From assembly GCF_024809975.1 (NCBI RefSeq), contig NZ_JANUDY010000002.1:558001-622000 (forward strand): a DNA stretch of 64,000 bases. The letters run 5' to 3'. Each line of letters opens with the position of its first letter. Position 1 is the first letter of the stretch. A program made the position numbers and the translations under genes. A model generated the notes under the pieces. That model saw nothing but the letters and a program-made list of their open reading frames with translations. It searched no databases and had not been told where the DNA came from. Of the stretch, positions 1 to 64,000 are shown piece after piece. This DNA is from Comamonas sp. BIGb0152 (GTDB taxonomy: Bacteria; Pseudomonadota; Gammaproteobacteria; Burkholderiales; Burkholderiaceae_C).

Positions 1-840
1 GTAGACCAGGTAGTCGTCCTCGCTGGGCTCAAACGGCTCCTCGGCCAGGAACCAGGCACCCAGCGCCTGTACATAGGCGGCCAGCGCGACGGCACGCTCG
101 ATGGACAGCGGCGTGTCAAACACCCGCACCTCCACCGTGCCAAACTCGGGCTTGGGCCGGATGTCCCAGTAAAAATCCTTCATGCTGTGGATCACCCCGG
201 TGGCGGTCATCTTGTCGTAGTAGCGCTCAAAGTCCTCCCAGTGCAGCGCAAAGGGGGCCCGTCCCGAGAGTGGAAATGCAAACACCGAGTTGAGCCGCGC
301 CGAATCGAAGGCCGTGTCCTGGCCCTGCACAAAGGGGCTGGAGGCCGACAGCGCAATAAAGTGCGGGATATAGCGTGAGAGGCGGTGCAGCATCATCAGC
401 GCCGCGTCGGCCCCTGGGCAGCCCACATGCACATGCTGACCAAAGATGGTGAACTGCTTGGTGAGGTAGCCGTACAGCGCGGTGATCTCTTTGAAGCGCG
501 GCTTGTTGTAGATACGCTGCTGGTGCCACTGCTGGAACGGATGGGTGCCACCGCCGGCCAGCGCAATATTGAGCCGATCCGCGGCCTTGACCAGTGCATC
601 TCGCGTTACGCTCAGCTGCTGGTAGGCATCCTGGGCATCGGTGCAAATGCCCGTCGATATCTCGATCATGCTGGTGGTCACCTCGGGCACGATGGAGCCC
701 GGCACCTGCGCGTTTTTCAGCAGGGCCAGCATATCGGGCGCATAAGGTGTCAGGTCATAGTGGTTGGTGTTGACCAGCTGCAGCTCCAGCTCGACCCCCA
801 GGGTTAGGGCCTCGGACTGTTGGAAAGCTTCAAGCGTCAT
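1..840 (-). CDS. ybdK: YbdK-type carboxylate-amine ligase (glutamate-cysteine ligase family 2), truncated by window edge
   Basis: Reading the minus strand from the ATG at 840-838 gives an open frame to base 1, about 280 residues, with the C-terminus outside the window. The N-terminus carries the GVELELQLV metal/glutamate-binding stretch (residues 15-23), followed by [11 protein letters not shown], the FGQHVHVG segment and [12 protein letters not shown], all typical of the YbdK branch of the glutamate-cysteine ligase superfamily. Family members ligate glutamate and cysteine weakly in vitro; the physiological substrate is unsettled. The start lies inside the antiporter gene (11-nt overlap) and is preceded by AAGGAG, so the two are translationally coupled. 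Start and family are clear; the substrate is not. Confidence 0.9.
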
Positions 841-2137
841 GGCGTTTCTCCTTGCTGGTGAGGGCAGACAGGCCAATACCGCGGTGCGCCTCGCCGCTGC
901 GCCACAATGCCAACGAGGCCAGCAGCACGCCGATCACCTCGCACAGAACAATCATTGGCAGCGCGATGGAAGACACGCTGATGGCCACCTCGGGGTTGAT
1001 GGATGCCCATTGCGCCACCTGGGCGGAGGCCAGCAGCAGCGCCAGGCCCGAGCTGGGCGACTGCGCGCAGGCCACCGGCCACTGGCGCAGCCAGCCAATG
1101 CCGGTACCCGCGCCCAAGAGCAGCACGCCGCCCATCTTGCCCAGCAGCCGCGCCAGGCTGGCAGCGGCCACCACGCTCACCAGCGCCGCGCTGGGGGCAA
1201 TCTGGCCGGCCATGCTGGCCACCAGCACAAACATCAGCAAATTGAGCATGGTGTTGCCCGCCATGAAGGCCGAGGGCCAAACCATGGGCTTGGGGCTCAG
1301 GTTGCGCAGCATCACCCCCGCCAACACAAAGCCCAGCGCTGCCGAGCCGCCCAAACGCTCGGCCAGCAAGCTGGCAGCCACCAGCACAGCCAGCATGTAC
1401 AGCGCGGTGGAATCGCTGCGCGAGGACTGCCAACGCAGCACCGGCCACAGGGCCGCCGTGGTCAGCAGCGCCCACAGCAAGGTCAGCCCCAGGCTCCACA
1501 GCAGATGGCCCATGCCGGCAGCGGTCAGCTCCAGGCCCGATTGCGTGTCCGTGCCGGCGACGGGCGACCAGGCCACGGTCACCACCAGGCCCAGCACAAG
1601 GGCGTACACGCAGCTCAGGGTGGCCATCAGCAAGCTGCGGTCAGTGACCGCGCCACTGGAGCGCAGATCGGACGAGATGCGCAGCAGCACCGAAGGCGAG
1701 GCCGCCATGGCCACCACCCCCACGCCCAGCGATACCGCCCAGCCCATGCCCAGCAGCTGCAAGGTGGCGGTCACCAGCACCAGGGCAGCCAGGGATTCGA
1801 CCAGGCTTTGCAGCAGCAAAAAGGGCTGGCGCAGCAGCCATTTGAGCGAGATTTGCGAGGCTGCAATCAGCATGCTGGTGCCCACCGCTGTGTGCAGCAG
1901 CACCTGGGTATTGCCCTGCAGCGGCCAGGGCAGATCGCCAAAACCGAGCCAGCCGGCCAGCAGGCCGACGACCGTATAGCCCAGCATGCGCGGAAAACCG
2001 CTGAGCCGGAAGACCATGTGCCCGGCCAGCGCTGCGGCCGCGACCAGAACGCACCAACTCATCAACGGACCGACACTGTGTTCAAGCCAGCCGCCTATTT
2101 GCGGCAGCGGCATATTGGATGCGGCATGGGGTGGCAT
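830..2137 (-). CDS. CPA2-type cation:proton antiporter-like membrane protein
   Basis: The protein has 435 residues and about a dozen hydrophobic segments with the pattern of the Na+/H+ exchanger (CPA2/Kef) domain, including the [15 protein letters not shown] and [14 protein letters not shown] half-helix regions. There is no C-terminal TrkA-N nucleotide-binding domain, so it is a bare transporter rather than a full KefB/C. The ATG at 2137 is chosen because GAGGAGG lies 8 nt upstream; the frame stays open further upstream but without a comparable site. Its last 11 bases overlap the ybdK-like gene, which suggests a joint role, possibly in thiol-linked ion efflux by analogy with glutathione-gated Kef systems (inference). 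Confidence 0.85.
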
Positions 2138-2832
2138 AAAGGCGCCCTCCTCAAAAATAGTGTCCCGCGTGCAAGCATGCAGGCACAAAGCTAGAGATGG
2201 ACCGGCCGTGGCAGCGCGGCGCTTTCCCTGTCTGAAAAGCCCGGCTGCGGCCACTGCAGGCCATGAGATGCACCACATCAGTGCCCAGGCACCTTGTAGC
2301 AGGAATGCATCAGATCGTTAACCAATCTCAACGACTCTACTGGATGATCGCCAGATTGCAACGCGGGCCTGCTGCAACAGGGAACAAAAAGCCTGCAGTC
2401 CTACAACACCTGCCGCTCTGCAATGCACCATTTCGGGCAATGCCATCCGGCGATCAAGGCAGCTGCTGGCATCAGCTATTGCTATGTAGAACGTAGCAAC
2501 ACTAGGGTACAAAAAATGCCAGACACCCATGGGCGCAGGCCTGCCTTAGTGACCCTTGCTTGGCCGAAACGGCGCGTCCCGGTCGCCTCCTCGTCGCCTC
2601 CTCGTCGCCTCTCCAATAGCCGAGCACTTTGCATTGCCTCCTGTTCGCCCGCCCAACAGGTTGCATTCGTAACTTTATGATGGCGGCACTGATGCGGCCA
2701 GCCAAAAGCCCCCAGCGCTTGCCCGCTACCACCCGGTAGCCCCGCGTTCATCGCCGCTTTGCCGCCCCAGGCCGCCACCCCTGGCCTGGCGCGGCAGCAC
2801 ATTCGCTCCTGCGCATCACCACCCACCGTTTT
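2138..2832. other. Intergenic region between antiporter and BASS transporter
   Basis: This is 695 bp between divergent genes. Short open frames on both strands have no recognisable product and no good ribosome-binding site. The stretch must hold the promoters of both flanking genes, but I see no strong operator. It contains an 11-bp tandem repeat at 2582-2614. Confidence 0.5.
2582..2614. repeat. 11-bp tandem repeat, three copies
   Basis: The unit GTCGCCTCCTC occurs at 2582-2592 and 2593-2603 exactly, and again at 2604-2614 with changes at its end (GTCGCCTCTCC). It is non-coding on present evidence. Confidence 0.75.
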
Positions 2833-3852
2833 TTGCCCCCTGCATCGGCCTTGTCCGTATTGCGTGCTTGGGGGCGCTGTTTTGGTCTGGATACTTCTGT
2901 GCTTGCCTTGTTGACCCGTCTTTTCCCCGTGTGGGCGGCTGTGATGGCCCTGCTTGCCTACAGCGCGCCTTCGGCGTTTCTGGGCTTCAAGCCCCATATC
3001 GCCCAGTTGCTGATGCTGATCATGTTCGCCATGGGTGTCACCCTGAGGCTGAGCGATTTCAGCCGCGTGCTGCAACGCCCGGCCCCGATTGCGGCTGGCC
3101 TGTTTCTGCATTACCTCATCATGCCCCTGGCAGCCTGGTTGATTGCCAAGGGCCTGGACATGCCGCCCGAGCTGACAGCAGGCATGGTGCTGGTGGGCAG
3201 TGTGGCCAGCGGCACCTCGTCGAATGTGATGATCTTTTTGTCCAAGGGCGATGTGGCGCTGTCGGTCACCATCAGTGCGCTGTCCACCCTCGTCGGCATT
3301 GTGGCCACGCCCCTGCTGGCGCGGCTCTATATCTCCGCATCCATCGATGTGCCGGTCAGCGCCCTCTTGATGGAGATTGCGCAGATCGTGCTGCTGCCCA
3401 TTGGCCTGGGCCTGCTGCTCAACCATTTCTGGCATGCCCAGATCAAACGCATTGAAGGCCTGCTGCCGCTGGTGTCGATGCTGGCGATTTTGCTGGTGCT
3501 CTCCACGGTGGTGGCCCTGAGCCGCGACCGCATTGCCACGGTGGGCGGCGTGGTGGTGGCGGGCGTCATTGCGCATAACCTGATTGGCTACCTGGGCGGC
3601 TACTGGGGCGGGCGCCTGCTGGGCTTTGACAAATCGGTCTGCCGCACCTTGGCGATCGAGGTGGGCATGCAGAACTCGGGCCTGGCCGCCAGCCTGGGTG
3701 CCAAGTTTTTCAGCCCCATGGCCGCGCTGCCGGGCGCCATTTTCTCGGTGTGGCACAACATCTCGGGATCGCTGCTGGCCGGTTACTGGTCCAGCCGCCC
3801 GACCGGCACGGCGAACGACCATGTGCGCCGCGAAGACGTTTCGCTGCACTGA
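2833..3852 (+). CDS. BASS family (bile acid:sodium symporter-like) transporter
   Basis: The protein of up to 339 residues has nine or ten hydrophobic helices and the family signature region: [15 protein letters not shown] (about residues 130-145) and [18 protein letters not shown] (about 275-293), as in YocS/PanS-like sodium symporters. The C-terminus [13 protein letters not shown] is also typical. Bacterial members move ketopantoate, bile acids or other organic anions; the substrate cannot be read from sequence. The start is uncertain: the frame opens with TTG at 2833, and a GTG at 2899 would give a length closer to the core family and a better match to the usual N-terminal helix. No good ribosome-binding site separates the choices. 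Confidence 0.85.
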
Positions 3853-3883
3853 CTCTGCGGCTTGCGCATCAGACACTATCCGT

Positions 3884-4759
3884 TCAGGCGTGTCCGCCCA
3901 GCGTATCAGCCCCCAACATGTGGCCGGTTCGGCTGCGGGCGCCTGCTACCAGGCCGCTGATGAGTTGCGCCTCGGGCAGGTTTTTCCAGTAGCGGCGCGG
4001 CATCTCGCGCAGCATGGCCTGCTCCTTGAGGCGCGCGGGGTTGAAGGTGGATTGGTAGTACGCCAGCCATAGCGCCTCACCCGCATCGGGCCCGGGTGCA
4101 TCCTGCGCCCTGCCCCCGGCTGCAAACTGCATCTGTTCCAGATCCCAGTGCACGCTGCACTGGGGCGTCAAAATCGCCCAGCGCATGCTGGTAAAGCGCC
4201 GCATGAAAAAGCCAGCGGCCTCCCGCACGCAGAAATGGTCGGGCTCGAACCAGGCGATATGCAGATCCCGGCCTTGTGCGTCTCGGCTGGGCCGAAAGCG
4301 TACAAAGGCATGCATTTTGTGGATGTCGCGCCCAACAGCCCTGGCCATGCGCTCAATCTCACGCCAATCGCCATCCAGCGCATCGCCCGCCAGGCCAGGC
4401 CATTGCTGCACCCGCCACAGCCAGCGGTAACACAGCGCAAAGCGCCCTGGGTGGCTGTGGCAGCAGGCGTTGCGCAACATGCCCAGCTGCGCGGCTTTGA
4501 GGCGTAGCGGCTGCCCGGGCGGGCAAGGCAACTGGTCCAACATGTCCGGCGTCAGTGCTTTGCCTGCCAGGCTCCCAGCAGCATCGGCGGCAAACAGGTC
4601 GTCGCCCACGCTTTGGTCACTCAAGGCATCCGACCACCGCCAGTGCAGTGCCTGCGGCTCGGCGTTGAGGGCCAGCAACACGCGGGCGGCCTGGCGAAAG
4701 CCGGCAAAATCATCCGGGCCGTCCAGCGCAATCACCAGGGAATCGGTGTGTGCCTGCAT
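3884..4759 (-). CDS. DUF4130 / TIGR03915-type putative DNA repair protein
   Basis: The protein has 291 residues and shows the hallmarks of the TIGR03915/DUF4130 family: HKMHAFVRFR in the middle, AWFEPDHFCVREAAGFFMRRF, then TPQCSVHWDLE, and near the C-terminus YYQSTFNPARL with MPRRYWKNLPEA. The family is defined largely by its partnership with a radical SAM protein, which here lies immediately upstream with a 3-nt gap, so the two form one transcription unit. In other bacteria the domain is also found fused to the uracil-DNA-binding UdgX protein (family knowledge), which points to DNA damage processing. The biochemical activity is not established. The ATG at 4759 directly follows the upstream stop, suggesting coupling. 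Confidence 0.88.
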   Translation of the reverse strand: MQAHTDSLVIALDGPDDFAGFRQAARVLLALNAEPQALHWRWSDALSDQSVGDDLFAADAAGSLAGKALTPDMLDQLPCPPGQPLRLKAAQLGMLRNACCHSHPGRFALCYRWLWRVQQWPGLAGDALDGDWREIERMARAVGRDIHKMHAFVRFRPSRDAQGRDLHIAWFEPDHFCVREAAGFFMRRFTSMRWAILTPQCSVHWDLEQMQFAAGGRAQDAPGPDAGEALWLAYYQSTFNPARLKEQAMLREMPRRYWKNLPEAQLISGLVAGARSRTGHMLGADTLGGHA

Positions 4760-4762
4760 GCT

Positions 4763-6091
4763 TTAGAACAGCGCCATTTGCGCGACCACGGGCAGCTGCA
4801 TGCCGCTGTGCTGCCGCTGGGTGCTGCCGTGTTGCATCTTGCCCAGCAACTGTTGACGCAGCGAGGTGCTATCGAGCATGCCCAGCGGCGGGTGGTAGTC
4901 ATCCAGCTCCACAAAGGGCAAGACCTTGCTGGTGGCGACCCGCAGTTGCTGCAAATCAGCCAGGCGCAGCCTGCGCACCATGCGTGCGGCCAACAGGCGC
5001 TGCACGCTGCCCACGCCCAGCCCGGGCACGCGCAGCAGCCACTGTTTGGGGGCACGGTTGAGGTCCACCGGAAAATGCTGGCGCTGCGACAGCGCCCAGG
5101 CCAGCTTGGGATCGAGCTCCAGATCCAGCATGCCGCCGGCCGCCGGCGCGGTGATTTCTGCATGGCTGAAGCCGTAAAAGCGCATCAGCCAATCAGCCTG
5201 GTAAAGCCGGTGTTCGCGGATCAGCGGCGGTGCCTGCAAAGGCAGATCAGCCGAGGCATCCGGGATGGGGCTGAAGGCGGAGTAATACACCCGCCGCAGG
5301 CGCTGCCCAGTGTAGAGCCCGCTGCTGGTGCGCAAAATGGTCGCGTCATTGGCGCTGTCGGCGCCCACAATCATTTGGGTGCTTTGGCCTGCCGGCGCAT
5401 AACGCGGTGCAGCAGCCCTTGCGGCCTGGCGCTGGCGCGGCATGGACACCAGTTTCCCATTCTGCTGGTCTTGCGTCTGCTGCCGCGCCACCTCGATGTG
5501 TTCCGCCACCTGGTGCATCGCCAACGCAATGCCAGCGGCATTCTTCTCGGGGGCCAACTGCGCCAGCCCTTGCTCGGTGGGCAGTTCTACATTGATGCTG
5601 AGCCGATCGGCATAGCGCCCCGCCTGGGCCAGCAGCTCGGGAGAGGCATCGGGAATGGTCTTGAGGTGGATATAGCCGCGAAAATCATGGTCTTCGCGCA
5701 GGCAGCGGGCGACTTCCACCAGCTGCTCCATCGTGTAGTCAGACGACTGGATGATGCCGCTCGATAGAAACAGGCCTTCGATGCAATTGCGGCGGTAAAA
5801 ATCGAGGGTGAGCGCCACCACCTCAGCCGCGCTGAACCGGGCGCGCTGCACGTTGGAGCTTTTGCGGTTGATGCAGTAGCGGCAATCGTAGATGCAGAAG
5901 TTGGTGAGCAGAATCTTGAGCAAGGAGACGCAGCGGCCGTCCGGCGTATAGCTGTGGCAGATGCCCATGCCCTCTGTCGACCCCATCCCCTTGCCACCCA
6001 AGGAATCGCGCGGCTTGCTACCGCTCGATGCACAGCTGGCATCGTATTTGGCGGCATCGGCCAGGATCTGAAGTTTGGCAAGGGTTTGCAT
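4763..6091 (-). CDS. TIGR03916-type putative DNA modification/repair radical SAM protein
   Basis: The 442-residue protein carries the radical SAM cluster motif CIYDCRYC (Cys66, Cys70, Cys73; CX3CX2C), followed by a TIM-barrel pattern (FLSSGI, YIHLKTIPDAS, SINVELP). Near residues 340-380 it has a helix-hairpin-helix segment (LRVPGLGVGSVQRLL), a sequence-independent DNA-binding motif. This architecture matches the putative DNA repair radical SAM family that pairs with TIGR03915, encoded directly downstream. By analogy with spore photoproduct lyase it may reverse or process a DNA lesion through a deoxyadenosyl radical; this is inference. A perfect CTGT-N8-ACAG box lies 8 nt upstream of the start, so SOS control is likely. 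No clear Shine-Dalgarno sequence is visible. Confidence 0.9.
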   Translation of the reverse strand: MQTLAKLQILADAAKYDASCASSGSKPRDSLGGKGMGSTEGMGICHSYTPDGRCVSLLKILLTNFCIYDCRYCINRKSSNVQRARFSAAEVVALTLDFYRRNCIEGLFLSSGIIQSSDYTMEQLVEVARCLREDHDFRGYIHLKTIPDASPELLAQAGRYADRLSINVELPTEQGLAQLAPEKNAAGIALAMHQVAEHIEVARQQTQDQQNGKLVSMPRQRQAARAAAPRYAPAGQSTQMIVGADSANDATILRTSSGLYTGQRLRRVYYSAFSPIPDASADLPLQAPPLIREHRLYQADWLMRFYGFSHAEITAPAAGGMLDLELDPKLAWALSQRQHFPVDLNRAPKQWLLRVPGLGVGSVQRLLAARMVRRLRLADLQQLRVATSKVLPFVELDDYHPPLGMLDSTSLRQQLLGKMQHGSTQRQHSGMQLPVVAQMALF

Positions 6092-6098
6092 AGAACAA

Positions 6099-6114
6099 CT
6101 GTATGTAATTACAG
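6099..6114 (-). promoter_or_regulatory. LexA (SOS) box upstream of the radical SAM repair gene
   Basis: The sequence CTGT-ATGTAATT-ACAG is an exact match to the CTGT-N8-ACAG LexA box known from enterobacteria and beta-proteobacteria. It ends 8 nt before the start codon of the radical SAM gene, a position where bound LexA would block transcription. Confidence 0.75.
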
Positions 6115-6265
6115 TATTCTAGCAAAATGGAAAGGTGCTGCACAGCGCTGGCTGCTCCCTTTGCAGCCCTCAGCAGCCCGAGGCTTCCGATTCAGCCTCT
6201 GCAGCAGACGCCTGCACCCGCAAGTGCAGAGGGAACTGGCCAAGCACCTCAGCCAGGAATGCATC

Positions 6266-6303
6266 AATGCCAATAACTGTATATAAATACAGCTATTGGC
6301 ATT
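6266..6303. promoter_or_regulatory. 38-bp near-perfect palindrome containing a second LexA-type box
   Basis: CTGT-ATATAAAT-ACAG at 6277-6292 is one base from the E. coli LexA consensus core. It sits in a larger inverted repeat: AATGCCAATA at 6266-6275 pairs exactly with TATTGGCATT at 6294-6303. The 6092-6353 gap separates the radical SAM gene from the end of the Bug receptor gene, so the element could be a second operator or the 3' hairpin of the Bug transcript. No T-tract follows on either strand, which disfavours a plain terminator. Confidence 0.55.
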
Positions 6304-6353
6304 TGCATCTACTAACTAGGCGCAACCAGGGCGCTACGGAGGTGCTAGCGCTG

Positions 6354-7334
6354 TCAGCTCTGCGGCCCCAGCTTTGCCAGAACGGCCTTTTCCTTGACGG
6401 AGGATTCCGCGGCAAACTTCTTGTAGTCGGCACTGTTCATATAGATCGGCAGCATCTCAAAGCGCTGCAGCATGGCCTGGTAGCTTTCCATCTCCATGGC
6501 CTCCTTGAAGGCCTTGTGCAAGGTGGTTTGCACATCGGCCGGCAAGCCCTTGGGGCCCACCAGGCCAAAGGGCGAGTACTGCGTGGTGGGCAGGCCCAAC
6601 TCGATCAAGGTGGGAGTATTGGGCAAGGTCGGCAGGCGTTTTTCAGTCCAGACATTCAAGGCCACCATGCGGCCCTGGTCCACATAGGGAATGACGGCGC
6701 TGGTGTCGGCGGCGACCATCACCTCACCGGCCATCGTCGCGCGCATCAGCTCGGACGAGCCCTTGTAGGGCACATGCACCACATCCAGACCCAGCTGCTG
6801 CGCAATGATGGCCGAGGTCACATGGGGTGAGGTGTAGGTGCCGGTATTGCCCAGGGTGAGTTTGCCCGGATTGGCTTTGGCCCAGGCCACCACATCCTTC
6901 CAGCTCTTGAGCCCGGACTGCGTGCTGGCCACCATGCAAAACGCATAGCCGGTGACATTGATGATGTAGCTCAGGTCTTCTACCGGGTTCCATTTGAGGC
7001 CGGTGGTAAAGGGCAGACGCATCACACTCATCGGCAACTGGGCGATGGTGTAGCCATCAGCGGCGGTGTTTTGCAATTGGGCGCTGGGAAGCGAGCCTGC
7101 CGCGCCGGGCCGGTTCTCCACCACAATCGGCTGGCCCAGCACCTTGGCGGCGTTCTCGGCCAACTGGCGCATGGTCAGATCAGTGGGCCCCCCTGCCGGA
7201 AAAGCCACCACCAGCTTGATGGGCCGGCTCGGAAAAGTCTTGCTGGCATGGGCCAGCGAGGCACCAGCCCCCATCCATGCACCGGCTGCCGTGGCGGCCC
7301 CTGCTTGCAGCATGCTTCTGCGCGTCAACACCAT
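6354..7334 (-). CDS. Bug-family periplasmic solute-binding protein (TctC-type)
   Basis: The protein has 327 residues. It begins with a twin-arginine-like leader (TRRSMLQAG, then an Ala-rich stretch ending SLAHA) and continues with FPSRPIKLVVAFPAGGPTDLTMR, the Bug signature, then GQPIVVENRPGAAG and VPYKGSSE. Bug proteins bind carboxylated or cyclic metabolites in the periplasm and may feed a tripartite tricarboxylate transporter, but no TctA/TctB genes are in this window. The ATG at 7334 is preferred over the longer open frame because a GGAGA lies upstream and it places the signal peptide correctly. A second Bug gene lies 146 nt upstream on the same strand. Confidence 0.9.
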   Translation of the reverse strand: MVLTRRSMLQAGAATAAGAWMGAGASLAHASKTFPSRPIKLVVAFPAGGPTDLTMRQLAENAAKVLGQPIVVENRPGAAGSLPSAQLQNTAADGYTIAQLPMSVMRLPFTTGLKWNPVEDLSYIINVTGYAFCMVASTQSGLKSWKDVVAWAKANPGKLTLGNTGTYTSPHVTSAIIAQQLGLDVVHVPYKGSSELMRATMAGEVMVAADTSAVIPYVDQGRMVALNVWTEKRLPTLPNTPTLIELGLPTTQYSPFGLVGPKGLPADVQTTLHKAFKEAMEMESYQAMLQRFEMLPIYMNSADYKKFAAESSVKEKAVLAKLGPQS

Positions 7335-7480
7335 CTCTTTGTCTCCATATCGGTCTGTAGGCGACAAACAGTGTAGAAAAGCGCAGCCAGTCGCCGCGAC
7401 GCATGGGCGACATGGTCGGCAGGGCGTAAGGCTTCTGCGGGTGACCCTTGGATGGGGCAGAGGGCTGGGCAGCCAGTGTC

Positions 7481-8473
7481 CTAGTCGACCGTCGCTCCGG
7501 ACTGCTTGACCGCCTTGCCCCACTCCACGATTTCACTGGCCACAAAGCGGTCCATCTCTGCCGCACTGGTGGGCGCGGGCTCCGAGCCTCGGTCGCGGAT
7601 GAACTTCTGCATCTCGGCGCTGTTCAGGATCGCCACGGTTTCTTGGTTGAGCCTGTCGACTACCGATTGCGGCGTGCCCTTCGGGGCCATCAGTCCCAGC
7701 CAACCCACGGCCTCAAAGCCCTTGAACTCGGCCAGGCCCGATTCGGCAATCGTCGGCACCTGGGGCAGCTGGCTGGAGCGGGTGGCCGAGGTCACGCCCA
7801 GCGGCACCGCCTTGCCCGCCTGGATATTGGCCAGCGCCGCAGTGACCGAGTCGACCATCAAGGGCACCTGATTGCCCAGAAAATCTGCCTGGGCCGGGCC
7901 ACTGCCCTTGTAGGGGATGTGCTCAATCTGCAGCGCCGCGCGGGCCTTGACCATCTCCGCGCTCAAATGCTGGGTACCGCCAATGCCGGCGCTGGCATAG
8001 CTCAGCTTGCCGGGCTCGGCGCGGGCCTTGGCGACCAGGTCGTTCATGCTCTTGATCCCCGTGGCGGGGTTGGCCAGAAACACCAGCGGCACCTTGGCAA
8101 TGAGGGTGATTCCCACCAGGTCCACGCGCGGGTCGAAGTTCACTTTTTTGTAGAGCGTCTGGTTGACCGCCATGGCACTGCCGGCCACCAGCAAGGTATA
8201 GCCATCGGCTGTGCTGCGCACCACCTGCTCGGAGCCAATATTGCTGCCCGCGCCGGCCTTGTTCTCCACCACTAACGGCTGGCCCAGCTTTTGGCCCAGT
8301 TTCTCGGCCAGCGCGCGGGCAAAGATATCGGTGGCCTGGCCGGGCGGAAACGGCACGATCAGCTTGATGGGTTTGTCCGGGTAGGCCGCTGACGCGGGCG
8401 CGGCAATGCCTGCCAGCAAAGCGGCAATGGCAACGGCAACGGTGGGGGCGGATGCAAATGCAAAGGGTGTCAT
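7481..8473 (-). CDS. Bug-family periplasmic solute-binding protein (TctC-type)
   Basis: The protein has 330 residues, with a Sec-type signal peptide (hydrophobic 10-25, cleavage after APASA) and the family motifs [38 protein letters not shown] and [12 protein letters not shown]. It is about the usual Bug length and complete. The start has GGAGA about 8 nt upstream. It is a diverged paralogue of the neighbouring Bug protein rather than a recent duplicate: motifs agree but most other positions differ. No transporter membrane subunits or catabolic genes adjoin it, so the ligand is unknown. Confidence 0.92.
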
Positions 8474-8710
8474 GGGCGGGGTCTCCTGGTCCGGGCTCGC
8501 GCGTGTGGGCTTATCGCCCCATCACGCGCTTGGGGCTGCGTCGTTTTCTACGGCCATGATCTTCGCGCATCCGGCGGCTTATGGCTGGCTAGGCATGTCT
8601 CCAAGACAACTACGGGCCGGCACGGGTAGCGGCGCATGAAGCGATCAGTTCTGATCGATGCGGCAGCCAGGCCGCTATCATCAGCGCTGTTATTTTTACC
8701 AGCGCATGCC

Positions 8711-9352
8711 ATGTTTTTTGGAATCAGCCACCTTGTCCTTCCCTGCTCCGATCTGGAAAAGGCCACACGCCTTTGGCGCGATGTCATCGGCTTTGCCCCG
8801 GCGCGCAGCGGCGAGGGCTATGTGGACATCGACACCGGCAGCGCCATGCTGCGGCTTTTGCAGGTGCCCGCAGTGGAGTCGCAGATCACCGTGCGCCTGC
8901 AGGTGGCCGATGTGGGCCAGGCCTACCAGCGCCTGCTGGCGGCAGGCAGCGCTCCGCGCTATGCGCCGATGCGCACGCCCGAACTCGAAGAAATGGCCTG
9001 CGTCAGCGATGCCGATGGCCACGCCATCGTGCTGTGGCGCGCGCTGACGGAAGACGAATGGGGCTTTGTGCCCGAGCTGCCCAAGCAAGGCGAATGGACG
9101 CCCGAGGCCGAGGAACTGCTGCAGCGCCTGCTCGCCCATGTGCCGGCCTTCTTTCGCATGCTCGCTCGGCGCAAAACCACCCGCGTGATCGAGCAGTTGG
9201 CCCAAGAGGCGCACAGCCCCGTGACCCGCGAGCTGGTCATCAAAGGCTATATCACCGCCTCGGCCAAAGTCACGCGTTTTCGCCTGGTGGAGCCGCTACG
9301 GGCCGAGGGCATCAACCCGGATGACTACCGGGCGGAGTTTGACTACGAATAA
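8711..9352 (+). CDS. VOC-domain protein with C-terminal PCP_red-like domain
   Basis: The protein has 213 residues in two parts. Residues 1-115 form a vicinal-oxygen-chelate (glyoxalase-like) module: FFGISHLVLPCSDLEKATRLWRDVIG at the start and CVSDADGHAIVLWRAL at the end. Residues from about 137 (WTPEAEELLQRL) through VPAFFRMLARRKTTRVIEQLA resemble the PCP_red domain found at the C-terminus of light-independent protochlorophyllide reductase subunit B and in small standalone proteins. The organism is not expected to be photosynthetic, so the domain's role here is unknown. The ATG at 8711 fits the VOC N-terminus; the longer frame from 8636 is unlikely. It ends at a bidirectional terminator. Confidence 0.75.
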   Translation: MFFGISHLVLPCSDLEKATRLWRDVIGFAPARSGEGYVDIDTGSAMLRLLQVPAVESQITVRLQVADVGQAYQRLLAAGSAPRYAPMRTPELEEMACVSDADGHAIVLWRALTEDEWGFVPELPKQGEWTPEAEELLQRLLAHVPAFFRMLARRKTTRVIEQLAQEAHSPVTRELVIKGYITASAKVTRFRLVEPLRAEGINPDDYRAEFDYE

Positions 9353-9397
9353 GCCAACAGCCTAGTCTGCAGCCCTGCTGAACGGGCTGCTCCATGC

Positions 9398-9426
9398 AAA
9401 AAAAGACAGCCCGGAGGCTGTCTTTT
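9398..9426. terminator. Bidirectional terminator between VOC gene and lpdA
   Basis: AAAAGACAGCC at 9401-9411 pairs with GGCTGTCTTTT at 9416-9426 around a CGGA loop, giving an 11-bp stem with A- and T-rich flanks that serves convergent genes on both strands. Confidence 0.85.
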
Positions 9427-9452
9427 GCGGTGGGGATCAAGACCTGCTGGTC

Positions 9453-11303
9453 TTACTTGCGCACCGGTGGCACATCCGTGCACGTGCCATGGGCCACTTC
9501 TGCGGCCATGCCAATGCTCTCGCCCAAGGTGGGGTGCGGGTGGATGGTCTTGCCGATGTCCACGGTGTCTGCACCCATCTCGATGGCCAGCGCGATCTCG
9601 CCGATCATGTCGCCAGCGTGCGTGCCGACCATGCCGCCGCCCAGGATCTTGCCGTGGCCATGGGCCTCGGGCGAGTCGTCGAACAGCAGCTTGGTAAAGC
9701 CTTCGTCGCGGCCGTTGGCAATGGCGCGGCCGGAGGCGGCCCAGGGGAACAAGCCCTTCTTGACCTTGATGCCTTGGGCCTTGGCCTGGTCTTCGGTCAG
9801 ACCGACCCATGCCACTTCGGGATCGGTATAGGCCACCGATGGGATCACGCGGGCGTTGAAGGCGGCTGCTGCCAGCTCCTTGTTGCCTTGCAGCTCGCCA
9901 GCGATGACTTCTGCGGCCACATGCGCTTCATGCACGGCCTTGTGTGCCAGCATGGGTTGGCCGACGATGTCGCCGATTGCGAAGATGTTGGGCACATTGG
10001 TGCGCATCTGGATGTCGACATTGATAAAGCCGCGATCCGTCACGGACACGCCAGCGGCCTCGGCGCCGATCTTCTTGCCATTGGGCGTGCGGCCCACGGC
10101 TTGCAGCACCAGGTCGTAGACCTGGGGTTCGGGCACGGTCACGCCGTCCTTGGCGGGCTCGAAGCTCACCTTGATGCCTTCGGGCGTTGCTTCGGCAGCC
10201 ACGGTCTTGGTGTTGACCATGATGTTGTCAAAGCGCGGCGCGTTCATCTTCTGCCAGACCTTGACCAGGTCACGGTCAGCGCCCTGCATCAGGCCGTCCA
10301 TCATCTCCACCACATCCAGGCGTGCGCCCAGGGTGCTGTACACCGTGCCCATTTCCAGGCCGATGATGCCGCCGCCCAGAATCAGCATGCGCTTGGGCAC
10401 GGCCTTCAGATCCAGCGCGCCGGTGGAGTCCACCACGCGCTCGTCCTTGGGCATAAAGGGCAGATGCACGGCTTGCGAGCCTGCAGCAATGATGGCCTTC
10501 TTGAACTGCACGACCTTCTTGGTGCCGGTCTGGTCCTGGCCGTCGCCCGAGGTTTCCTGCACTTCGATGTGGTTGGCGCTGACGAAGTTGCCATAGCCGC
10601 GCACGATGGTGACCTTGCGCATCTTGGCCATTTGGCCCAGGCCGCCGGTCAGCTTGCCGATGACCTTCTCTTTGTGGCCGCGCAAGGTGTCGATATTGAC
10701 CTCAGGCGCGGCGAACTTGATGCCCGCCACTTCCAGGTGCTTGACCTCGTCCATGACCGCCGCCACATGCAGCAATGCCTTCGATGGGATGCAGCCCACG
10801 TTCAGGCAGACGCCGCCCAGGGTCTTGTAGCGCTCGACCAGCACCACTTTGAGGCCCAAGTCAGCCGCGCGGAAGGCCGCCGAGTAGCCGCCTGGGCCAC
10901 CGCCGAGCACGACCACGTCGCAGTCTTCATCAACCTGGCCGCTGTAGTTGCTGGCAGCGGGGGCGGGGGCCGGCGCTGCGGCTTGCGCTGCTGGAGCAGG
11001 CGCAGCTTGTGCAGCAGCAGGTGCGGGAGACGAAGCCGCAGCTGCCGGTGCAGCGGCTGCGCCCTCTGCCGCTTCCAGCGACAGGATCACCGAGCCTTCG
11101 GCGATCTTGTCGCCGATCTTGACCTTGAGCTCTTTGACAACGCCAGCATGGCTGGCCGGGATTTCCATCGAGGCCTTGTCCGATTCGACGGTGATCAGCG
11201 ACTGGTCCTTGGCGACGGTGTCACCGGGTTGCACCAGCAGCTCGATCACGCCCACCTCGGCGAAATCACCAATGTCGGGGACTTTGATATCTACGATTGC
11301 CAT
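9453..11303 (-). CDS. lpdA: Dihydrolipoyl dehydrogenase (PDH E3) with N-terminal lipoyl domain
   Basis: The protein has 616 residues. Residues 1-80 form a lipoyl domain with the lipoylation motif [10 protein letters not shown], followed by an Ala/Pro-rich linker (about 85-115). The FAD-dependent E3 core begins with [22 protein letters not shown], the redox-active disulfide is in [15 protein letters not shown], the NAD site in [13 protein letters not shown], and the catalytic dimer-interface histidine in [10 protein letters not shown]3 with its own lipoyl domain is characteristic of the PDH operon in Neisseria and Burkholderiales. It regenerates lipoamide with NAD+ for E2. It is the third gene of aceE-aceF-lpdA, 15 nt after aceF, with GGAGA before the ATG. 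Confidence 0.97.
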
Positions 11304-11318
11304 AGTGTGGGTCTCCGA

Positions 11319-12989
11319 TTACAGGATGATGCGGCGGTAGTCCGCCAGCACCTGGCCCAAGTAGGCATTGAAACGTGCAGCCGATGCGCCGTCGATGACG
11401 CGGTGGTCGTACGACAGGCTCAAAGGCAGCATCAGGCGGGGCACAAACTGCTTGCCGTCCCAGACCGGCTTCATGCCGGATTTGGACAGGCCCAGGATGG
11501 CCACTTCAGGTGCGTTGACGATGGGGGTGAAGTGGGTGCCACCAATGCCGCCCAGCGACGAGATGGAGATACAGCCGCCTTGCATGTCGGCCGCGCCCAG
11601 TTTGCCATCGCGTGCTTTCTTGGCCAGCTCGCCCATTTCTGCGCTGATCTGGATGATGCCCTTCTTGTCTGCATCCTTGAGCACGGGCACCACCAGGCCG
11701 TTGGGCGTGTCAGCCGCAAAGCCGATGTTGAAGTACTGCTTGTAGACCAGGGTGTCGCCATCCAGGCTGGTGTTGAACTCAGGGAACTTCTTGAGTGCAG
11801 AGACCAGGGCCTTGATCACAAAGGCCAGCATGGTGACCTTGACGCCGCTCTTCTCGTTTTCCTTGTTGGTGGAGACGCGGAAGGCTTCGAGCTCGGTGAT
11901 GTCGGCTTCGTCGTTGTTGGTGACGTGCGGGATCATCACCCAGTTGCGGTGCAGGTTGGCGCCCGAGATCTTCTTGATGCGCGACAGATCTTTGCGCTCG
12001 ACCGTGCCGAACTTGCTGAAATCGACCTTGGGCCAGGGCAGCAGATCGAGACCAGCACCAGAGCCACCGGCAGGCGCCTTGGCCGCCTGGGCCTTGGTCT
12101 GCACGGCGCCGGCCATCACCTGCTTGGTGAAGGCTTGCACATCGTCAGCGGTGATACGGCCCTTGTTGCCCGAGCCCTTGACCTCTTCCAGCGGCACGCC
12201 CAGCTCGCGCGCAAACTTGCGCACCGATGGCGATGCATACGGCATGGCACCCGATGGGGGCACGGTGGGGTTGTGGGCGGGCACGGCAGCAGCGGGGGCG
12301 GCGGCGACGGGCGCTGCGGCTGGGGCGGCTGCACTGGTGGCGGCAGCCGCTGCAGGAGCCTGCGCGGCCGGTGCCGACACTGGTGCAGCAGCGGCGCTGC
12401 CCTCCAGAATCGCGACCAGATCGCCGACATTGATGGTGTCGCCGATCTTGACCTTGAGCTCCTTGATCACGCCAGCGGCGGGCGATGGGATCTCCATCGA
12501 AGCCTTGTCGGACTCGACGGTGAACAGCGACTGCTCTTCGGTGACGGTATCGCCCACCTTGACCAGCAGCTCAATCACGGCCACGTCCTTGAAGTCGCCG
12601 ATATCGGGGACCTTGACCTCGACCGGGCCCGAAGCTGCAGGCGCTGCTGCAGCAGCCTGGGGCGCGGGAGCAGGTGCAGGTGCAGCCGATGCGGCCGGTG
12701 CAGCAGCAGCCGCTGCCGGTGCTTGCGCAGCCGGTGCAGTAGCGGCGGCATCAGCGGCTTCCAGCTTGATGATGACCGAGCCTTCGGCAATCTTGTCGCC
12801 AATCTTGACGATGATTTCCTTGACCACGCCAGCGTGGCTGGATGGGATCTCCATCGAGGCCTTGTCGGACTCGACGGTGATCAGCGACTGGTCCTTGGTG
12901 ACGGTGTCACCGGGCTTGACGAGCAACTCGATCACGCCCACTTCTGCGAAGTCGCCAATATCGGGGACTTGAATGTCAATCAATGCCAT
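11319..12989 (-). CDS. aceF: Pyruvate dehydrogenase E2, dihydrolipoamide acetyltransferase
   Basis: The protein has 556 residues. Two lipoyl domains (about 1-75 and 120-195) each carry [11 protein letters not shown] around the modified lysine and are separated by Ala/Pro-rich linkers. A peripheral subunit-binding domain follows ([23 protein letters not shown], about 250-285), then the acyltransferase core ending in the catalytic [16 protein letters not shown]. It transfers acetyl groups to CoA at the core of the cytosolic complex. The linkers are long simple Ala-rich tracts, which makes the DNA there strongly biased. It lies between aceE (21-nt gap) and lpdA, with AGGAGA before the ATG. Confidence 0.97.
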
Positions 12990-13010
12990 TGTGGTGTCTC
13001 CTGGTGCAAT

Positions 13011-15716
13011 TTAGGCGTACAGCGGGTTGATCTTGTCGGCGTTGATGCCGTACTTGGCAATCGCGTCTGCGACCTTTTGTGCGGGCAGCTTGCCGTCTTC
13101 AGCCAGCGCCTTGAGAGCGGCGACCACGATGTAGTGGCGGTCGATCTCGAAGTGCTCGCGCAGCTTGCGGCGGAAGTCCGAGCGGCCAAAGCCGTCCGTA
13201 CCCAGCACCTTGTAAGTGCGGCCCGCAGGGATGAAGGGACGAATCTGCTCGGCGTAGGCCTTCATGTAATCGGTCGAGGCGATCACGGGACCGGTGCTGC
13301 CTGCCAGCTCGGCGGTCACAAACGGCACCTTGGGGGTCTCCAGCGGGTGCAGCAGGTTCCAGCGATCAGCGTCCTGGCCATCACGGGTCAGTTCGTTGAA
13401 CGATGGGCAGCTCCAGATATCGGCAGTCACGCCCCAATCGGCGGCCAGCAGCTCTTGGGCAACAAAGGATTCGCGCAGGATGGTGCCCGAGCCCAGCAGT
13501 TGCACGCGCAGCTCGCCCGCGCCACCGGCCTTGCACAAGTACATGCCCTTGAGGATCTTTTCCTCGGTGCCGGTCGTGAGGCCTGGCATGGGATAGTTCT
13601 CGTTGAGCAAGGTCAGGTAGTAGAAGATGTTTTCCTGGTTCTGCACCATGCGGCGCAGACCTTCGTGCATGATCACCGCCACTTCGTGTGCGAAGGTCGG
13701 GTCGTAGCTGATGCAGTTGGGGATGGTGCCCGCCAGGATGTGGCTGTGGCCGTCTTCGTGCTGCAGGCCTTCACCGTTCAAGGTGGTACGGCCCGAGGTG
13801 CCGCCCAGCAAGAAGCCGCGTGCCTGCAAATCGCCCGCTGCCCAGGCCAGATCGCCAATGCGCTGGAATCCGAACATCGAGTAGTAGATGTAAAACGGAA
13901 TCATGATGCGGTTGCTGTGGCTGTAGCTGGTTGCCGCAGCGATCCAGCTGGACATGCCGCCCGCTTCATTGATGCCTTCTTGCAGGATCTGACCCTTGGT
14001 GTCTTCCTTGTAGTACATCACCTGGTCTTTGTCGACGGGGGTGTACTGCTGGCCATGCGGGTTGTAGATGCCGATCTGGCGGAACAGGCCTTCCATACCG
14101 AAGGTACGTGCCTCGTCCACCAAGATAGGCACCACGCGGGGGCCGATCTCTTTGTCGCGCAGCAGCTGGGTCAGGAAACGCACATAGGCTTGCGTGGTCG
14201 AGATCTCGCGGCCTTCGGGCGTGGCTTCGAGCACCGCCTTGAAGGTGTCCAGCGGTGGCACGGTGAACTGCTCGTCGGCCTTCACGCGGCGCTTGGGCAG
14301 GTAGCCGCCCAAGGCCTTGCGGCGCTCGTGCAGGTACTTCATCTCCGGCGTGTCGTCCGCTGGCTTGTAGAAAGGCAGATCCGCGATCTGGCTGTCTGGA
14401 ATCGGGATATTGAAACGGTCGCGGAAGGCTTTGATGTCCTCGTCAGCCAGCTTCTTGGTCTGGTGGACATTGTTCTTGCCCTCGCCCACCTTGCCCATGC
14501 CAAAGCCCTTGACGGTCTTGACCAGCAGCACCGTCGGTTGACCCTGGTGGTTTTGTGCGGCATGGAACGCTGCGTAAACCTTTTGCGAGTCGTGGCCGCC
14601 GCGCTGCAGGTTCCAGATCTCGTCGTCGCTCATGTGCTCGACCATCTTCAGGGTGCGCGGATCGCGGCCGAAGAAGTTCTTGCGCACATAGGCACCGTCA
14701 TTGGCCTTGAAGGCCTGGTAGTCGCCGTCGTTGCACTCCATCATGATCTTGCGCAGCGCGCCGTCATGGTCCTTGGCCAGCAAGGCATCCCAGCCCTTGC
14801 CCCAGACCAGCTTGATCACGTTCCAGCCAGAGCCTCGGAATTCGCCTTCCAGCTCTTGGATGATCTTGCCGTTGCCACGCACCGGGCCATCGAGGCGCTG
14901 GAGGTTGCAGTTGATCACGAAGATCAGGTTGTCCAGGTTTTCACGTGCAGCCAGGCCGATGGCGCCCAGCGATTCGACTTCGTCCATTTCGCCGTCGCCG
15001 CAGAACACCCACACCTTGCGGTTTTCGGTGTTGGCAATGCCACGGGCGTGCAGGTACTTCAAAAAGCGAGCCTGGTAGATCGCCATGATGGGGCCCAGGC
15101 CCATCGAGACGGTGGGGAACTGCCAGAAATCGGGCATCAGCTTGGGGTGCGGATAGCTCGACAGGCCCTTGCCGTCCACTTCCTGGCGGAAGTTCAGCAG
15201 TTGCTCTTCGCTGATGCGGCCTTCCAGGTAGGCGCGGGCATAGATGCCGGGCGATACGTGGCCTTGGATGTAGAGGCAGTCGCCGCCGTGGTTGTCGCTC
15301 TCGGCGTGCCAGAAATGGTTGAAGCCGGCGCCAAACATGCTGGCCAACGAGGCAAAGGAGCCGATGTGGCCGCCCAGATCGCCGCCTTCGGGCGGATGAA
15401 TGCGGTTGGCCTTGACCACCATGGCCATGGCGTTCCAACGCATATAGGCGCGCAGGCGCTGTTCAATCTCCAGATTGCCTGGGCTGCGGGCTTCTTGCTC
15501 GGTCTCGATGGTGTTGACGTAGCCGGTCTTGGCAGAGAAAGGCAGATCGACGCTGTTCTGGCGCGCGTGCTCCAGCAGTTGCTCAATCAGCGAGTGGGCG
15601 TAATCTGCGCCTTCACGGTCGATCACAGCGGACAGCGCGTCCATCCATTCTCGGGTTTCTAGGTCATCGGTACGGGTGGGGCCGTTGACGGCTTTTTGTT
15701 CGGATGGTTCGGACAT
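13011..15716 (-). CDS. aceE: Pyruvate dehydrogenase E1 component, homodimeric type
   Basis: The protein has 901 residues, the normal length for homodimeric E1. The thiamine diphosphate motif is seen in FCGDGEMDEVESLGAIGLA followed by INCNLQRLDGPV; other typical stretches are GGDLGGHIGSFASLASMFG, KTVKGFGMG and GRTTLNGEGLQHEDGHSH. It decarboxylates pyruvate and acetylates E2. The ATG at 15716 is chosen because AAGGAGA stands 7 nt upstream; the frame extends 24 codons further with no start signal. It is the first gene of the operon. The 70 bp upstream is AT-richer than its surroundings and should hold the promoter; no pdhR-type regulator is adjacent. Confidence 0.97.
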   Translation of the reverse strand: MSEPSEQKAVNGPTRTDDLETREWMDALSAVIDREGADYAHSLIEQLLEHARQNSVDLPFSAKTGYVNTIETEQEARSPGNLEIEQRLRAYMRWNAMAMVVKANRIHPPEGGDLGGHIGSFASLASMFGAGFNHFWHAESDNHGGDCLYIQGHVSPGIYARAYLEGRISEEQLLNFRQEVDGKGLSSYPHPKLMPDFWQFPTVSMGLGPIMAIYQARFLKYLHARGIANTENRKVWVFCGDGEMDEVESLGAIGLAARENLDNLIFVINCNLQRLDGPVRGNGKIIQELEGEFRGSGWNVIKLVWGKGWDALLAKDHDGALRKIMMECNDGDYQAFKANDGAYVRKNFFGRDPRTLKMVEHMSDDEIWNLQRGGHDSQKVYAAFHAAQNHQGQPTVLLVKTVKGFGMGKVGEGKNNVHQTKKLADEDIKAFRDRFNIPIPDSQIADLPFYKPADDTPEMKYLHERRKALGGYLPKRRVKADEQFTVPPLDTFKAVLEATPEGREISTTQAYVRFLTQLLRDKEIGPRVVPILVDEARTFGMEGLFRQIGIYNPHGQQYTPVDKDQVMYYKEDTKGQILQEGINEAGGMSSWIAAATSYSHSNRIMIPFYIYYSMFGFQRIGDLAWAAGDLQARGFLLGGTSGRTTLNGEGLQHEDGHSHILAGTIPNCISYDPTFAHEVAVIMHEGLRRMVQNQENIFYYLTLLNENYPMPGLTTGTEEKILKGMYLCKAGGAGELRVQLLGSGTILRESFVAQELLAADWGVTADIWSCPSFNELTRDGQDADRWNLLHPLETPKVPFVTAELAGSTGPVIASTDYMKAYAEQIRPFIPAGRTYKVLGTDGFGRSDFRRKLREHFEIDRHYIVVAALKALAEDGKLPAQKVADAIAKYGINADKINPLYA

Positions 15717-16350
15717 GCTGGCGTCTCCTTCAAGTGATCTGCTATGAATGACTGTGCCAGAGTTTCTCACATTTTTTGAAGATTTCAAATAGCGGTCTTC
15801 ATTTTCACATTATGGGAAATTGCTGCAAATGCACAATGGCAGAACTGCGCTAAACGCCTGTAGCGCTGCCCTGAAGGACATCCATGTGTGCAACGCGGTC
15901 AGCGGCCGACCGCTGCATTCGACAACCGGCCGCGCCCCACCGTCCTCCATCCTAGCCTGCAGGCCAGCCTTGGCCAAAAGACCAAGCCGGTTATGGCTTG
16001 ACAAATGCCTGCAAGGCCCAACGCTCGCCCACCTTCCAACATTTGGGCCACGCTTGGCGCGGATCTGCACCAGACCACCACCCAGACCCGGCACAGAGCC
16101 CACCTGGGTGCAGCAAACAAGCAAGCACCAAGAAACAAGCAGCTAGAACGGGTGGCAAGACCCAGCAAAACAAAGGCTTGGGGTTGAGACTGGGCGTCCC
16201 CGACTGGGCGCCTCTGCCTGGGTTCCCTCGGCTAGGCGCCCCCGACTAGGCGCCCCCAACTCGGGATCAAGCGGCAAACCGTACCAGCGTATAACAAGCC
16301 CGGGGTGGCTGGCCAGGCGCCCCCGCATCCAAGCTTGTAGCAGTGGGCGC
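15717..16350. other. Gene-poor region between aceE and the RpiR-type regulator
   Basis: This is 634 bp without a convincing gene. The 60-100 bp next to aceE is AT-rich and probably holds the operon promoter. The rest includes short frames that I could not match to any family. A 14-bp tandem repeat lies at 16188-16257. A short GGGCGC/GCGCCC hairpin at 16345-16359 overlaps the stop of the regulator gene. Confidence 0.6.
16188..16257. repeat. 14-bp tandem repeat, five copies
   Basis: Five consecutive 14-bp units close to GACTGGGCGCCCCC run at 16188, 16202, 16216, 16230 and 16244. The third is the most diverged (GCCTGGGTTCCCTC); the fourth and fifth differ by one base. A further dispersed copy, GGCCAGGCGCCCCC, lies at 16311-16324. 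Confidence 0.8.
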
Positions 16351-17223
16351 TTAGCGCCCGACACCCAGAAAGTCGGCATCTGCCCGGTTCAGTTCCAGAC
16401 GATAAGCCAGGGCAATGAATAGACTCTGTGCCAGGCCAATCGTGCTGGTGAGCGAACGGAACCCAAACCTGGCGTTGTCCTGCACAAACAGGCATGCCTG
16501 CGCCAACTCTGCCAGCGGACTCAGACGGCAGTCCGTGATCGCAATGATGCGACCCCCACGCGCATGTGCATGGCGGAAAAGATCCAGTGTCTCTGCCGCG
16601 TAAGGCGGGAAGGAGACGGCCAGCAGCACATCACCCGCACGCAGGGATCGCAATTGCCCTTGCTGCATGCAGCCCATGCCATCGACCAGAAAAATCCGTT
16701 TGTCCGTGTGCTGCAATGCGTAGTCTAGATAGACGGCTACCGGAAATGAACGGCGCATGCCCAGAAGCCAGATCGACTCGGCCTCAGCCAGCAGCTCGAC
16801 GGCCTTGTCCAGATCGCTGAGTGCCAAGCTGTCCATCAAGGTATGAATTCCGTCGACACTGGCTTTCAGAAACTCCTGCGCTATATCGACGCTGGCCAAG
16901 GGCACGCCGGTTCGGATCCCATCACGAATGCGGGTTTGGTAATTGCGGTCTGGCGCCAGTTGCTCCGCAATCGCCTGGCGAAACATCTTCTGCATTTCGG
17001 CAAAACCGGAAAAGCCAAAATGTTTGGCAAAACGCACCACGGCCGAAGGCTGCACGCCGCAAGCCGTCGCCACATCCTGAATGCCTTCGAGACCCAGGTG
17101 CGCGTGGTGTGCCTCGATGTATTTGCCGATCCGCTTGAGCTGCTTGCTCAGCCCCTTGTATTCGCTCTCCAAGGCTTTGAGCAATTGCTCGACAGAGTTT
17201 GGGGAAGGGGTTGCGGTGCGCAT
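16351..17223 (-). CDS. iolR: RpiR/MurR-family transcriptional regulator, probable inositol repressor
   Basis: The protein has 290 residues. The N-terminal helix-turn-helix lies around residues 40-75 (IQDVATACGVQPSAVVRFAKHFGFSGFAEMQKMFRQ), the classic RpiR pattern, and a SIS sugar-phosphate-binding domain follows (about 115-260; IWLLGMRRSFPVAVYLDYAL, AVSFPPYAAETLDLFRHA). RpiR-type proteins control inositol catabolism in several alpha- and beta-proteobacteria, usually as repressors released by an inositol-derived phosphate. Its place beside the inositol dehydrogenases supports that role; the symbol is by context. The ATG at 17223 is chosen for domain fit; the ribosome-binding site is weak. Confidence 0.85.
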   Translation of the reverse strand: MRTATPSPNSVEQLLKALESEYKGLSKQLKRIGKYIEAHHAHLGLEGIQDVATACGVQPSAVVRFAKHFGFSGFAEMQKMFRQAIAEQLAPDRNYQTRIRDGIRTGVPLASVDIAQEFLKASVDGIHTLMDSLALSDLDKAVELLAEAESIWLLGMRRSFPVAVYLDYALQHTDKRIFLVDGMGCMQQGQLRSLRAGDVLLAVSFPPYAAETLDLFRHAHARGGRIIAITDCRLSPLAELAQACLFVQDNARFGFRSLTSTIGLAQSLFIALAYRLELNRADADFLGVGR

Positions 17224-17266
17224 GGTGTCAGGATAGCAAGGCCATTCCCCTTCTACCCTGCCCCTT

Positions 17267-18304
17267 TCAAAATATCTCGACCTGGCCACTGCGCAGTGAC
17301 CGGGTGATGGCCTGACCGATGCGCGTGGCCTCCGTGGCATCCGACAGGCTCAGGTTCAGCGCCGATTCGCCTCGGCAAGCAGAGACAAAGGCATCCATCT
17401 CGTTGAGGAACGCATCGCTGAAGCGCTCGAAAAAATCGCTGGTCGACGCATGCCGCACGCCATGGCAGTCGCTGGTGACCAGACGGTCCCGCTCGGCACC
17501 ATGGCCGATGAGCAGCTTGCCAGCGGAGCCCATGATCTCGGTCTGCGTTTCATGGCCGTGCGCGAAAGTGCGCGAGGCGTAGAACACCGCTCGCCCGCCC
17601 CCCTCGAAATCCACGATGGCCAGGCCGTTGTCGACGTCCGCATGCGCGGCAAGGCCCGTATGGATGGCGATGGTGCCGGAGGCATAGGCACGCAGCGCAC
17701 GCGGGTTGCCCAGTATCCAGCGCGCAAGATCGATGTCATGGACGCTGCAATCCATGAAAATGCCTCCGGACTGCGCCGCATAGCGCACAAAGAAGCCCGA
17801 AGGATCATTCATGTCGCAGGTCTGCGAGCGCACCAGAAAGGGCTGGCCAATGGCGCCTTGGCGTATGTGGTCATAGGCGCGGCGATAACTGGCATCAAAG
17901 CGGCGTACAAAACCCACCATGGCCACGCGGTCCGGGTGCTGGGCGGCCACGGCTTCAACGCGTTCGCAGTCCGCCACCTCCAGTGCCAATGGCTTCTCGA
18001 CAAAAACATGCTTGCCGGCCTCAAGCGCCGCAATGGTTTGTTGGGCGTGCAAAGCGGTGGGCGTGACCAGGACGATGGCGTCGACATCGGGCGCGTGGAC
18101 CATGCGGTCAAAGTCGCTCGTCACATGCTCGATGCCCAGCTGGCTGCGCGCGTCGTCGAGTTCCGAGGCAATCGGGCTGCAAGCCCAGACCAGGCGGGTG
18201 TTGCGAATGCGGTAGGCGAGGTTCTCGGCATGGCGCCGCCCCAAGCGGCCCAAACCGGCAATGCCGATGCGCAGCGGCGGTGTAGGGCAAAGGATAGGAC
18301 TCAT
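17267..18304 (-). CDS. iolG: Gfo/Idh/MocA oxidoreductase, probable inositol 2-dehydrogenase
   Basis: The protein has 345 residues with an N-terminal Rossmann fold (RIGIAGLGRLGRRHAENLAYR), the EKPLALEV motif containing the catalytic lysine, and a C-terminal substrate domain with GGIFMDCSVHDIDLARWILG, where the conserved D and H line the sugar pocket. This matches inositol or scyllo-inositol 2-dehydrogenases, which oxidise inositol to 2-inosose with NAD+. Start choice is open: ATG at 18304 or ATG at 18325, the latter overlapping the upstream gene's stop by 8 nt. It is downstream of a second family member, and one of the two probably handles a different inositol isomer (inference). Confidence 0.85.
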   Translation of the reverse strand: MSPILCPTPPLRIGIAGLGRLGRRHAENLAYRIRNTRLVWACSPIASELDDARSQLGIEHVTSDFDRMVHAPDVDAIVLVTPTALHAQQTIAALEAGKHVFVEKPLALEVADCERVEAVAAQHPDRVAMVGFVRRFDASYRRAYDHIRQGAIGQPFLVRSQTCDMNDPSGFFVRYAAQSGGIFMDCSVHDIDLARWILGNPRALRAYASGTIAIHTGLAAHADVDNGLAIVDFEGGGRAVFYASRTFAHGHETQTEIMGSAGKLLIGHGAERDRLVTSDCHGVRHASTSDFFERFSDAFLNEMDAFVSACRGESALNLSLSDATEATRIGQAITRSLRSGQVEIF

Positions 18305-18317
18305 CTTCCAGATCCAT

Positions 18318-19322
18318 TCATGCATCCAGCGCGACGGGCCGGCCGGACGCAAATGACAGGGCCGCCGCATCGGCGAGCTTCTGCGCGGCCACACCATCGT
18401 GTATCGATGTACGAAAGCTGCTTTTGGCGTGGATTTGCTCGAAGAAATGCGCAATTTCTAGCCGATACGCTGCACGATAGCGCTCTAAAAAGAAGGCATC
18501 CGGACCGTCGGTCTGTGCGCCACCCGCATCCATCCTCAGCACCTCGGTCGCCCGGTGGTTGCCCGCCACCAGCAGCCCTTTGGAGCCCAGCACTTCAAAG
18601 CGCTGGTCATAACCATAAACCGCGCGGCGCGATGCATTGATCTGGCACAGCCTGCCAGAACGCGTGCGGATGCTGACCAGGGCAGTATCAATATCGCCGG
18701 CCTGGGCGATGGCTGGATCGCCAAGGCAGGCACCTGTGGCGCTTAACCACACCGCTTCGTCGCCTCCGTCGACGCAAAGAATCCAGCGAAACAGGTCGAA
18801 ATCATGGATCAGCATGTCGCGAAAGATGCCGCCCGATTGCTGAAGGTAGGCAATGGGCGGCGGAGCGGGGTCGCGGCTGGTGATGGCGAGCAGCTCCGGC
18901 GCACCAATCTCACCCGCGCACAGACGGCGCTTGAGCGCATTGAAGGTGGGATCGAACCGGCGCTGAAACCCCATCATGCAGGCCACCCCGGCCTGCTGCA
19001 CGGCCGCCTCGCACGCCTCTGCCCGCGCCACTGAGAGATCCACCGGCTTCTCGCAAAAGATGTGCTTGCGCGCGGCTGCAGCGCGAACGATCAGGTCGCT
19101 GTGCGTGTCGGTTGGTGAAGCGATGACCACGGCGTCCACATCAGGATCGCTCAGTGCCTGCGCAACCGACGCTGCCTGCGCACCCAGGGCATGGGCCAGC
19201 GATTGCGCACTCTGGACCACCGGGTCGCTGATATAGCGCAACTGCACACCGGGCAGCGCGGCGAGGTTGGACGCATGGATCTGGCCGATGCGACCCGCGC
19301 CAAAGAGGGCAACTTGTTTCAT
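18318..19322 (-). CDS. iolG: Gfo/Idh/MocA oxidoreductase, probable inositol 2-dehydrogenase
   Basis: The protein has 334 residues. It starts with the Rossmann motif VALFGAGRIGQIHASNLAA, has the catalytic EKPVDLSV, the MGFQRRFDPTFN segment typical of IolG-type enzymes, and GGIFRDMLIHDFDLFRWILC in the substrate domain. These fit inositol 2-dehydrogenase better than the neighbouring paralogue does. It is the first gene of the leftward branch and faces the ABC importer genes across a 163-bp divergent promoter region. The ATG at 19322 begins MKQVALFG, a normal N-terminus; the ORF extends 13 codons upstream without support. Confidence 0.87.
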   Translation of the reverse strand: MKQVALFGAGRIGQIHASNLAALPGVQLRYISDPVVQSAQSLAHALGAQAASVAQALSDPDVDAVVIASPTDTHSDLIVRAAAARKHIFCEKPVDLSVARAEACEAAVQQAGVACMMGFQRRFDPTFNALKRRLCAGEIGAPELLAITSRDPAPPPIAYLQQSGGIFRDMLIHDFDLFRWILCVDGGDEAVWLSATGACLGDPAIAQAGDIDTALVSIRTRSGRLCQINASRRAVYGYDQRFEVLGSKGLLVAGNHRATEVLRMDAGGAQTDGPDAFFLERYRAAYRLEIAHFFEQIHAKSSFRTSIHDGVAAQKLADAAALSFASGRPVALDA

Positions 19323-19390
19323 GGTTGAAAAATGCGGAGAACGACGAGAACGGCTACCCATTCCATGGTGCAGATCAGGCTTGCCGAAAA

Positions 19391-19459
19391 TAGAACCGGG
19401 TTTCTACTAGGAAAATAAATAGAAAAATATTTGCAATGTCGATAGATTATATCTACTAT
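19391..19459 (+). promoter_or_regulatory. Divergent iol promoter with candidate regulator operators
   Basis: A candidate rightward promoter is TTGCAA (19431-19436), a 17-bp spacer, and TACTAT (19454-19459). The palindrome TAGAT-TAT-ATCTA at 19443-19455 lies in the spacer and touches the -10. A second inverted repeat, TAGAA-N6-TTCTA at 19391-19406, has the GAA-N6-TTC core reported for RpiR-type inositol regulators (GGAA-N6-TTCC). Either could bind the adjacent regulator. Confidence 0.5.
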
Positions 19460-19485
19460 AAAAGCAATAAATCAAGGAGCAAGCT

Positions 19486-20451
19486 ATGAGTAAAACCCCT
19501 ATTCGCAAAGCGATCTATGCCGTGGCCACCGTTGCAGCCCTCGCACTGGCACAGCCCTCCTCTCCCGCCTACGCCGACAACGAGCGCATCGCGGCCCTCT
19601 TCCACAACATGGCGGAACCGTTCTTCGTGTTCATGAACCGTGAACTGCAGGACGAAGCAAAAAAGCTGAAGGTGAAACTCAGTGTGATTGATGGTCAGGC
19701 AAGCTCCCCCAAACAAAGCGCCGATGTCTCTAACGCGCTGACCAGGGGGGTGGACGGCATCATCATTGCGCCCACGGATGCCAAAGCCATGGTCTATGCG
19801 CTGAACGAAGTGCTGGACGACAAGGTGCCCGTGCTGACCGTCGATCGCCGCGTTGATGGTGCCAAACAGGACATTGCGCATGTCGGCGCAGACAACGTCG
19901 CAGGCGGCAGGATGATGGCAGACTGGGTCATCCAGAACTTCCCCGATGGAGCCCGCATCGTCTTCTTGACCGGTCAGCCGGGCAGCAGCTCAGCGATTGA
20001 TCGCGCCAAAGGCGTACACGACAGCTTTGCGAAAGCGGGCCCCCAGTACCAGATCGTCGCCGAGCAAACGGCGAACTGGGCCCGTGATCAGGGACTGACG
20101 GTGACCTTGAACATTCTCACCTCGCTCAGCGGCACGCCTCCGCAAGTCATCGTCTCCGCCAATGACGACATGGCACTGGGGGCCGCCGAAGCCATTCAAT
20201 CGTCAGGGCTGGCAAATCTCGGCATCCAGGTGCTGGGCTATGACGCCTCACCCGATGCGCTCAAGAAGGTGCGCGATGGGGAAATGGCCGCCACCGTCGA
20301 ACAAAGCCCTGGCCGACAGATCCGTACCGCGCTCCAGATGCTGGTGGCCCACCTGCGTGACCAGACGGCCATGAAGTCGACAGCCATCGCGCCGATTCTG
20401 ATCACCAAAGCCAACCTCTCTGAGGCAGCGCGATTCAACGAAGTCAAGTAG
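19486..20451 (+). CDS. ABC sugar/inositol substrate-binding protein (periplasmic)
   Basis: The protein has 321 residues with a Sec signal peptide (cleavage near SPAYADNE) and a type I periplasmic binding fold: RIAALFHNMAEPFFVFMNREL, VDGIIIAPTDAKAM, PVLTVDRRVDG and VIVSANDDMALGAAEAIQ. This is the pentose/ribose-binding class used by inositol importers such as IatA/IbpA. It delivers the ligand to the permease encoded downstream. AAGGAG lies 7 nt before the ATG. A 139-bp gap separates it from the ATPase gene, unlike the tight spacing further down, which may allow extra synthesis of the binding protein. Confidence 0.9.
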   Translation: MSKTPIRKAIYAVATVAALALAQPSSPAYADNERIAALFHNMAEPFFVFMNRELQDEAKKLKVKLSVIDGQASSPKQSADVSNALTRGVDGIIIAPTDAKAMVYALNEVLDDKVPVLTVDRRVDGAKQDIAHVGADNVAGGRMMADWVIQNFPDGARIVFLTGQPGSSSAIDRAKGVHDSFAKAGPQYQIVAEQTANWARDQGLTVTLNILTSLSGTPPQVIVSANDDMALGAAEAIQSSGLANLGIQVLGYDASPDALKKVRDGEMAATVEQSPGRQIRTALQMLVAHLRDQTAMKSTAIAPILITKANLSEAARFNEVK

Positions 20452-20590
20452 CACGCCAGCGCCTTCCTGCCGAGGTCTCCACACGGTCTCGGGAGATTCG
20501 TAATCCATCTGACTGGGCCCAGGTTCTTCAGCGCCTTCCTAACCGCATTCAGCGCCTGGCCATCGCCCCTTCCAAGCACAAGGAGTCAAG

Positions 20591-22141
20591 ATGACTGTCA
20601 GCTTGTTACAAGCCCGGGGGATTCGCAAATCCTTCCCCGGTGTCAAAGCGCTGGACGATGTGCAGCTCCATGTCGCCAAAGGCGAAGTGCACGCCTTGCT
20701 CGGCGAAAACGGTGCCGGCAAGTCAACGCTCTTAAAAATCCTGGCCGGTGCGCAACCGGCGGACGCAGGAACCATCGAGTTCGATGGCGCCCTGCTCTGC
20801 CCAACGGACAGCCCGATGCAGCGCCAACAAAAAGGCATCGTCACGATCTACCAGGAATTCAACCTGCTACCCGGTTTGACCGTGGCGGAGAACATGTATA
20901 TCGGTCGTGAGCCCCTGCGCCACGGCTTGATTGATTGGTCAAAGCTCTACGCCGACGCGGAGCGCGTGATCCAGGACCTCAAGATCGACCTTGACCCGAG
21001 GGCGGAAGTGCGCTCGCTGAGCGTGGCCAGGCAGCAGATGGTCGAGATCGCCAAAGCCATGACCTTCCAGGCCAAGCTGATCATCATGGATGAGCCCACG
21101 GCGGCCTTGAGCGGGCGTGAGGTTGAGCAACTGCTGGACATCGTCCGAAACCTGCGCTCCCGCGCCATCGCGATCATCTATGTGTCGCACAAGCTCAACG
21201 AGGTCAAAACCATTTGCGACCGCTACTCTGTCTTTCGTGACGGCCAATACGTCTGCACCGGGTCGGTGGCCGATGTGGCGGTCCGAGATTTGGTGCGGCA
21301 GATGGTCGGCCGCGACGTGGTGGGCATCAAGCGCCGCTCCCCAGACCACATCGGAGAGGTCGTCCTCATGGTCGAAGGCGTGACCCGGCTGAAGGCGGTT
21401 TCCGGGACCAGCCCCACACCACTGGTAGACATGTCGGTGCAGGTGCGTGCTGGCGAAATCGTCGGGTTTGCAGGGCTGGTGGGTGCCGGCCGTACCGAGA
21501 TGGCGCGTGTGATCTTCGGTGCTGACCCCTGCGATAGCGGCACCGTTCGCCTCATGAATCACCAACTGACGCTGCGCTCGCCCAGGGACGGTATCGATGC
21601 CGGAATCGTTCTGGTGCCAGAAGACCGCAAGCAGCAAGGCTGCTTTCTGATGCACTCGATCCGGCAGAACATGACCCTGCCCAGTCTCAGCCGCCTCAGC
21701 AAGATGCGCTGGTTCATCGACGAGGCGGCAGAGACCCGGATGATCGAGGAGTACCGCCGCAAACTGTCCATCAAGATGTCCAGCGACCAGGTCACCATTG
21801 GCACCTTGTCGGGGGGAAACCAACAAAAGGTCTTGCTGGCTCGCTGCATGGCACTGAATCCAAAGGTCTTGATCGTGGACGAGCCGACGCGCGGCATCGA
21901 TGTCGGGGCCAAGGCCGAAGTTCACCAAGTGCTGTTCGACATGGCCGCCAAAGGCGTGGCCGTGATCGTCATTTCGTCGGAGCTCGCAGAAGTCATGGCC
22001 GTGAGCGACCGCATTGTGACCTTTAAAAACGGTGCCATCACCGGCTCCGTGTTGGGTAGCGAAGCCACCGAAGAAAAACTGATGCACCTGATGGCGCTGG
22101 GGGCTCCCCAGCCGCCCGCGCCACAGGCGGTGGCTGCCTGA
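20591..22141 (+). CDS. ABC sugar/inositol transporter ATPase with two nucleotide-binding domains
   Basis: The protein has 516 residues and duplicated ATPase domains, as in RbsA/MglA/IatA. The first half has Walker A GENGAGKST and Walker B LIIMDEPTAALSG with the signature reduced to LSVARQQMVEIAKAM. The second half has a divergent P-loop GLVGAGRTEMARVIFG, an intact signature LSGGNQQKVLLARCM and Walker B LIVDEPTRGIDVGAK. Such asymmetry is normal for this family. It energises import across the inner membrane with the permease that starts 26 nt later. AAGGAG precedes the ATG. Confidence 0.95.
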   Translation: MTVSLLQARGIRKSFPGVKALDDVQLHVAKGEVHALLGENGAGKSTLLKILAGAQPADAGTIEFDGALLCPTDSPMQRQQKGIVTIYQEFNLLPGLTVAENMYIGREPLRHGLIDWSKLYADAERVIQDLKIDLDPRAEVRSLSVARQQMVEIAKAMTFQAKLIIMDEPTAALSGREVEQLLDIVRNLRSRAIAIIYVSHKLNEVKTICDRYSVFRDGQYVCTGSVADVAVRDLVRQMVGRDVVGIKRRSPDHIGEVVLMVEGVTRLKAVSGTSPTPLVDMSVQVRAGEIVGFAGLVGAGRTEMARVIFGADPCDSGTVRLMNHQLTLRSPRDGIDAGIVLVPEDRKQQGCFLMHSIRQNMTLPSLSRLSKMRWFIDEAAETRMIEEYRRKLSIKMSSDQVTIGTLSGGNQQKVLLARCMALNPKVLIVDEPTRGIDVGAKAEVHQVLFDMAAKGVAVIVISSELAEVMAVSDRIVTFKNGAITGSVLGSEATEEKLMHLMALGAPQPPAPQAVAA

Positions 22142-22166
22142 GCCAAGAAAACGGAGACAAATCAGC

Positions 22167-23171
22167 ATGACCGACACCACTGCGGCCCTCAAGCTTCCTC
22201 AACCGCGCAAATTCGACATCGTCGCCTTCCTAGAACGCTATGGCGTATTGCTATTCCTGGTGCTGCTGATTGTGCTGTTCGCCACGCAAAACCCGCGCTT
22301 CATCTCCCTGCGCAACGTCTCCAACATTCTGACGGAGGTGTCGATCTACGGGATCATCGCTGTCGGCATGACCTGTGTGATCTTGACCGGCGGCGTGGAC
22401 CTGGCTGTCGGCTCCTTGCTGGCATTCTCAGCGATGTGTGCCGCCGCCGTGGTCATGGCCCTGGGCGGTGCCTTCCCCATGAGCTGGCTCGTCGCACTGC
22501 TCGTGGCCTGTGCGGTAGGAACGGCAGCGGGCTACCTGCAGGGCAAGACGGTCACCTGGCTCAATGTGCCGCCCTTCATCGTGTCTCTGGGCGGCATGAC
22601 CATCTGGCGGGGGGCAACACTGATTCTGAACGACGGAGGCCCCATCAGCGGCTTTGATGAGGGTCTGCGCTGGTGGGGCCGCGGCAACGTGTTCGGTGTG
22701 CCGGTTCCCGTGCTGGTGTTCATCTTTGTATCCGCGTTGGGCTACATCACCTTGCGCTATACACGCTACGGTCGCTCCATCTATGCGGTTGGCGGCAACC
22801 CCGAAGCCGCTCGGCTGTCGGGCCTCAACGTCAAGCGCATCTTGGTGAGTGTCTATGTGCTGGTGGGCCTGCTGGCGGGTTTGAGCGGTTTCCTTCTGGC
22901 AGCGCGCCTGGGATCGGCAGAAGCGGTCGCGGGCGTGTCCTATGAGTTGCGCGTGATTGCGGCCGTCGTCATCGGGGGCACCAGCCTGTTTGGCGGCCTG
23001 GGCGGTGTGGGCGGAACCATCATTGGGTCATTGCTGCTGGGGGTGCTCCTCAATGGCCTGGTCATGCTGAACGTCTCCGCTTACTACCAGCAGGTGGTCA
23101 TCGGCATCATCATCGTGATCGCCGTCGCATTCGACACCTACGCTAAATCGCGCCGTGGTGCCAAGCAGTGA
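22167..23171 (+). CDS. ABC sugar/inositol transporter permease
   Basis: The protein has 334 residues and eight to ten transmembrane segments, with the RbsC-like features GMTCVILTGGVDLAVGSLLAF, GRSIYAVGGNPEAARLSGLNV (the ATPase-contact loop) and VIAAVVIGGTSLFGGLGGVGGT. It forms the inner-membrane channel of the importer. GGAGA lies upstream of the ATG. Its stop overlaps the ATG of a 73-codon ORF (TGATG), noted separately. Family membership is secure; inositol as substrate is inferred from the operon. Confidence 0.95.
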   Translation: MTDTTAALKLPQPRKFDIVAFLERYGVLLFLVLLIVLFATQNPRFISLRNVSNILTEVSIYGIIAVGMTCVILTGGVDLAVGSLLAFSAMCAAAVVMALGGAFPMSWLVALLVACAVGTAAGYLQGKTVTWLNVPPFIVSLGGMTIWRGATLILNDGGPISGFDEGLRWWGRGNVFGVPVPVLVFIFVSALGYITLRYTRYGRSIYAVGGNPEAARLSGLNVKRILVSVYVLVGLLAGLSGFLLAARLGSAEAVAGVSYELRVIAAVVIGGTSLFGGLGGVGGTIIGSLLLGVLLNGLVMLNVSAYYQQVVIGIIIVIAVAFDTYAKSRRGAKQ

Positions 23172-23392
23172 TGCGCAGAAAAAAAGCTTTTCCCCTGCGG
23201 CACCCGGCCATCCACGCGCTGGCGGCTGTAGCCACCAAGCGCTTGCGCAATGCCGCCATGGCCAAGCGCCTGGGCTGCGCAATCGCCATCGCCAGCGCTG
23301 CTTTGGCCCAGCCCGCATCCCCGCCTCCACGTCCATGGGCTGCCGCTTGCCTTGGATTGTTCAACCCTGAGCCATCTCATCCATCCCTATGA
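23171..23392 (+). CDS. Possible 73-aa small protein coupled between permease and iolC
   Basis: The ATG at 23171 overlaps the permease stop as TGATG, and the ORF's TGA overlaps the iolC start as ATGA. iolC has no Shine-Dalgarno sequence of its own, so translation of this ORF would explain how iolC is reached. The product is basic at the N-terminus (MRRKKAFPLRH), then has an Ala-rich hydrophobic stretch ending ASAALAQPAS, like a poor signal peptide, and a Pro-rich end. I recognise no family. It may equally be a non-functional leader whose only role is ribosome delivery, or an accidental frame in GC-rich DNA. Confidence 0.4.
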   Translation: MRRKKAFPLRHPAIHALAAVATKRLRNAAMAKRLGCAIAIASAALAQPASPPPRPWAAACLGLFNPEPSHPSL

Positions 23393-25371
23393 CCAGCCCC
23401 CCAACCCTCCCCATCCCTCAGGGCCGCAGATTTGACCTGGTCTGCCTGGGTCGGCTTGCGGTGGACCTCTATGCCCAGCAGATTGGCAGCAGACTGGAGG
23501 ATGCCACCAGCTTTGCCCGCTACCTGGGCGGCTCGTCCGCCAACATCGCCTTCGGAGCTGCCCGGCTGGGCCTGCGCACCGCGATGATCTCGCGCGTAGG
23601 TGATGAGCAGATGGGCCGATTCTTGCGCGAAGCACTGCTGCGAGAAGGCTGCGATGTCTCGCAGATCCAGACCGATGCGCAACGCCTGACAGCACTTGTG
23701 CTGCTGGGCATCAAGGACCGCGACACCTTCCCCCTGCTCTTCTACCGTGAAAATTGCGCAGACATGGCACTGGACGCCGCGCAGATCGATGGGAACTTTA
23801 TTGCGCAATGCCGTGCGCTGCTGATCACCGGAACGCACCTGAGCACGCCTACCGTGCAAAAGGCGTCGGTCGTGGCACTGGACCATGCCTGCCAGCACGG
23901 CGTGCTACGGGTGCTCGACATTGACTACCGACCGGTGTTGTGGGGCCTGACCCAGCCCGGTGAAGGCGCCAACCGCTACGTGGCCGATGCGGCAGTCACC
24001 GCCAGGCTGCAAGCGATGTTGCCGCGCTTTGATCTGCTGATCGGGACCGAAGAGGAGTTTCTCATCGCCGGAGGGGTGCCTGACGACCTGATGGCCTCTT
24101 TGCGCGCGGTGCGCTGTGTGACAGCCGCTGCCATGGTCGTCAAGCTGGGCGCGGCTGGCTGCTGCTTTATTCCTGGCGCGGTGCCCGAGCGCATCGAGGA
24201 TGCGCCCACGGTGCGCGGTGAGCGTGTCGAGGTACTCAACGTTCTGGGCGCCGGAGATGCCTTCGCCGCAGGCCTGCTCAGCAGGCTGTTGCGCGGCATG
24301 GATTTTCAGCAGGCCGCCAGGCAAGCCAATGCCTGTGGCGCCATCGTGGTGTCACGCCACGCCTGCTCGGCGGCCATGCCGACGATGCCCGAGCTCAAGC
24401 ACTGGTTCAGTGGCAGTCGCCATCCCAAGGTCGATGCGGATGCACAGCTGGCCCACCTGCACCGCACCACCGCCGCACGCACGCCCTGGCCCTCGGTGGT
24501 GGTACTGGCCTTTGACCACCGGGCCCAGTTTGCCGATATGGCACGCGAGGCCGGCTGCGATGAATCCCGCCTGCCCGCCCTCAAGCAGTTGCTGGTCAAA
24601 GCCACTGCCGAGGTGGAAGCCAGCCACGCTTTGCAAGGGCGGGTAGGTGTGCTGATCGACGGTGTGTACGGTGCCGATGCACTGGCGGCCGCCACCGGCC
24701 GGGGCTGGTTCGTCGGTCGCCCGGTGGAGCTGCCACTTTCACGCCCGCTGCAATTTGACCAGACAGCTTCTTTGGCCTCGCAACTCCTGAACTGGCCAGC
24801 GGAGCATGTCGTGAAGTGTCTTATCTACTACCATCCCGACGACCCCGTCGCACTCAGGCTGCAGCAAGAGGCGCAATTGCGCACCTTGTGGGAGGCCACC
24901 CGCGTCAGCGGCCACGAACTGCTCCTGGAGGTTGTGCCTCCGGCAGAACTACTGCCTGAAGACCAGACCGAGGTGCAACGCGACGCGCTGGTGCTGCGCT
25001 CCATCCAGCGCTTGTACAACCTGGGCCTCAAGCCCGAGTGGTGGAAGCTAGCGCCACTGTCTTCGGGTGCATGGGACCGGCTGGCCACAGTGATTGCAGA
25101 GCGGGATCCCGCATGCCGCGGTGTCGTGATCTTGGGCCTGAACCAGCCGCTGGACTATTTGGCCAGGAGCTTCGCACAAGCAAGCAATCCGATCATCAAA
25201 GGCTTTATGGTCGGGCGCACCCTGTGGACGGGCCCCAGCCTGCGCTGGCTCAAAAACCAGATTGACGACGACCGCCTGGTGCACGACGTCGCCAGCAACT
25301 TTCGTAGGCTGGTGCAAGCATGGGATGCCAGCCGCGCAACAGGCATCCAGCCACCGATGCAAGACGCCTGA
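23389..25371 (+). CDS. iolC: Bifunctional 5-dehydro-2-deoxygluconokinase / DUF2090 aldolase-like protein
   Basis: The protein has 660 residues. Residues 15-335 are a PfkB sugar kinase: FDLVCLGRLAVDLYAQQIG, GGSSANIAFGAARLGL and the C-terminal signature NVLGAGDAFAAGLLSRLL with its catalytic aspartate. Residues from about 365 (PWPSVVVLAFDHRAQFADMA) form the DUF2090 domain, thought to supply the 5-dehydro-2-deoxyphosphogluconate aldolase step otherwise done by IolJ. The fusion thus covers two consecutive steps of inositol breakdown: phosphorylation of 5-dehydro-2-deoxygluconate and cleavage to malonate semialdehyde and dihydroxyacetone phosphate. The kinase call is firm; the aldolase role rests on family knowledge. 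Confidence 0.93.
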   Translation: MTSPPTLPIPQGRRFDLVCLGRLAVDLYAQQIGSRLEDATSFARYLGGSSANIAFGAARLGLRTAMISRVGDEQMGRFLREALLREGCDVSQIQTDAQRLTALVLLGIKDRDTFPLLFYRENCADMALDAAQIDGNFIAQCRALLITGTHLSTPTVQKASVVALDHACQHGVLRVLDIDYRPVLWGLTQPGEGANRYVADAAVTARLQAMLPRFDLLIGTEEEFLIAGGVPDDLMASLRAVRCVTAAAMVVKLGAAGCCFIPGAVPERIEDAPTVRGERVEVLNVLGAGDAFAAGLLSRLLRGMDFQQAARQANACGAIVVSRHACSAAMPTMPELKHWFSGSRHPKVDADAQLAHLHRTTAARTPWPSVVVLAFDHRAQFADMAREAGCDESRLPALKQLLVKATAEVEASHALQGRVGVLIDGVYGADALAAATGRGWFVGRPVELPLSRPLQFDQTASLASQLLNWPAEHVVKCLIYYHPDDPVALRLQQEAQLRTLWEATRVSGHELLLEVVPPAELLPEDQTEVQRDALVLRSIQRLYNLGLKPEWWKLAPLSSGAWDRLATVIAERDPACRGVVILGLNQPLDYLARSFAQASNPIIKGFMVGRTLWTGPSLRWLKNQIDDDRLVHDVASNFRRLVQAWDASRATGIQPPMQDA

Positions 25372-25381
25372 GGACCAGACC

Positions 25382-27241
25382 ATGAGCAAGACACAACGCA
25401 TCACCATGGCTCAGGCGCTGGTGCGCCACCTGGCCGCGCTGCGCGTGGAAATGGCCGACGGCAGCCTGCAACCCTACGTCGCAGGCGTTTTCTCGATCTT
25501 CGGCCACGGCAACGTGGCAGGGCTGGGCGAAGCGCTGGCAGCAGAGCGCCAGACTCTGCCAACCTGGCGCGCCCACAACGAACAGGGCATGGCCAATGCC
25601 GCAGTAGCCTATGCAAAAGCGCAGTTTCGCCAGAGAATTCTGGCGGTCACCACCTCGATTGGCCCGGGGGCCACCAACCTGGTGACCTCCGCCGCGCTGG
25701 CCCATGTCAATCGCTTACCGGTATTGCTGCTCCCCGGCGATATCTTCGCCTCCCGCGCGCCAGACCCGGTGCTGCAGCAGCTGGAGGACTTCCACCACGG
25801 CGATCTGAGCGTCAACGATTGCCTGCGGCCCGTTACCCGGTACTTTGACCGCATCATGCGACCGGAACAACTGCTGGTGGCGCTGCCCCGCGCCATCCAA
25901 ACCATGGTTGACCCGGCAACCTGCGGCCCCGTTTGCCTGGCGCTGCCGCAGGACGTGCAGAGCCAGGCTTTCGACTGTCCTGCGCACTTCCTGCATCCCG
26001 AGACGCTGCGCTTTCGGCGCATGCCCCCCGATGGCGACGAGCTTGCGCATGCCATCCACCTGCTGCGCAGCGCACAGCGGCCGCTGCTTGTCGCAGGCGG
26101 CGGGCTGCTCTACAGCCAGGCATGGGAGGCGCTGCGCGCCTTCGCCGAGACCTACGGCATGCCCGTTGCCGAGACCCAGGCCGGCAAGGGTAGCCTGCCC
26201 TGGGCGCATCCCCTCAACGTGGGCGCCATCGGCGTGACCGGGTCCCCCGCGGCGAACACGCTTGCACGAGAAGCAGACTTGGTGTTTGCCATCGGCACGC
26301 GGCTGCAGGACTTCACCACGGGCTCCAACAGCCTATGGGGTCCGGTGCCGATGCTGAGCTTGAACGTACAGGGTTTCGATGCCCGCAAGCGCGGCTGTAG
26401 CGCACTGGTCGCTGATGCGCGCACGGGACTTGAACAGCTGCATGCTGCGCTGGGCCGCTGGCAAGCAGCGCCGACCTGGACCGCGCGCGCCCGCGATCTT
26501 GCGGCCCACTGGGCCGCACGCGTGACCGAGCTGACCACCACGCCCTTGCCCGGCGAGCTGCCCTGCGACGCCGAAGTCATCGCTGCGGTGCAAGACTCGG
26601 CCCCCGACTCCGCCGCGAACGACATGGTGGTGTGTGCCGCCGGCACCCTGCCGGCCGAGCTCCACAAGCTTTGGCGCACCAGCACCCCGGGCGGCTACCA
26701 CGTGGAGTACGGCTACTCCACCATGGGTTATGAGATCGCCGGCGGCCTGGGCGCCAAGCTCGCGCGGCCCGACAAGGAAGTGATCGTCATGGTGGGCGAT
26801 GGCTCCTACATGATGATGAATTCGGAGATCGCCACCTCGGTACTGCTGGGCCGCAAGCTGCTGGTGGTGGTGTTGGACAACCGGGGCTACGCATGCATTC
26901 ACCGGCTGCAGCGCGCCAGCGGCTCGCCCCGCTTCAACAACATGCTCGATGACTGTGTCGCCGAAGGCGGCACGGCCTCGGCCATCGACTTCGCGGCACA
27001 CGCGCGCAGCATGGGCGCAGAGGCGGTGCATGTACAAAACATCGACGCCCTTCGCCAAGCGCTTCTTGCGGCCCGTGCCGCCAGCGGCACCCAGGTGATC
27101 GTGATCGACACCAGCGCCGAGCGCAGCACTGCCGACGGCGGCTGCTGGTGGGAGGTAGCGATCCCCGAGGTGTCTGCCTGTGCCGAAGTCAACGATGCAC
27201 GGGCACGCTACGAACGTGCCAAGCGCAGTCAAAAACTGTGA
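25382..27241 (+). CDS. iolD: 3D-(3,5/4)-trihydroxycyclohexane-1,2-dione hydrolase
   Basis: The protein has 619 residues and the three-domain fold of thiamine diphosphate enzymes. The cofactor motif is MVGDGSYMMMNSEIATSVLLGRK ending LDNRGYACI; the N-terminal domain shows FSIFGHGNVAGLGEAL and the RAHNEQGMANAAVAYAKA segment with its catalytic glutamate. IolD hydrolytically opens the inositol-derived ring. The ATG at 25382 lies 10 nt after the iolC stop; the frame upstream belongs to an alternative reading of iolC. Length and motifs agree with characterised IolD proteins. Confidence 0.96.
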   Translation: MSKTQRITMAQALVRHLAALRVEMADGSLQPYVAGVFSIFGHGNVAGLGEALAAERQTLPTWRAHNEQGMANAAVAYAKAQFRQRILAVTTSIGPGATNLVTSAALAHVNRLPVLLLPGDIFASRAPDPVLQQLEDFHHGDLSVNDCLRPVTRYFDRIMRPEQLLVALPRAIQTMVDPATCGPVCLALPQDVQSQAFDCPAHFLHPETLRFRRMPPDGDELAHAIHLLRSAQRPLLVAGGGLLYSQAWEALRAFAETYGMPVAETQAGKGSLPWAHPLNVGAIGVTGSPAANTLAREADLVFAIGTRLQDFTTGSNSLWGPVPMLSLNVQGFDARKRGCSALVADARTGLEQLHAALGRWQAAPTWTARARDLAAHWAARVTELTTTPLPGELPCDAEVIAAVQDSAPDSAANDMVVCAAGTLPAELHKLWRTSTPGGYHVEYGYSTMGYEIAGGLGAKLARPDKEVIVMVGDGSYMMMNSEIATSVLLGRKLLVVVLDNRGYACIHRLQRASGSPRFNNMLDDCVAEGGTASAIDFAAHARSMGAEAVHVQNIDALRQALLAARAASGTQVIVIDTSAERSTADGGCWWEVAIPEVSACAEVNDARARYERAKRSQKL

Positions 27242-27267
27242 GTCCTATCCCGAGAGGAAAGCCCGCC

Positions 27268-28194
27268 ATGAACCCCTGGAACGTCCCTATCGGCATCAAC
27301 CCCCTGTCCTGGATGAACGATGACCTGCCCGCCCTGGGCGGCGATACGCCACTGTCTACCGCACTGCGTGAGGGCGCCGACATTGGCTACACCGGCTTTG
27401 AGCTGGGTAACAAGTTCCCCAGCGATCCCGCCGCACTGAAGGCCGTCTTGGCCGAGTACGGGCTGGCTTGCGTCTCTGGCTGGTACTCCGGCCACCTGGC
27501 CCAGAGCACCGTGGAGGACGAAGTCAAGCGCTGCAGCGCCCACCTGAAAAAGCTGCACTTCAACGGCTGCAAGCTGCTGGTGTATGGCGAGGTGACGGGT
27601 TCCATCCAGGGGCGCATGGACATCCCCCTGTCCAAGCGCCCCCGCTTCACAGACCAGGCGCAATGGGCCGCCTATGCCGCGCGCCTCAATGTATTTGGCG
27701 CGCAGATAAAAATAAGGTACGGCATCACGCTGGCCTACCACCACCATATGGGCGCCTACGTGGAGTCGCCGCAGGATATCGACCGCCTGATGGCGCTGAC
27801 GGATCCCGATTGCGTGTCATTGCTGTTTGACACTGGCCATGCCTTTTATGGCGGGGCGGGTGACCCGGTTGCGCTGCTGCGCAAGCACATCCAGCGCGTA
27901 GCACATGTGCATTGCAAGGACGTGCGCGCAAGCGTGATCCAGCAGACGCGTAACCAAGGCTTGTCTTTTCTTGCCGGGGTGCTCAATGGCACCTTCACCG
28001 TTCCAGGCGACGGCGACCTGGATTTCAACGCCGTGCTAAGCGCACTGCATGAGGCCAACTACGAAGGCTGGCTCGTGGTCGAGGCCGAGCAGGACCCGGC
28101 CGTCGCGCCCAGCTACGCCTACGCCAAGAAAGGCTACGAAACCCTGCGCCGCATCGTCAACACACTCGGCGTCACCCAGGCGGAGGTGCACTGA
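27268..28194 (+). CDS. iolE: Myo-inosose-2 dehydratase
   Basis: The protein has 308 residues with a xylose-isomerase-like TIM barrel. It opens VPIGINPLSWMNDDLPALGG, typical of IolE, and has metal-site segments LAYHHHMGAYVESPQDIDRLM, LLFDTGHAFYGG and VAHVHCKDVR. It dehydrates 2-inosose to the diketone that IolD cleaves. The ATG at 27268 has GAGAGGAAA upstream. It is separated from iolB by one base, so the two are coupled. Confidence 0.95.
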   Translation: MNPWNVPIGINPLSWMNDDLPALGGDTPLSTALREGADIGYTGFELGNKFPSDPAALKAVLAEYGLACVSGWYSGHLAQSTVEDEVKRCSAHLKKLHFNGCKLLVYGEVTGSIQGRMDIPLSKRPRFTDQAQWAAYAARLNVFGAQIKIRYGITLAYHHHMGAYVESPQDIDRLMALTDPDCVSLLFDTGHAFYGGAGDPVALLRKHIQRVAHVHCKDVRASVIQQTRNQGLSFLAGVLNGTFTVPGDGDLDFNAVLSALHEANYEGWLVVEAEQDPAVAPSYAYAKKGYETLRRIVNTLGVTQAEVH

Positions 28195-28195
28195 C

Positions 28196-29038
28196 ATGGC
28201 ACTCAGTCCCCTTCTCATCAAAGCGGCAGCCCAAGGCCGCACCATCGTCGACGTCACCCCTGCGCGCGCGGGCTGGGCCCATGTCGGCTTCAAGGTGCTG
28301 CGCCTGAAAAAAGGCGACACGGAGCGCTTCTCGACCGAAGAACGCGAGCTGTGCATCGTGGTGCTGACTGGCACGGTAGACATGGAAGTGGACGCGCAGC
28401 GCTACCGGCAATTGGGCACACGCGACAGCGTGTTTGATCCGGTATCGCCGGCAGCACTGTATGCCCCAGGCCATGCATCCATCCACATCCACGCGCTGCG
28501 TGATGCCGAGCTAGCGCTGTGTAGCGCCCCTGCCGGCAGCCAAAAGCGCGGGGCGTTTGTGCTTGATTCAGCTGCGATGAAACGCTCGGTGCGCGGCCAG
28601 GGCAGCAACACCCGCCATGTTTGCGACATCCTGCCGCAGGAAGACCCACGCGCCGCCCACCTGCTGGTGGTGGAGGTGCTCACGCCAGCGGGTAACGCCT
28701 CCAGCTATCCGCCGCACAAGCACGAGCGCGATGCGCTGCCCGAAGAGACGATGCTGGAAGAAACCTACTACCACCGGCTCAATCCGCCCCAAGGCTTCGC
28801 GTTTCAACGGGTCTACACCGACGATCGCAGCCTCGATGAATCCATGGCGGTCGAGAACCACGACACCGTGATGGTGCCGCGCGGCTACCACCCGGTGGTG
28901 GCGCCCCACGGCTACGACCTCTATTACCTCAACGTGATGGCTGGGCCAAGCCGTTGCTGGAAATTCAAAAACGATCCGGCGCACGCGTGGATGCTGCTGC
29001 CGGATACCCAGGACCGCCTCGCGACGCCCCATAGCTAG
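28196..29038 (+). CDS. iolB: 5-deoxy-glucuronate isomerase
   Basis: The protein has 280 residues of the KduI/IolB bicupin family: SSYPPHKHERDALPEETMLEETYYHRLNP carries the metal-binding histidines and glutamate, and VMVPRGYHPVVAPHGYDLYYLNVMAGP is the C-terminal cupin signature. It isomerises 5-deoxy-glucuronate to 5-dehydro-2-deoxygluconate, the substrate of IolC. The ATG at 28196 follows the iolE stop directly. Confidence 0.95.
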   Translation: MALSPLLIKAAAQGRTIVDVTPARAGWAHVGFKVLRLKKGDTERFSTEERELCIVVLTGTVDMEVDAQRYRQLGTRDSVFDPVSPAALYAPGHASIHIHALRDAELALCSAPAGSQKRGAFVLDSAAMKRSVRGQGSNTRHVCDILPQEDPRAAHLLVVEVLTPAGNASSYPPHKHERDALPEETMLEETYYHRLNPPQGFAFQRVYTDDRSLDESMAVENHDTVMVPRGYHPVVAPHGYDLYYLNVMAGPSRCWKFKNDPAHAWMLLPDTQDRLATPHS

Positions 29039-29170
29039 CGCCCTTTCGCGGCCCTCCTCCTTCCTCCATCCGCTTCCATCGACACCGGCCTGCACCGGTG
29101 GCGCAGGGGATGCGTTTGCCTGAAGACACCGTGTGATTTCCCCCAACTTTGACCAACGAAGGAGAACGCC

Positions 29171-30517
29171 ATGAGGAAAAGGCTAGACCATCTACCTGCT
29201 GCCATGCTGCTATTGGCCTGCATGCCGGGCGCGGCCCAAGCGTTGCAGCTTCCGTCGAACGCGCCTGCACAGCCCGAGCGCCGTGATCCCACCAAGGAGC
29301 TCGTCAGCAAGATCCATGAAGCAACGGGGCTTGAGTTCTGGGGCTATGGCCGTGGGGGTGCCTACGGGGCCTCCAGCGGCCAGCCCAAGGGCGGTTATTC
29401 GCTCGGTGGGGATCTGCAGAAATACCGCCTTGGTAACGAAGGCGACAACTACCTGGAGTTCGGCATTGGCAAGAAATTCGCCTTTGGGGACGGCATCAAG
29501 CTGGGGGTTTTCTATATGCCCACCCTCTACAACGGCAAAAGCGGCACCGCCCAGGCCTATGTCTCGCTCAGCGGTATTTTGGGCAGCACCGCCACTTTCT
29601 GGGCAGGCCAGCGTTACCACCGCATCCAGGATGTACACCTGGTTGACCACTGGGTGGTAGAAGACGGTGACAACTACGGCGCCGGTATCGATGACATCGC
29701 TTTGGGCGGCCTGGGCCGGCTCAATGCCGCCGTCTATACCGCCGACTCCATTGACAACAAGGGTGGCAACCCCAACAAGGCCAAGCGCTTTAACCTGCAA
29801 TGGCAAGACATTCCCAGCAACCACAATGGCAAGCTCACCCTGACAGCCGCCATGGTGTCTGGCGACTTCGCCCAAGGGCGCAACGGGGCAGCCCTCGGAC
29901 TGATGCACCAGCAAAAAGACTTTCTGACGCCCGGGTTGAACAATACCGTGGTCCTGCAGACCTCCAGCGGGCACGCCGCGATCAACGGCAAGTTCTACAA
30001 CCTGGGGCTCAGCAGCCTCCAAAACGCTGCCAGCTTCGGATCGGAGCCTGTGCCTGTGCCTGCGACGCCTGGGGCTTTCGTGGCCAATGCGGCGCAGCAA
30101 GCCGGCGCGCGACAGTACCGCCTACTCGATACGCTCCAATTTCAACGCGGAAAATGGGGCGGGCAAGCCTTGGTCGGCTTTCAATCCGTGCGCCCAGACC
30201 ACAGCGCAGCAACCCGGGATTTCTCACTCGGGGGCAGGATGTCGTATGGCATCGCGCAGTACACCAAGCTGCTGGCTGAATTTGGCACGACCCGGCGCAG
30301 TAGCAAAAACCAGCCTCTGCAAACCCTCAACAAGGCCACCCTGGCCCTGGCCTTCTCGCCGAACACCGACTTCTGGACGCGCCCGGAGCTGCGGCTCTAC
30401 GTCACCCATGCGAACTGGAACCAGGCAGCTGCCCGTGCGAACTCCAGCAGCTTTGGTGCCAAGGGCCGCAGCAGCGCCACCAGTTTTGGCATCCAGGCAG
30501 AAGTTTGGTGGGACTGA
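29171..30517 (+). CDS. LamB-type carbohydrate porin (maltoporin family)
   Basis: The protein has 448 residues with a signal peptide (MRKRLDHLPAAMLLLA to about AQALQ) and a beta-barrel composition. LamB-family traits are FWGYGRGGAYGASSG, YRLGNEGDNYLEFG, FWAGQRYHRIQDVHLVDHWV and the C-terminal strand SFGIQAEVWWD ending in an aromatic-rich motif. Family members are trimeric outer-membrane channels for sugars. It is 132 bp after iolB on the same strand with AAGGAGA before its ATG, and no maltose genes are near, so it probably admits inositol or its glycosides (inference). It is the last gene before an unrelated sensor kinase. Confidence 0.9.
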   Translation: MRKRLDHLPAAMLLLACMPGAAQALQLPSNAPAQPERRDPTKELVSKIHEATGLEFWGYGRGGAYGASSGQPKGGYSLGGDLQKYRLGNEGDNYLEFGIGKKFAFGDGIKLGVFYMPTLYNGKSGTAQAYVSLSGILGSTATFWAGQRYHRIQDVHLVDHWVVEDGDNYGAGIDDIALGGLGRLNAAVYTADSIDNKGGNPNKAKRFNLQWQDIPSNHNGKLTLTAAMVSGDFAQGRNGAALGLMHQQKDFLTPGLNNTVVLQTSSGHAAINGKFYNLGLSSLQNAASFGSEPVPVPATPGAFVANAAQQAGARQYRLLDTLQFQRGKWGGQALVGFQSVRPDHSAATRDFSLGGRMSYGIAQYTKLLAEFGTTRRSSKNQPLQTLNKATLALAFSPNTDFWTRPELRLYVTHANWNQAAARANSSSFGAKGRSSATSFGIQAEVWWD

Positions 30518-30701
30518 ATCCCGGGGCCACCCCCGGCTTGGCAGGCCGCAGGCGCAGCTAAGCCGTACAGAACGCAGCGCATGCCTCGGCGCAAACCGGG
30601 ACTTGGCGGATGGGGCCCATCCCTAGAATTTCTGTCCGATGCCGCTCGCAGTGATCCGTACTGAAGGCGAGTTCATCCTGCCCTCGTCTACACTTGCGGC
30701 C

Positions 30702-33221
30702 ATGAATTCGACCGAGCGCTCCGCCACCCCATCCAGCCCTAGTCGCCCCCGCTTGGTGCAGATGTGGCAGACCTGGTGGCGCGGGCTGTCACCTTCGCGT
30801 CAGGACCGCTATGCCGCCATTGCCCCCTTGGTGGCGGTGGTGATGTTTTTCATTGCCATCGTGGCGGCATTTTGGTACCTGCGCAGCGAGGAGCTGGAGC
30901 GCGAGCGCGAAGCCATGCGCCGGGACGTGGAATATGCGCAGCAGCGCATCCGCCTGCGGCTGTCCGAACGCCAGGAGCAGCTGATGCGTCTTGCCCGCGA
31001 TGTGGGCAACCAGGACGTCGACAAAAATGGCTTCAACGACCGGGCCGATACCCTGATCAGCCAGTACGCCGAGCTGCAGGCCCTGACCTGGATTGACAGC
31101 GCGCGCCAAGTGCGCGCGACGCAGTTTGGCCCCAGTGTGGCGGCCGAGAACCTGCTCACGCTGGACGAGGTGATCCAGAAAAAGGAGTTGCTGGAGCTCT
31201 TTGACATGGCCCGTGACCTGCAGCAACCGGTGTTCTCCCAGCCGCTGGCGACCACCGAGACCGCGCCCATGCTGCTGCTGGAAGTGCCCATCAGCCAGAA
31301 GGGCCGCTTTGGCGGCGTGCTGCTGGCCGAGTTCTCGATCGAGAACCTGCTGCGCTATGGCACCCCCACCGAGATCCTGGCGCGCTACGCCGTCACTTTG
31401 CAAGATGGCAAAGGCACCACCCTGGCCGGGACACCGCTCACCCCCCGCCTCGCCGCCCAGCGGCTGCTGCCTTGGCGCGCCGTACCCAACGAGTTTGATA
31501 TGCCGGTGGCACCGGTGGGCAACAGCTTGAAACTGCGCGCACAGGGCTACCACACCTCGCTCGGCCTGGTCAGCAACGGCCTGTTCTGGCTGGTCTGTGT
31601 GCTGAGCTTTATGACGGCCTGGCTGCTGGTGGCAACCTGGCGCCACACCCGCAAGCGCATCCGCGCCCAAGAAGCCCTGCAGGGCGAGACCAATTTCCGC
31701 CGCGCGATGGAAAACAGCGTGCTCACGGGCATGCGCGCGCTCGATCTGCAAGGCCGCATCTCTTATGTGAATGCCGCCTTTTGCCAGATGACCGGCTGGA
31801 GCGAAGAAGAGCTGGTGGGCAAGCTCCCGCCCTACCCCTATTGGCCCGAGGGTGACCAGAGCACCTACCACGACATGCTGATCGACGAGATGAGCGGCAA
31901 GGTGTTTCCCGGTGGCTTTCAGATGCGGGTCAAGCGCAAGAACGGCTCCATGTTCGAAGCGCGCCTCTATGTCTCGCCGCTGATCGATGGCCACGGCCGC
32001 CAGACCGGCTGGATGACCTCGATGACCGACATCACCGAGCCCAACCGCATCCGCGAGCAGCTGTCGGCCTCGTATGAGCGTTTCACCATCGTGCTGGAGG
32101 CGCTGGATGCCTCGGTCTCGGTCGCGCCGCTGGGCAGCGCCGAGCTGCTGTTTGCCAACAAGCTCTACCGCCAATGGTTTGGCTCGCAAACGGTGGGCCA
32201 TCTGCAATTGGTGGCGCAGGCTGGCGTGCTGCCAAGCAACAGCAATGCCAGCACCAGCATGGACGATGAAGACGGGCTGATGGGCCTGCCCAGTGACGAG
32301 ATCACGACCGCCGTCAGCGGCAATGCCGAGATCTACATTGCCGAGCTGGGCAAATGGCTGGAAGTGCGCTCGCGCTACCTCAACTGGGTTGATGGTCGCC
32401 TGGCGCAGATGGTGATCGCCACCGACATCACCCCGCGCCGCCATGCCGAAGAGCAATCCGCACGCCAGGCCGAGAAAGCCGCCACGGTGAGCCGCCTGGT
32501 GACCATGGGCGAGATGGCTTCCAGCGTGGCCCATGAGTTGAACCAGCCGCTGTCAGCGATCAGCAACTACTGCTCGGGCATGATCACCCGCGTCAAGAAC
32601 GGCAGCCTGAGCGAGGAAGCCCTGTTAGGCGCGCTGGAGAAGACCGCCCACCAGGCACAGCGTGCCGGGCAGGTGATCCACCGCATCCGCTCCTTTGTCA
32701 AACGCAGCGAACCCAACCGCGCGCTGGCCGATGTCGGCGATATCGTGAGCGAAGCGGTGGAGCTGGGCTCGATCGAGCTCAAGCGCCACAATGTGCGGCT
32801 CTCTTACCATGTGGCAGCCCGCCTGCCCAAGGTGCAGGTGGACAGCATTCTGATTGAACAGGTGCTGATCAATCTGATGAAGAACGGTGCCGAATCCATT
32901 GCCAATGCCGAGCGTCCGGCGCACCAGCGCATGGTCGAGCTTCGTGTGGTTCCTCGAAAAATCGAGGCCACGGATGTGATAGAGTTTTCCGTTCAAGATA
33001 CAGGGCGCGGTCTGTCACCCGAGGCACTGGAGCGATTGTTCCAGGCCTTCTTCTCTACCAAGAGTGAAGGTATGGGAATCGGCCTCAATCTGTGTCGCAG
33101 TATTGTGGAATCTCACCATGGCCGGATGCAGGCCGAGAACCTCTACAATGGGCCAGAGGTGACAGGCTGTAATTTCAGCTTCTGGATTCCGGTGGCCTCC
33201 CAAGCGGAATCGGCTGATTAG
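30702..33221 (+). CDS. PAS sensor histidine kinase, DctS/FixL-like
   Basis: The protein has 839 residues. Two transmembrane helices (about 35-55 and 295-315) flank a periplasmic sensor domain; then come two PAS regions (TNFRRAMENSVLTGMRALDLQGRISYVNAAF and a second around 460-590). The HisKA phosphoacceptor is in SSVAHELNQPLSAISNY, the N box in LINLMKNGAES, and G boxes in DTGRGLS and GMGIGLNLCRSIVESHHG. It probably phosphorylates the response regulator encoded 36 nt downstream. The DctS label rests on overall architecture; the signal is unknown. ATG at 30702 is chosen over a start at 30639; neither has a strong ribosome-binding site. Confidence 0.88.
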   Translation: MNSTERSATPSSPSRPRLVQMWQTWWRGLSPSRQDRYAAIAPLVAVVMFFIAIVAAFWYLRSEELEREREAMRRDVEYAQQRIRLRLSERQEQLMRLARDVGNQDVDKNGFNDRADTLISQYAELQALTWIDSARQVRATQFGPSVAAENLLTLDEVIQKKELLELFDMARDLQQPVFSQPLATTETAPMLLLEVPISQKGRFGGVLLAEFSIENLLRYGTPTEILARYAVTLQDGKGTTLAGTPLTPRLAAQRLLPWRAVPNEFDMPVAPVGNSLKLRAQGYHTSLGLVSNGLFWLVCVLSFMTAWLLVATWRHTRKRIRAQEALQGETNFRRAMENSVLTGMRALDLQGRISYVNAAFCQMTGWSEEELVGKLPPYPYWPEGDQSTYHDMLIDEMSGKVFPGGFQMRVKRKNGSMFEARLYVSPLIDGHGRQTGWMTSMTDITEPNRIREQLSASYERFTIVLEALDASVSVAPLGSAELLFANKLYRQWFGSQTVGHLQLVAQAGVLPSNSNASTSMDDEDGLMGLPSDEITTAVSGNAEIYIAELGKWLEVRSRYLNWVDGRLAQMVIATDITPRRHAEEQSARQAEKAATVSRLVTMGEMASSVAHELNQPLSAISNYCSGMITRVKNGSLSEEALLGALEKTAHQAQRAGQVIHRIRSFVKRSEPNRALADVGDIVSEAVELGSIELKRHNVRLSYHVAARLPKVQVDSILIEQVLINLMKNGAESIANAERPAHQRMVELRVVPRKIEATDVIEFSVQDTGRGLSPEALERLFQAFFSTKSEGMGIGLNLCRSIVESHHGRMQAENLYNGPEVTGCNFSFWIPVASQAESAD

Positions 33222-33257
33222 CCAGCGCTATACCAACACTGATAGAAGGAATTGTGC

Positions 33258-33890
33258 ATGAGCTTGATCCCCAAAAAGGGCACGGTCTACGTAGTCGATG
33301 ATGATGAAGCGGTTCGTGACTCGCTTCAATGGCTGCTGGAAGGCAAAGATTACCGCGTACGCTGCTTTGATTCGGCCGAGTCCTTTTTGGCACGCTACGA
33401 CGCTCGCGAAGTTGCATGCCTGATTGTCGACATCCGCATGGGTGGCATGAGCGGGTTGGAGCTGCAAGACCGTTTGATCGAAAACAAGTCGCCGCTGCCC
33501 ATCGTCTTCATTACCGGCCACGGCGATGTGCCGATGGCGGTGGACACGATGAAAAAAGGCGCAATGGATTTCATCCAAAAGCCTTTTGACGAGGCCCAGC
33601 TCGATGCTTTGGTGGAGCGCATGCTCGACCAGGCGCGCGATGCCTTCGCCGGCCACCAGCAAGCGGCCAGCCGCGATGCGCTGCTGGCCAAGCTCACCGG
33701 CCGCGAGTCGCAAGTGCTTGAGCGCATTGTGGCCGGCCGCTTGAACAAGCAGATCGCCGATGACCTGGGCATCAGCATCAAGACGGTGGAGGCACACCGT
33801 GCCAACATCATGGAAAAGCTGGGTGCCAATACCGTGGCCGATCTGCTCAAGATTGCCCTGGGCTCGAATGCAGCAGCCAAGGCATCGTGA
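33258..33890 (+). CDS. FixJ/DctR-family response regulator with LuxR-type HTH
   Basis: The protein has 210 residues. The receiver domain (about 8-120) has the acidic pocket VYVVDDDEAV, the phosphoacceptor in LIVDIRM, the switch residues in VFITGHGDV and the conserved lysine in FIQKPFD. The LuxR/GerE helix-turn-helix is in KLTGRESQVLERIVAGRLNKQIADDLGISIKTVEAHRANIMEKL. After the phosphoacceptor the sequence is MGGMSG, where most FixJ-type regulators have MPGMSG. It is cotranscribed with the upstream kinase. The ATG at 33258 has AGAAGGA at a good distance; a TTG at 33252 is also in frame. Confidence 0.93.
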   Translation: MSLIPKKGTVYVVDDDEAVRDSLQWLLEGKDYRVRCFDSAESFLARYDAREVACLIVDIRMGGMSGLELQDRLIENKSPLPIVFITGHGDVPMAVDTMKKGAMDFIQKPFDEAQLDALVERMLDQARDAFAGHQQAASRDALLAKLTGRESQVLERIVAGRLNKQIADDLGISIKTVEAHRANIMEKLGANTVADLLKIALGSNAAAKAS

Positions 33891-33947
33891 TAAATTAGCG
33901 GCCTTCGCGCCCTGAGAATGACGCTTTAGCGACGCTATTCATAGCGC

Positions 33948-33984
33948 AATGCGCCTGTACCGGCTCCGGTACGGCGCATTTTTC
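33948..33984 (+). terminator. Terminator after the two-component genes
   Basis: AATGCGCC (33948-33955) and GTACCG pair with CGGTAC and GGCGCATT (33967-33980), with one bulged T and a GCTC loop, followed by TTTT. Confidence 0.75.
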
Positions 33985-34051
33985 AATTCCGCGCACCGTG
34001 CTGGGGGCTCGCCCGGCTCTTGGACAACGCGCAACCTTTTTGGATGACCAC

Positions 34052-34900
34052 ATGACTGCTCAATTGATCGATGGCAAGGCCCTTTCCCAGCAACTGCGTG
34101 CCGATGTCAAGGCGCGGGCCGACCAGCTCAAGACCAAGGGCATCGTTCCCGGCCTGGCGGTCATCTTGGTGGGCGACAACCAGGCCAGCCAGGTGTATGT
34201 GCGCAACAAGGTCAAGTCCTGCGAAGAGTGTGGCTTTCACTCGGTGCTGGAGAAATACGATGCCAGCATGACCGAGGCCGAGTTGCTGGCCCGCGTGGAG
34301 GCGTTGAACAACGACCCCAGCATCCATGGCATCCTGGTGCAGCTGCCGCTGCCCAAGCACATCGATGACCACAAGGTCATCGAAGCCATCTCGCCCAGCA
34401 AGGATGTGGACGGCTTCCATGTGGCCAGCGCCGGTGCCTTGATGGTCGGTGAAGTGGGCTTCAAGGCCTGCACCCCTTACGGCTGCATGAAAATGCTCGA
34501 ATCGATTGGCATGAAGGACCTGCGCGGCAAGCATGCGGTGGTGATTGGCCGCTCCAACATCGTGGGCAAGCCCATGGCCATGATGCTGCTGGCGGCCAAC
34601 GCCACCGTCACCATCACCCACAGCGGCACCGCTGACCTGGCGGCAATGACCCGCCAGGCCGACATCGTCGTGGCCGCCGTTGGCAAGCTGAACGTGCTGA
34701 CTGCCGACATGGTCAAGCCCGGTGCCGTGGTGATCGATGTGGGCATGAACCGCAATGCCGAAGGCAAGCTCTGCGGCGATGTGGATTTTGACGGTGTCAA
34801 AGAGGTGGCCGGTTACATCACCCCCGTGCCCGGTGGCGTGGGGCCCATGACCATCACCATGCTGATGGTCAACACCCTGGAGTCGGCCGAGCGCGCCTGA
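34052..34900 (+). CDS. folD: Methylenetetrahydrofolate dehydrogenase / cyclohydrolase
   Basis: The protein has 282 residues with the FolD signatures [13 protein letters not shown] (with the catalytic Tyr and Lys), [28 protein letters not shown] (NADP-binding loop) and the C-terminal [15 protein letters not shown]. It interconverts methylene- and formyl-tetrahydrofolate in the cytosol, supplying one-carbon units. The ATG at 34052 begins [10 protein letters not shown], the normal N-terminus; the ORF runs 18 codons further upstream without support. It stands between two terminators and is likely transcribed alone. Confidence 0.97.
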
Positions 34901-34963
34901 TCTCCCCAAAATCGCCTCGATCCCGCAGCGATTTGGCGCTGCGGTAAAACTATGAAAACGATA

Positions 34964-35003
34964 GCTGTTGGCATCCGCGTTGCAGGTGCCAGCAGCTTTT
35001 TTT
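34964..35003 (+). terminator. Terminator after folD
   Basis: GCTGTTGGCA (34964-34973) pairs with TGCCAGCAGC (34987-34996), with one G-T pair, followed by seven T residues. Confidence 0.88.
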
Positions 35004-35103
35004 GTGCTTAAATGAAAGGCAATGACCCAAGCGCCATCATGCCTCGCAGCCTGTGCCAACATGGCATTGATTGCGGGCTCATCGGCCCCATATAGACAGC
35101 ACC

Positions 35104-37161
35104 ATGACCAATCCATTGCTCGACTTCAGCGGCCTGCCCCGCTTTGACCAGGTTCAACCTGAACACATTGCTCCCGCCATTGACCAGCTTCTGGTTGAGA
35201 GTGAAGCGGCCCTCAAGACAGTGACGGCGCCCGACTTTCCTGCGCAATGGAACGAGATCGCCAAGGTGCTCGACGTCACCACCGAAAAGCTGGGCCGTGC
35301 CTGGGGCATGGTCGGCCACCTCAACTCGGTCGCCGATACCCCTGAATTGCGTGCCGCCTACAACGCAGAGATGCCCAAAGTCACCGCTTTTTGGACGCAG
35401 CTGGGTGCCGACGAAGCGCTGTATGCCAAGTACAAGGCCATCGACCCGGCAAGCTTGAATAGCGAGCAAAAACAGGCCTGGGACAACGCCATGCGCAACT
35501 TTGTGCTGGGCGGTGCCGAGCTGCAAGGCCAAGCGCGCGAGACCTATGCAGCGCTGCAAGAGAAAAGCGCCATCGCTTGCCAGAAGTACAGCGAGAACGC
35601 GATGGACTCGACCGACCAGTTTGCCTACTATGCAGAACTGAGCGAGCTGGCTGGCGTGCCGCAGGACGTCATTCAGGCCGCCCGTGCAGCTGCTCAGGCG
35701 GACGACAAGCCTGGCTACAAGCTGACCTTGAAGATCCCCAGCTACCTGCCGGTGATGCAGTTTGCCAAGAGCAGCGCGCTGCGCGAAAAGCTCTACCGCG
35801 CCTACACCACGCGGGCCAGTGAATTTGGCGATAGCAAGCTGGACAACACGCCGCTGATGGTCGATATCTTGAAAATCCGTGAGCAAGAAGCGCATCTGCT
35901 GGGCTACCCCAGCTTTGGCGAGCTGTCGGTAGCGCCCAAGATGGCGCAGTCCTCAGCCCAGGTGATGGCGTTTTTGCAGGAGCTGGCCAGCAAGGCCAAG
36001 CCCTATGGCCAAAAAGATGTGCAAGACCTGCGCGACTATGCCCGCACCGAGCTGGGCCTGAGTGATCCGCAGGCCTGGGACTGGGGCTACATCGGCGAGC
36101 ACCTGAAAGAAGCGCGCTACGCCTTCAGCGAGCAGGAGCTCAAGCAGTACTTCCCGGCGCCCAAGGTGCTGGCGGGCCTGTTCCGCATTGTCGAGACCTT
36201 GTTTGGTGTGCAGATCAAGGCTGACCTGGCCCCCGTCTGGAACCAGGATGTGGCCTTCTACCGCATCGAGCGCGATGGCGTGCTGGTCGGCCAGTTCTAC
36301 CTGGACCCCCCTGCCCGCAACGGCAAGCGCGGCGGCGCCTGGATGGACGATGTGCGCACCCGCTGGCTGCGCCCCGACAACGGCCAGCTGCAAACCCCGA
36401 TTGCCCACCTGGTGTGCAACTTTGCAGCGGGCGTCGATGGCAAGCCGGCTCTTTTGACGCACGATGACGTCATCACTCTCTTCCATGAAACCGGCCACGG
36501 CCTGCACCACATGCTCACGCAGGTCAACGAGCGCGATGTCTCCGGCATTGGTGGTGTGGAGTGGGATGCGGTCGAGCTGCCCAGCCAGTTCATGGAGAAC
36601 TTCTGCTGGGAGTGGGAAGTGCTGCGCCATATGACCGCCCACGTGGACACCGGCGAGCCACTGCCACGCGCACTGTACGACAAGATGATTGCGGCCAAGA
36701 ATTTCCAATCGGGCATGCAGACCTTGCGCCAGATCGAGTTCTCGCTGTTTGACATGCGTATCCATACCGAACTGTCGGGTGACGGCATCAACGCGGATGC
36801 CATTTATGGCGTGATGCGCGATGTGCGCCGCCAGGTGGCCGTGCTCGACCAGCCTGACTTCAACCGCATGCCCAACACCTTCACCCATGTCTTCGCCGGT
36901 GGCTATGCCGCGGGCTACTACAGCTACAAGTGGGCTGAGGTGCTATCAGCCGATGCCTTTGCCAGCTTTGAAGAAGCGGCGAAGCAGCGCGGCAGCAGCG
37001 ATGTGGTGGACCGCGAGGTCGGCCAGCGCTACCTGCACGCCATTTTGGAAGCCGGTGGCAGCCGCCCAGCCATGGAGTCGTTCAAGGCCTTCCGTGGCCG
37101 CGAGCCCCAGCTCGATGCCCTGCTTCGCCACCAGGGCATGGCCGAGCCACTGGGCGCCTGA
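35104..37161 (+). CDS. prlC: Oligopeptidase A (M3 metallopeptidase)
   Basis: The protein has 685 residues, normal for the family. The zinc motif is LFHETGHGLHHML, with the third ligand in a downstream segment (VEWDAVELPSQFMENFCWE). The C-terminus AGGYAAGYYSYKWAEVLSADAFASFEE is the conserved substrate-binding end of M3 peptidases. It degrades short peptides in the cytosol, including cleaved signal peptides. The ATG at 35104 gives MTNPLLDFSGLPRFD, the usual start. Confidence 0.96.
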   Translation: MTNPLLDFSGLPRFDQVQPEHIAPAIDQLLVESEAALKTVTAPDFPAQWNEIAKVLDVTTEKLGRAWGMVGHLNSVADTPELRAAYNAEMPKVTAFWTQLGADEALYAKYKAIDPASLNSEQKQAWDNAMRNFVLGGAELQGQARETYAALQEKSAIACQKYSENAMDSTDQFAYYAELSELAGVPQDVIQAARAAAQADDKPGYKLTLKIPSYLPVMQFAKSSALREKLYRAYTTRASEFGDSKLDNTPLMVDILKIREQEAHLLGYPSFGELSVAPKMAQSSAQVMAFLQELASKAKPYGQKDVQDLRDYARTELGLSDPQAWDWGYIGEHLKEARYAFSEQELKQYFPAPKVLAGLFRIVETLFGVQIKADLAPVWNQDVAFYRIERDGVLVGQFYLDPPARNGKRGGAWMDDVRTRWLRPDNGQLQTPIAHLVCNFAAGVDGKPALLTHDDVITLFHETGHGLHHMLTQVNERDVSGIGGVEWDAVELPSQFMENFCWEWEVLRHMTAHVDTGEPLPRALYDKMIAAKNFQSGMQTLRQIEFSLFDMRIHTELSGDGINADAIYGVMRDVRRQVAVLDQPDFNRMPNTFTHVFAGGYAAGYYSYKWAEVLSADAFASFEEAAKQRGSSDVVDREVGQRYLHAILEAGGSRPAMESFKAFRGREPQLDALLRHQGMAEPLGA

Positions 37162-37263
37162 GCGCATGCCTGTCGGGCACCTTGGCGGGTGCTTGCAGGC
37201 GGTAACCAGCCTCGGTGCCACCCAGGCATAATGGCGCCACAACAGCTATAGAGAGGGAAACGC

Positions 37264-37923
37264 ATGAAGACAATGGCTTTGGGCAGCATGCTGGTCGGCA
37301 CCGCACTGGCCTGCGCCGCTGGCTTGGCAAACGCACAAGCGGTGTACCGCATCGTGGGGCCGGATGGAAGGGTCACGTTTTCGGACCGTGCGCCCACCGC
37401 GGATACACCGAGCCAATCGGTATCGACGGGCGCCGTCACCGAACCTGCGGGCACACGGCTCAATGACTTGCCCCTTGAGGTCAAGCAAGCCGCCACCAAG
37501 TACCCCCTGACCTTCTACACCAGCAAGGACTGCGGCGCCTGCGACACCGCACGCCGCTACCTGTTGAGCCGTGGCGTACCCTTTGCGGAAAAAACGGTCA
37601 CCTCCAACCAAGAGATCCAGGCGCTGCGCAAGCTCAACGCTGATGGCACGATCCCCTTCGCCACCTTGGGCAGCCAGCACCTGAGCGGCTTCAACGAGAA
37701 CGACTGGAGCGCTTACCTGGATGCCGCTGGCTACCCCGCGCAATCCAAACTGCCTTCCAGCTACCGGCCAGCGCCTGCGCAGCCGATGATTCCCAAGGTG
37801 ATTGCGCCGACCGCCCCAGCGGGTACGCAGCCAGCGGAAGCCGGCGGCGCTGCCCCATCGGGCAGCCCCAATGTCGAGCCTCAGCGGGTCACCCCAAACA
37901 ATCCGACAGGCATCGTTTTCTAA
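37264..37923 (+). CDS. Exported DUF4124 / glutaredoxin-like protein
   Basis: The protein has 219 residues. A signal peptide ends near GLANAQA; residues 26-45 (VYRIVGPDGRVTFSDRAP) are a DUF4124-like segment; residues about 78-155 form a glutaredoxin-like fold with the redox motif CGAC (YTSKDCGACDTARRYLLSRGVPF) and a cis-proline in TIPFATLG. The C-terminal 60 residues are Pro/Ala-rich and probably disordered. It would act in the periplasm on thiols; partners are unknown. Its transcript ends at a strong terminator shared with rpiA. Confidence 0.85.
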   Translation: MKTMALGSMLVGTALACAAGLANAQAVYRIVGPDGRVTFSDRAPTADTPSQSVSTGAVTEPAGTRLNDLPLEVKQAATKYPLTFYTSKDCGACDTARRYLLSRGVPFAEKTVTSNQEIQALRKLNADGTIPFATLGSQHLSGFNENDWSAYLDAAGYPAQSKLPSSYRPAPAQPMIPKVIAPTAPAGTQPAEAGGAAPSGSPNVEPQRVTPNNPTGIVF

Positions 37924-37942
37924 GCACCAGCATTGCGCACAC

Positions 37943-37988
37943 AAAACAATGGCCCGACCCGGCATCGCCTGGGTCGGGCCATTGTTTT
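37943..37988. terminator. Strong bidirectional terminator between DUF4124 gene and rpiA
   Basis: An 18-bp perfect stem: 37943-37960 pairs with 37971-37988 around a 10-nt loop, with A-run and T-run flanks for both converging genes. Confidence 0.92.
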
Positions 37989-38004
37989 TGAGCGCCTGGG
38001 TACT

Positions 38005-38676
38005 TTAAAACTCCAGGGTCTGCACGCCCTGCTCGGTGCCCAGCAGGCAGACGGAGGCCTTCTGGAGGGCGAACACGCCGACCGTGACCACGCCTGGCCA
38101 TTGGTTCACTTCCGATTCAAAGGCGGCAGGATCGGCAATCGCCAGGCCCGTGACATCAAGGATGTGCTGGCCGTTGTCGGTCACCAGCGGCTGGCCGTCC
38201 TTGAGACGCAAGGTGGCCTGGCCGCCCTTGCCCGCAAAACGGCGCGCAATCTGGGTCGCCGCCATCGGGATGACTTCCACCGGCAAGGGGAAAACACCCA
38301 AGGTTTGCACCTGCTTGGAGCCATCGGCAATGCAGATAAAGCGGTCAGCCAGGGCCGCCACGATCTTCTCGCGCGTCAAGGCCGCACCGCCGCCCTTGAC
38401 CATAAAGCCCTGGTGGTCGATTTCATCGGCACCGTCGATGTAGACCGCAAGACGCTCGACTTCATTGGCGTCAAACACCTTGATGCCCAGCGCCTGCAGG
38501 CGTTCGGTACTGGCTACGGAGCTGGAGACAGCGCCGGGGATCTGGTCCTTGATGGATGCCAGCGCATCAATGAACTTGTTCACGGTGGAGCCGGTGCCCA
38601 CGCCTACGATTTCTCCGGCAACCACATATTGCAGAGCTGCGCGGCCAACCTCGGCCTTTAATTCGTCTTGTGTCAT
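38005..38676 (-). CDS. rpiA: Ribose-5-phosphate isomerase A
   Basis: The protein has 223 residues with the family motifs [42 protein letters not shown] (active-site Asp, Lys and Glu) and [12 protein letters not shown]. It interconverts ribose 5-phosphate and ribulose 5-phosphate in the pentose phosphate pathway. The ATG at 38676 begins [11 protein letters not shown]. It is divergent from pyrD with 54 bp between the starts, so the two promoters must overlap. Confidence 0.97.
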
Positions 38677-38730
38677 GGTAGTGCGATCAGATCAGCGAAA
38701 ATACAAACAACGCCTTGATTATCCCATCCC

Positions 38731-39786
38731 ATGTCCCTGATCCCCTACTCCCTCTCCCGCGCCGTTCTGTTTGGCATGCAGCCAGAAGCGGCCCATGACT
38801 TCACGATGGACATGCTGGCCAAGGGCCAGAACACCCCGCTGGCCTGCGCCTGGCGCCAGAGCCGGGTGAGCGACCCCATCACTTTGGCGGGGCTGCAGTT
38901 TCCCAACCGCGTGGGTATGGCTGCGGGTTTGGACAAAAACGCACGCGCCATCGATGGCCTGGGTGCCATGGGCTTTGGCTTTGTCGAGGTGGGCACGGTC
39001 ACGCCCTTGGCACAGCCTGGCAACCCCAAGCCGCGCATGTTCCGTATCCCTGAGCGCGATGCGCTGATCAACCGCCTGGGTTTCAACAACGAGGGCTTGG
39101 CCGCTTTTGTGACCAATGTGAAGAAGGCCCAGTTCCGCAAGCAGGCCTCACCGCTGCTGCTGGGACTCAATATTGGCAAGAATGCCGCCACCCCGATTGA
39201 AAACGCCACCATCGACTACCTGCTGTGCCTGGATGCCGTTTACCCCCACGCGGACTACATCACGGTCAATATTAGCTCGCCCAATACCAAGAACCTGCGC
39301 GCACTGCAAAGCGATGAGGCGCTGGACGCGCTGCTCAGCGCCCTCGTGCAGCGCCGCGAGCAGCTGACGCGCGCGCATGGCCAGCACAAGCCGGTGTTTT
39401 TGAAGATCGCCCCCGATCTGACCGAAGAGCAGGTCAGCGTGATTGCCAACAGCCTCAAGGCCCATGGCATGGACGGCGTGATCGCCACCAACACCACCAT
39501 CAGCCGCGATGCCGTGCAAGGCCTGCCGCATGCGCAGGAAGCGGGCGGTCTCTCGGGTAGGCCCGTGTTTGAGGCCAGCAATGCGGTGGTCCGCCAACTG
39601 CGCGCAGCGCTTGGCCCGCAGTTTCCCATCATCGGTGTAGGCGGCATCTTGAGCGGGGCCGATGCCGTGGAGAAAATCAAGGCCGGTGCGGATGTGGTGC
39701 AGATCTATACCGGTTTGATCTACCGGGGCCCGGCTTTGGTCACCGAGATCGCGCAGGCGCTGAAGGCGCAAGCCAGCGGCCGCTGA
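38731..39786 (+). CDS. pyrD: Dihydroorotate dehydrogenase (quinone), class 2
   Basis: The protein has 351 residues. Class 2 features are the N-terminal membrane-associating helices ([22 protein letters not shown]), the FMN-site segments [12 protein letters not shown] and [11 protein letters not shown], and the catalytic serine region [13 protein letters not shown]. It oxidises dihydroorotate to orotate with ubiquinone at the inner membrane. It is followed by a good terminator. Confidence 0.97.
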
Positions 39787-39811
39787 TCCACAGACCGCAG
39801 AGCCAGCACGA

Positions 39812-39838
39812 GGCCAGCAGCGTTTGCTGGCCTTTTTT
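39812..39838 (+). terminator. Terminator after pyrD
   Basis: GGCCAGC (39812-39818) pairs with GCTGGCC (39826-39832), followed by TTTTTT. Confidence 0.85.
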
Positions 39839-39877
39839 GCATCCGCCTCCGACCCGGGCAGGCAGCCGCCCCTGCCT

Positions 39878-40921
39878 TCAGCTCGCCACTTTCAGGCTGG
39901 CAAGGCCCAGCTTGGCCAGCAGCCGTGCATCGCTATCCGCCTCCGGGTTGCCGGTGACCAGCAGCTTGTCGCCATAAAAGATGGAATTGGCGCCGGCCAT
40001 AAAGCACAGCGTTTGCACGGCCTCGCCCAGCTGCTGGCGGCCGGCTGACAGGCGTATGCGGGCCTGGGGCATCACAATGCGGGCGACGGCAATCACGCGG
40101 ACAAAATCCAGCGGGTCGACGGGCTCGCTGTCCGCCAAGGGCGTGCCGGGCACGCGCACCAGGCTGTTGATGGGCACCGACTCCGGATAAGGCTGCATAT
40201 TGGCCAACTGGGCCAGCAGTGCCGCGCGGTCCACCGGCGTCTCGCCCATGCCCACAATGCCGCCGCAGCACACGCTGATGCCTGCGGCCCGGACATGGGC
40301 CAATGTATCGAGCCGCTCTTGGTACTGCCGCGTGCTGACCACATCGCGGTAGTACGCCGGCCCGGTGTCCAGGTTGTGGTTGTAGTAGTCCAGCCCTGCC
40401 TCGCTCAGCGCCTGTGCTTGGTGGGCTGCCAACATCCCCAAGGTGGCACAGCTTTGCAACCCCAGCGCCTTGACAGCAGCAATCATCGCGCTGACCTGCG
40501 CAATATCCCGGTCCTTGGGCGCGCGCCAGGCAGCGCCCATGCAAAAGCGGCTGGCCCCGGCATCCTTGGCCGCTTGGGCGGCGCGGGTGACCTCGGCAAG
40601 GTCCATCAGCTTGTCGGCCTTGACCCCTGTCTCATACGCAGCCGACTGCGGGCAGTAACCACAGTTTTCGGGGCAGCCCCCGGTCTTGACGGACAGCAAA
40701 GTGGCCAGTTCGATATCGCCTGCAGGCCAATGCACCTCGTGCACGGCCTGTGCACGGCGCATCAGCACCATAAACGGCAGGTCAAACAGCGCCTGCACTT
40801 GGGCCATGGGCCAGGGCTCTGGGGCGGGTGGTACCGTCGCCTCGGTTCTGCGGTGCCAATGAAGGCTTGCGGTGCCAATGGCTGGTGCGGGTGCTGGTTC
40901 TGGTGTTGCTGTGCTGGACAT
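39878..40921 (-). CDS. bioB: Biotin synthase
   Basis: The protein has 347 residues. The radical SAM cluster motif is [16 protein letters not shown]; the second cluster's ligands lie in [13 protein letters not shown] and around the ATLGM segment; [16 protein letters not shown] and RVPGTPLAD are typical of BioB. It inserts sulfur into dethiobiotin. The first 30 residues are an extra Ala/Pro-rich extension. The ATG at 40921 is chosen because AGGAGG stands 6 nt upstream. It appears as a single gene here, without bioFDA neighbours. Confidence 0.97.
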
Positions 40922-41429
40922 GGACGCCTCCTGAATCGCTATCCAGTGCGGAATGCCTGGGTATGGCACTTATTGTGTACAAGGCCAGCGCTTCTGTGGG
41001 TGATGGGCCAGCGCCGGCCAACGCATGCCATGGCAGATTTGCGCTGCGCTTAATTTAACGCGCTGTTGAAGGCATGTTGCCGGCAAGAAGACAGTGCATC
41101 CGTGCAACAGCTGCTATTGCAGTGCCAACCGCGCGCATTTTGCAAGGCTGGCCCTGGTCGGTGGCGGCAACAAGACAGCCAGTTGCAAGCAGTTAAGGGA
41201 GCGGAGACAGCGCAGAACGCCTTGCAGGCCTGGTACCCCACTCCAGCGCTGGATTTTTGCGATCCGCCTTGGCAGTATTTGGGAGCTTATTGACGGCGCA
41301 GCGCTGCTTTAGCCCCAGCAGCACCAAGGGTCTTTGCCAGCACCAGGCGGGTGCCGCTGGGCTGCGCGCCAGGCCAGGCGTAAAAAAGCCGCCAGGGGTG
41401 AGGCGGCTGTGGGTTTGCCGGGGGCCAGA
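40922..41429. other. Intergenic region upstream of bioB
   Basis: This is 508 bp with no supported gene. The bioB promoter should lie here; I see no clear BirA-type operator. The end near 41400 holds the terminator of the VOC genes. Confidence 0.5.
41382..41408 (-). terminator. Terminator after the VOC gene pair
   Basis: On the minus strand AGCCGCC pairs with GGCGGCT (41402-41408 with 41387-41393) followed by TTTTTTA. Confidence 0.85.
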
Positions 41430-41849
41430 TCAGCTGGCCACGTGCTCTGACGAAGGCGGCAGATCTTCAAAAAACACCAGGTGGTTGCCAAAGGGATCGG
41501 CAATGCGCATCTCCAGCATGCCCCAGGGCATGGACTGCAGCCCCGGCTTGGCATGGCGGTAGTTTTTAGCGATCAGGCTTTGCTGAAAAGCCTGGAGCTG
41601 CGACCAGGCGATGCGCACCGTACTGCCGGGGCAGGCATCGCCATGGTGCTCGCTCAGGTGCAGCACGCATGCTTGGCCAGCGGGGCTACGCAGACTGAGC
41701 TGCTGGTAAAGCGGGAAGTCATCGCCAAAGCGGTGTGTCCAATCCTGCACAAAGCCCAAAAAGCCTTGGTAGAACTCGCTGGCTCGCTGGTCGTCAAAGC
41801 TGCGCAGCACGGGGACCACGCAGTTGTTGAACAAAGGGGTTTCGGCCAT
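41430..41849 (-). CDS. VOC-superfamily (glyoxalase/bleomycin-resistance-like) protein
   Basis: The protein has 139 residues with the paired beta-alpha-beta pattern of VOC proteins: VPVLRSFDDQRASEFYQGFLGF at the start, LHLSEHHGDACPG in the middle and WGMLEMRIADPFGNHLVFFEDLP at the end. The layout is that of bleomycin-resistance-type binding proteins, but the substrate cannot be stated. AGAGGAG precedes the ATG. It is 13 nt downstream of another VOC gene, and both share one terminator. Confidence 0.82.
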   Translation of the reverse strand: MAETPLFNNCVVPVLRSFDDQRASEFYQGFLGFVQDWTHRFGDDFPLYQQLSLRSPAGQACVLHLSEHHGDACPGSTVRIAWSQLQAFQQSLIAKNYRHAKPGLQSMPWGMLEMRIADPFGNHLVFFEDLPPSSEHVAS

Positions 41850-41862
41850 GGTTGCGCTCCTC

Positions 41863-42330
41863 TCAAGACAAGGCGGCAATCACATCGGCGGGGGCTTGCA
41901 CCAACTCGATCAACACCCCTTCGCCGGCAATGGGGAACTCGTCGTTGCTCTTGGGGTGCAGAAAGCAGATGTCATGGCCGGCAGCGCCTGGGCGGATGCC
42001 CCCTGGCGCAAAGCGCACGCCTTGGGCGCTCAGCCATTCCACCGCTTTTGGCAGGTCGTCAATCCACAGGCCGATATGGTTGAGCGGGGTGGCATGCACG
42101 GCAGGTTTTTTGTCGATATCGAGCGGCTGCATGATGTCCACCTCAACGGCGAACGCGCCCTTGCCCATGGCCAGAATGTCCTCATCGACATTCTCGCGCT
42201 CACTGCGAAACGTAGATATTTGTGACAGACCCAGCATCTCCACCCAGAGTTTTTTCATGCGTTCCTTGTCAGTGCCGCCAATGGCGACCTGCTGAATTCC
42301 CAATACCTTAAATGGACGTTGCGCGGACAT
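41863..42330 (-). CDS. VOC-family protein, lactoylglutathione lyase-like
   Basis: The protein has 155 residues. [27 protein letters not shown] and the later [26 protein letters not shown] resemble methylmalonyl-CoA epimerase and glyoxalase I relatives; [30 protein letters not shown] holds the C-terminal metal ligand. It could be a lyase or epimerase; the sequence does not decide. The ATG at 42330 has AAGGAG upstream, and the longer frame is not needed. It is the first gene of a two-gene unit. Confidence 0.83.
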
Positions 42331-42706
42331 GCCTGTGGCTCCTTCACTTGAATGTGTAATGCGTGTGCAGCAGCCATTGTGCCAAGGCTTGGGACCGCTG
42401 GCGGTGCCAATCGCGACCCCAGGTCCGCGCCAGGGCCTCCCTGCTTCTGTATGAATTGCTCCACACCGTTTACACATTGCTGCTAAAACCATGGCAGAAA
42501 GGTGCACAGTGTTTTCCCTTAATAACTACAATTAACAAGACTCAATCATCGAATAGCGTATTACTATATTTCAATGATTTTTTAGGCAGCGTCTCGCTGC
42601 CTTGAAATGCGCCCACCATGCCTGCTGCTCCCCCTCGCCTGACGTACCGTTCGCGCGCCCCACTGGCCGTGCCGACGCGGCTTTCCTGCGCCCCATCAGG
42701 ACAGCC
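42331..42706. other. Divergent intergenic region between VOC genes and GGDEF/EAL gene
   Basis: This is 376 bp without a supported gene. An AT-rich stretch at about 42510-42590 contrasts with the GC-rich flanks and probably holds promoters. It ends with a short GGCAGCG/CGCTGCC-type inverted repeat near 42586-42602. Confidence 0.45.
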
Positions 42707-45235
42707 ATGCCCTTTTTAAGCCATTTATCGTCCCTTATGCAGCCCGCCAAGCCGAAGCCTGCGGCCCATCTTGCCGCGCCCCGGCGCAAACAGCGCTTGC
42801 TGCAAAGCATTTGGCCATTTGTGGCGCTGGCGATTGTGCAGACCGTGCTGGCCATCTCCAGCCTGCACATCTTGGGCGCCATGCGGGCCTTCAGCTCTGG
42901 CGAGAGCCAGTGGAGCAAAGGCCAGAAAGATGCCACTTACGCACTGGCGCGCTATGCGGTCAGCGCCGATCCTGCCGCCTATGAGCAGTTTCACCAAGGC
43001 CTGCATATTCCGCTGAGCGATCTGCAGGCGCGGCTCATGCTGGAAGAACAAGGCTATCCCGCGAGGCCGCAAGCCTCCATGCTGCTGCTGCAGGGACACA
43101 ACGAGCCCGAAGAGATCAATGCGCTGATCTGGCTGACCGTGTATTTCAAACACACCGAGACTATTGGCCAATTGCTGGCGCGCTGGCGGGACAGCGATGA
43201 GCCCCTGCAGGCGCTCCAAACCCTGGCGGGAGACATCTACGCCTGCTTGCAGCTGGCGCCGCCCACGCCGGCACAAAAGCAAAGCTGGCTGGCCCAGATC
43301 AATGCGCTGCAGATACAGCTTTCCGAAGCGGAGCGGGCCTTCAACAAAGTACTGGGTGACACGTCCCGCACCCTCAATGCCTGGCTCTGGTCCATCAATA
43401 TCGGCATTGCAGTGGCCATGCTCAGCTTGCTGATGGGCCACACCTGGCGGCTGCAGCGTAAGACGGCGCGCGCCGAAGATGAGCTGGATATCGTCAGTGA
43501 ACGTGCATCCACCACCTTGGCCGCCATTGGCGAGGCGGTGATCACCACGGATGCAGCAGGCCATGTGATGTACATGAACCGCGCAGCCGAGGAGCTTCTG
43601 GGCCTGTCGCTTGACGAGCTTTTGTCCTGCGAGCTGGCGCAGCACATGCATGCAGCGCCGCCGAGCAGCCCGAGTCAGGACCTGGCCATTCCCCTGGTTC
43701 AAACCGCCATTTCAGAGGCGCTTCAGGGCCGTGAACACCCGCGCGACACCATTTTTAGGCTCTACGACGCGCAGCACCACACGCGTGAAGTCAAGCTCGC
43801 CTTCACCCCCATCGGGGACCAGGACGGCACCATCGAGGCCGTGTTTGTCTTGCACGATGTGAGCCAGGAGCAAAGCTATATCCGCGAGCTGGCCTGGCAG
43901 GCCACCCATGACCAGCTCACCGGGCTGGTCAACCGTTATGAGTTCGAACGCCTGCTGGGGCTGCTGCTGGCACAGACCGCCCATGGCCCAGTGCATGCCA
44001 CGGGCAATGCCATCATGTACCTGGACCTGGACCAGTTCAAGGTCATTAACGACACGGCTGGCCACATGGCCGGGGATGCCATGCTGCGGGCCATCAGCGC
44101 CATGCTGCAGCGCTGCCTGCGTGCAGGAGACACTTTGGCCCGCGTCGGCGGCGACGAGTTTGCCATCTTGCTCACCCACTGCGACTTTGACGAGGCCCAG
44201 CGCCTCGCCGAGCAAATCCGCGATGCGGCGCAAAACGTGCGTATCCAATGGGGCGAGCGCAGCCTGAGCGCGGGCATCAGCATTGGTCTGGTCAAGCTCG
44301 CCTCCCCGCTTAGCTCGGTCGCAGAAGTGCTGCGCGTGGCCGACATGGCCAGCTACGGCGCCAAGCAGCGGGGCCGCAATACGGTGTACGCCTACGATCC
44401 GGGGGTGGACCAGGAGATTGCCCGCTATGTCGGCGAGATGGAGTGGGTGGAACGCATCAAGTCTGCGCTCGAAGGCGGGCACTTTTGCCTGTACGCGCAG
44501 GCGATTGGCGCGCTCAGCAGCACGGCCGATGCAGCGGCCGGAGGCGGTTTGCATATCGAGGTGCAAATACGCATGCGCTTGCCCGACGGCAATATCATCA
44601 GCCCGGTGCTTTTTATCCCGGCTGCGGAGCGCTATGGCCTGATGCCGATGGTGGACCGCTGGGTGGTCAAGCAAACGCTGCAGACCTTGGCGCATCTGCA
44701 AAAAACCGCACAGGCTCCGGCCATTTCCTGCTGCGCAATCAACCTCTCGGGAACATCGCTGGGTGACGAGCGCCTGCTCGGCTTTTTGCAAGAACAGATC
44801 GCGCTGCATGGCGTTGACCCGCATACCTTGTGCTTCGAGATCACCGAGACGGCGGCTATCACGCATTTGCCCAATGCCATTCGTCTGGTCAATGCACTCA
44901 AGGCCTTGGGCTGCCGCTTCTCCATGGACGACTTCGGTGCCGGTGTCTCGTCCTTTAGTTCGCTGAAGAACCTGCCTGTGGATTTCCTCAAAATCGATGG
45001 CGCCATCGTCAAGGACATGCTGCACGAGCCGGCCCACCGGGCGATGGTCGAAGCCATCAACCACCTGGGCCATGCGCTGGGCATGAAGACCATTGCCGAG
45101 TTTGCCTCGACCCCAGAGATTGTCGAGGCCTTGCGCAGCATGGGCATCGACTACGCACAAGGCTATGCCATCAGCCGTCCCCAGCCCTTCTCTGACCCGA
45201 CTGCCGCTGCGCCGCCTACCAACAGCCTGCACTAG
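42707..45235 (+). CDS. PAS-GGDEF protein with degenerate EAL domain (c-di-GMP signalling)
   Basis: The protein has 842 residues. Two transmembrane segments flank a periplasmic region of about 200 residues; a PAS domain follows (SERASTTLAAIGEAVITTDAAGHVMYMN). The diguanylate cyclase domain has an intact active site in LARVGGDEFAILL. In the EAL domain the signature reads EVQ (LHIEVQIRMRLPDG) in place of EAL, and the late AEGVET motif is AEFAST, while DDFGAG, EITET, INLS and FLKIDG are kept. It probably makes c-di-GMP; the EAL part may bind rather than cleave it (inference). The start is uncertain: ATG 42707, ATG 42737, or TTG 42602. Confidence 0.88.
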   Translation: MPFLSHLSSLMQPAKPKPAAHLAAPRRKQRLLQSIWPFVALAIVQTVLAISSLHILGAMRAFSSGESQWSKGQKDATYALARYAVSADPAAYEQFHQGLHIPLSDLQARLMLEEQGYPARPQASMLLLQGHNEPEEINALIWLTVYFKHTETIGQLLARWRDSDEPLQALQTLAGDIYACLQLAPPTPAQKQSWLAQINALQIQLSEAERAFNKVLGDTSRTLNAWLWSINIGIAVAMLSLLMGHTWRLQRKTARAEDELDIVSERASTTLAAIGEAVITTDAAGHVMYMNRAAEELLGLSLDELLSCELAQHMHAAPPSSPSQDLAIPLVQTAISEALQGREHPRDTIFRLYDAQHHTREVKLAFTPIGDQDGTIEAVFVLHDVSQEQSYIRELAWQATHDQLTGLVNRYEFERLLGLLLAQTAHGPVHATGNAIMYLDLDQFKVINDTAGHMAGDAMLRAISAMLQRCLRAGDTLARVGGDEFAILLTHCDFDEAQRLAEQIRDAAQNVRIQWGERSLSAGISIGLVKLASPLSSVAEVLRVADMASYGAKQRGRNTVYAYDPGVDQEIARYVGEMEWVERIKSALEGGHFCLYAQAIGALSSTADAAAGGGLHIEVQIRMRLPDGNIISPVLFIPAAERYGLMPMVDRWVVKQTLQTLAHLQKTAQAPAISCCAINLSGTSLGDERLLGFLQEQIALHGVDPHTLCFEITETAAITHLPNAIRLVNALKALGCRFSMDDFGAGVSSFSSLKNLPVDFLKIDGAIVKDMLHEPAHRAMVEAINHLGHALGMKTIAEFASTPEIVEALRSMGIDYAQGYAISRPQPFSDPTAAAPPTNSLH

Positions 45236-45577
45236 CTGTTGACGCAGGCCGCGATTGCCGCTGCTGCTAAGCGCCGGCCAGCGCCTGATGCGGCAGCCCC
45301 GTGCTGTACTACCGCTATCGGATGATTCTGGGCGCCCCTCCGCGTTGCTAACTGGAGCGGCAAGCTGCAGCGAGGTCCAGCTCAGCCATGGCGCAGACCG
45401 AGGCGCGGCCCGTCGCATACCTGGCAGGTTCTCAGCATGGGCGCCATGCCGCACCGCTGCGTGCACTGGTGCATACACCACCAATTGCGAACAATCTTAA
45501 GCCCATGAATTTGTTTATGTATTTTTTCTAGTCGCTGGTGTACATTAATATTATTAATTAATCACTCATTAGCAATC
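45236..45577. other. Intergenic region upstream of the YVTN beta-propeller gene
   Basis: This is 342 bp without a supported gene. The last 70 bases are strongly AT-rich (for example TTAATATTATTAATTAAT near 45545-45562), which contrasts with the rest of the window and probably marks the promoter. No Shine-Dalgarno sequence precedes the ATG at 45578. Confidence 0.5.
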
Positions 45578-46816
45578 ATGTTTACCAATGCAGAGAGGGC
45601 GTTAAAAATCACCCTGCTCTGGGCCTGCACCATGGCCTTGTGTTGTCTGGCAGCGCTGGCCCAAGCTGCGCCGCTTGCCTACGTTGTCAACCGCCAGGAC
45701 AGCAATGTCTCGGTGGTCGATGTGGCCCACAACCGCGTTGTCTCAACGATTCCCGCAGGAATGGCCTCCCCCCACCGCATTACGATCAGCCAAGATGGCC
45801 GCCGCGCTTACTTGTCCAGTATCTGGTCCACCACCCTCACCGTGCTGGACCTGGACAAGCGCAGCTTGCTGACGCGCATTTCTTTGAACGCCACCAGCAA
45901 TGGTGTCGCCCTCCATCCCCACGGACCCTTGGCCTATGCCGATACCAATACACCGGGCGGAGCGATGATCGCCGTCATCGACACGTCCACCCTCCAGGTC
46001 CTGCGCAGCTTTGCTAGCGGTGCGCAAAAAACGCAGGGCTTGGCCCTCAGCCCCGATGGGGAGCGCCTTTATTCGCTGGAACCGCAAAATGATCCGGGAA
46101 GCGCCAGGGTGACCGTGATCGACCCCTTGAACAGCGCCGTGCTCGACCATATCCGCATCGGCGCTGAGCCGACTGCCATCAAGGTCCACCCCAGCGGTGG
46201 CTTTGTCTATGTGCTCCACGCTGATTCGCACGGCAACCAGGGCAGCGTGACCGTGATTGACACGCGGACCCACACCGTGTCCGCATCCGTCGCCGTGGGC
46301 CGCTCACCCAGCGACCTGGCCTTCCATCCTGCAGGCAGCCAAGCCTATGTCATCAACCAGGGCGATAGCACGGTCGCGGTGATGGATACGCGCAAGCATG
46401 CGGTAGCGGCATGGATTGCCTTGGGCAGCGCACCGCAGCAAGTGGCCTTCAACCCGCTGGGTACCCACGCCTATGTCAGCAACCAAGGGGGCAACACCAT
46501 GTCTATCATCGACACCGCCACCCAGCAGCTGCTGGAGACCGTGCCTGTCGGCAGCAGCCCTTGGGGCATTGGGGTTGCGGACAATGCCCCATCGCCAGCG
46601 CTGGCAGCGCTGCGCGTCGCCTCGGTCCAGGCCGAGCACGCCAGCCCAAGCGGTGCTGCAGATACAGCCAGCCAGCAAGCCCTCCACACGCTGGGGAGCA
46701 GCAAGCGGTCAGGCGTGGTGCAGTCCGTGCCAGTCAGCGGTGTCTGGGCAGGCCTGCTGCTGGTGGTCTCCGGCATTGCGACACTCCACCACCTGGGGCG
46801 AAAGCTGCTGGACTGA
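45578..46816 (+). CDS. Exported YncE/YVTN-type beta-propeller protein with C-terminal membrane tail
   Basis: The protein has 412 residues. The signal peptide ends near LAQAAP. From about residue 33 to 340 there are seven or so repeats of the YVTN type (AYVVNRQDSNVSVVDVAHNRVVSTIPAG, AYVINQGDSTVAVMDTRKHAVAAWI, AYVSNQGGNTMSIIDTATQQLLETV), which fold into a seven-bladed propeller. After a polar linker, the end VPVSGVWAGLLLVVSGIATL is hydrophobic and followed by a basic stretch, resembling IPTL-CTERM-type sorting tails (inference). Propellers of this kind bind proteins or DNA at the cell surface; the role is unknown. Confidence 0.85.
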   Translation: MFTNAERALKITLLWACTMALCCLAALAQAAPLAYVVNRQDSNVSVVDVAHNRVVSTIPAGMASPHRITISQDGRRAYLSSIWSTTLTVLDLDKRSLLTRISLNATSNGVALHPHGPLAYADTNTPGGAMIAVIDTSTLQVLRSFASGAQKTQGLALSPDGERLYSLEPQNDPGSARVTVIDPLNSAVLDHIRIGAEPTAIKVHPSGGFVYVLHADSHGNQGSVTVIDTRTHTVSASVAVGRSPSDLAFHPAGSQAYVINQGDSTVAVMDTRKHAVAAWIALGSAPQQVAFNPLGTHAYVSNQGGNTMSIIDTATQQLLETVPVGSSPWGIGVADNAPSPALAALRVASVQAEHASPSGAADTASQQALHTLGSSKRSGVVQSVPVSGVWAGLLLVVSGIATLHHLGRKLLD

Positions 46817-46856
46817 AGGGCTGTGACCGCCAGCACAGATGCCTGCACCCGCTGAC

Positions 46857-46896
46857 AAAACAAAGGCGCCAAGCCCATCGTGCTTGGCGCCTTTTT
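46857..46896. terminator. Bidirectional terminator between propeller gene and ygiQ
   Basis: AAAGGCGCCAAGC (46862-46874) pairs with GCTTGGCGCCTTT (46882-46894), a 13-bp stem followed by T residues on both strands. Confidence 0.9.
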
Positions 46897-46924
46897 GCGG
46901 TACTAGCGCAGCTGCGAAGCTGGC

Positions 46925-49426
<2,502 letters not shown>

Positions 49427-49771
49427 GGGCAACAACAGTCGTGGGGTAATGCGCGCAGAGGCTCGGAGCCAGGAACGGCAGGGTCCGATATTCTATAAAA
49501 ATAGCCCGTAGCACGCATTTGTACGGGTATTGATGCTATGTATTTCGGAGCATCTGTGGATGCAAGCCCCATGCCAGGGCGGCAGCGCTGGCCATGTGCA
49601 CAAGCCGGCTCAAACGTCAGACTTTATTGCGCTGCATCAAATAGCCGCACATTGTCGCATGGCTGCCCCGTTCACTGCAAATAAAAAAGGCAGCTTCTGC
49701 TGCCTGTTTGCGCTTGCGGATCGAATCAAAGAGCGGCAAAGCCCGCCCACAGACGGATGCGCTTCAGTGGC
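49427..49771. other. Intergenic region between ygiQ and the 60-aa gene
   Basis: This is 345 bp. It holds the terminator of the small gene (49681-49705) and a second hairpin near 49501-49530 (CCCGTA pairing with TACGGG) followed on the minus strand by TATTTTTAT. The ygiQ promoter should be between or beyond these. I see no further gene. Confidence 0.5.
49681..49705 (-). terminator. Terminator after the 60-aa gene
   Basis: On the minus strand AGGCAGC pairs with GCTGCCT (49699-49705 with 49688-49694) around an AGAA loop, followed by TTTTTTAT. Confidence 0.8.
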
Positions 49772-49954
49772 TTACCACTCACCGCCTTCGCGCACGCGCT
49801 GGGCCAGATCGATATAGCCGCCATCATCGTTGGCACTGGGGGTGGTTGGCAGGGCAGCGCACACTTCGGTCACATAGGCGGGCGTCTCCCAACCTGCACG
49901 TCCGAACCCATGGTTGTTCAAGGAATCCAAATTGGTTTGCAGTTGGTGTTGCAT
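49772..49954 (-). CDS. Orphan 60-aa small protein with PqqA-like W-x-T-P-A-Y motif
   Basis: The ORF has 60 codons, with CTGGAGC 6-7 nt before its ATG and a hairpin terminator about 70 bp after its stop, so it has the signals of a separately expressed gene. Residues 1-20 are polar (Gln/Asn-rich, MQHQLQTNLDSLNNH); residues 22-27 read WETPAY, followed by VTEVC, an Ala/Pro/Thr segment and a polar end with REGGEW. W-x-x-P-A-Y recalls the PQQ precursor PqqA, but the Glu-x3-Tyr pair crosslinked in PQQ is missing and no pqq genes are seen. Family unknown; it could be a modified-peptide precursor or an ordinary small cytosolic protein. Confidence 0.65.
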   Translation of the reverse strand: MQHQLQTNLDSLNNHGFGRAGWETPAYVTEVCAALPTTPSANDDGGYIDLAQRVREGGEW

Positions 49955-50169
49955 GATCGCTCCAGGCTAATGTGTCAGTCGGTGGGTAGGAGTGGTTCTA
50001 AAAAAATCGGGGTAGACTCGCAGCCTCGCTGCACGATGGGTCTCCGCTGCAGTAGCAACTCCATCACTGGAGCACTTCTGTCATTGAAACAATGATATGT
50101 GTCTAACGCATGACATCTCCGCGACGTTGACGCATAACACTGTAAGCAAACGTCTTCTTCTCGCCACGC

Positions 50170-50763
50170 ATGCCCTATACCTTGGCCCAGGCGGTTCATA
50201 GCGAACTGGTCATCAAGAAAAGCCGCTTCATTGGCTGTGTTCAGCCCGTTGAGGACCGTGCGCAAGCCCTGCTGATTGTGCAGGGCCTGCGCGCCCAGCA
50301 CCCGGGTGCCAACCATGTGTGTTGGGCATTGATGGCGGGCGGCCAGTCGGCCGCAGTCGATGATGGCGAGCCCAGTGGCACCGCAGGCCGGCCGATGCTC
50401 GATGTCCTGCGCCACCAGCAGATCGAGGGCGCACTGGCCACCGTCGTGCGTTATTTTGGTGGCGTCAAACTGGGTGCCGGCGGCCTGGTGCGGGCCTACA
50501 CCGATGCTATCGCCCAGGCCATGCTGCTGGCAGAAAAAATCGAGCGCCAGACCATGGCCCGCCTGCTGTGTCGGCTGCCTTATGCCCTAGAAGGCGGCAT
50601 GCGACGTGAAGTCAGCGCCGCAAACGCCCAGTTGCTGGAAGTGACCCACGGCCATGATGTGCTGGCCGACATTGCGCTGGTGGCATCGCAGGTCCCCGAC
50701 TTTGTTAGCCGCATGAATGAACTCGGTCAAGGCCGGCTGGTCTGGCTTGACCCCACGGACTGA
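50170..50763 (+). CDS. yigZ: YigZ/IMPACT family protein (UPF0029)
   Basis: The protein has 197 residues. The IMPACT N-terminal domain is evident: SELVIKKSRFIGCVQPVED, NHVCWALMAGGQSAAVDDGEPSGTAGRPMLDVL and VVRYFGGVKLGAGGLVRAYTDA, all signature segments. The C-terminal half (about 130-197) matches the DUF1949-type domain. The family is linked to translation control in eukaryotes, and the bacterial role is unsettled. The ATG at 50170 gives MPYTLAQAVHSEL, a natural N-terminus. Confidence 0.93.
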   Translation: MPYTLAQAVHSELVIKKSRFIGCVQPVEDRAQALLIVQGLRAQHPGANHVCWALMAGGQSAAVDDGEPSGTAGRPMLDVLRHQQIEGALATVVRYFGGVKLGAGGLVRAYTDAIAQAMLLAEKIERQTMARLLCRLPYALEGGMRREVSAANAQLLEVTHGHDVLADIALVASQVPDFVSRMNELGQGRLVWLDPTD

Positions 50764-50912
50764 TGGAGCCGCCAAGCCAAGTACGGCTTGTTCATCATGT
50801 AAAAGAGTAATTCATTCACGCGCCAGGGCCTGCGGCTGCTTTTCTCTGCCGTTATCATGAAACGCGTCGAAGATGCGCTAGCGGGTAGCGCATGGAAATA
50901 GAGAGAGTATCT

Positions 50913-51527
50913 ATGGCTATCCATCTATGGGATTACGCACCTGACGCGCTGGAAGTATCGATGAGCGAACTGCTGGTGGCCACGGCAGAGTCCTCCGATG
51001 AACTGATTGACCAGAACGTCAAGGAGGTGTTGCACGGCCTGCGCGAACACCTGAAGATGGACGTGATTTTTGTCTCCGAGATCTACAACGGCCAGCGCAT
51101 GTTCAAGCATGTGGATCACCACCCTGACAAGGCCTTGATCAAGACCGGCGGTGGCTCGTCGCTGGAGCAGTCCTTTTGCCAATGCGTGCTCGATGGCCGC
51201 CTGCCGCCGCTGGTGCATGACGCCGCCGAGCACATCGAGTCAGCCAAGCTCCCCGCCACGCCCTTTCGCGTTGGCGCACATCTGAGCAGCCCCATCATCC
51301 TGGCCGATGGCCAGATCTACGGCACGCTGTGCTGCTTCAGCACCGAGCCCGACCCCACGCTGCGCGAAACGGATTTGCAGAAACTGGCCGTGGTTGCCAG
51401 ACACACGGCCAAGCGCATTGATGTGCGGCGTGACAAGGAGCGTGACGCAGAGTTGCAAAAATGGAAGCTCCAGCCACTGGATGACAAAAAGCAGGCTTGG
51501 CAGCTCCCGGGTAAGAAAAGCAACTGA
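50913..51527 (+). CDS. GAF-domain protein
   Basis: The protein has 204 residues. A GAF domain spans about 20-170: HLKMDVIFVSEIYNGQRMF, SLEQSFCQCVLDGRLPPLVHDA and VGAHLSSPIILADGQIYGTLCCFSTEPDP, the last being the signature strand of bacterial GAF sensors. A charged helical tail follows with no output domain, so it probably acts through a partner. The ATG at 50913 has GAGAGAG at a good distance; an ATG at 50892 is in frame but has no ribosome-binding site. Confidence 0.88.
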   Translation: MAIHLWDYAPDALEVSMSELLVATAESSDELIDQNVKEVLHGLREHLKMDVIFVSEIYNGQRMFKHVDHHPDKALIKTGGGSSLEQSFCQCVLDGRLPPLVHDAAEHIESAKLPATPFRVGAHLSSPIILADGQIYGTLCCFSTEPDPTLRETDLQKLAVVARHTAKRIDVRRDKERDAELQKWKLQPLDDKKQAWQLPGKKSN

Positions 51528-51610
51528 AGCTCTGCCGGCGGGGCTGCGCAGAAATACGGCAACCAGTGATGGCGCGCCGACGCCTTCTCCCGCTACAATC
51601 TGCCCGAGAC

Positions 51611-51684
51611 GCGGGTGTCGTTCAGTGGTAGGACTCTTGCTTCCCAAGCAAATAATGTGGGTTCGATTCCCATCACCCGCTCCA
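51611..51684 (+). tRNA. tRNA-Gly (CCC anticodon)
   Basis: A cloverleaf can be drawn: acceptor GCGGGTG pairs with CACCCGC, the D arm is GTTC-AGTGGTA-GGAC, the anticodon loop TTCCCAA carries CCC, and the T arm is TGGG-TTCGATT-CCCA. The CCA end is encoded. The top pair of the anticodon stem is a C-A mismatch. It closely resembles E. coli tRNA-Gly(CCC). Confidence 0.95.
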
Positions 51685-51693
51685 TACAAAACT

Positions 51694-51720
51694 AAAACGC
51701 GCCTTGTAAGGCGCGTTTTT
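51694..51720 (+). terminator. Terminator after tRNA-Gly
   Basis: AAAACGCGCCTT (51694-51705) pairs with AAGGCGCGTTTT (51708-51719) with a two-base loop, followed by T residues; it may also serve phaB on the other strand. Confidence 0.85.
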
Positions 51721-51739
51721 CATGGCTTTGTATTTGCCA

Positions 51740-52477
51740 TCAATGCGTGTGCAAACCACCATTGACCGAGAACTCTGCACCTGTTGCATAGCCACCATCG
51801 ACCGATGCCAGCCAGGCGATGATCGCAGCAATCTCGTTGGGCTCCCCCAGGCGCTTCATGGGAATGGTGCCCACGATTTTCTCCAGCACATCGGGGCGGA
51901 TGGACTTGACCATGTCAGTGCCGATATAGCCGGGGCTGACGGTGTTGACGGTGACGCCCTTGCCTGCCAATTCCTGGGCCAGGGCCATCGAGAAGCCATG
52001 CATGCCGGCCTTGGCAGCCGAGTAGTTGGTCTGGCCTGCCTGGCCCTTGGCGCCATTGACGGAGCTGATATTGACGATCCGGCCCCATCCTTTTTCCACC
52101 ATGTCGGCCACGACCTGCTTGGTCACGTTGAACATGGAGTTCAGATTGGTCTCGATCACTGCCTGCCAGTCCTCGGGCGTCATCTTCATGAACATGCGGT
52201 CGCGGGTAATGCCGGCATTGTTCACCAACACATCGATGCTGCCATGCTCTGCCTTGGTCTTGGCAAACGCCTCCACGGTAGATTCCCAATTGCCGACATT
52301 GCCCACTGAGGCGTGGAATTCATAGCCCAGCGCTTTTTGCTCGCCCAACCATTTTTCGAAGTCACGGGTGGGGCCGCAGCCCGCAATCACCTTGAATCCG
52401 TCTTTGTGCAAACGCTGGCAAATGGCCGTCCCAATGCCTCCCATACCGCCGGTTACATAGGCCACTTTTTGACTCAT
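51740..52477 (-). CDS. phaB: Acetoacetyl-CoA reductase
   Basis: The protein has 245 residues of the short-chain dehydrogenase family: cofactor motif TGGMGGIGTAICQRL, NNAGITRD, catalytic serine in NISSVNG and YSAAK. PhaB hallmarks include the Gly-rich start and GLHTH at the end. It reduces acetoacetyl-CoA to (R)-3-hydroxybutyryl-CoA with NADPH for PHB synthesis. The ATG at 52477 is favoured over 52483 because AAGGAG then lies at normal distance. It lies 391 bp from phaA with a terminator between. Confidence 0.96.
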   Translation of the reverse strand: MSQKVAYVTGGMGGIGTAICQRLHKDGFKVIAGCGPTRDFEKWLGEQKALGYEFHASVGNVGNWESTVEAFAKTKAEHGSIDVLVNNAGITRDRMFMKMTPEDWQAVIETNLNSMFNVTKQVVADMVEKGWGRIVNISSVNGAKGQAGQTNYSAAKAGMHGFSMALAQELAGKGVTVNTVSPGYIGTDMVKSIRPDVLEKIVGTIPMKRLGEPNEIAAIIAWLASVDGGYATGAEFSVNGGLHTH

Positions 52478-52868
52478 TGACATCTCCTTGGTTTTGCTTG
52501 GAATGCTTGCGAACTCTCACTGTAACCAAGAAAGCTGGTGCAAAAATTCTCGTTTACGCCAAGCAAACAAATTCTTGCAGTCACGGCAAATAACGGTAAT
52601 TTTGACCCCGATTACGATCACAAACGAGCCTTAAACAGGCGCGGTTTTGATCGTTTTCGCGGATTTAATGGATAACCCTATCAATAAATACCGAGCCATA
52701 GTCAGGTATTCATCACCCTGCTTGCTACACAGCATTGGTCTATGAATCCGGAGTAACGAGCGCAGGGCCAGCGCCCGTCAAACTGAAAGAAGCCGGGCAT
52801 AGGCATGGCAAGCAGCGATAAAAAAACCGCCCATGCGGGCGGTTGGTGGTTGCGCGGCGGCGTTGCAC
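52478..52868. other. Intergenic region between phaA and phaB
   Basis: This is 391 bp with no supported gene. It contains the phaA terminator (52819-52844), so phaB must have its own promoter in the AT-richer stretch at about 52510-52700; no single strong -35/-10 pair stands out. Confidence 0.5.
52819..52844 (-). terminator. Terminator after phaA
   Basis: On the minus strand AACCGCCC pairs with GGGCGGTT around a short loop and is followed by TTTTTTATC. Confidence 0.85.
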
Positions 52869-54050
52869 TCAAAGGCGTTCTACGGCCAGTGCCACGCCCA
52901 TGCCGCCGCCAATGCACAGGCCAGCGATACCGCGCTTGGAACCACGGCGCTTCATCTCGTGCAGCAAGGTGACCAGAATGCGCGCACCGGATGCACCGAT
53001 GGGGTGGCCGATGGCAATGGCGCCGCCGTTCACATTGACCTTGCTGGTGTCCAGCTCCAGCTCCTGGTTCACCGCGCAGGCTTGTGCGGCAAAGGCTTCA
53101 TTGAGTTCGAAAAGATCCACCTCTTCCGCCTTCCAGCCGGTTTTGGCCAGCACCTTGCGCACGGCATGCAGGGGGCCCATGCCCATGATCTTGGGGTCCA
53201 GGCCTACGGTGGCAAAACCTGCAATGCGGGCCAGCGGCTCAGCGCCCAGTTCCTTGGCTTTTTTGCCACTGGCGATCACCAGCGCAGCGGCACCATCGTT
53301 CAGACCAGAGGCATTGCCGGCGGTCACCGAACCGGCCTTGTCGAAAGCGGGCTTGAGGCTGGCCAGTGCTTCGCCATTGGTCTTGCGGTTGATGTATTCA
53401 TCCGCCTTGAAGGCCACCGGATCGCCCTTGCGCTGCGGTATCAGCACGGTGACCACTTCTTCGTCAAACTTGCCGGCGTCCTGCGCAGCGGCTGCTTTTT
53501 GCTGGCTGGCCAGTGCAAAGGCATCCTGCTTGTCGCGGTCGATATGGAACTCTTTGGCCACGTTCTCGGCGGTGATACCCATGTGGTACTGGTTGTAGAC
53601 GTCCCAGAGGCCGTCAACGATCATCGTGTCGGTCATCTTCCAATCGCCCATGCGCTGGCCGTCACGCGAGCCATTGAGCACGTGGGGCGAGAGGCTCATG
53701 TTTTCCTGGCCACCGGCCACCACGATCTCGGCATCGCCCTGCCCCACGGCCTGGGCCGCGAGCATCACCGCCTTGAGACCAGAGCCACAGACGGCATTGA
53801 TCGTCAGTGCGGGCGTCTTCTTGTCCACGCCAGCCTTGATCATTGCCTGGCGGGCTGGGTTTTGCCCCACGCCAGCGGCCAGCACCTGGCCCATGATGAC
53901 TTCATCGACCTGGTCAGGCGCGACCTTGGCACGGGTCAGCGCCTCCTGGATCACTGTAGCGCCCAGGTCGGTGGCAGGCACCTTGGCCAGCGAGCCGCCA
54001 AATTTACCGACAGCCGTACGCACGGCCGAGATGATGACGATGTCTTCCAT
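52869..54050 (-). CDS. phaA: Acetyl-CoA acetyltransferase (beta-ketothiolase)
   Basis: The protein has 393 residues with the thiolase signatures: active-site cysteine in NAVCGSGLKAVMLA, NVNGGAIAIGHPIGASGARIL and the C-terminal GLCIGGGMGVALAVE with the second cysteine. It condenses two acetyl-CoA to acetoacetyl-CoA. It follows phaC on the same strand, the usual class I PHB order. The ATG at 54050 begins MEDIVIISAVRTAVGKFGG, with GGAAAA before it. Confidence 0.96.
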   Translation of the reverse strand: MEDIVIISAVRTAVGKFGGSLAKVPATDLGATVIQEALTRAKVAPDQVDEVIMGQVLAAGVGQNPARQAMIKAGVDKKTPALTINAVCGSGLKAVMLAAQAVGQGDAEIVVAGGQENMSLSPHVLNGSRDGQRMGDWKMTDTMIVDGLWDVYNQYHMGITAENVAKEFHIDRDKQDAFALASQQKAAAAQDAGKFDEEVVTVLIPQRKGDPVAFKADEYINRKTNGEALASLKPAFDKAGSVTAGNASGLNDGAAALVIASGKKAKELGAEPLARIAGFATVGLDPKIMGMGPLHAVRKVLAKTGWKAEEVDLFELNEAFAAQACAVNQELELDTSKVNVNGGAIAIGHPIGASGARILVTLLHEMKRRGSKRGIAGLCIGGGMGVALAVERL

Positions 54051-54175
54051 GATTTTTTCCTTTTCAAAATAGGCACTGAGGCCGTCTTGTCAGGCTGCAA
54101 TGCGGTGCTAATTATTGCACCGCAGCATTTGAATGGCGACCCGGCTGTTGCAACCAGGCTGCCTGCGCGTGGTGA

Positions 54176-55936
54176 TCAGGCCTTGGCCTGGACATAGCTC
54201 CCTGGTGCCGGCTCCAGCGCCTGGTAGGCGGTGCGGGCACGGCCATAGCTTTTGGGTGCCGCCACTTTTTTGCCGGAATGCCCCGCCAACCACTGGCTCC
54301 AGTCCGTCCACCAGCTGCCAGGCAGTTCCTCGGCACCGGCGATCCATGCATCAATATCGGCCGGCAGCTGGCCATCCTCACGCAACCAGTGGCTGCGCTT
54401 GTTTTTGGCGGGCGGGTTGATGACACCGGCGATATGGCCCGATGCACCCATGACAAAGCGCTTGTCGCCCCCCAGCACCTGGCTGGAGGCATAGGCTGCA
54501 CCAATGGGCACGATATGGTCTTCCCGCGAGCCGTAGAGATAAATGGGCATGTCGATCTGGCTGACATCAATTTTCTCGCCGCACACGGTGAGGGCTCCGG
54601 GCTGAACCAGCTTGTTTTCCAGGTAGAAATTGCGCAGGTACCAGGCGTAATACGGCCCAGGCAGATTGGTGCAATCGCTGTTCCAGTACAGCAGATCGAA
54701 TGGCGGCGGGGTTTCACCCTTGAGGTAGTTGCCGACCACATAGTTCCACACCAGGTCGACAGGACGCAGAAAACTGAAGGTGGAGGCCAGCTCCTGGCCC
54801 GCCATCAGGCCATTCTGGCCCAGGGTCAGCTCGCGGAACTTGACGAAATTCTCGTCAATGAAGACATCGAGAATGCCCGTGTCTTCAAAATCAACCAGGG
54901 TGGTGAGCAAGGTGGCGCTGGCCACCGAATCATCGCCCCGTGCCGCCAGCACGGCCAGCGCATTGACCAGCATGGTGCCGCCCACGCAAAAGCCCAGCGC
55001 ATTGATCTGTGGGCGGCCAGAGATGGCCTTGACCACCTCGATCGCCTCAAGCACGGCGCTGCCGATATAGTCGTCCCAGCCCTTGCCGCCCAGGCTGGCA
55101 TCCGGGTTGCGCCAGCTGACGACAAAGGTGCGGTGGCCCTGCGCGACGCTGTGGCGGATCAGCGAGTTGTCCGGTTGCAAATCCAGGATGTAGTACTTGT
55201 TGATGCAGGGCGGCACAAACAGCATCGGCCGCTCATAGACCTGGGTGGTCAGCGGCTTGTACTCGATCAGCTGGAACAGCTCGTTTTGGAAGACCACCGC
55301 CCCTTCGCTGGTAGCCACATTCTTGCCGACCTCGAACAGCGACTCGTCCGTCATCGAGACATGGCCTTGGCGCATGTCGGCCAGCATGTTCTGCAAGCCC
55401 TGCGCAATGCTCTGCCCCTGGGTGTCGAGCGCCTTTTTCTGCGCTTCGGCATTGAAGGCCAGAAAGTTGCTGGGGGCCGTTGCCGCCAGCCATTGCTCCA
55501 CACCGAAACGGACACGTGAACGGGTTTTTTCATCGCCTTGCACGGCATCGACCATGTCCATCATGGTCTTGGCATGCAGCGCATAGCTGGCAGCGGTGAA
55601 AGTGGAGACTGGGTTTTGCTGCCAGGCATCGCCGGCGAAGCGGCGGTCCTTGGGCAGGGCCACCTCGCCTTTGGCGCCTTCGGTCCACAAAGCCAGCGCC
55701 GCCTGCGCATACTGCGCTTGAATGGCCTGGAGTTTTTCCATGTCAAAACTGACGGCAGGGGTGGCCGCTGGGGCCTGCCCCAGCCCGGCCATCAGCCCCG
55801 TGGGAGCGCCCATGGCATTGAACGGCGGGGCCATGGTCTGCAAGGACTGCATGCGCTCCATCCATTGCTTGGTCATCTGGCTGAGTTGCTGGATCTGGTC
55901 GCTGCCCAGTCCCCAATACGGTTGCTGCGTCATCAT
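54176..55936 (-). CDS. phaC: Class I poly(3-hydroxybutyrate) synthase
   Basis: The protein has 586 residues. The lipase-like box GFCVGGTML holds the catalytic cysteine; the catalytic aspartate is in YLYGSREDHIVPIG and the histidine in GASGHIAGVINPP. VVSWRNPDASLGGKGWDDYI and NYVVGNYLKGETPPPFDLLYWN are typical of class I PhaC. It polymerises 3-hydroxybutyryl-CoA at granule surfaces. No phasin or PhaR gene is in view. Start is ATG at 55936 or 55933; GGGAG spacing slightly favours the second. Confidence 0.96.
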   Translation of the reverse strand: MMTQQPYWGLGSDQIQQLSQMTKQWMERMQSLQTMAPPFNAMGAPTGLMAGLGQAPAATPAVSFDMEKLQAIQAQYAQAALALWTEGAKGEVALPKDRRFAGDAWQQNPVSTFTAASYALHAKTMMDMVDAVQGDEKTRSRVRFGVEQWLAATAPSNFLAFNAEAQKKALDTQGQSIAQGLQNMLADMRQGHVSMTDESLFEVGKNVATSEGAVVFQNELFQLIEYKPLTTQVYERPMLFVPPCINKYYILDLQPDNSLIRHSVAQGHRTFVVSWRNPDASLGGKGWDDYIGSAVLEAIEVVKAISGRPQINALGFCVGGTMLVNALAVLAARGDDSVASATLLTTLVDFEDTGILDVFIDENFVKFRELTLGQNGLMAGQELASTFSFLRPVDLVWNYVVGNYLKGETPPPFDLLYWNSDCTNLPGPYYAWYLRNFYLENKLVQPGALTVCGEKIDVSQIDMPIYLYGSREDHIVPIGAAYASSQVLGGDKRFVMGASGHIAGVINPPAKNKRSHWLREDGQLPADIDAWIAGAEELPGSWWTDWSQWLAGHSGKKVAAPKSYGRARTAYQALEPAPGSYVQAKA

Positions 55937-56043
55937 CGTCTCCCTGGTCAGGCACCATGCAGGGCATGGAACTCTGTGCATCTTAGAGGCAAAAAATGGC
56001 AGCCGCGTGCCGGTGGTCCACAACTTCGGGTAAATTCCAGGGC

Positions 56044-56283
56044 ATGTACCTGATCGCGATAGCCTGGCTTTATGTGGTGGTCTTGATGGCGGTGGTGGAA
56101 GCCGCCAGCCCCCAGGGCAGCGTGCTGGGGGCGTTTTTTACGCTCTTGCTCTATGGTGCGCTGCCACTGGGTTTGCTGCTGTTCATTGCCGGCACGCCGG
56201 CCCGGCGCCGCGGCCGCCACCGGGCAGAAGCGGCTGCCCGAGAAGCCTCGGCGTCTGCCCCGCCCCCGCCAGATCCGTCCTAG
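56044..56283 (+). CDS. Small conserved-type membrane protein
   Basis: The ORF encodes 79 residues with two hydrophobic helices (YLIAIAWLYVVVLMAVVEAA and TLLLYGALPLGLLLFIAGT) and a basic then Pro-rich cytosolic tail (ARRRGRHRAEAA, PPPPDPS). It is divergent from phaC and converges on the MFS gene with a 4-nt overlap of stop codons. I know no function; small proteins of this layout are common in Burkholderiales. Confidence 0.7.
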   Translation: MYLIAIAWLYVVVLMAVVEAASPQGSVLGAFFTLLLYGALPLGLLLFIAGTPARRRGRHRAEAAAREASASAPPPPDPS

Positions 56284-57653
56284 TGCGCTGAATGGCGCAG
56301 GCGCAGGCTGCTGAACACCCCCGACATCGCCGCAAAACCGGCAGCCAGATACAGCGCCACCGTCGTGCCGTGTCCGCTGGAGACGGGCCACATGGTAAAG
56401 ATGATGGCCACCAGCACAGCACCCAGGGATTGCCCGGTCAGGCGGGCCGTTCCCAGCATGCCGCTAGCAGCACCCGCACGTGCCAGCGGTGCAGAGGTCA
56501 CGATGGTGTGGTTGTTGGGCGACTGAAAAAGGCCAAAGCCAAGGCCACACAAGGCCATGCGCCAACCGATATTGAGATCGCTCGGGTCCAGCGGCAGCAG
56601 TGCCAGGCTCAGCAGGCCCAGCGCCAGGATGGCCATGCCAATGCCGCCCAGCAAGCCGTCTTCCACCCGGCCTATCAAGCGCCCTGCCATCGGAGCCACC
56701 AGCACAATGGCCACCGACCAGGCCGTCATCAGCATGCCCGCCGCAAAATGGCTGCGCTGCAGCGCATCGAGCAGCAAAAATGGCAGCGCGATGAAGGACA
56801 GCATCTGCGCCGCAAAGGCCCCCACCGAGGCGCCCATGGACAGCGCAAAAATGGGAATGCGCAGCAAATCCAGCGGCAGCAAAGGCAGGCTGAGCTTGCG
56901 CTGGCGCAGCACATACCAGGCACCCAGCAGCAGGCCCAGGCCCAGCATCAGCCAGCCCGATGCGGCCGAGCCACCCGACTCCATGCCATGCCGCGCGCCG
57001 ATGCGTTCCGCGCCCAAAAACACCAGCGAGAACATCGCAAAGTTCAGCACCACATCAATCGGCGTCAATTTGGCATGCGGCGCATCCAGCAGCTGCTGTG
57101 GATTGCGCGGCAAGGCCTTGCGGCCCAGCCACAAGGTCAAGATCCCCAAAGGCACATTGATGGCAAACAGCCAGGGCCAACTGGCCACCGACAAAATGAG
57201 CGCCGCAACACCTGGCCCAGCGACGGAGGAGATGGCCACCACCAGCGAGTTGAGCGCCATGCCCTTGCCCAGCTTGGCTGCCGGGTAGGTCAAACGCACC
57301 AACGCTGCATTGACGGCCATCACCCCTGCGGCACCCATGCCTTGCAGGCCCCGCGCTGCAATCAGCAGCCACAGCGACTGGGCCAGCATGGCAACCGCAG
57401 ATGCCAAGGTAAAGCACACCAGACCGATCAGGTAGACCTTGCGGTAGCCAATGCGCTCACCCAAGGCCGCCAGCGGCAGCAGCAAGCCCAGGGTGCCCAG
57501 CTGGTAGGCATTGATGATCCAGATGGCTTCGGCTGGGGATGCATTCAATTGCTTAGCGACCGTGGGAAGCGCCAGGTTCATGATGCTGCCGTCGAGCACC
57601 GCCACAATCAAGCCCAGCACAATCACCAACATAGCCCAACGCCGCTCGCGCAT
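56280..57653 (-). CDS. MFS transporter, DHA2-like drug efflux family
   Basis: The protein has 457 residues and about 14 hydrophobic helices. The DHA2 motifs are AVLDGSIMNLALPTVAKQL (helix 1), the loop GERIGYRKVYLIGL, ARGLQGMGAAGVMAVNAALV and SVAGPGVAALILSVASWPWLFAINVPLG (antiporter motif C region). It probably exports hydrophobic compounds with proton antiport. The ATG at 57653 is preferred because GGAGG stands 8 nt upstream; an ATG at 57701 is also in frame. Confidence 0.9.
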   Translation of the reverse strand: MRERRWAMLVIVLGLIVAVLDGSIMNLALPTVAKQLNASPAEAIWIINAYQLGTLGLLLPLAALGERIGYRKVYLIGLVCFTLASAVAMLAQSLWLLIAARGLQGMGAAGVMAVNAALVRLTYPAAKLGKGMALNSLVVAISSVAGPGVAALILSVASWPWLFAINVPLGILTLWLGRKALPRNPQQLLDAPHAKLTPIDVVLNFAMFSLVFLGAERIGARHGMESGGSAASGWLMLGLGLLLGAWYVLRQRKLSLPLLPLDLLRIPIFALSMGASVGAFAAQMLSFIALPFLLLDALQRSHFAAGMLMTAWSVAIVLVAPMAGRLIGRVEDGLLGGIGMAILALGLLSLALLPLDPSDLNIGWRMALCGLGFGLFQSPNNHTIVTSAPLARAGAASGMLGTARLTGQSLGAVLVAIIFTMWPVSSGHGTTVALYLAAGFAAMSGVFSSLRLRHSAH

Positions 57654-57755
57654 GGGCAGGCCCTCCTGTGAATAGGAGGCTTGAACGTTGCTAATGGCCA
57701 TGCGGGACCACCGATGCAGCGCAGCGGGCTGCCGACCAGACCAATGCCGTGTTTG

Positions 57756-58259
57756 TCATCGTGTGCTGGCTGCCTGGGTTTGCGATGGACCGGCGTAGAG
57801 CATGGTCAGGTGCGGGATATCGTCCTCCAGGTAGAGGTCAGAGACCACTTCAAAACCACAGCCTTCATAGAACTTCTGCAAATAGGCCTGGGCCCCGATG
57901 CGAATGGCAGAGCCTGGCCAGAGCCGGTCCGTCTCCGCCATGGCATGGCGCATCAGCTCCCAGCCCACGCCCGTGCCGCGCACCGCCTGCATGACGGCAA
58001 CGCGGCCAATGGATGGCTCCGCGTAGGCCAGGCCCGGCGGCAGCACACGCACATAGGCTTGCAATACACCGGCTGCATCACGCCCCGACAAGTGCCAGCC
58101 GCTTTGGTCCTTGTAGTCCAGGTCCTGAAACGCCACCTGCTCTGCAATGAAGACCTGGCAGCGCACATGCAGCAAGTCATACAGCTGCTGCGGGCTCAGT
58201 TCGGAAAAAGTTTGGAAGGACCAGCTCAGCTGGTCTGCGGTTGAAGAAGGCTTTGGCAT
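57756..58259 (-). CDS. GNAT acetyltransferase, ElaA-like
   Basis: The protein has 167 residues. The ElaA family shows in LSPQQLYDLLHVRCQVFIAEQ and LQAYVRVLPPG; the acetyl-CoA-binding loop is VMQAVRGTGVGWELMRHAM, a variant of Q/RxxGxG/A, and AQAYLQKFYEGCGFEVVSDLYLEDDIPH forms the C-terminal strands. The substrate is unknown. The ATG at 58259 fits the N-terminus; the ribosome-binding site is weak. Confidence 0.9.
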   Translation of the reverse strand: MPKPSSTADQLSWSFQTFSELSPQQLYDLLHVRCQVFIAEQVAFQDLDYKDQSGWHLSGRDAAGVLQAYVRVLPPGLAYAEPSIGRVAVMQAVRGTGVGWELMRHAMAETDRLWPGSAIRIGAQAYLQKFYEGCGFEVVSDLYLEDDIPHLTMLYAGPSQTQAASTR

Positions 58260-58332
58260 GTTCTGTTCATCTATCAGGAACCTTGGGAAACGGCTGTGGC
58301 CCCGCCGTCTATCCACCCGGCCGATCCGATGG

Positions 58333-58761
58333 TCAGTCGGTCTTGATCTGTTTTTTGGCGGCCTGCAAGGACTGCACCACCTCGGGCATCACGTACTTGA
58401 AGGTGCCCGTCGCATGGCTGCACAAGACACCTTGCTCGTCGTACAGCCAGGCTTCGCAAAAAGCCATGCGGTTGCTGCGCGAGAGCAGCTTGCCCTTGGC
58501 CACCAAGCCACCTTTGGCCGGAGCCATAAAGCTGGTCTTCATCTCTATGGTCACCGCCCCGCTGCCGGGGATGGCGCTGCGCGCGGCATGGGCCATGGTC
58601 ACATCCAGCAAGGTCATCGACGCACCGCCATGGGTGACTTCGAAGCTGTTGAGGTGCTCGGGCCGGGCTTGGTAATGGAGCTCTGCCTCGCCGTTTTCCC
58701 AGCGGTGCAAGCGAAAGCCCAGGTGGCTGACAAAGGGAATTTCAACTTCAAAGGGCAGCAC
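58333..58761 (-). CDS. PaaI-like hotdog-fold acyl-CoA thioesterase
   Basis: The protein has 142 residues. The hotdog fold is marked by SFEVTHGGASMTLLDVTMAHAARSA, where the HGG and following Asp are the PaaI-type active site, and by TIEMKTSFMAPAKGGLVAKGKLL. It is likely to hydrolyse acyl-CoA or aryl-CoA esters. The GTG at 58761 is proposed as start because CCGGAG lies 8 nt upstream and the fold begins right after it; the frame is open to 58887 but the extra residues look unlike the family. Confidence 0.82.
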   Translation of the reverse strand: MLPFEVEIPFVSHLGFRLHRWENGEAELHYQARPEHLNSFEVTHGGASMTLLDVTMAHAARSAIPGSGAVTIEMKTSFMAPAKGGLVAKGKLLSRSNRMAFCEAWLYDEQGVLCSHATGTFKYVMPEVVQSLQAAKKQIKTD

Positions 58762-58965
58762 AGCACAGGCTCCGGCAACAAGCAAGCCGAGAGCATAACG
58801 CTTTTGCAAGGAACCCTGGGGCAAACCCTGACCTGCAAGCGACAGCCGACCAGGAAATATGTGCAAGCGCCTACGCAGGCGCTGCAAAACCCTCGCCCAA
58901 AGGGGATGGATGTGGATCGCCCGAGACCGCGTTCAGCCCATGGCAGAGAGTTTTGCAGAGGCCCC

Positions 58966-60279
58966 CTAACTGCCCGCAAGCGCCACGCCACCGCGCAGCC
59001 GCTCTTGCACCACCGCCGCCATGCCTGCAGGGGCCTGCGCTAACAGGCTGGGCCAGCTGTGCTGCGCCTGCCGCACCACCTCTTTGAGCAAGGCAATATG
59101 GCGGGGTACGCGCAACAAACCGGCGGCATTCAGCAAGGCGGCCACATCGTCCCAGCGCAGCGCCCGCATCGTACGGTCGATGGCCTTGTTAACGGCATAC
59201 TGCTGCGCGGCCGATCCTTCAAAGAACGCCGCCACGCAAACGCAGTCATAAACGGGTGCTAGGCGCGGATGCCTCCCATCGGGGTAGACCAGCGCCCAGT
59301 TCTTCAGGTGTGCATCGGTATTGCCCATCAAAATGGCGGCCACGGTGCGCGCCAGAAACTCGCGCGTATCCGCCACGGGTTGCGGGCTCAAGCGGTCGAG
59401 AACGCGCAGCATGGTGGGCCAGTCCTGCTGCAGGCCTTTGCCATATTTGTGGCGCGGCGCATAACCCAGCGCCTGGTTGAACTCCTCCATATGCACACGG
59501 CTGCCATCGGGCAGGTGGTCAAAGCGCTGCACGGCCAAAATCTCGTCAAAAGGCAGGTGCTCAGGCAAATCGGCTTGGGCGCGGCTGATGATCTGCACGT
59601 CAGCCGTGGTCAGCCCCAAAGCCTGGCATAGCTGGTAGCAGCTGAATTCATTGGCCACCAGGTCGGGATGCTGGGTGCTGGGAAGCTTGAGGATCACGCT
59701 GCCCGCAGCACCTTTGCGGCGTACCGTGTAGCGCCGGCCGTCCTGCACCGCACTGAACTTGGTGACAATGCCTGGCAACGATGCCGCATCCGCCACCGGA
59801 AACTCCACAAAGCCCGGCTCCAGCACATCCAGCCCTTGGGAGGTGTGCCAGTGGCGCACCACATCCGGGATGGCTTCGTCGCGCGGCATGGGCTCCACCT
59901 CCAGCCCGCCCATCAGGTCATGGCCGGCAGCGGCCAGCAGCTCAAACTCGTCATCGGGTGAGCAGCCCCGCTCGGCTGCCAGGCGTTGGCGGTTATGGCC
60001 TTCGGGCAAGAGGTTCTGAAAGTACACCGGCCAGCGGCCATCGGTGCGCACCAGCCGGGCATCGCGGGCCGCACGCAAAATGCGCTGGGTGTCGGGCTCT
60101 GATGCGCCTTGGTAGCTCAGCGACAGCGCAGGCCGGTTGGGATCCTCGATGTAGCTGTCTTCAAACGAGACACGCAAGATATCGCCGTACTGCGACAGGT
60201 AGCCGATGGGCCGCCGCCCACCACCCAGGCTTGCAGGCTGGTGCATGTAGAGCCGCAAGTAGCGGATGGATGTGCTCAT
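58966..60279 (-). CDS. hipA: HipA-family toxin (serine/threonine kinase)
   Basis: The protein has 437 residues. The N-terminal part has YFQNLLPEGHNRQRLAAERG and DEFELLAAAGHDLMGGLEV, the HipA N1 region. The kinase core has the catalytic loop NTDAHLKNW (residues 320-328) and, as metal-binding motif, APVYDCVCV (341-349) in place of the more usual D-x-x-S. HipA kinases phosphorylate translation targets such as glutamyl-tRNA synthetase to arrest growth, held inactive by HipB. The gene follows hipB by 24 nt. An atypical C-x-C after the catalytic aspartate could alter activity. Confidence 0.92.
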   Translation of the reverse strand: MSTSIRYLRLYMHQPASLGGGRRPIGYLSQYGDILRVSFEDSYIEDPNRPALSLSYQGASEPDTQRILRAARDARLVRTDGRWPVYFQNLLPEGHNRQRLAAERGCSPDDEFELLAAAGHDLMGGLEVEPMPRDEAIPDVVRHWHTSQGLDVLEPGFVEFPVADAASLPGIVTKFSAVQDGRRYTVRRKGAAGSVILKLPSTQHPDLVANEFSCYQLCQALGLTTADVQIISRAQADLPEHLPFDEILAVQRFDHLPDGSRVHMEEFNQALGYAPRHKYGKGLQQDWPTMLRVLDRLSPQPVADTREFLARTVAAILMGNTDAHLKNWALVYPDGRHPRLAPVYDCVCVAAFFEGSAAQQYAVNKAIDRTMRALRWDDVAALLNAAGLLRVPRHIALLKEVVRQAQHSWPSLLAQAPAGMAAVVQERLRGGVALAGS

Positions 60280-60303
60280 GGCATCGCCCGAATCCAGTGG
60301 TGC

Positions 60304-60615
60304 TCAGCGCGTCGGCGCCGCCAGCCTATCCACCACCGACAGCGGGGCATCGGCGCCGGTGGGCTGGCCCAGATATTTACCGCCCGACTGGATAAAGGCC
60401 TGCAGTGCGGGCAGCAGATCGGCGGGCACTGCCACCAACTCCAGCCCCAGCACACGGGCCATTTCAGCCACGGTCGAGTAGCGCGGATCCACATCACCGG
60501 TCTCGGTGCGCTGCACCGCCATGCGCGAGAGCCCGGCTTGCTCGGCCAATTGGGCCTGGGTCAGTTGCTGGGCTTTGCGTGTTGCCACCAAGGTGGCGAT
60601 TAAAGAGCTAGTCAT
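60304..60615 (-). CDS. hipB: HipB-family antitoxin, XRE-type repressor
   Basis: The protein has 103 residues with a Cro/CI helix-turn-helix: IATLVATRKAQQLTQAQLAEQAGLSRMAVQRTETGDVDPRYSTVAEMARVLGLEL. The remaining 30 residues probably make the dimer and HipA contact. It neutralises HipA and represses its own promoter. Start is ATG at 60615 or at 60624 (adding MGN); both are plausible. The upstream region holds a good promoter and two matching operators. Confidence 0.92.
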   Translation of the reverse strand: MTSSLIATLVATRKAQQLTQAQLAEQAGLSRMAVQRTETGDVDPRYSTVAEMARVLGLELVAVPADLLPALQAFIQSGGKYLGQPTGADAPLSVVDRLAAPTR

Positions 60616-60626
60616 GTTACCCATTC

Positions 60627-60650
60627 TACTCTTTTCAATCACAAAGAGTA
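60627..60650 (-). promoter_or_regulatory. hip operator O1, overlapping the -10 box
   Basis: TACTC-N14-GAGTA at 60627-60650; the arms extend to the 8-mers TACTCTTT and AAAGAGTA. It covers the -10 and transcription start region of the hip promoter. Confidence 0.75.
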
Positions 60651-60675
60651 TATTAAGCAGCATTTCTTTTACCAA
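60647..60675 (-). promoter_or_regulatory. hipBA promoter
   Basis: On the minus strand: -35 TTGGTA (60670-60675), 17-bp spacer, -10 TATACT (60647-60652). Predicted start near 60640, giving a short leader. Confidence 0.65.
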
Positions 60676-60689
60676 AAAGATTCATAAAG

Positions 60690-60713
60690 TACGCATTTTT
60701 ATCAAAATGAGTA
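60690..60713 (-). promoter_or_regulatory. hip operator O2, upstream
   Basis: TACGC-N14-GAGTA at 60690-60713, one mismatch from O1's arm pattern (GTACGCATTTT against AAAATGAGTAC). Its centre is 63 bp from the centre of O1. Confidence 0.7.
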
Positions 60714-60735
60714 CGTTTATATTCTTTTTGTCTGC

Positions 60736-61623
60736 TTAGCCAATCCAGATGCAGGCGGCAAAGCGCCCTGTTCCACCCAGCAGCCCAGGGGCACCATCGC
60801 GGCGGTGCGAGAAAAATCGCGCCGCATTGGCCACCGTGCACCAGTCTTGGCTGCCATCGTTGCCATACAGCTGCTGGATGCCGCTGCGCTGCAACCGGTG
60901 GCGGGCCAGGCCGCTCAGGTTGGCAAAAAACTTGCCCGGGTTACCAGCAGCAAACAGGCTTGCACAGTCCGGGTCTTGCCCCACAAAAGCGGATTGCACC
61001 TCGGCGCCCACCTCAAACGCCGGCTGGCTGATGCAAGGGCCCAGCCAGGCCAAAGTCTGCGTGGCAATCTGCGCATTGCTCAAGCTTGCCTGGCCCGCTT
61101 GTTGGCGAACGCGCTCCGCATAGGCGGCAAAGCAGTTCTCCAGCACCCCTGTTCCACCCTGCCCCAACAAACCGCGCCAACCGGCGTGAGCTGCACCCAC
61201 CACCGGCAGGTGCTGGTGGCAAAACAGAACTGGCAGGCAATCGGCCGCCATGACGGTGCAGCCCAGCCCGGGCACATCGCTGACACTGGCATCCGCTGGC
61301 TGCTCCTGGCCTCCGCCCTCGCCCAGCACCTGCACATGGCTGCCATGCACCTGGCGCACAAACACCGGCTGGCGTGGCCTGGCCTTGTCCGCACCATGCC
61401 CGGCCTGCAGTTCCAGCGCCTGCATGGCCTGGGCAAGCAGCTGCCGGTTGTGCTGTACATGGCCCGGCACATCGCCCACATTAAAGCTCAGGTTGGAGGC
61501 GCCAAACAGGCCCTCACTGGCGCCGCCACCCCGGGTGGTGCACAACGCAAACACACCCGGCGGTGTGGGCCACTGCGGCAGCAGCCAGTCGCTGGGGAAG
61601 GCGGATTGTGCAGCCGCACTCAT
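60736..61623 (-). CDS. pgeF: Peptidoglycan editing factor, YfiH/PgeF laccase-domain protein
   Basis: The protein has 295 residues of the multicopper-like YfiH fold: ALCTTRGGGASEG, FVRQVHGSHV, TVMAADCLPVLFC and VGAAHAGWRGLLG hold the conserved His and Cys of the site. PgeF corrects peptidoglycan precursors containing serine in place of alanine; older names are polyphenol oxidase. Its ATG overlaps the stop of the isomerase gene by 4 nt (ATGA), so the two are coupled despite unrelated roles. Confidence 0.92.
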   Translation of the reverse strand: MSAAAQSAFPSDWLLPQWPTPPGVFALCTTRGGGASEGLFGASNLSFNVGDVPGHVQHNRQLLAQAMQALELQAGHGADKARPRQPVFVRQVHGSHVQVLGEGGGQEQPADASVSDVPGLGCTVMAADCLPVLFCHQHLPVVGAAHAGWRGLLGQGGTGVLENCFAAYAERVRQQAGQASLSNAQIATQTLAWLGPCISQPAFEVGAEVQSAFVGQDPDCASLFAAGNPGKFFANLSGLARHRLQRSGIQQLYGNDGSQDWCTVANAARFFSHRRDGAPGLLGGTGRFAACIWIG

Positions 61624-62291
61624 GGCTGGGCATCCGGGCAGACGGCAGGTTGGGCCTTTTGCACCGCATCGGTCGCCAACGCCGCCTCATACGCCGCCAT
61701 GGTCAGCGGCAGGCCATCGAAACTGACCTTAAAGCGCTGGGCATTGAAGATCTGCGGCACCAAGGCGCAGTCGGCCATGGTCAAGGTATCGCCCCAGCAA
61801 AAGCGCGAGGGCGCCAGACCCTGCGCCTGGCGCTCTGCAGCCAGCAGCACCAGCTGGCGCTCAAAGGCCTCCAGGCCGGTGCGGCACCAGTGCTGGTACC
61901 ACAGGGCTTTTTCGGCATCGCTGTGGCCCAGCTCAGCCGTCAGGTAGGCCAGCACCCGCAGGTTGTTAATCGGATGGATCTCACAGGCCACCTGCAAGGC
62001 CAGCGCACGGATGCGTGCACGCGCCAGTGCATTGCCGGGCAGCATGGAGACCGTTTGCGGGTAGGCCTCGTCCAGCCACTCGATCACCGCCAGCGACTGG
62101 TTCAGCCACAGGCCGTCATCGGTCTCCAGTGCCGGCACCAGGGCATCGCCCACATGGCTGGCAAAGGCCGGGGCGCGGTGCTCGGCCTTGACCAGGTGCA
62201 CCGGCAGGTAGTCATAGGCCAGGCCCTTGGCCTGCATGGCGATGCGCACCCGGTACGACGCCGAGGAGCGGAAATAATTGTGCAGCTTCAT
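61620..62291 (-). CDS. maiA: Maleylacetoacetate / maleylpyruvate isomerase (zeta-class GST)
   Basis: The protein has 223 residues. The zeta GST signature SSASYRVRIAMQAKGL with the active-site Ser-Ser, then LVPALETDDGLWLNQSLAVIEWLDE, is clear. Members isomerise maleylacetoacetate (tyrosine route) or maleylpyruvate (gentisate route, NagL). Divergence from a FAH-family gene 190 bp away is consistent with either route; no gentisate or homogentisate dioxygenase is in the window. Start ATG at 62291. Confidence 0.9.
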   Translation of the reverse strand: MKLHNYFRSSASYRVRIAMQAKGLAYDYLPVHLVKAEHRAPAFASHVGDALVPALETDDGLWLNQSLAVIEWLDEAYPQTVSMLPGNALARARIRALALQVACEIHPINNLRVLAYLTAELGHSDAEKALWYQHWCRTGLEAFERQLVLLAAERQAQGLAPSRFCWGDTLTMADCALVPQIFNAQRFKVSFDGLPLTMAAYEAALATDAVQKAQPAVCPDAQP

Positions 62292-62481
62292 GGCGACCGA
62301 GCATAACGCAGGGCGCTGTAGCCGCGGGCCACCCAGTCACCCGCATGACAGCGGTAGCGATCTGGCATGCCAAGACCAGCATGGGCGCGGCTGGGGATTC
62401 TGCAGAGCGGTTTGTTTTGCCGCATAATTTTTGACACCGCTTCAATCGGGCGGTTTTCTCCGCCTCCAACCAAAGTCCAGC

Positions 62482-63180
62482 ATGAGCCAATACGTCATCC
62501 CTCCAGCCTCGCCAACCGGCGTGCCTGTCCTCGGCAGCGACCAGCTGTTCCCCGTGCGCCGCGTCTACTGCGTGGGCCGCAACTACGAAGATCATGCCAA
62601 AGAGATGGGCTTTACCGGCCGCGAGGCGCCCTTTTTCTTCATGAAGCCTGCCGATGCGGTTGTGCCCGTGGCTGCTGGCAGCACCGGCCAGATCCCTTAC
62701 CCGACCCTGACGAGCAACCTGCACCATGAAATCGAGCTGGTAGTGGCCATCGGCAAGGGCGGCAAGAACATCGCGGCTGCCGACGCAGCCGCGCACATCT
62801 GGGGCTATGCCGTGGGCCTGGACATGACGCGACGCGACCTGCAAAACGAGATGAAAAAGCAGGGACGCCCCTGGGAAATTGGCAAGGCCTTTGAAGCCAG
62901 CGCCCCGATGGCACCTTTGGTGCCTGCCGCCCAGGCCGGTGATATCAACAACGCCGAGATCTGGCTCCAGGTCAACGGCGCCGAACGCCAACACAGCAAT
63001 GTGCAAAAGCTGATCTGGAACATCGCCGAGACCATCGAAGTGCTCTCGCAAGCCTGGGAGCTGCAAGCGGGCGACCTGATCTTCACCGGCACCCCCGAAG
63101 GCGTGGCCGCCGTGGTCAAGGGCGATGTGCTCGAAGGCGGCGTGACCGGACTGCCCCCTTTGAAAATTGCACTGGTGTAA
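62482..63180 (+). CDS. nagK: FAH-family hydrolase, probable fumarylpyruvate hydrolase
   Basis: The protein has 232 residues, the length of the short FAH class rather than full fumarylacetoacetase. VYCVGRNYEDHAKEMGF, FFFMKPADAVVP, LHHEIELVVAIGKGG (metal-binding glutamates) and TGTPEGVAAVVKGD are typical. It may cleave fumarylpyruvate to fumarate and pyruvate, the step after maleylpyruvate isomerase in gentisate breakdown. The opposing isomerase gene supports this; the symbol is by analogy. Confidence 0.87.
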   Translation: MSQYVIPPASPTGVPVLGSDQLFPVRRVYCVGRNYEDHAKEMGFTGREAPFFFMKPADAVVPVAAGSTGQIPYPTLTSNLHHEIELVVAIGKGGKNIAAADAAAHIWGYAVGLDMTRRDLQNEMKKQGRPWEIGKAFEASAPMAPLVPAAQAGDINNAEIWLQVNGAERQHSNVQKLIWNIAETIEVLSQAWELQAGDLIFTGTPEGVAAVVKGDVLEGGVTGLPPLKIALV

Positions 63181-63192
63181 TACCACTGCAAC

Positions 63193-63222
63193 GCGCCACC
63201 CGCTGCGGTGGCGCTTTTTTTT
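63193..63222 (+). terminator. Terminator after the FAH-family gene
   Basis: GCGCCACC (63193-63200) pairs with GGTGGCGC (63207-63214), followed by eight T residues. Confidence 0.9.
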
Positions 63223-63266
63223 GACCACGGCCGCCAGCACAGCGTCCATGAAGCACAATAGAACGC

Positions 63267-63869
63267 ATGACTTCTCGCGCCCCCGTTGATTTTTGCCGCC
63301 GCTGCGGCAGCAAAGTTGAGCACCGCCTGCCCGATGATGGCGACACCAAGATCCGCGCCATCTGCCCTGCCTGCCACACGGTGCACTACGAGAACCCGCT
63401 GAACGTGGTGGGTACCGTCCCCTTCCTAGACGACAAAGTGCTGCTGTGCCTGCGCAATATCGAGCCGCGCAAGGGCTACTGGACCTTGCCTGCCGGCTTT
63501 ATGGAGTTGGATGAAACCACCGGCCAGGGCGCAGCGCGCGAGACCGATGAGGAAGCCGGCGCCGACATCACGATGGGCCCGCTTTTTTCGCTGGTGAACG
63601 TGCCGCATGTCGGCCAGGTGCATCTGTTTTACCTGGCCCAGCTCCAAAGCACCGAATTCAACCCGGGCTGGGAGACCATGGAAGCCAGACTGTTCAGCGA
63701 GGCAGAGATCCCCTGGGACGAGATCGCTTTCCGCACGGTCAAAGTCACGCTGGAGCGCTATTTTGAAGACCGCAAGCGCGGTGTGTTTGACATCCATGTC
63801 ATCGACCTGGAGGCTCCTGCGGGCCCGCTGGTCACGCCCAAGCCTTCTACCGCGCCTACCTCGTCTTGA
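63267..63869 (+). CDS. NUDIX hydrolase with zinc ribbon
   Basis: The protein has 200 residues. A zinc ribbon comes first (CRRCGS, then CPACHTVHYENP), then the Nudix box in GFMELDETTGQGAARETDEEAGAD, an exact match to GX5EX7REUXEEXGU. The C-terminal 20 residues are Pro/Thr-rich. It hydrolyses a nucleoside diphosphate derivative, perhaps NADH-like by resemblance to NudC-type zinc ribbons. The next gene starts 14 nt after its stop. Confidence 0.93.
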   Translation: MTSRAPVDFCRRCGSKVEHRLPDDGDTKIRAICPACHTVHYENPLNVVGTVPFLDDKVLLCLRNIEPRKGYWTLPAGFMELDETTGQGAARETDEEAGADITMGPLFSLVNVPHVGQVHLFYLAQLQSTEFNPGWETMEARLFSEAEIPWDEIAFRTVKVTLERYFEDRKRGVFDIHVIDLEAPAGPLVTPKPSTAPTSS

Positions 63870-63883
63870 CCGGATCGCTAGCC

Positions 63884-64000
63884 ATGATGAACACTTTCAC
63901 CACCACCTCCGCCGTTCGCCGTCGCCTGCTCTGCGGCTGGGCGTTGGCCGCCACCGGCAGCCTGCTGCCCGGTTTTGCCCATGCCGCCAAGCTGCAAGAC
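63884..64000 (+). CDS. Exported protein, N-terminus only (truncated by window edge)
   Basis: The ATG at 63884 opens a frame to the window end, 39 codons. It encodes a signal peptide with an arginine-rich n-region (AVRRRLLCGWALAATG) and a cleavage site after GFAHA, followed by AKLQD. The family cannot be named. It is probably cotranscribed with the NUDIX gene. Confidence 0.6.
   Translation, partial: MMNTFTTTSAVRRRLLCGWALAATGSLLPGFAHAAKLQD

Follow-up and report, generated by a model that had tools for sequence, protein, structure and literature searches.

SOS control of gene pairs like the one described here is already in the literature, as comparative genomics. The available text of PMC8565304, citing work on Verrucomicrobia and Caulobacter, places a COG1573-COG4277 operon in the inferred SOS network of Bacteroidetes, and that of PMC3828012 proposes LexA control of CAC3343-CAC3344 in Clostridium acetobutylicum, a prediction made in another phylum from footprinting and expression. 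On this point the initial annotation of this locus needs a correction: SOS control of such a pair is not new. Like our pair, the Bacteroidetes operon (whose COG4277 we take to be the same radical SAM family as TIGR03916) is under inferred LexA control, and there it joins a UDG-family gene to its partner; the difference is that our pair has DUF4130 alone, without UDG, and a beta-type LexA box. What is new here, then, is a UdgX-less member of the group with a LexA box of the betaproteobacterial type.

UdgX has been described in its own right (PMC10359453, PMC10776899), and its motifs are shared by the glycosylase fused to DUF4130 in 68 of our orthologues, while UdgX is absent from the genome that carries our locus. 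The terms operon, fused, SOS and radical SAM do not occur in the searched text of these two papers, and the available part of PMC10359453 calls the physiological role of UdgX largely unknown. Radical SAM genes of unstated family are found in LexA regulons (PMC7739468, PMC9380542), the family annotation is merely listed in PMC8307549 and PMC9611098, and TIGR03914 occurs in PMC13212565, in each case in the portion of the text that was available. Our literature search, which covered mostly papers outside subscription, returned no paper testing the chemistry of the pair, and none linking UdgX, the radical SAM family and SOS by name.

The gene pair and its putative LexA box

The window, by which we mean the whole 64,000-nucleotide stretch of DNA analysed, contains the following features.

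3884-4759, minus strand: DUF4130 gene, TIGR03915, 291 aa, without a UDG domain (NCBIfam 193.3 bits against a cut-off of 112.25)
4763-6091, minus strand: radical SAM gene, TIGR03916 rSAM_link_UDG, 442 aa (NCBIfam 547.8 bits against a cut-off of 343.5; Pfam Radical_SAM)
4979-5062, minus strand: helix-hairpin-helix region, residues 344-371 (weak profile matches, ComEA E 0.014 and RuvA E 0.06)
5873-5896, minus strand: CX3CX2C motif, C66, C70 and C73, invariant in 65 of 65 aligned proteins
5930-6034, minus strand: C20, C45 and C54, which may bind a second Fe-S cluster; all three invariant in 65 of 65 aligned proteins
6099-6114, no strand assigned: putative LexA box CTGTATGTAATTACAG, an exact CTGT-N8-ACAG (pattern search; conservation in orthologues)
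6116-6124, minus strand: extended -10-like element TGCTAGAAT, read by eye, which would place the transcript start inside the box
6258-6309, minus strand: 52-nt hairpin around the second match (z -7.26)
6277-6292, no strand assigned: second exact CTGT-N8-ACAG match, at the centre of the hairpin, role uncertain (pattern search)

Profile scores and coordinates agree with the initial annotation of a radical SAM gene followed, after a 3-nt gap (4760-4762), by a DUF4130 gene. TIGR03916 is the sole NCBIfam model to reach E 0.001 for the radical SAM protein, and the product of the downstream gene scores 113.6 against a cut-off of 27 with Pfam DUF4130. The CX3CX2C cluster proposed there is present at residues 66, 70 and 73, and the C-terminal helix-hairpin-helix is recovered through the weak ComEA and RuvA matches. 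The box at 6099-6114 is a perfect copy of CTGT-N8-ACAG, which we take to be the betaproteobacterial LexA motif; its distance to the radical SAM start codon, given earlier as 8 nt, is 7 nt (6092-6098).

Taken by itself this box is weak evidence and proves little, because chance alone would give 0.71 exact matches in 64 kb, and 16 of 100 shuffles hold two or more. What counts as evidence is its position at the start codon together with its retention in orthologues. From the genome-wide number of sites, the probability of finding one in the 50 nt preceding a single named gene is about 4e-4. As for the -10-like element at 6116-6124, a promoter scan of 3800-6500 returned no promoter.

The second exact match, at 6277-6292, was absent from the initial annotation. 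The hairpin around it is not among the results of a terminator scan, and it possibly marks the end of the upstream gene's transcript. Among 17 sites examined, its outer symmetry stands out, with 10 of 12 positions paired against at most 7 at any of the other 16, and because no other site in this set has such an extended hairpin-like symmetry, we do not count 6277-6292 as a proven or tandem operator. A tandem arrangement is also disfavoured by two loci of the same genus, L116 and L118, which have one box each (150 nt and 400 nt scanned). We likewise set aside a small gene between the two boxes, where there are short frames only, without supporting evidence, and a repeat element around the second box, which is single-copy in the genome.

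Conservation of the putative operator in the genome and across clades

CTGT-N8-ACAG is found 39 times in the whole 5.0-Mb genome, and its reversed control pattern 16 times. Neighbouring genes were looked at for 17 of the 39 sites, namely the window's two and 15 sites in 14 fetched stretches that had been picked mostly for AT-rich cores. Genes starting beside boxes include recA, uvrA, parE (a partial frame with parE_Gneg as its best model) and those for a FAN1-domain protein, a PA0069-family radical SAM protein and a DUF3224 protein; several boxes adjoin genes unconnected with repair or without a family match, such as those for an MlaD-type protein and an ABC transporter. The genome also has a lexA gene (218.4 bits), upstream of which lie three one-mismatch boxes, two of them CTGG-N8-ACAG. 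The same substitution on the other strand, CTGT-N8-CCAG, is found at several betaproteobacterial orthologues of our locus, and this recurrence makes one-mismatch boxes plausible.

Some individual sites in this genome can be recorded here. One perfect box lies 34 nt before parE, the topoisomerase IV gene (L022, C3:369271), and SOS control of parCE has been reported for Bacteroidetes (PMC8565304, available text). Another perfect box stands 5 nt ahead of the PA0069-family radical SAM gene, measured to the called frame (L021, C3:267246), and two perfect boxes, 35 nt apart, precede a gene for a 97-aa protein without a family match (L020, C3:250374 and 250409).

Our orthologue set comprises 97 loci, namely the 80 best-ranking of at least 594 relatives, together with 17 from members of the order (21 of 300 genomes had a match, 18 above the cut-off), own genome included. 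Boxes were counted in a stretch reaching from 150 nt upstream of the start to 25 nt past it, with the same loci's other windows as background; L033, which has 1 nt of upstream DNA, was dropped from this count, and L127-L131 were unused. Clades were assigned from titles, the Alphaproteobacteria by exclusion, with two of their loci placed at phylum level only. The initial annotation had held that absence of the box from orthologues in related species would count against LexA control, and the locus passes this check. In the Betaproteobacteria, CTGT-N8-ACAG is present in exact form at 20 of 34 loci (19 of 33 without our own, L119), against 1 of 1010 background windows, and with up to one mismatch at 27 of 34, against 34 of 1010; 14 of the 34 thus lack the exact box and 7 lack even the one-mismatch form. 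Three betaproteobacterial loci, L112, L113 and L115, bear GAACGATCGTAC, GTACGAACGTAC and GAACGAACGTAC, respectively, 15 nt before the start, and these sites resemble a non-canonical betaproteobacterial LexA motif reportedly described by Sanchez-Alberola in 2015.

The Alphaproteobacteria carry their own LexA repeat in exact form at 44 of 48 loci, GAAC-N7-GAAC at 34 (background 5 of 1775 windows) and GTTC-N7-GTTC, an alphaproteobacterial LexA motif according to the available text of PMC8565304, at 10 (3 of 1775). Exact copies of the other clade's motif number 0 of 34 in the beta loci and 0 of 48 in the alpha loci. Neither motif is found at any of 11 loci from Xanthomonadales; among the other Gammaproteobacteria, three loci in all, CTGT-N8-ACAG is present exactly at one and with one mismatch at another. 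A wider rule, CTGT-N8-[AC]CAG or either alpha repeat, holds at 72 of the 97 loci, and nothing recognisably box-like was seen at seven (L031, L063, L066, L079, L110, L111 and L114). A binomial estimate of this conservation is vanishingly small, a figure we do not take as a probability because the loci, being the 80 closest relatives and members of the order, are related. Overall, the genes beside boxes in the genome and the conservation of the box, with its change of motif from clade to clade, strongly support LexA control of the pair as a DNA-repair unit.

At 8 of 17 named betaproteobacterial loci (L030, L032, L034, L041, L043, L046, L047 and L059; four exact boxes, four with one mismatch) the box overlaps the aligned GTG start by one base. 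This leaves no room for a ribosome-binding site, and leaderless LexA-controlled transcripts are a possible reading of these sequences. As for mobile elements, 158 plasmid and 10 phage records contain matches to the protein, and a near-search of plasmids gave 35 partial Phaeobacter matches. Seven further loci were fetched from the mobile-element matches (Acinetobacter, Parabacteroides, Subdoligranulum, Fusobacterium, Gemmatirosa and two gut phage scaffolds), and none of the seven has a recognised box within 200 nt by any of seven box patterns.

Xanthomonadaceae have a different palindrome, GTCTCA-N5-TGAGAC, exactly 22 nt before the radical SAM start at 9 of 9 loci (L035, L037, L038, L042, L050 and L052-L055; seven exact, two with one mismatch), against 6 of 646 background windows when as many as three mismatches are tolerated. 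Allowing one mismatch, it occurs 9, 1, 5 and 13 times in the four genomes searched (those behind L037, L042, L050 and L052), and its reversed control 0 times in each. Genes were looked at beside 26 of these 28 sites, the other two being copies before the radical SAM gene itself. In at least one genome the neighbours include uvrA, umuD, imuA, nrdA, dnaB, mraZ, a DEAH-box helicase gene and a PA0069-family radical SAM gene, some of these copies having been identified solely by eye; further sites lie beside genes that are unnamed or without a match; in X. pisi the sole site is the one before the radical SAM operon. Five lexA-like loci of the family bear other sites, TTAGTAGTA(A/T)TACTACTAA or GTGTACAAATGTACAC, and GTCTCA-N5-TGAGAC is a possible DNA-damage operator distinct from the lexA autoregulatory sites. 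Since the palindrome also precedes these genes, the operon seems tied to a damage-type regulon in the Xanthomonadaceae too, through this putative operator. Separately, a second palindrome, CTGAA-N3-TTCAG with no more than one mismatch, is seen 44-55 nt ahead of the start at 6 of 12 gammaproteobacterial loci examined (L050, L052, L054, L055, L037 and L038; background 1 of 646 windows).

Retention of the switch in many relatives, despite the altered DNA sequence, makes a DNA-repair role likely, and the conserved pair at 3884-6091 is very probably a LexA-controlled DNA-repair pair. The NCBI family name does leave modification or repair open, and the pair might make a DNA modification instead of mending damage; however, the LexA-type boxes proper to each class and the UdgX fusion of the partner point to damage, and we regard a modification system as unlikely.

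A conserved pair with and without UdgX

A same-strand DUF4130 match accompanies the radical SAM gene at 96 of 97 loci. In 69 of the 95 loci scored (L108 and L120 have no UDG score), a glycosylase with a UDG motif follows DUF4130, and in 68 it is of the UdgX type, with GEQPG, which is UdgX motif A (PMC10359453, available text), and the R-loop histidine. The remaining one, L114, has GEAPG instead of GEQPG, and the locus ends before the R-loop; it is scored as having the domain. TIGR03914, named 'UdgX family' in NCBIfam, is matched by 17 of 27 partners scanned. The window's own partner has no UdgX domain, and a search of the whole genome gave no TIGR03914 match. Three UDG-family proteins of this genome were considered as UdgX and rejected (by eye, one is of the UNG type and two are others), and a box was absent from their loci even when one mismatch was allowed.

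On a quick tree of the 97 radical SAM proteins the state with or without UdgX changes at least 13 times, gain and loss being indistinguishable. From the lack of UdgX in our genome and from the UDG-less loci, radical SAM and DUF4130 are predicted to be the core, and UdgX an addition that comes or goes. The alternative is that capture of uracil or abasic sites by UdgX is the purpose of the full system, which radical SAM and DUF4130 would help or reset. The near-uniform UdgX signature of the fused partners, 68 of 69, speaks for it; yet 26 of the 95 scored loci have no UDG motif, 17 of these 26 keep the box by the wider rule, and our own genome does without UdgX, so we rate this reading, too, as unlikely, on a par with modification.

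DUF4130 itself is modelled confidently (pLDDT 90.6). Against the PDB the model gave nothing that reached E 0.001, the best hit being E 0.064, and sequence comparison turned up no credible match; the fold may be new among solved structures.

Cysteines and fold of the radical SAM protein

Two of our alignments, A1 and A2, hold 65 rows hand-chosen from the 97 loci, and a third, A3, holds 27. The three invariant N-terminal cysteines, C20, C45 and C54, suggest that the protein has a second Fe-S cluster. Their pattern is also seen, by eye, in the Acinetobacter, Parabacteroides, Subdoligranulum and Fusobacterium relatives, and it is missing from the Gemmatirosa protein, a distant one at 35% identity. 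Three N-terminal cysteines ahead of the radical SAM motif are the layout of lipoyl synthase and MiaB; both are also among the fold matches of our protein, and the spacing differs. The structural model has a mean pLDDT of 84.0 and is low at residues 20-53, the N-terminal cysteine loop; its matches, none with a TM-score to the query above 0.40, include HydE, HydG, MgmA, TsrM, lipoyl synthase and MiaB.

The initial annotation had drawn, as an inference, an analogy to spore photoproduct lyase (SPL); an enzyme of that kind would directly reverse a UV thymine lesion. Like SplB, our protein is a radical SAM protein linked to DNA repair and SOS. In SPL, a conserved cysteine after the radical SAM motif is the hydrogen donor. 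In our alignment, by contrast, the only column after C73 with cysteine in ten or more rows is 103 (21 of 65), so that no cysteine past the motif is conserved, and the protein has extra N-terminal cysteines and a helix-hairpin-helix that set it apart from SplB. SPL is not among the best 50 fold matches listed, TIGR03916 alone reaches E 0.001 in NCBIfam, and the genome has, in addition, a PA0069-family radical SAM gene preceded by a box of its own. From the available literature, splB is apparently under SOS control in alpha- and betaproteobacteria, predicted by the same argument from divergent LexA motifs (PMC3323433), and in Acinetobacter Tol 5 a gene annotated as the TIGR03916-type family goes up when the cells are severely dried (PMC13130816). 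On balance the analogy is not supported, and an SPL-like activity is improbable. That the box at 6099-6114 is merely one of the chance matches expected in 64 kb is the least credible alternative of all, its conservation being far above background and its place being at the start codon.

A proposed LexA-repressed operon for radical DNA repair

Overall, we believe the locus as a whole is best explained as a LexA-repressed two-gene operon for radical DNA repair, with a probability of roughly 0.7. Building on the genes, the box and its conservation, the domains, the invariant cysteines and the absence of UdgX, all established computationally, we infer the following sequence of events. Consider first an undamaged cell, in which LexA would sit on 6099-6114, over the likely transcript start. 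Upon DNA damage LexA would be cleaved and both genes induced and made together. The radical SAM protein would then bind DNA through its C-terminal helix-hairpin-helix, the cluster at C66, C70 and C73 would generate a 5'-deoxyadenosyl radical, and C20, C45 and C54 would probably hold a second cluster. DUF4130, its near-constant partner, would join it in a complex and present the damaged site, a DNA lesion being the presumed substrate, while in most scored relatives the UdgX carried on DUF4130 would bind uracil or abasic sites covalently. Since a lineage without UdgX keeps the pair, the radical step, and not uracil capture, would be the core of the pathway, and its chemistry is probably unusual.

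A bolder version, which we put forward as an unlikely but specific proposal, is that the pair represents a new class of SOS-induced radical repair, wherein a damaged or abasic site is the direct target of a two-cluster radical SAM protein with DUF4130, and a fused UdgX, present in most relatives, holds that site covalently for the radical SAM protein to act there or to release the crosslink. UdgX is a suicide enzyme when isolated; if the proposal is true, it would function as a component of repair machinery. Regardless of this proposal, a box kept across the change of LexA motif argues for a response of the pair to DNA damage, and the version without UdgX in our genome would be the simplest form in which the radical step could be tested alone. 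The pair is widespread, and both its chemistry and the physiological role of UdgX are at stake.
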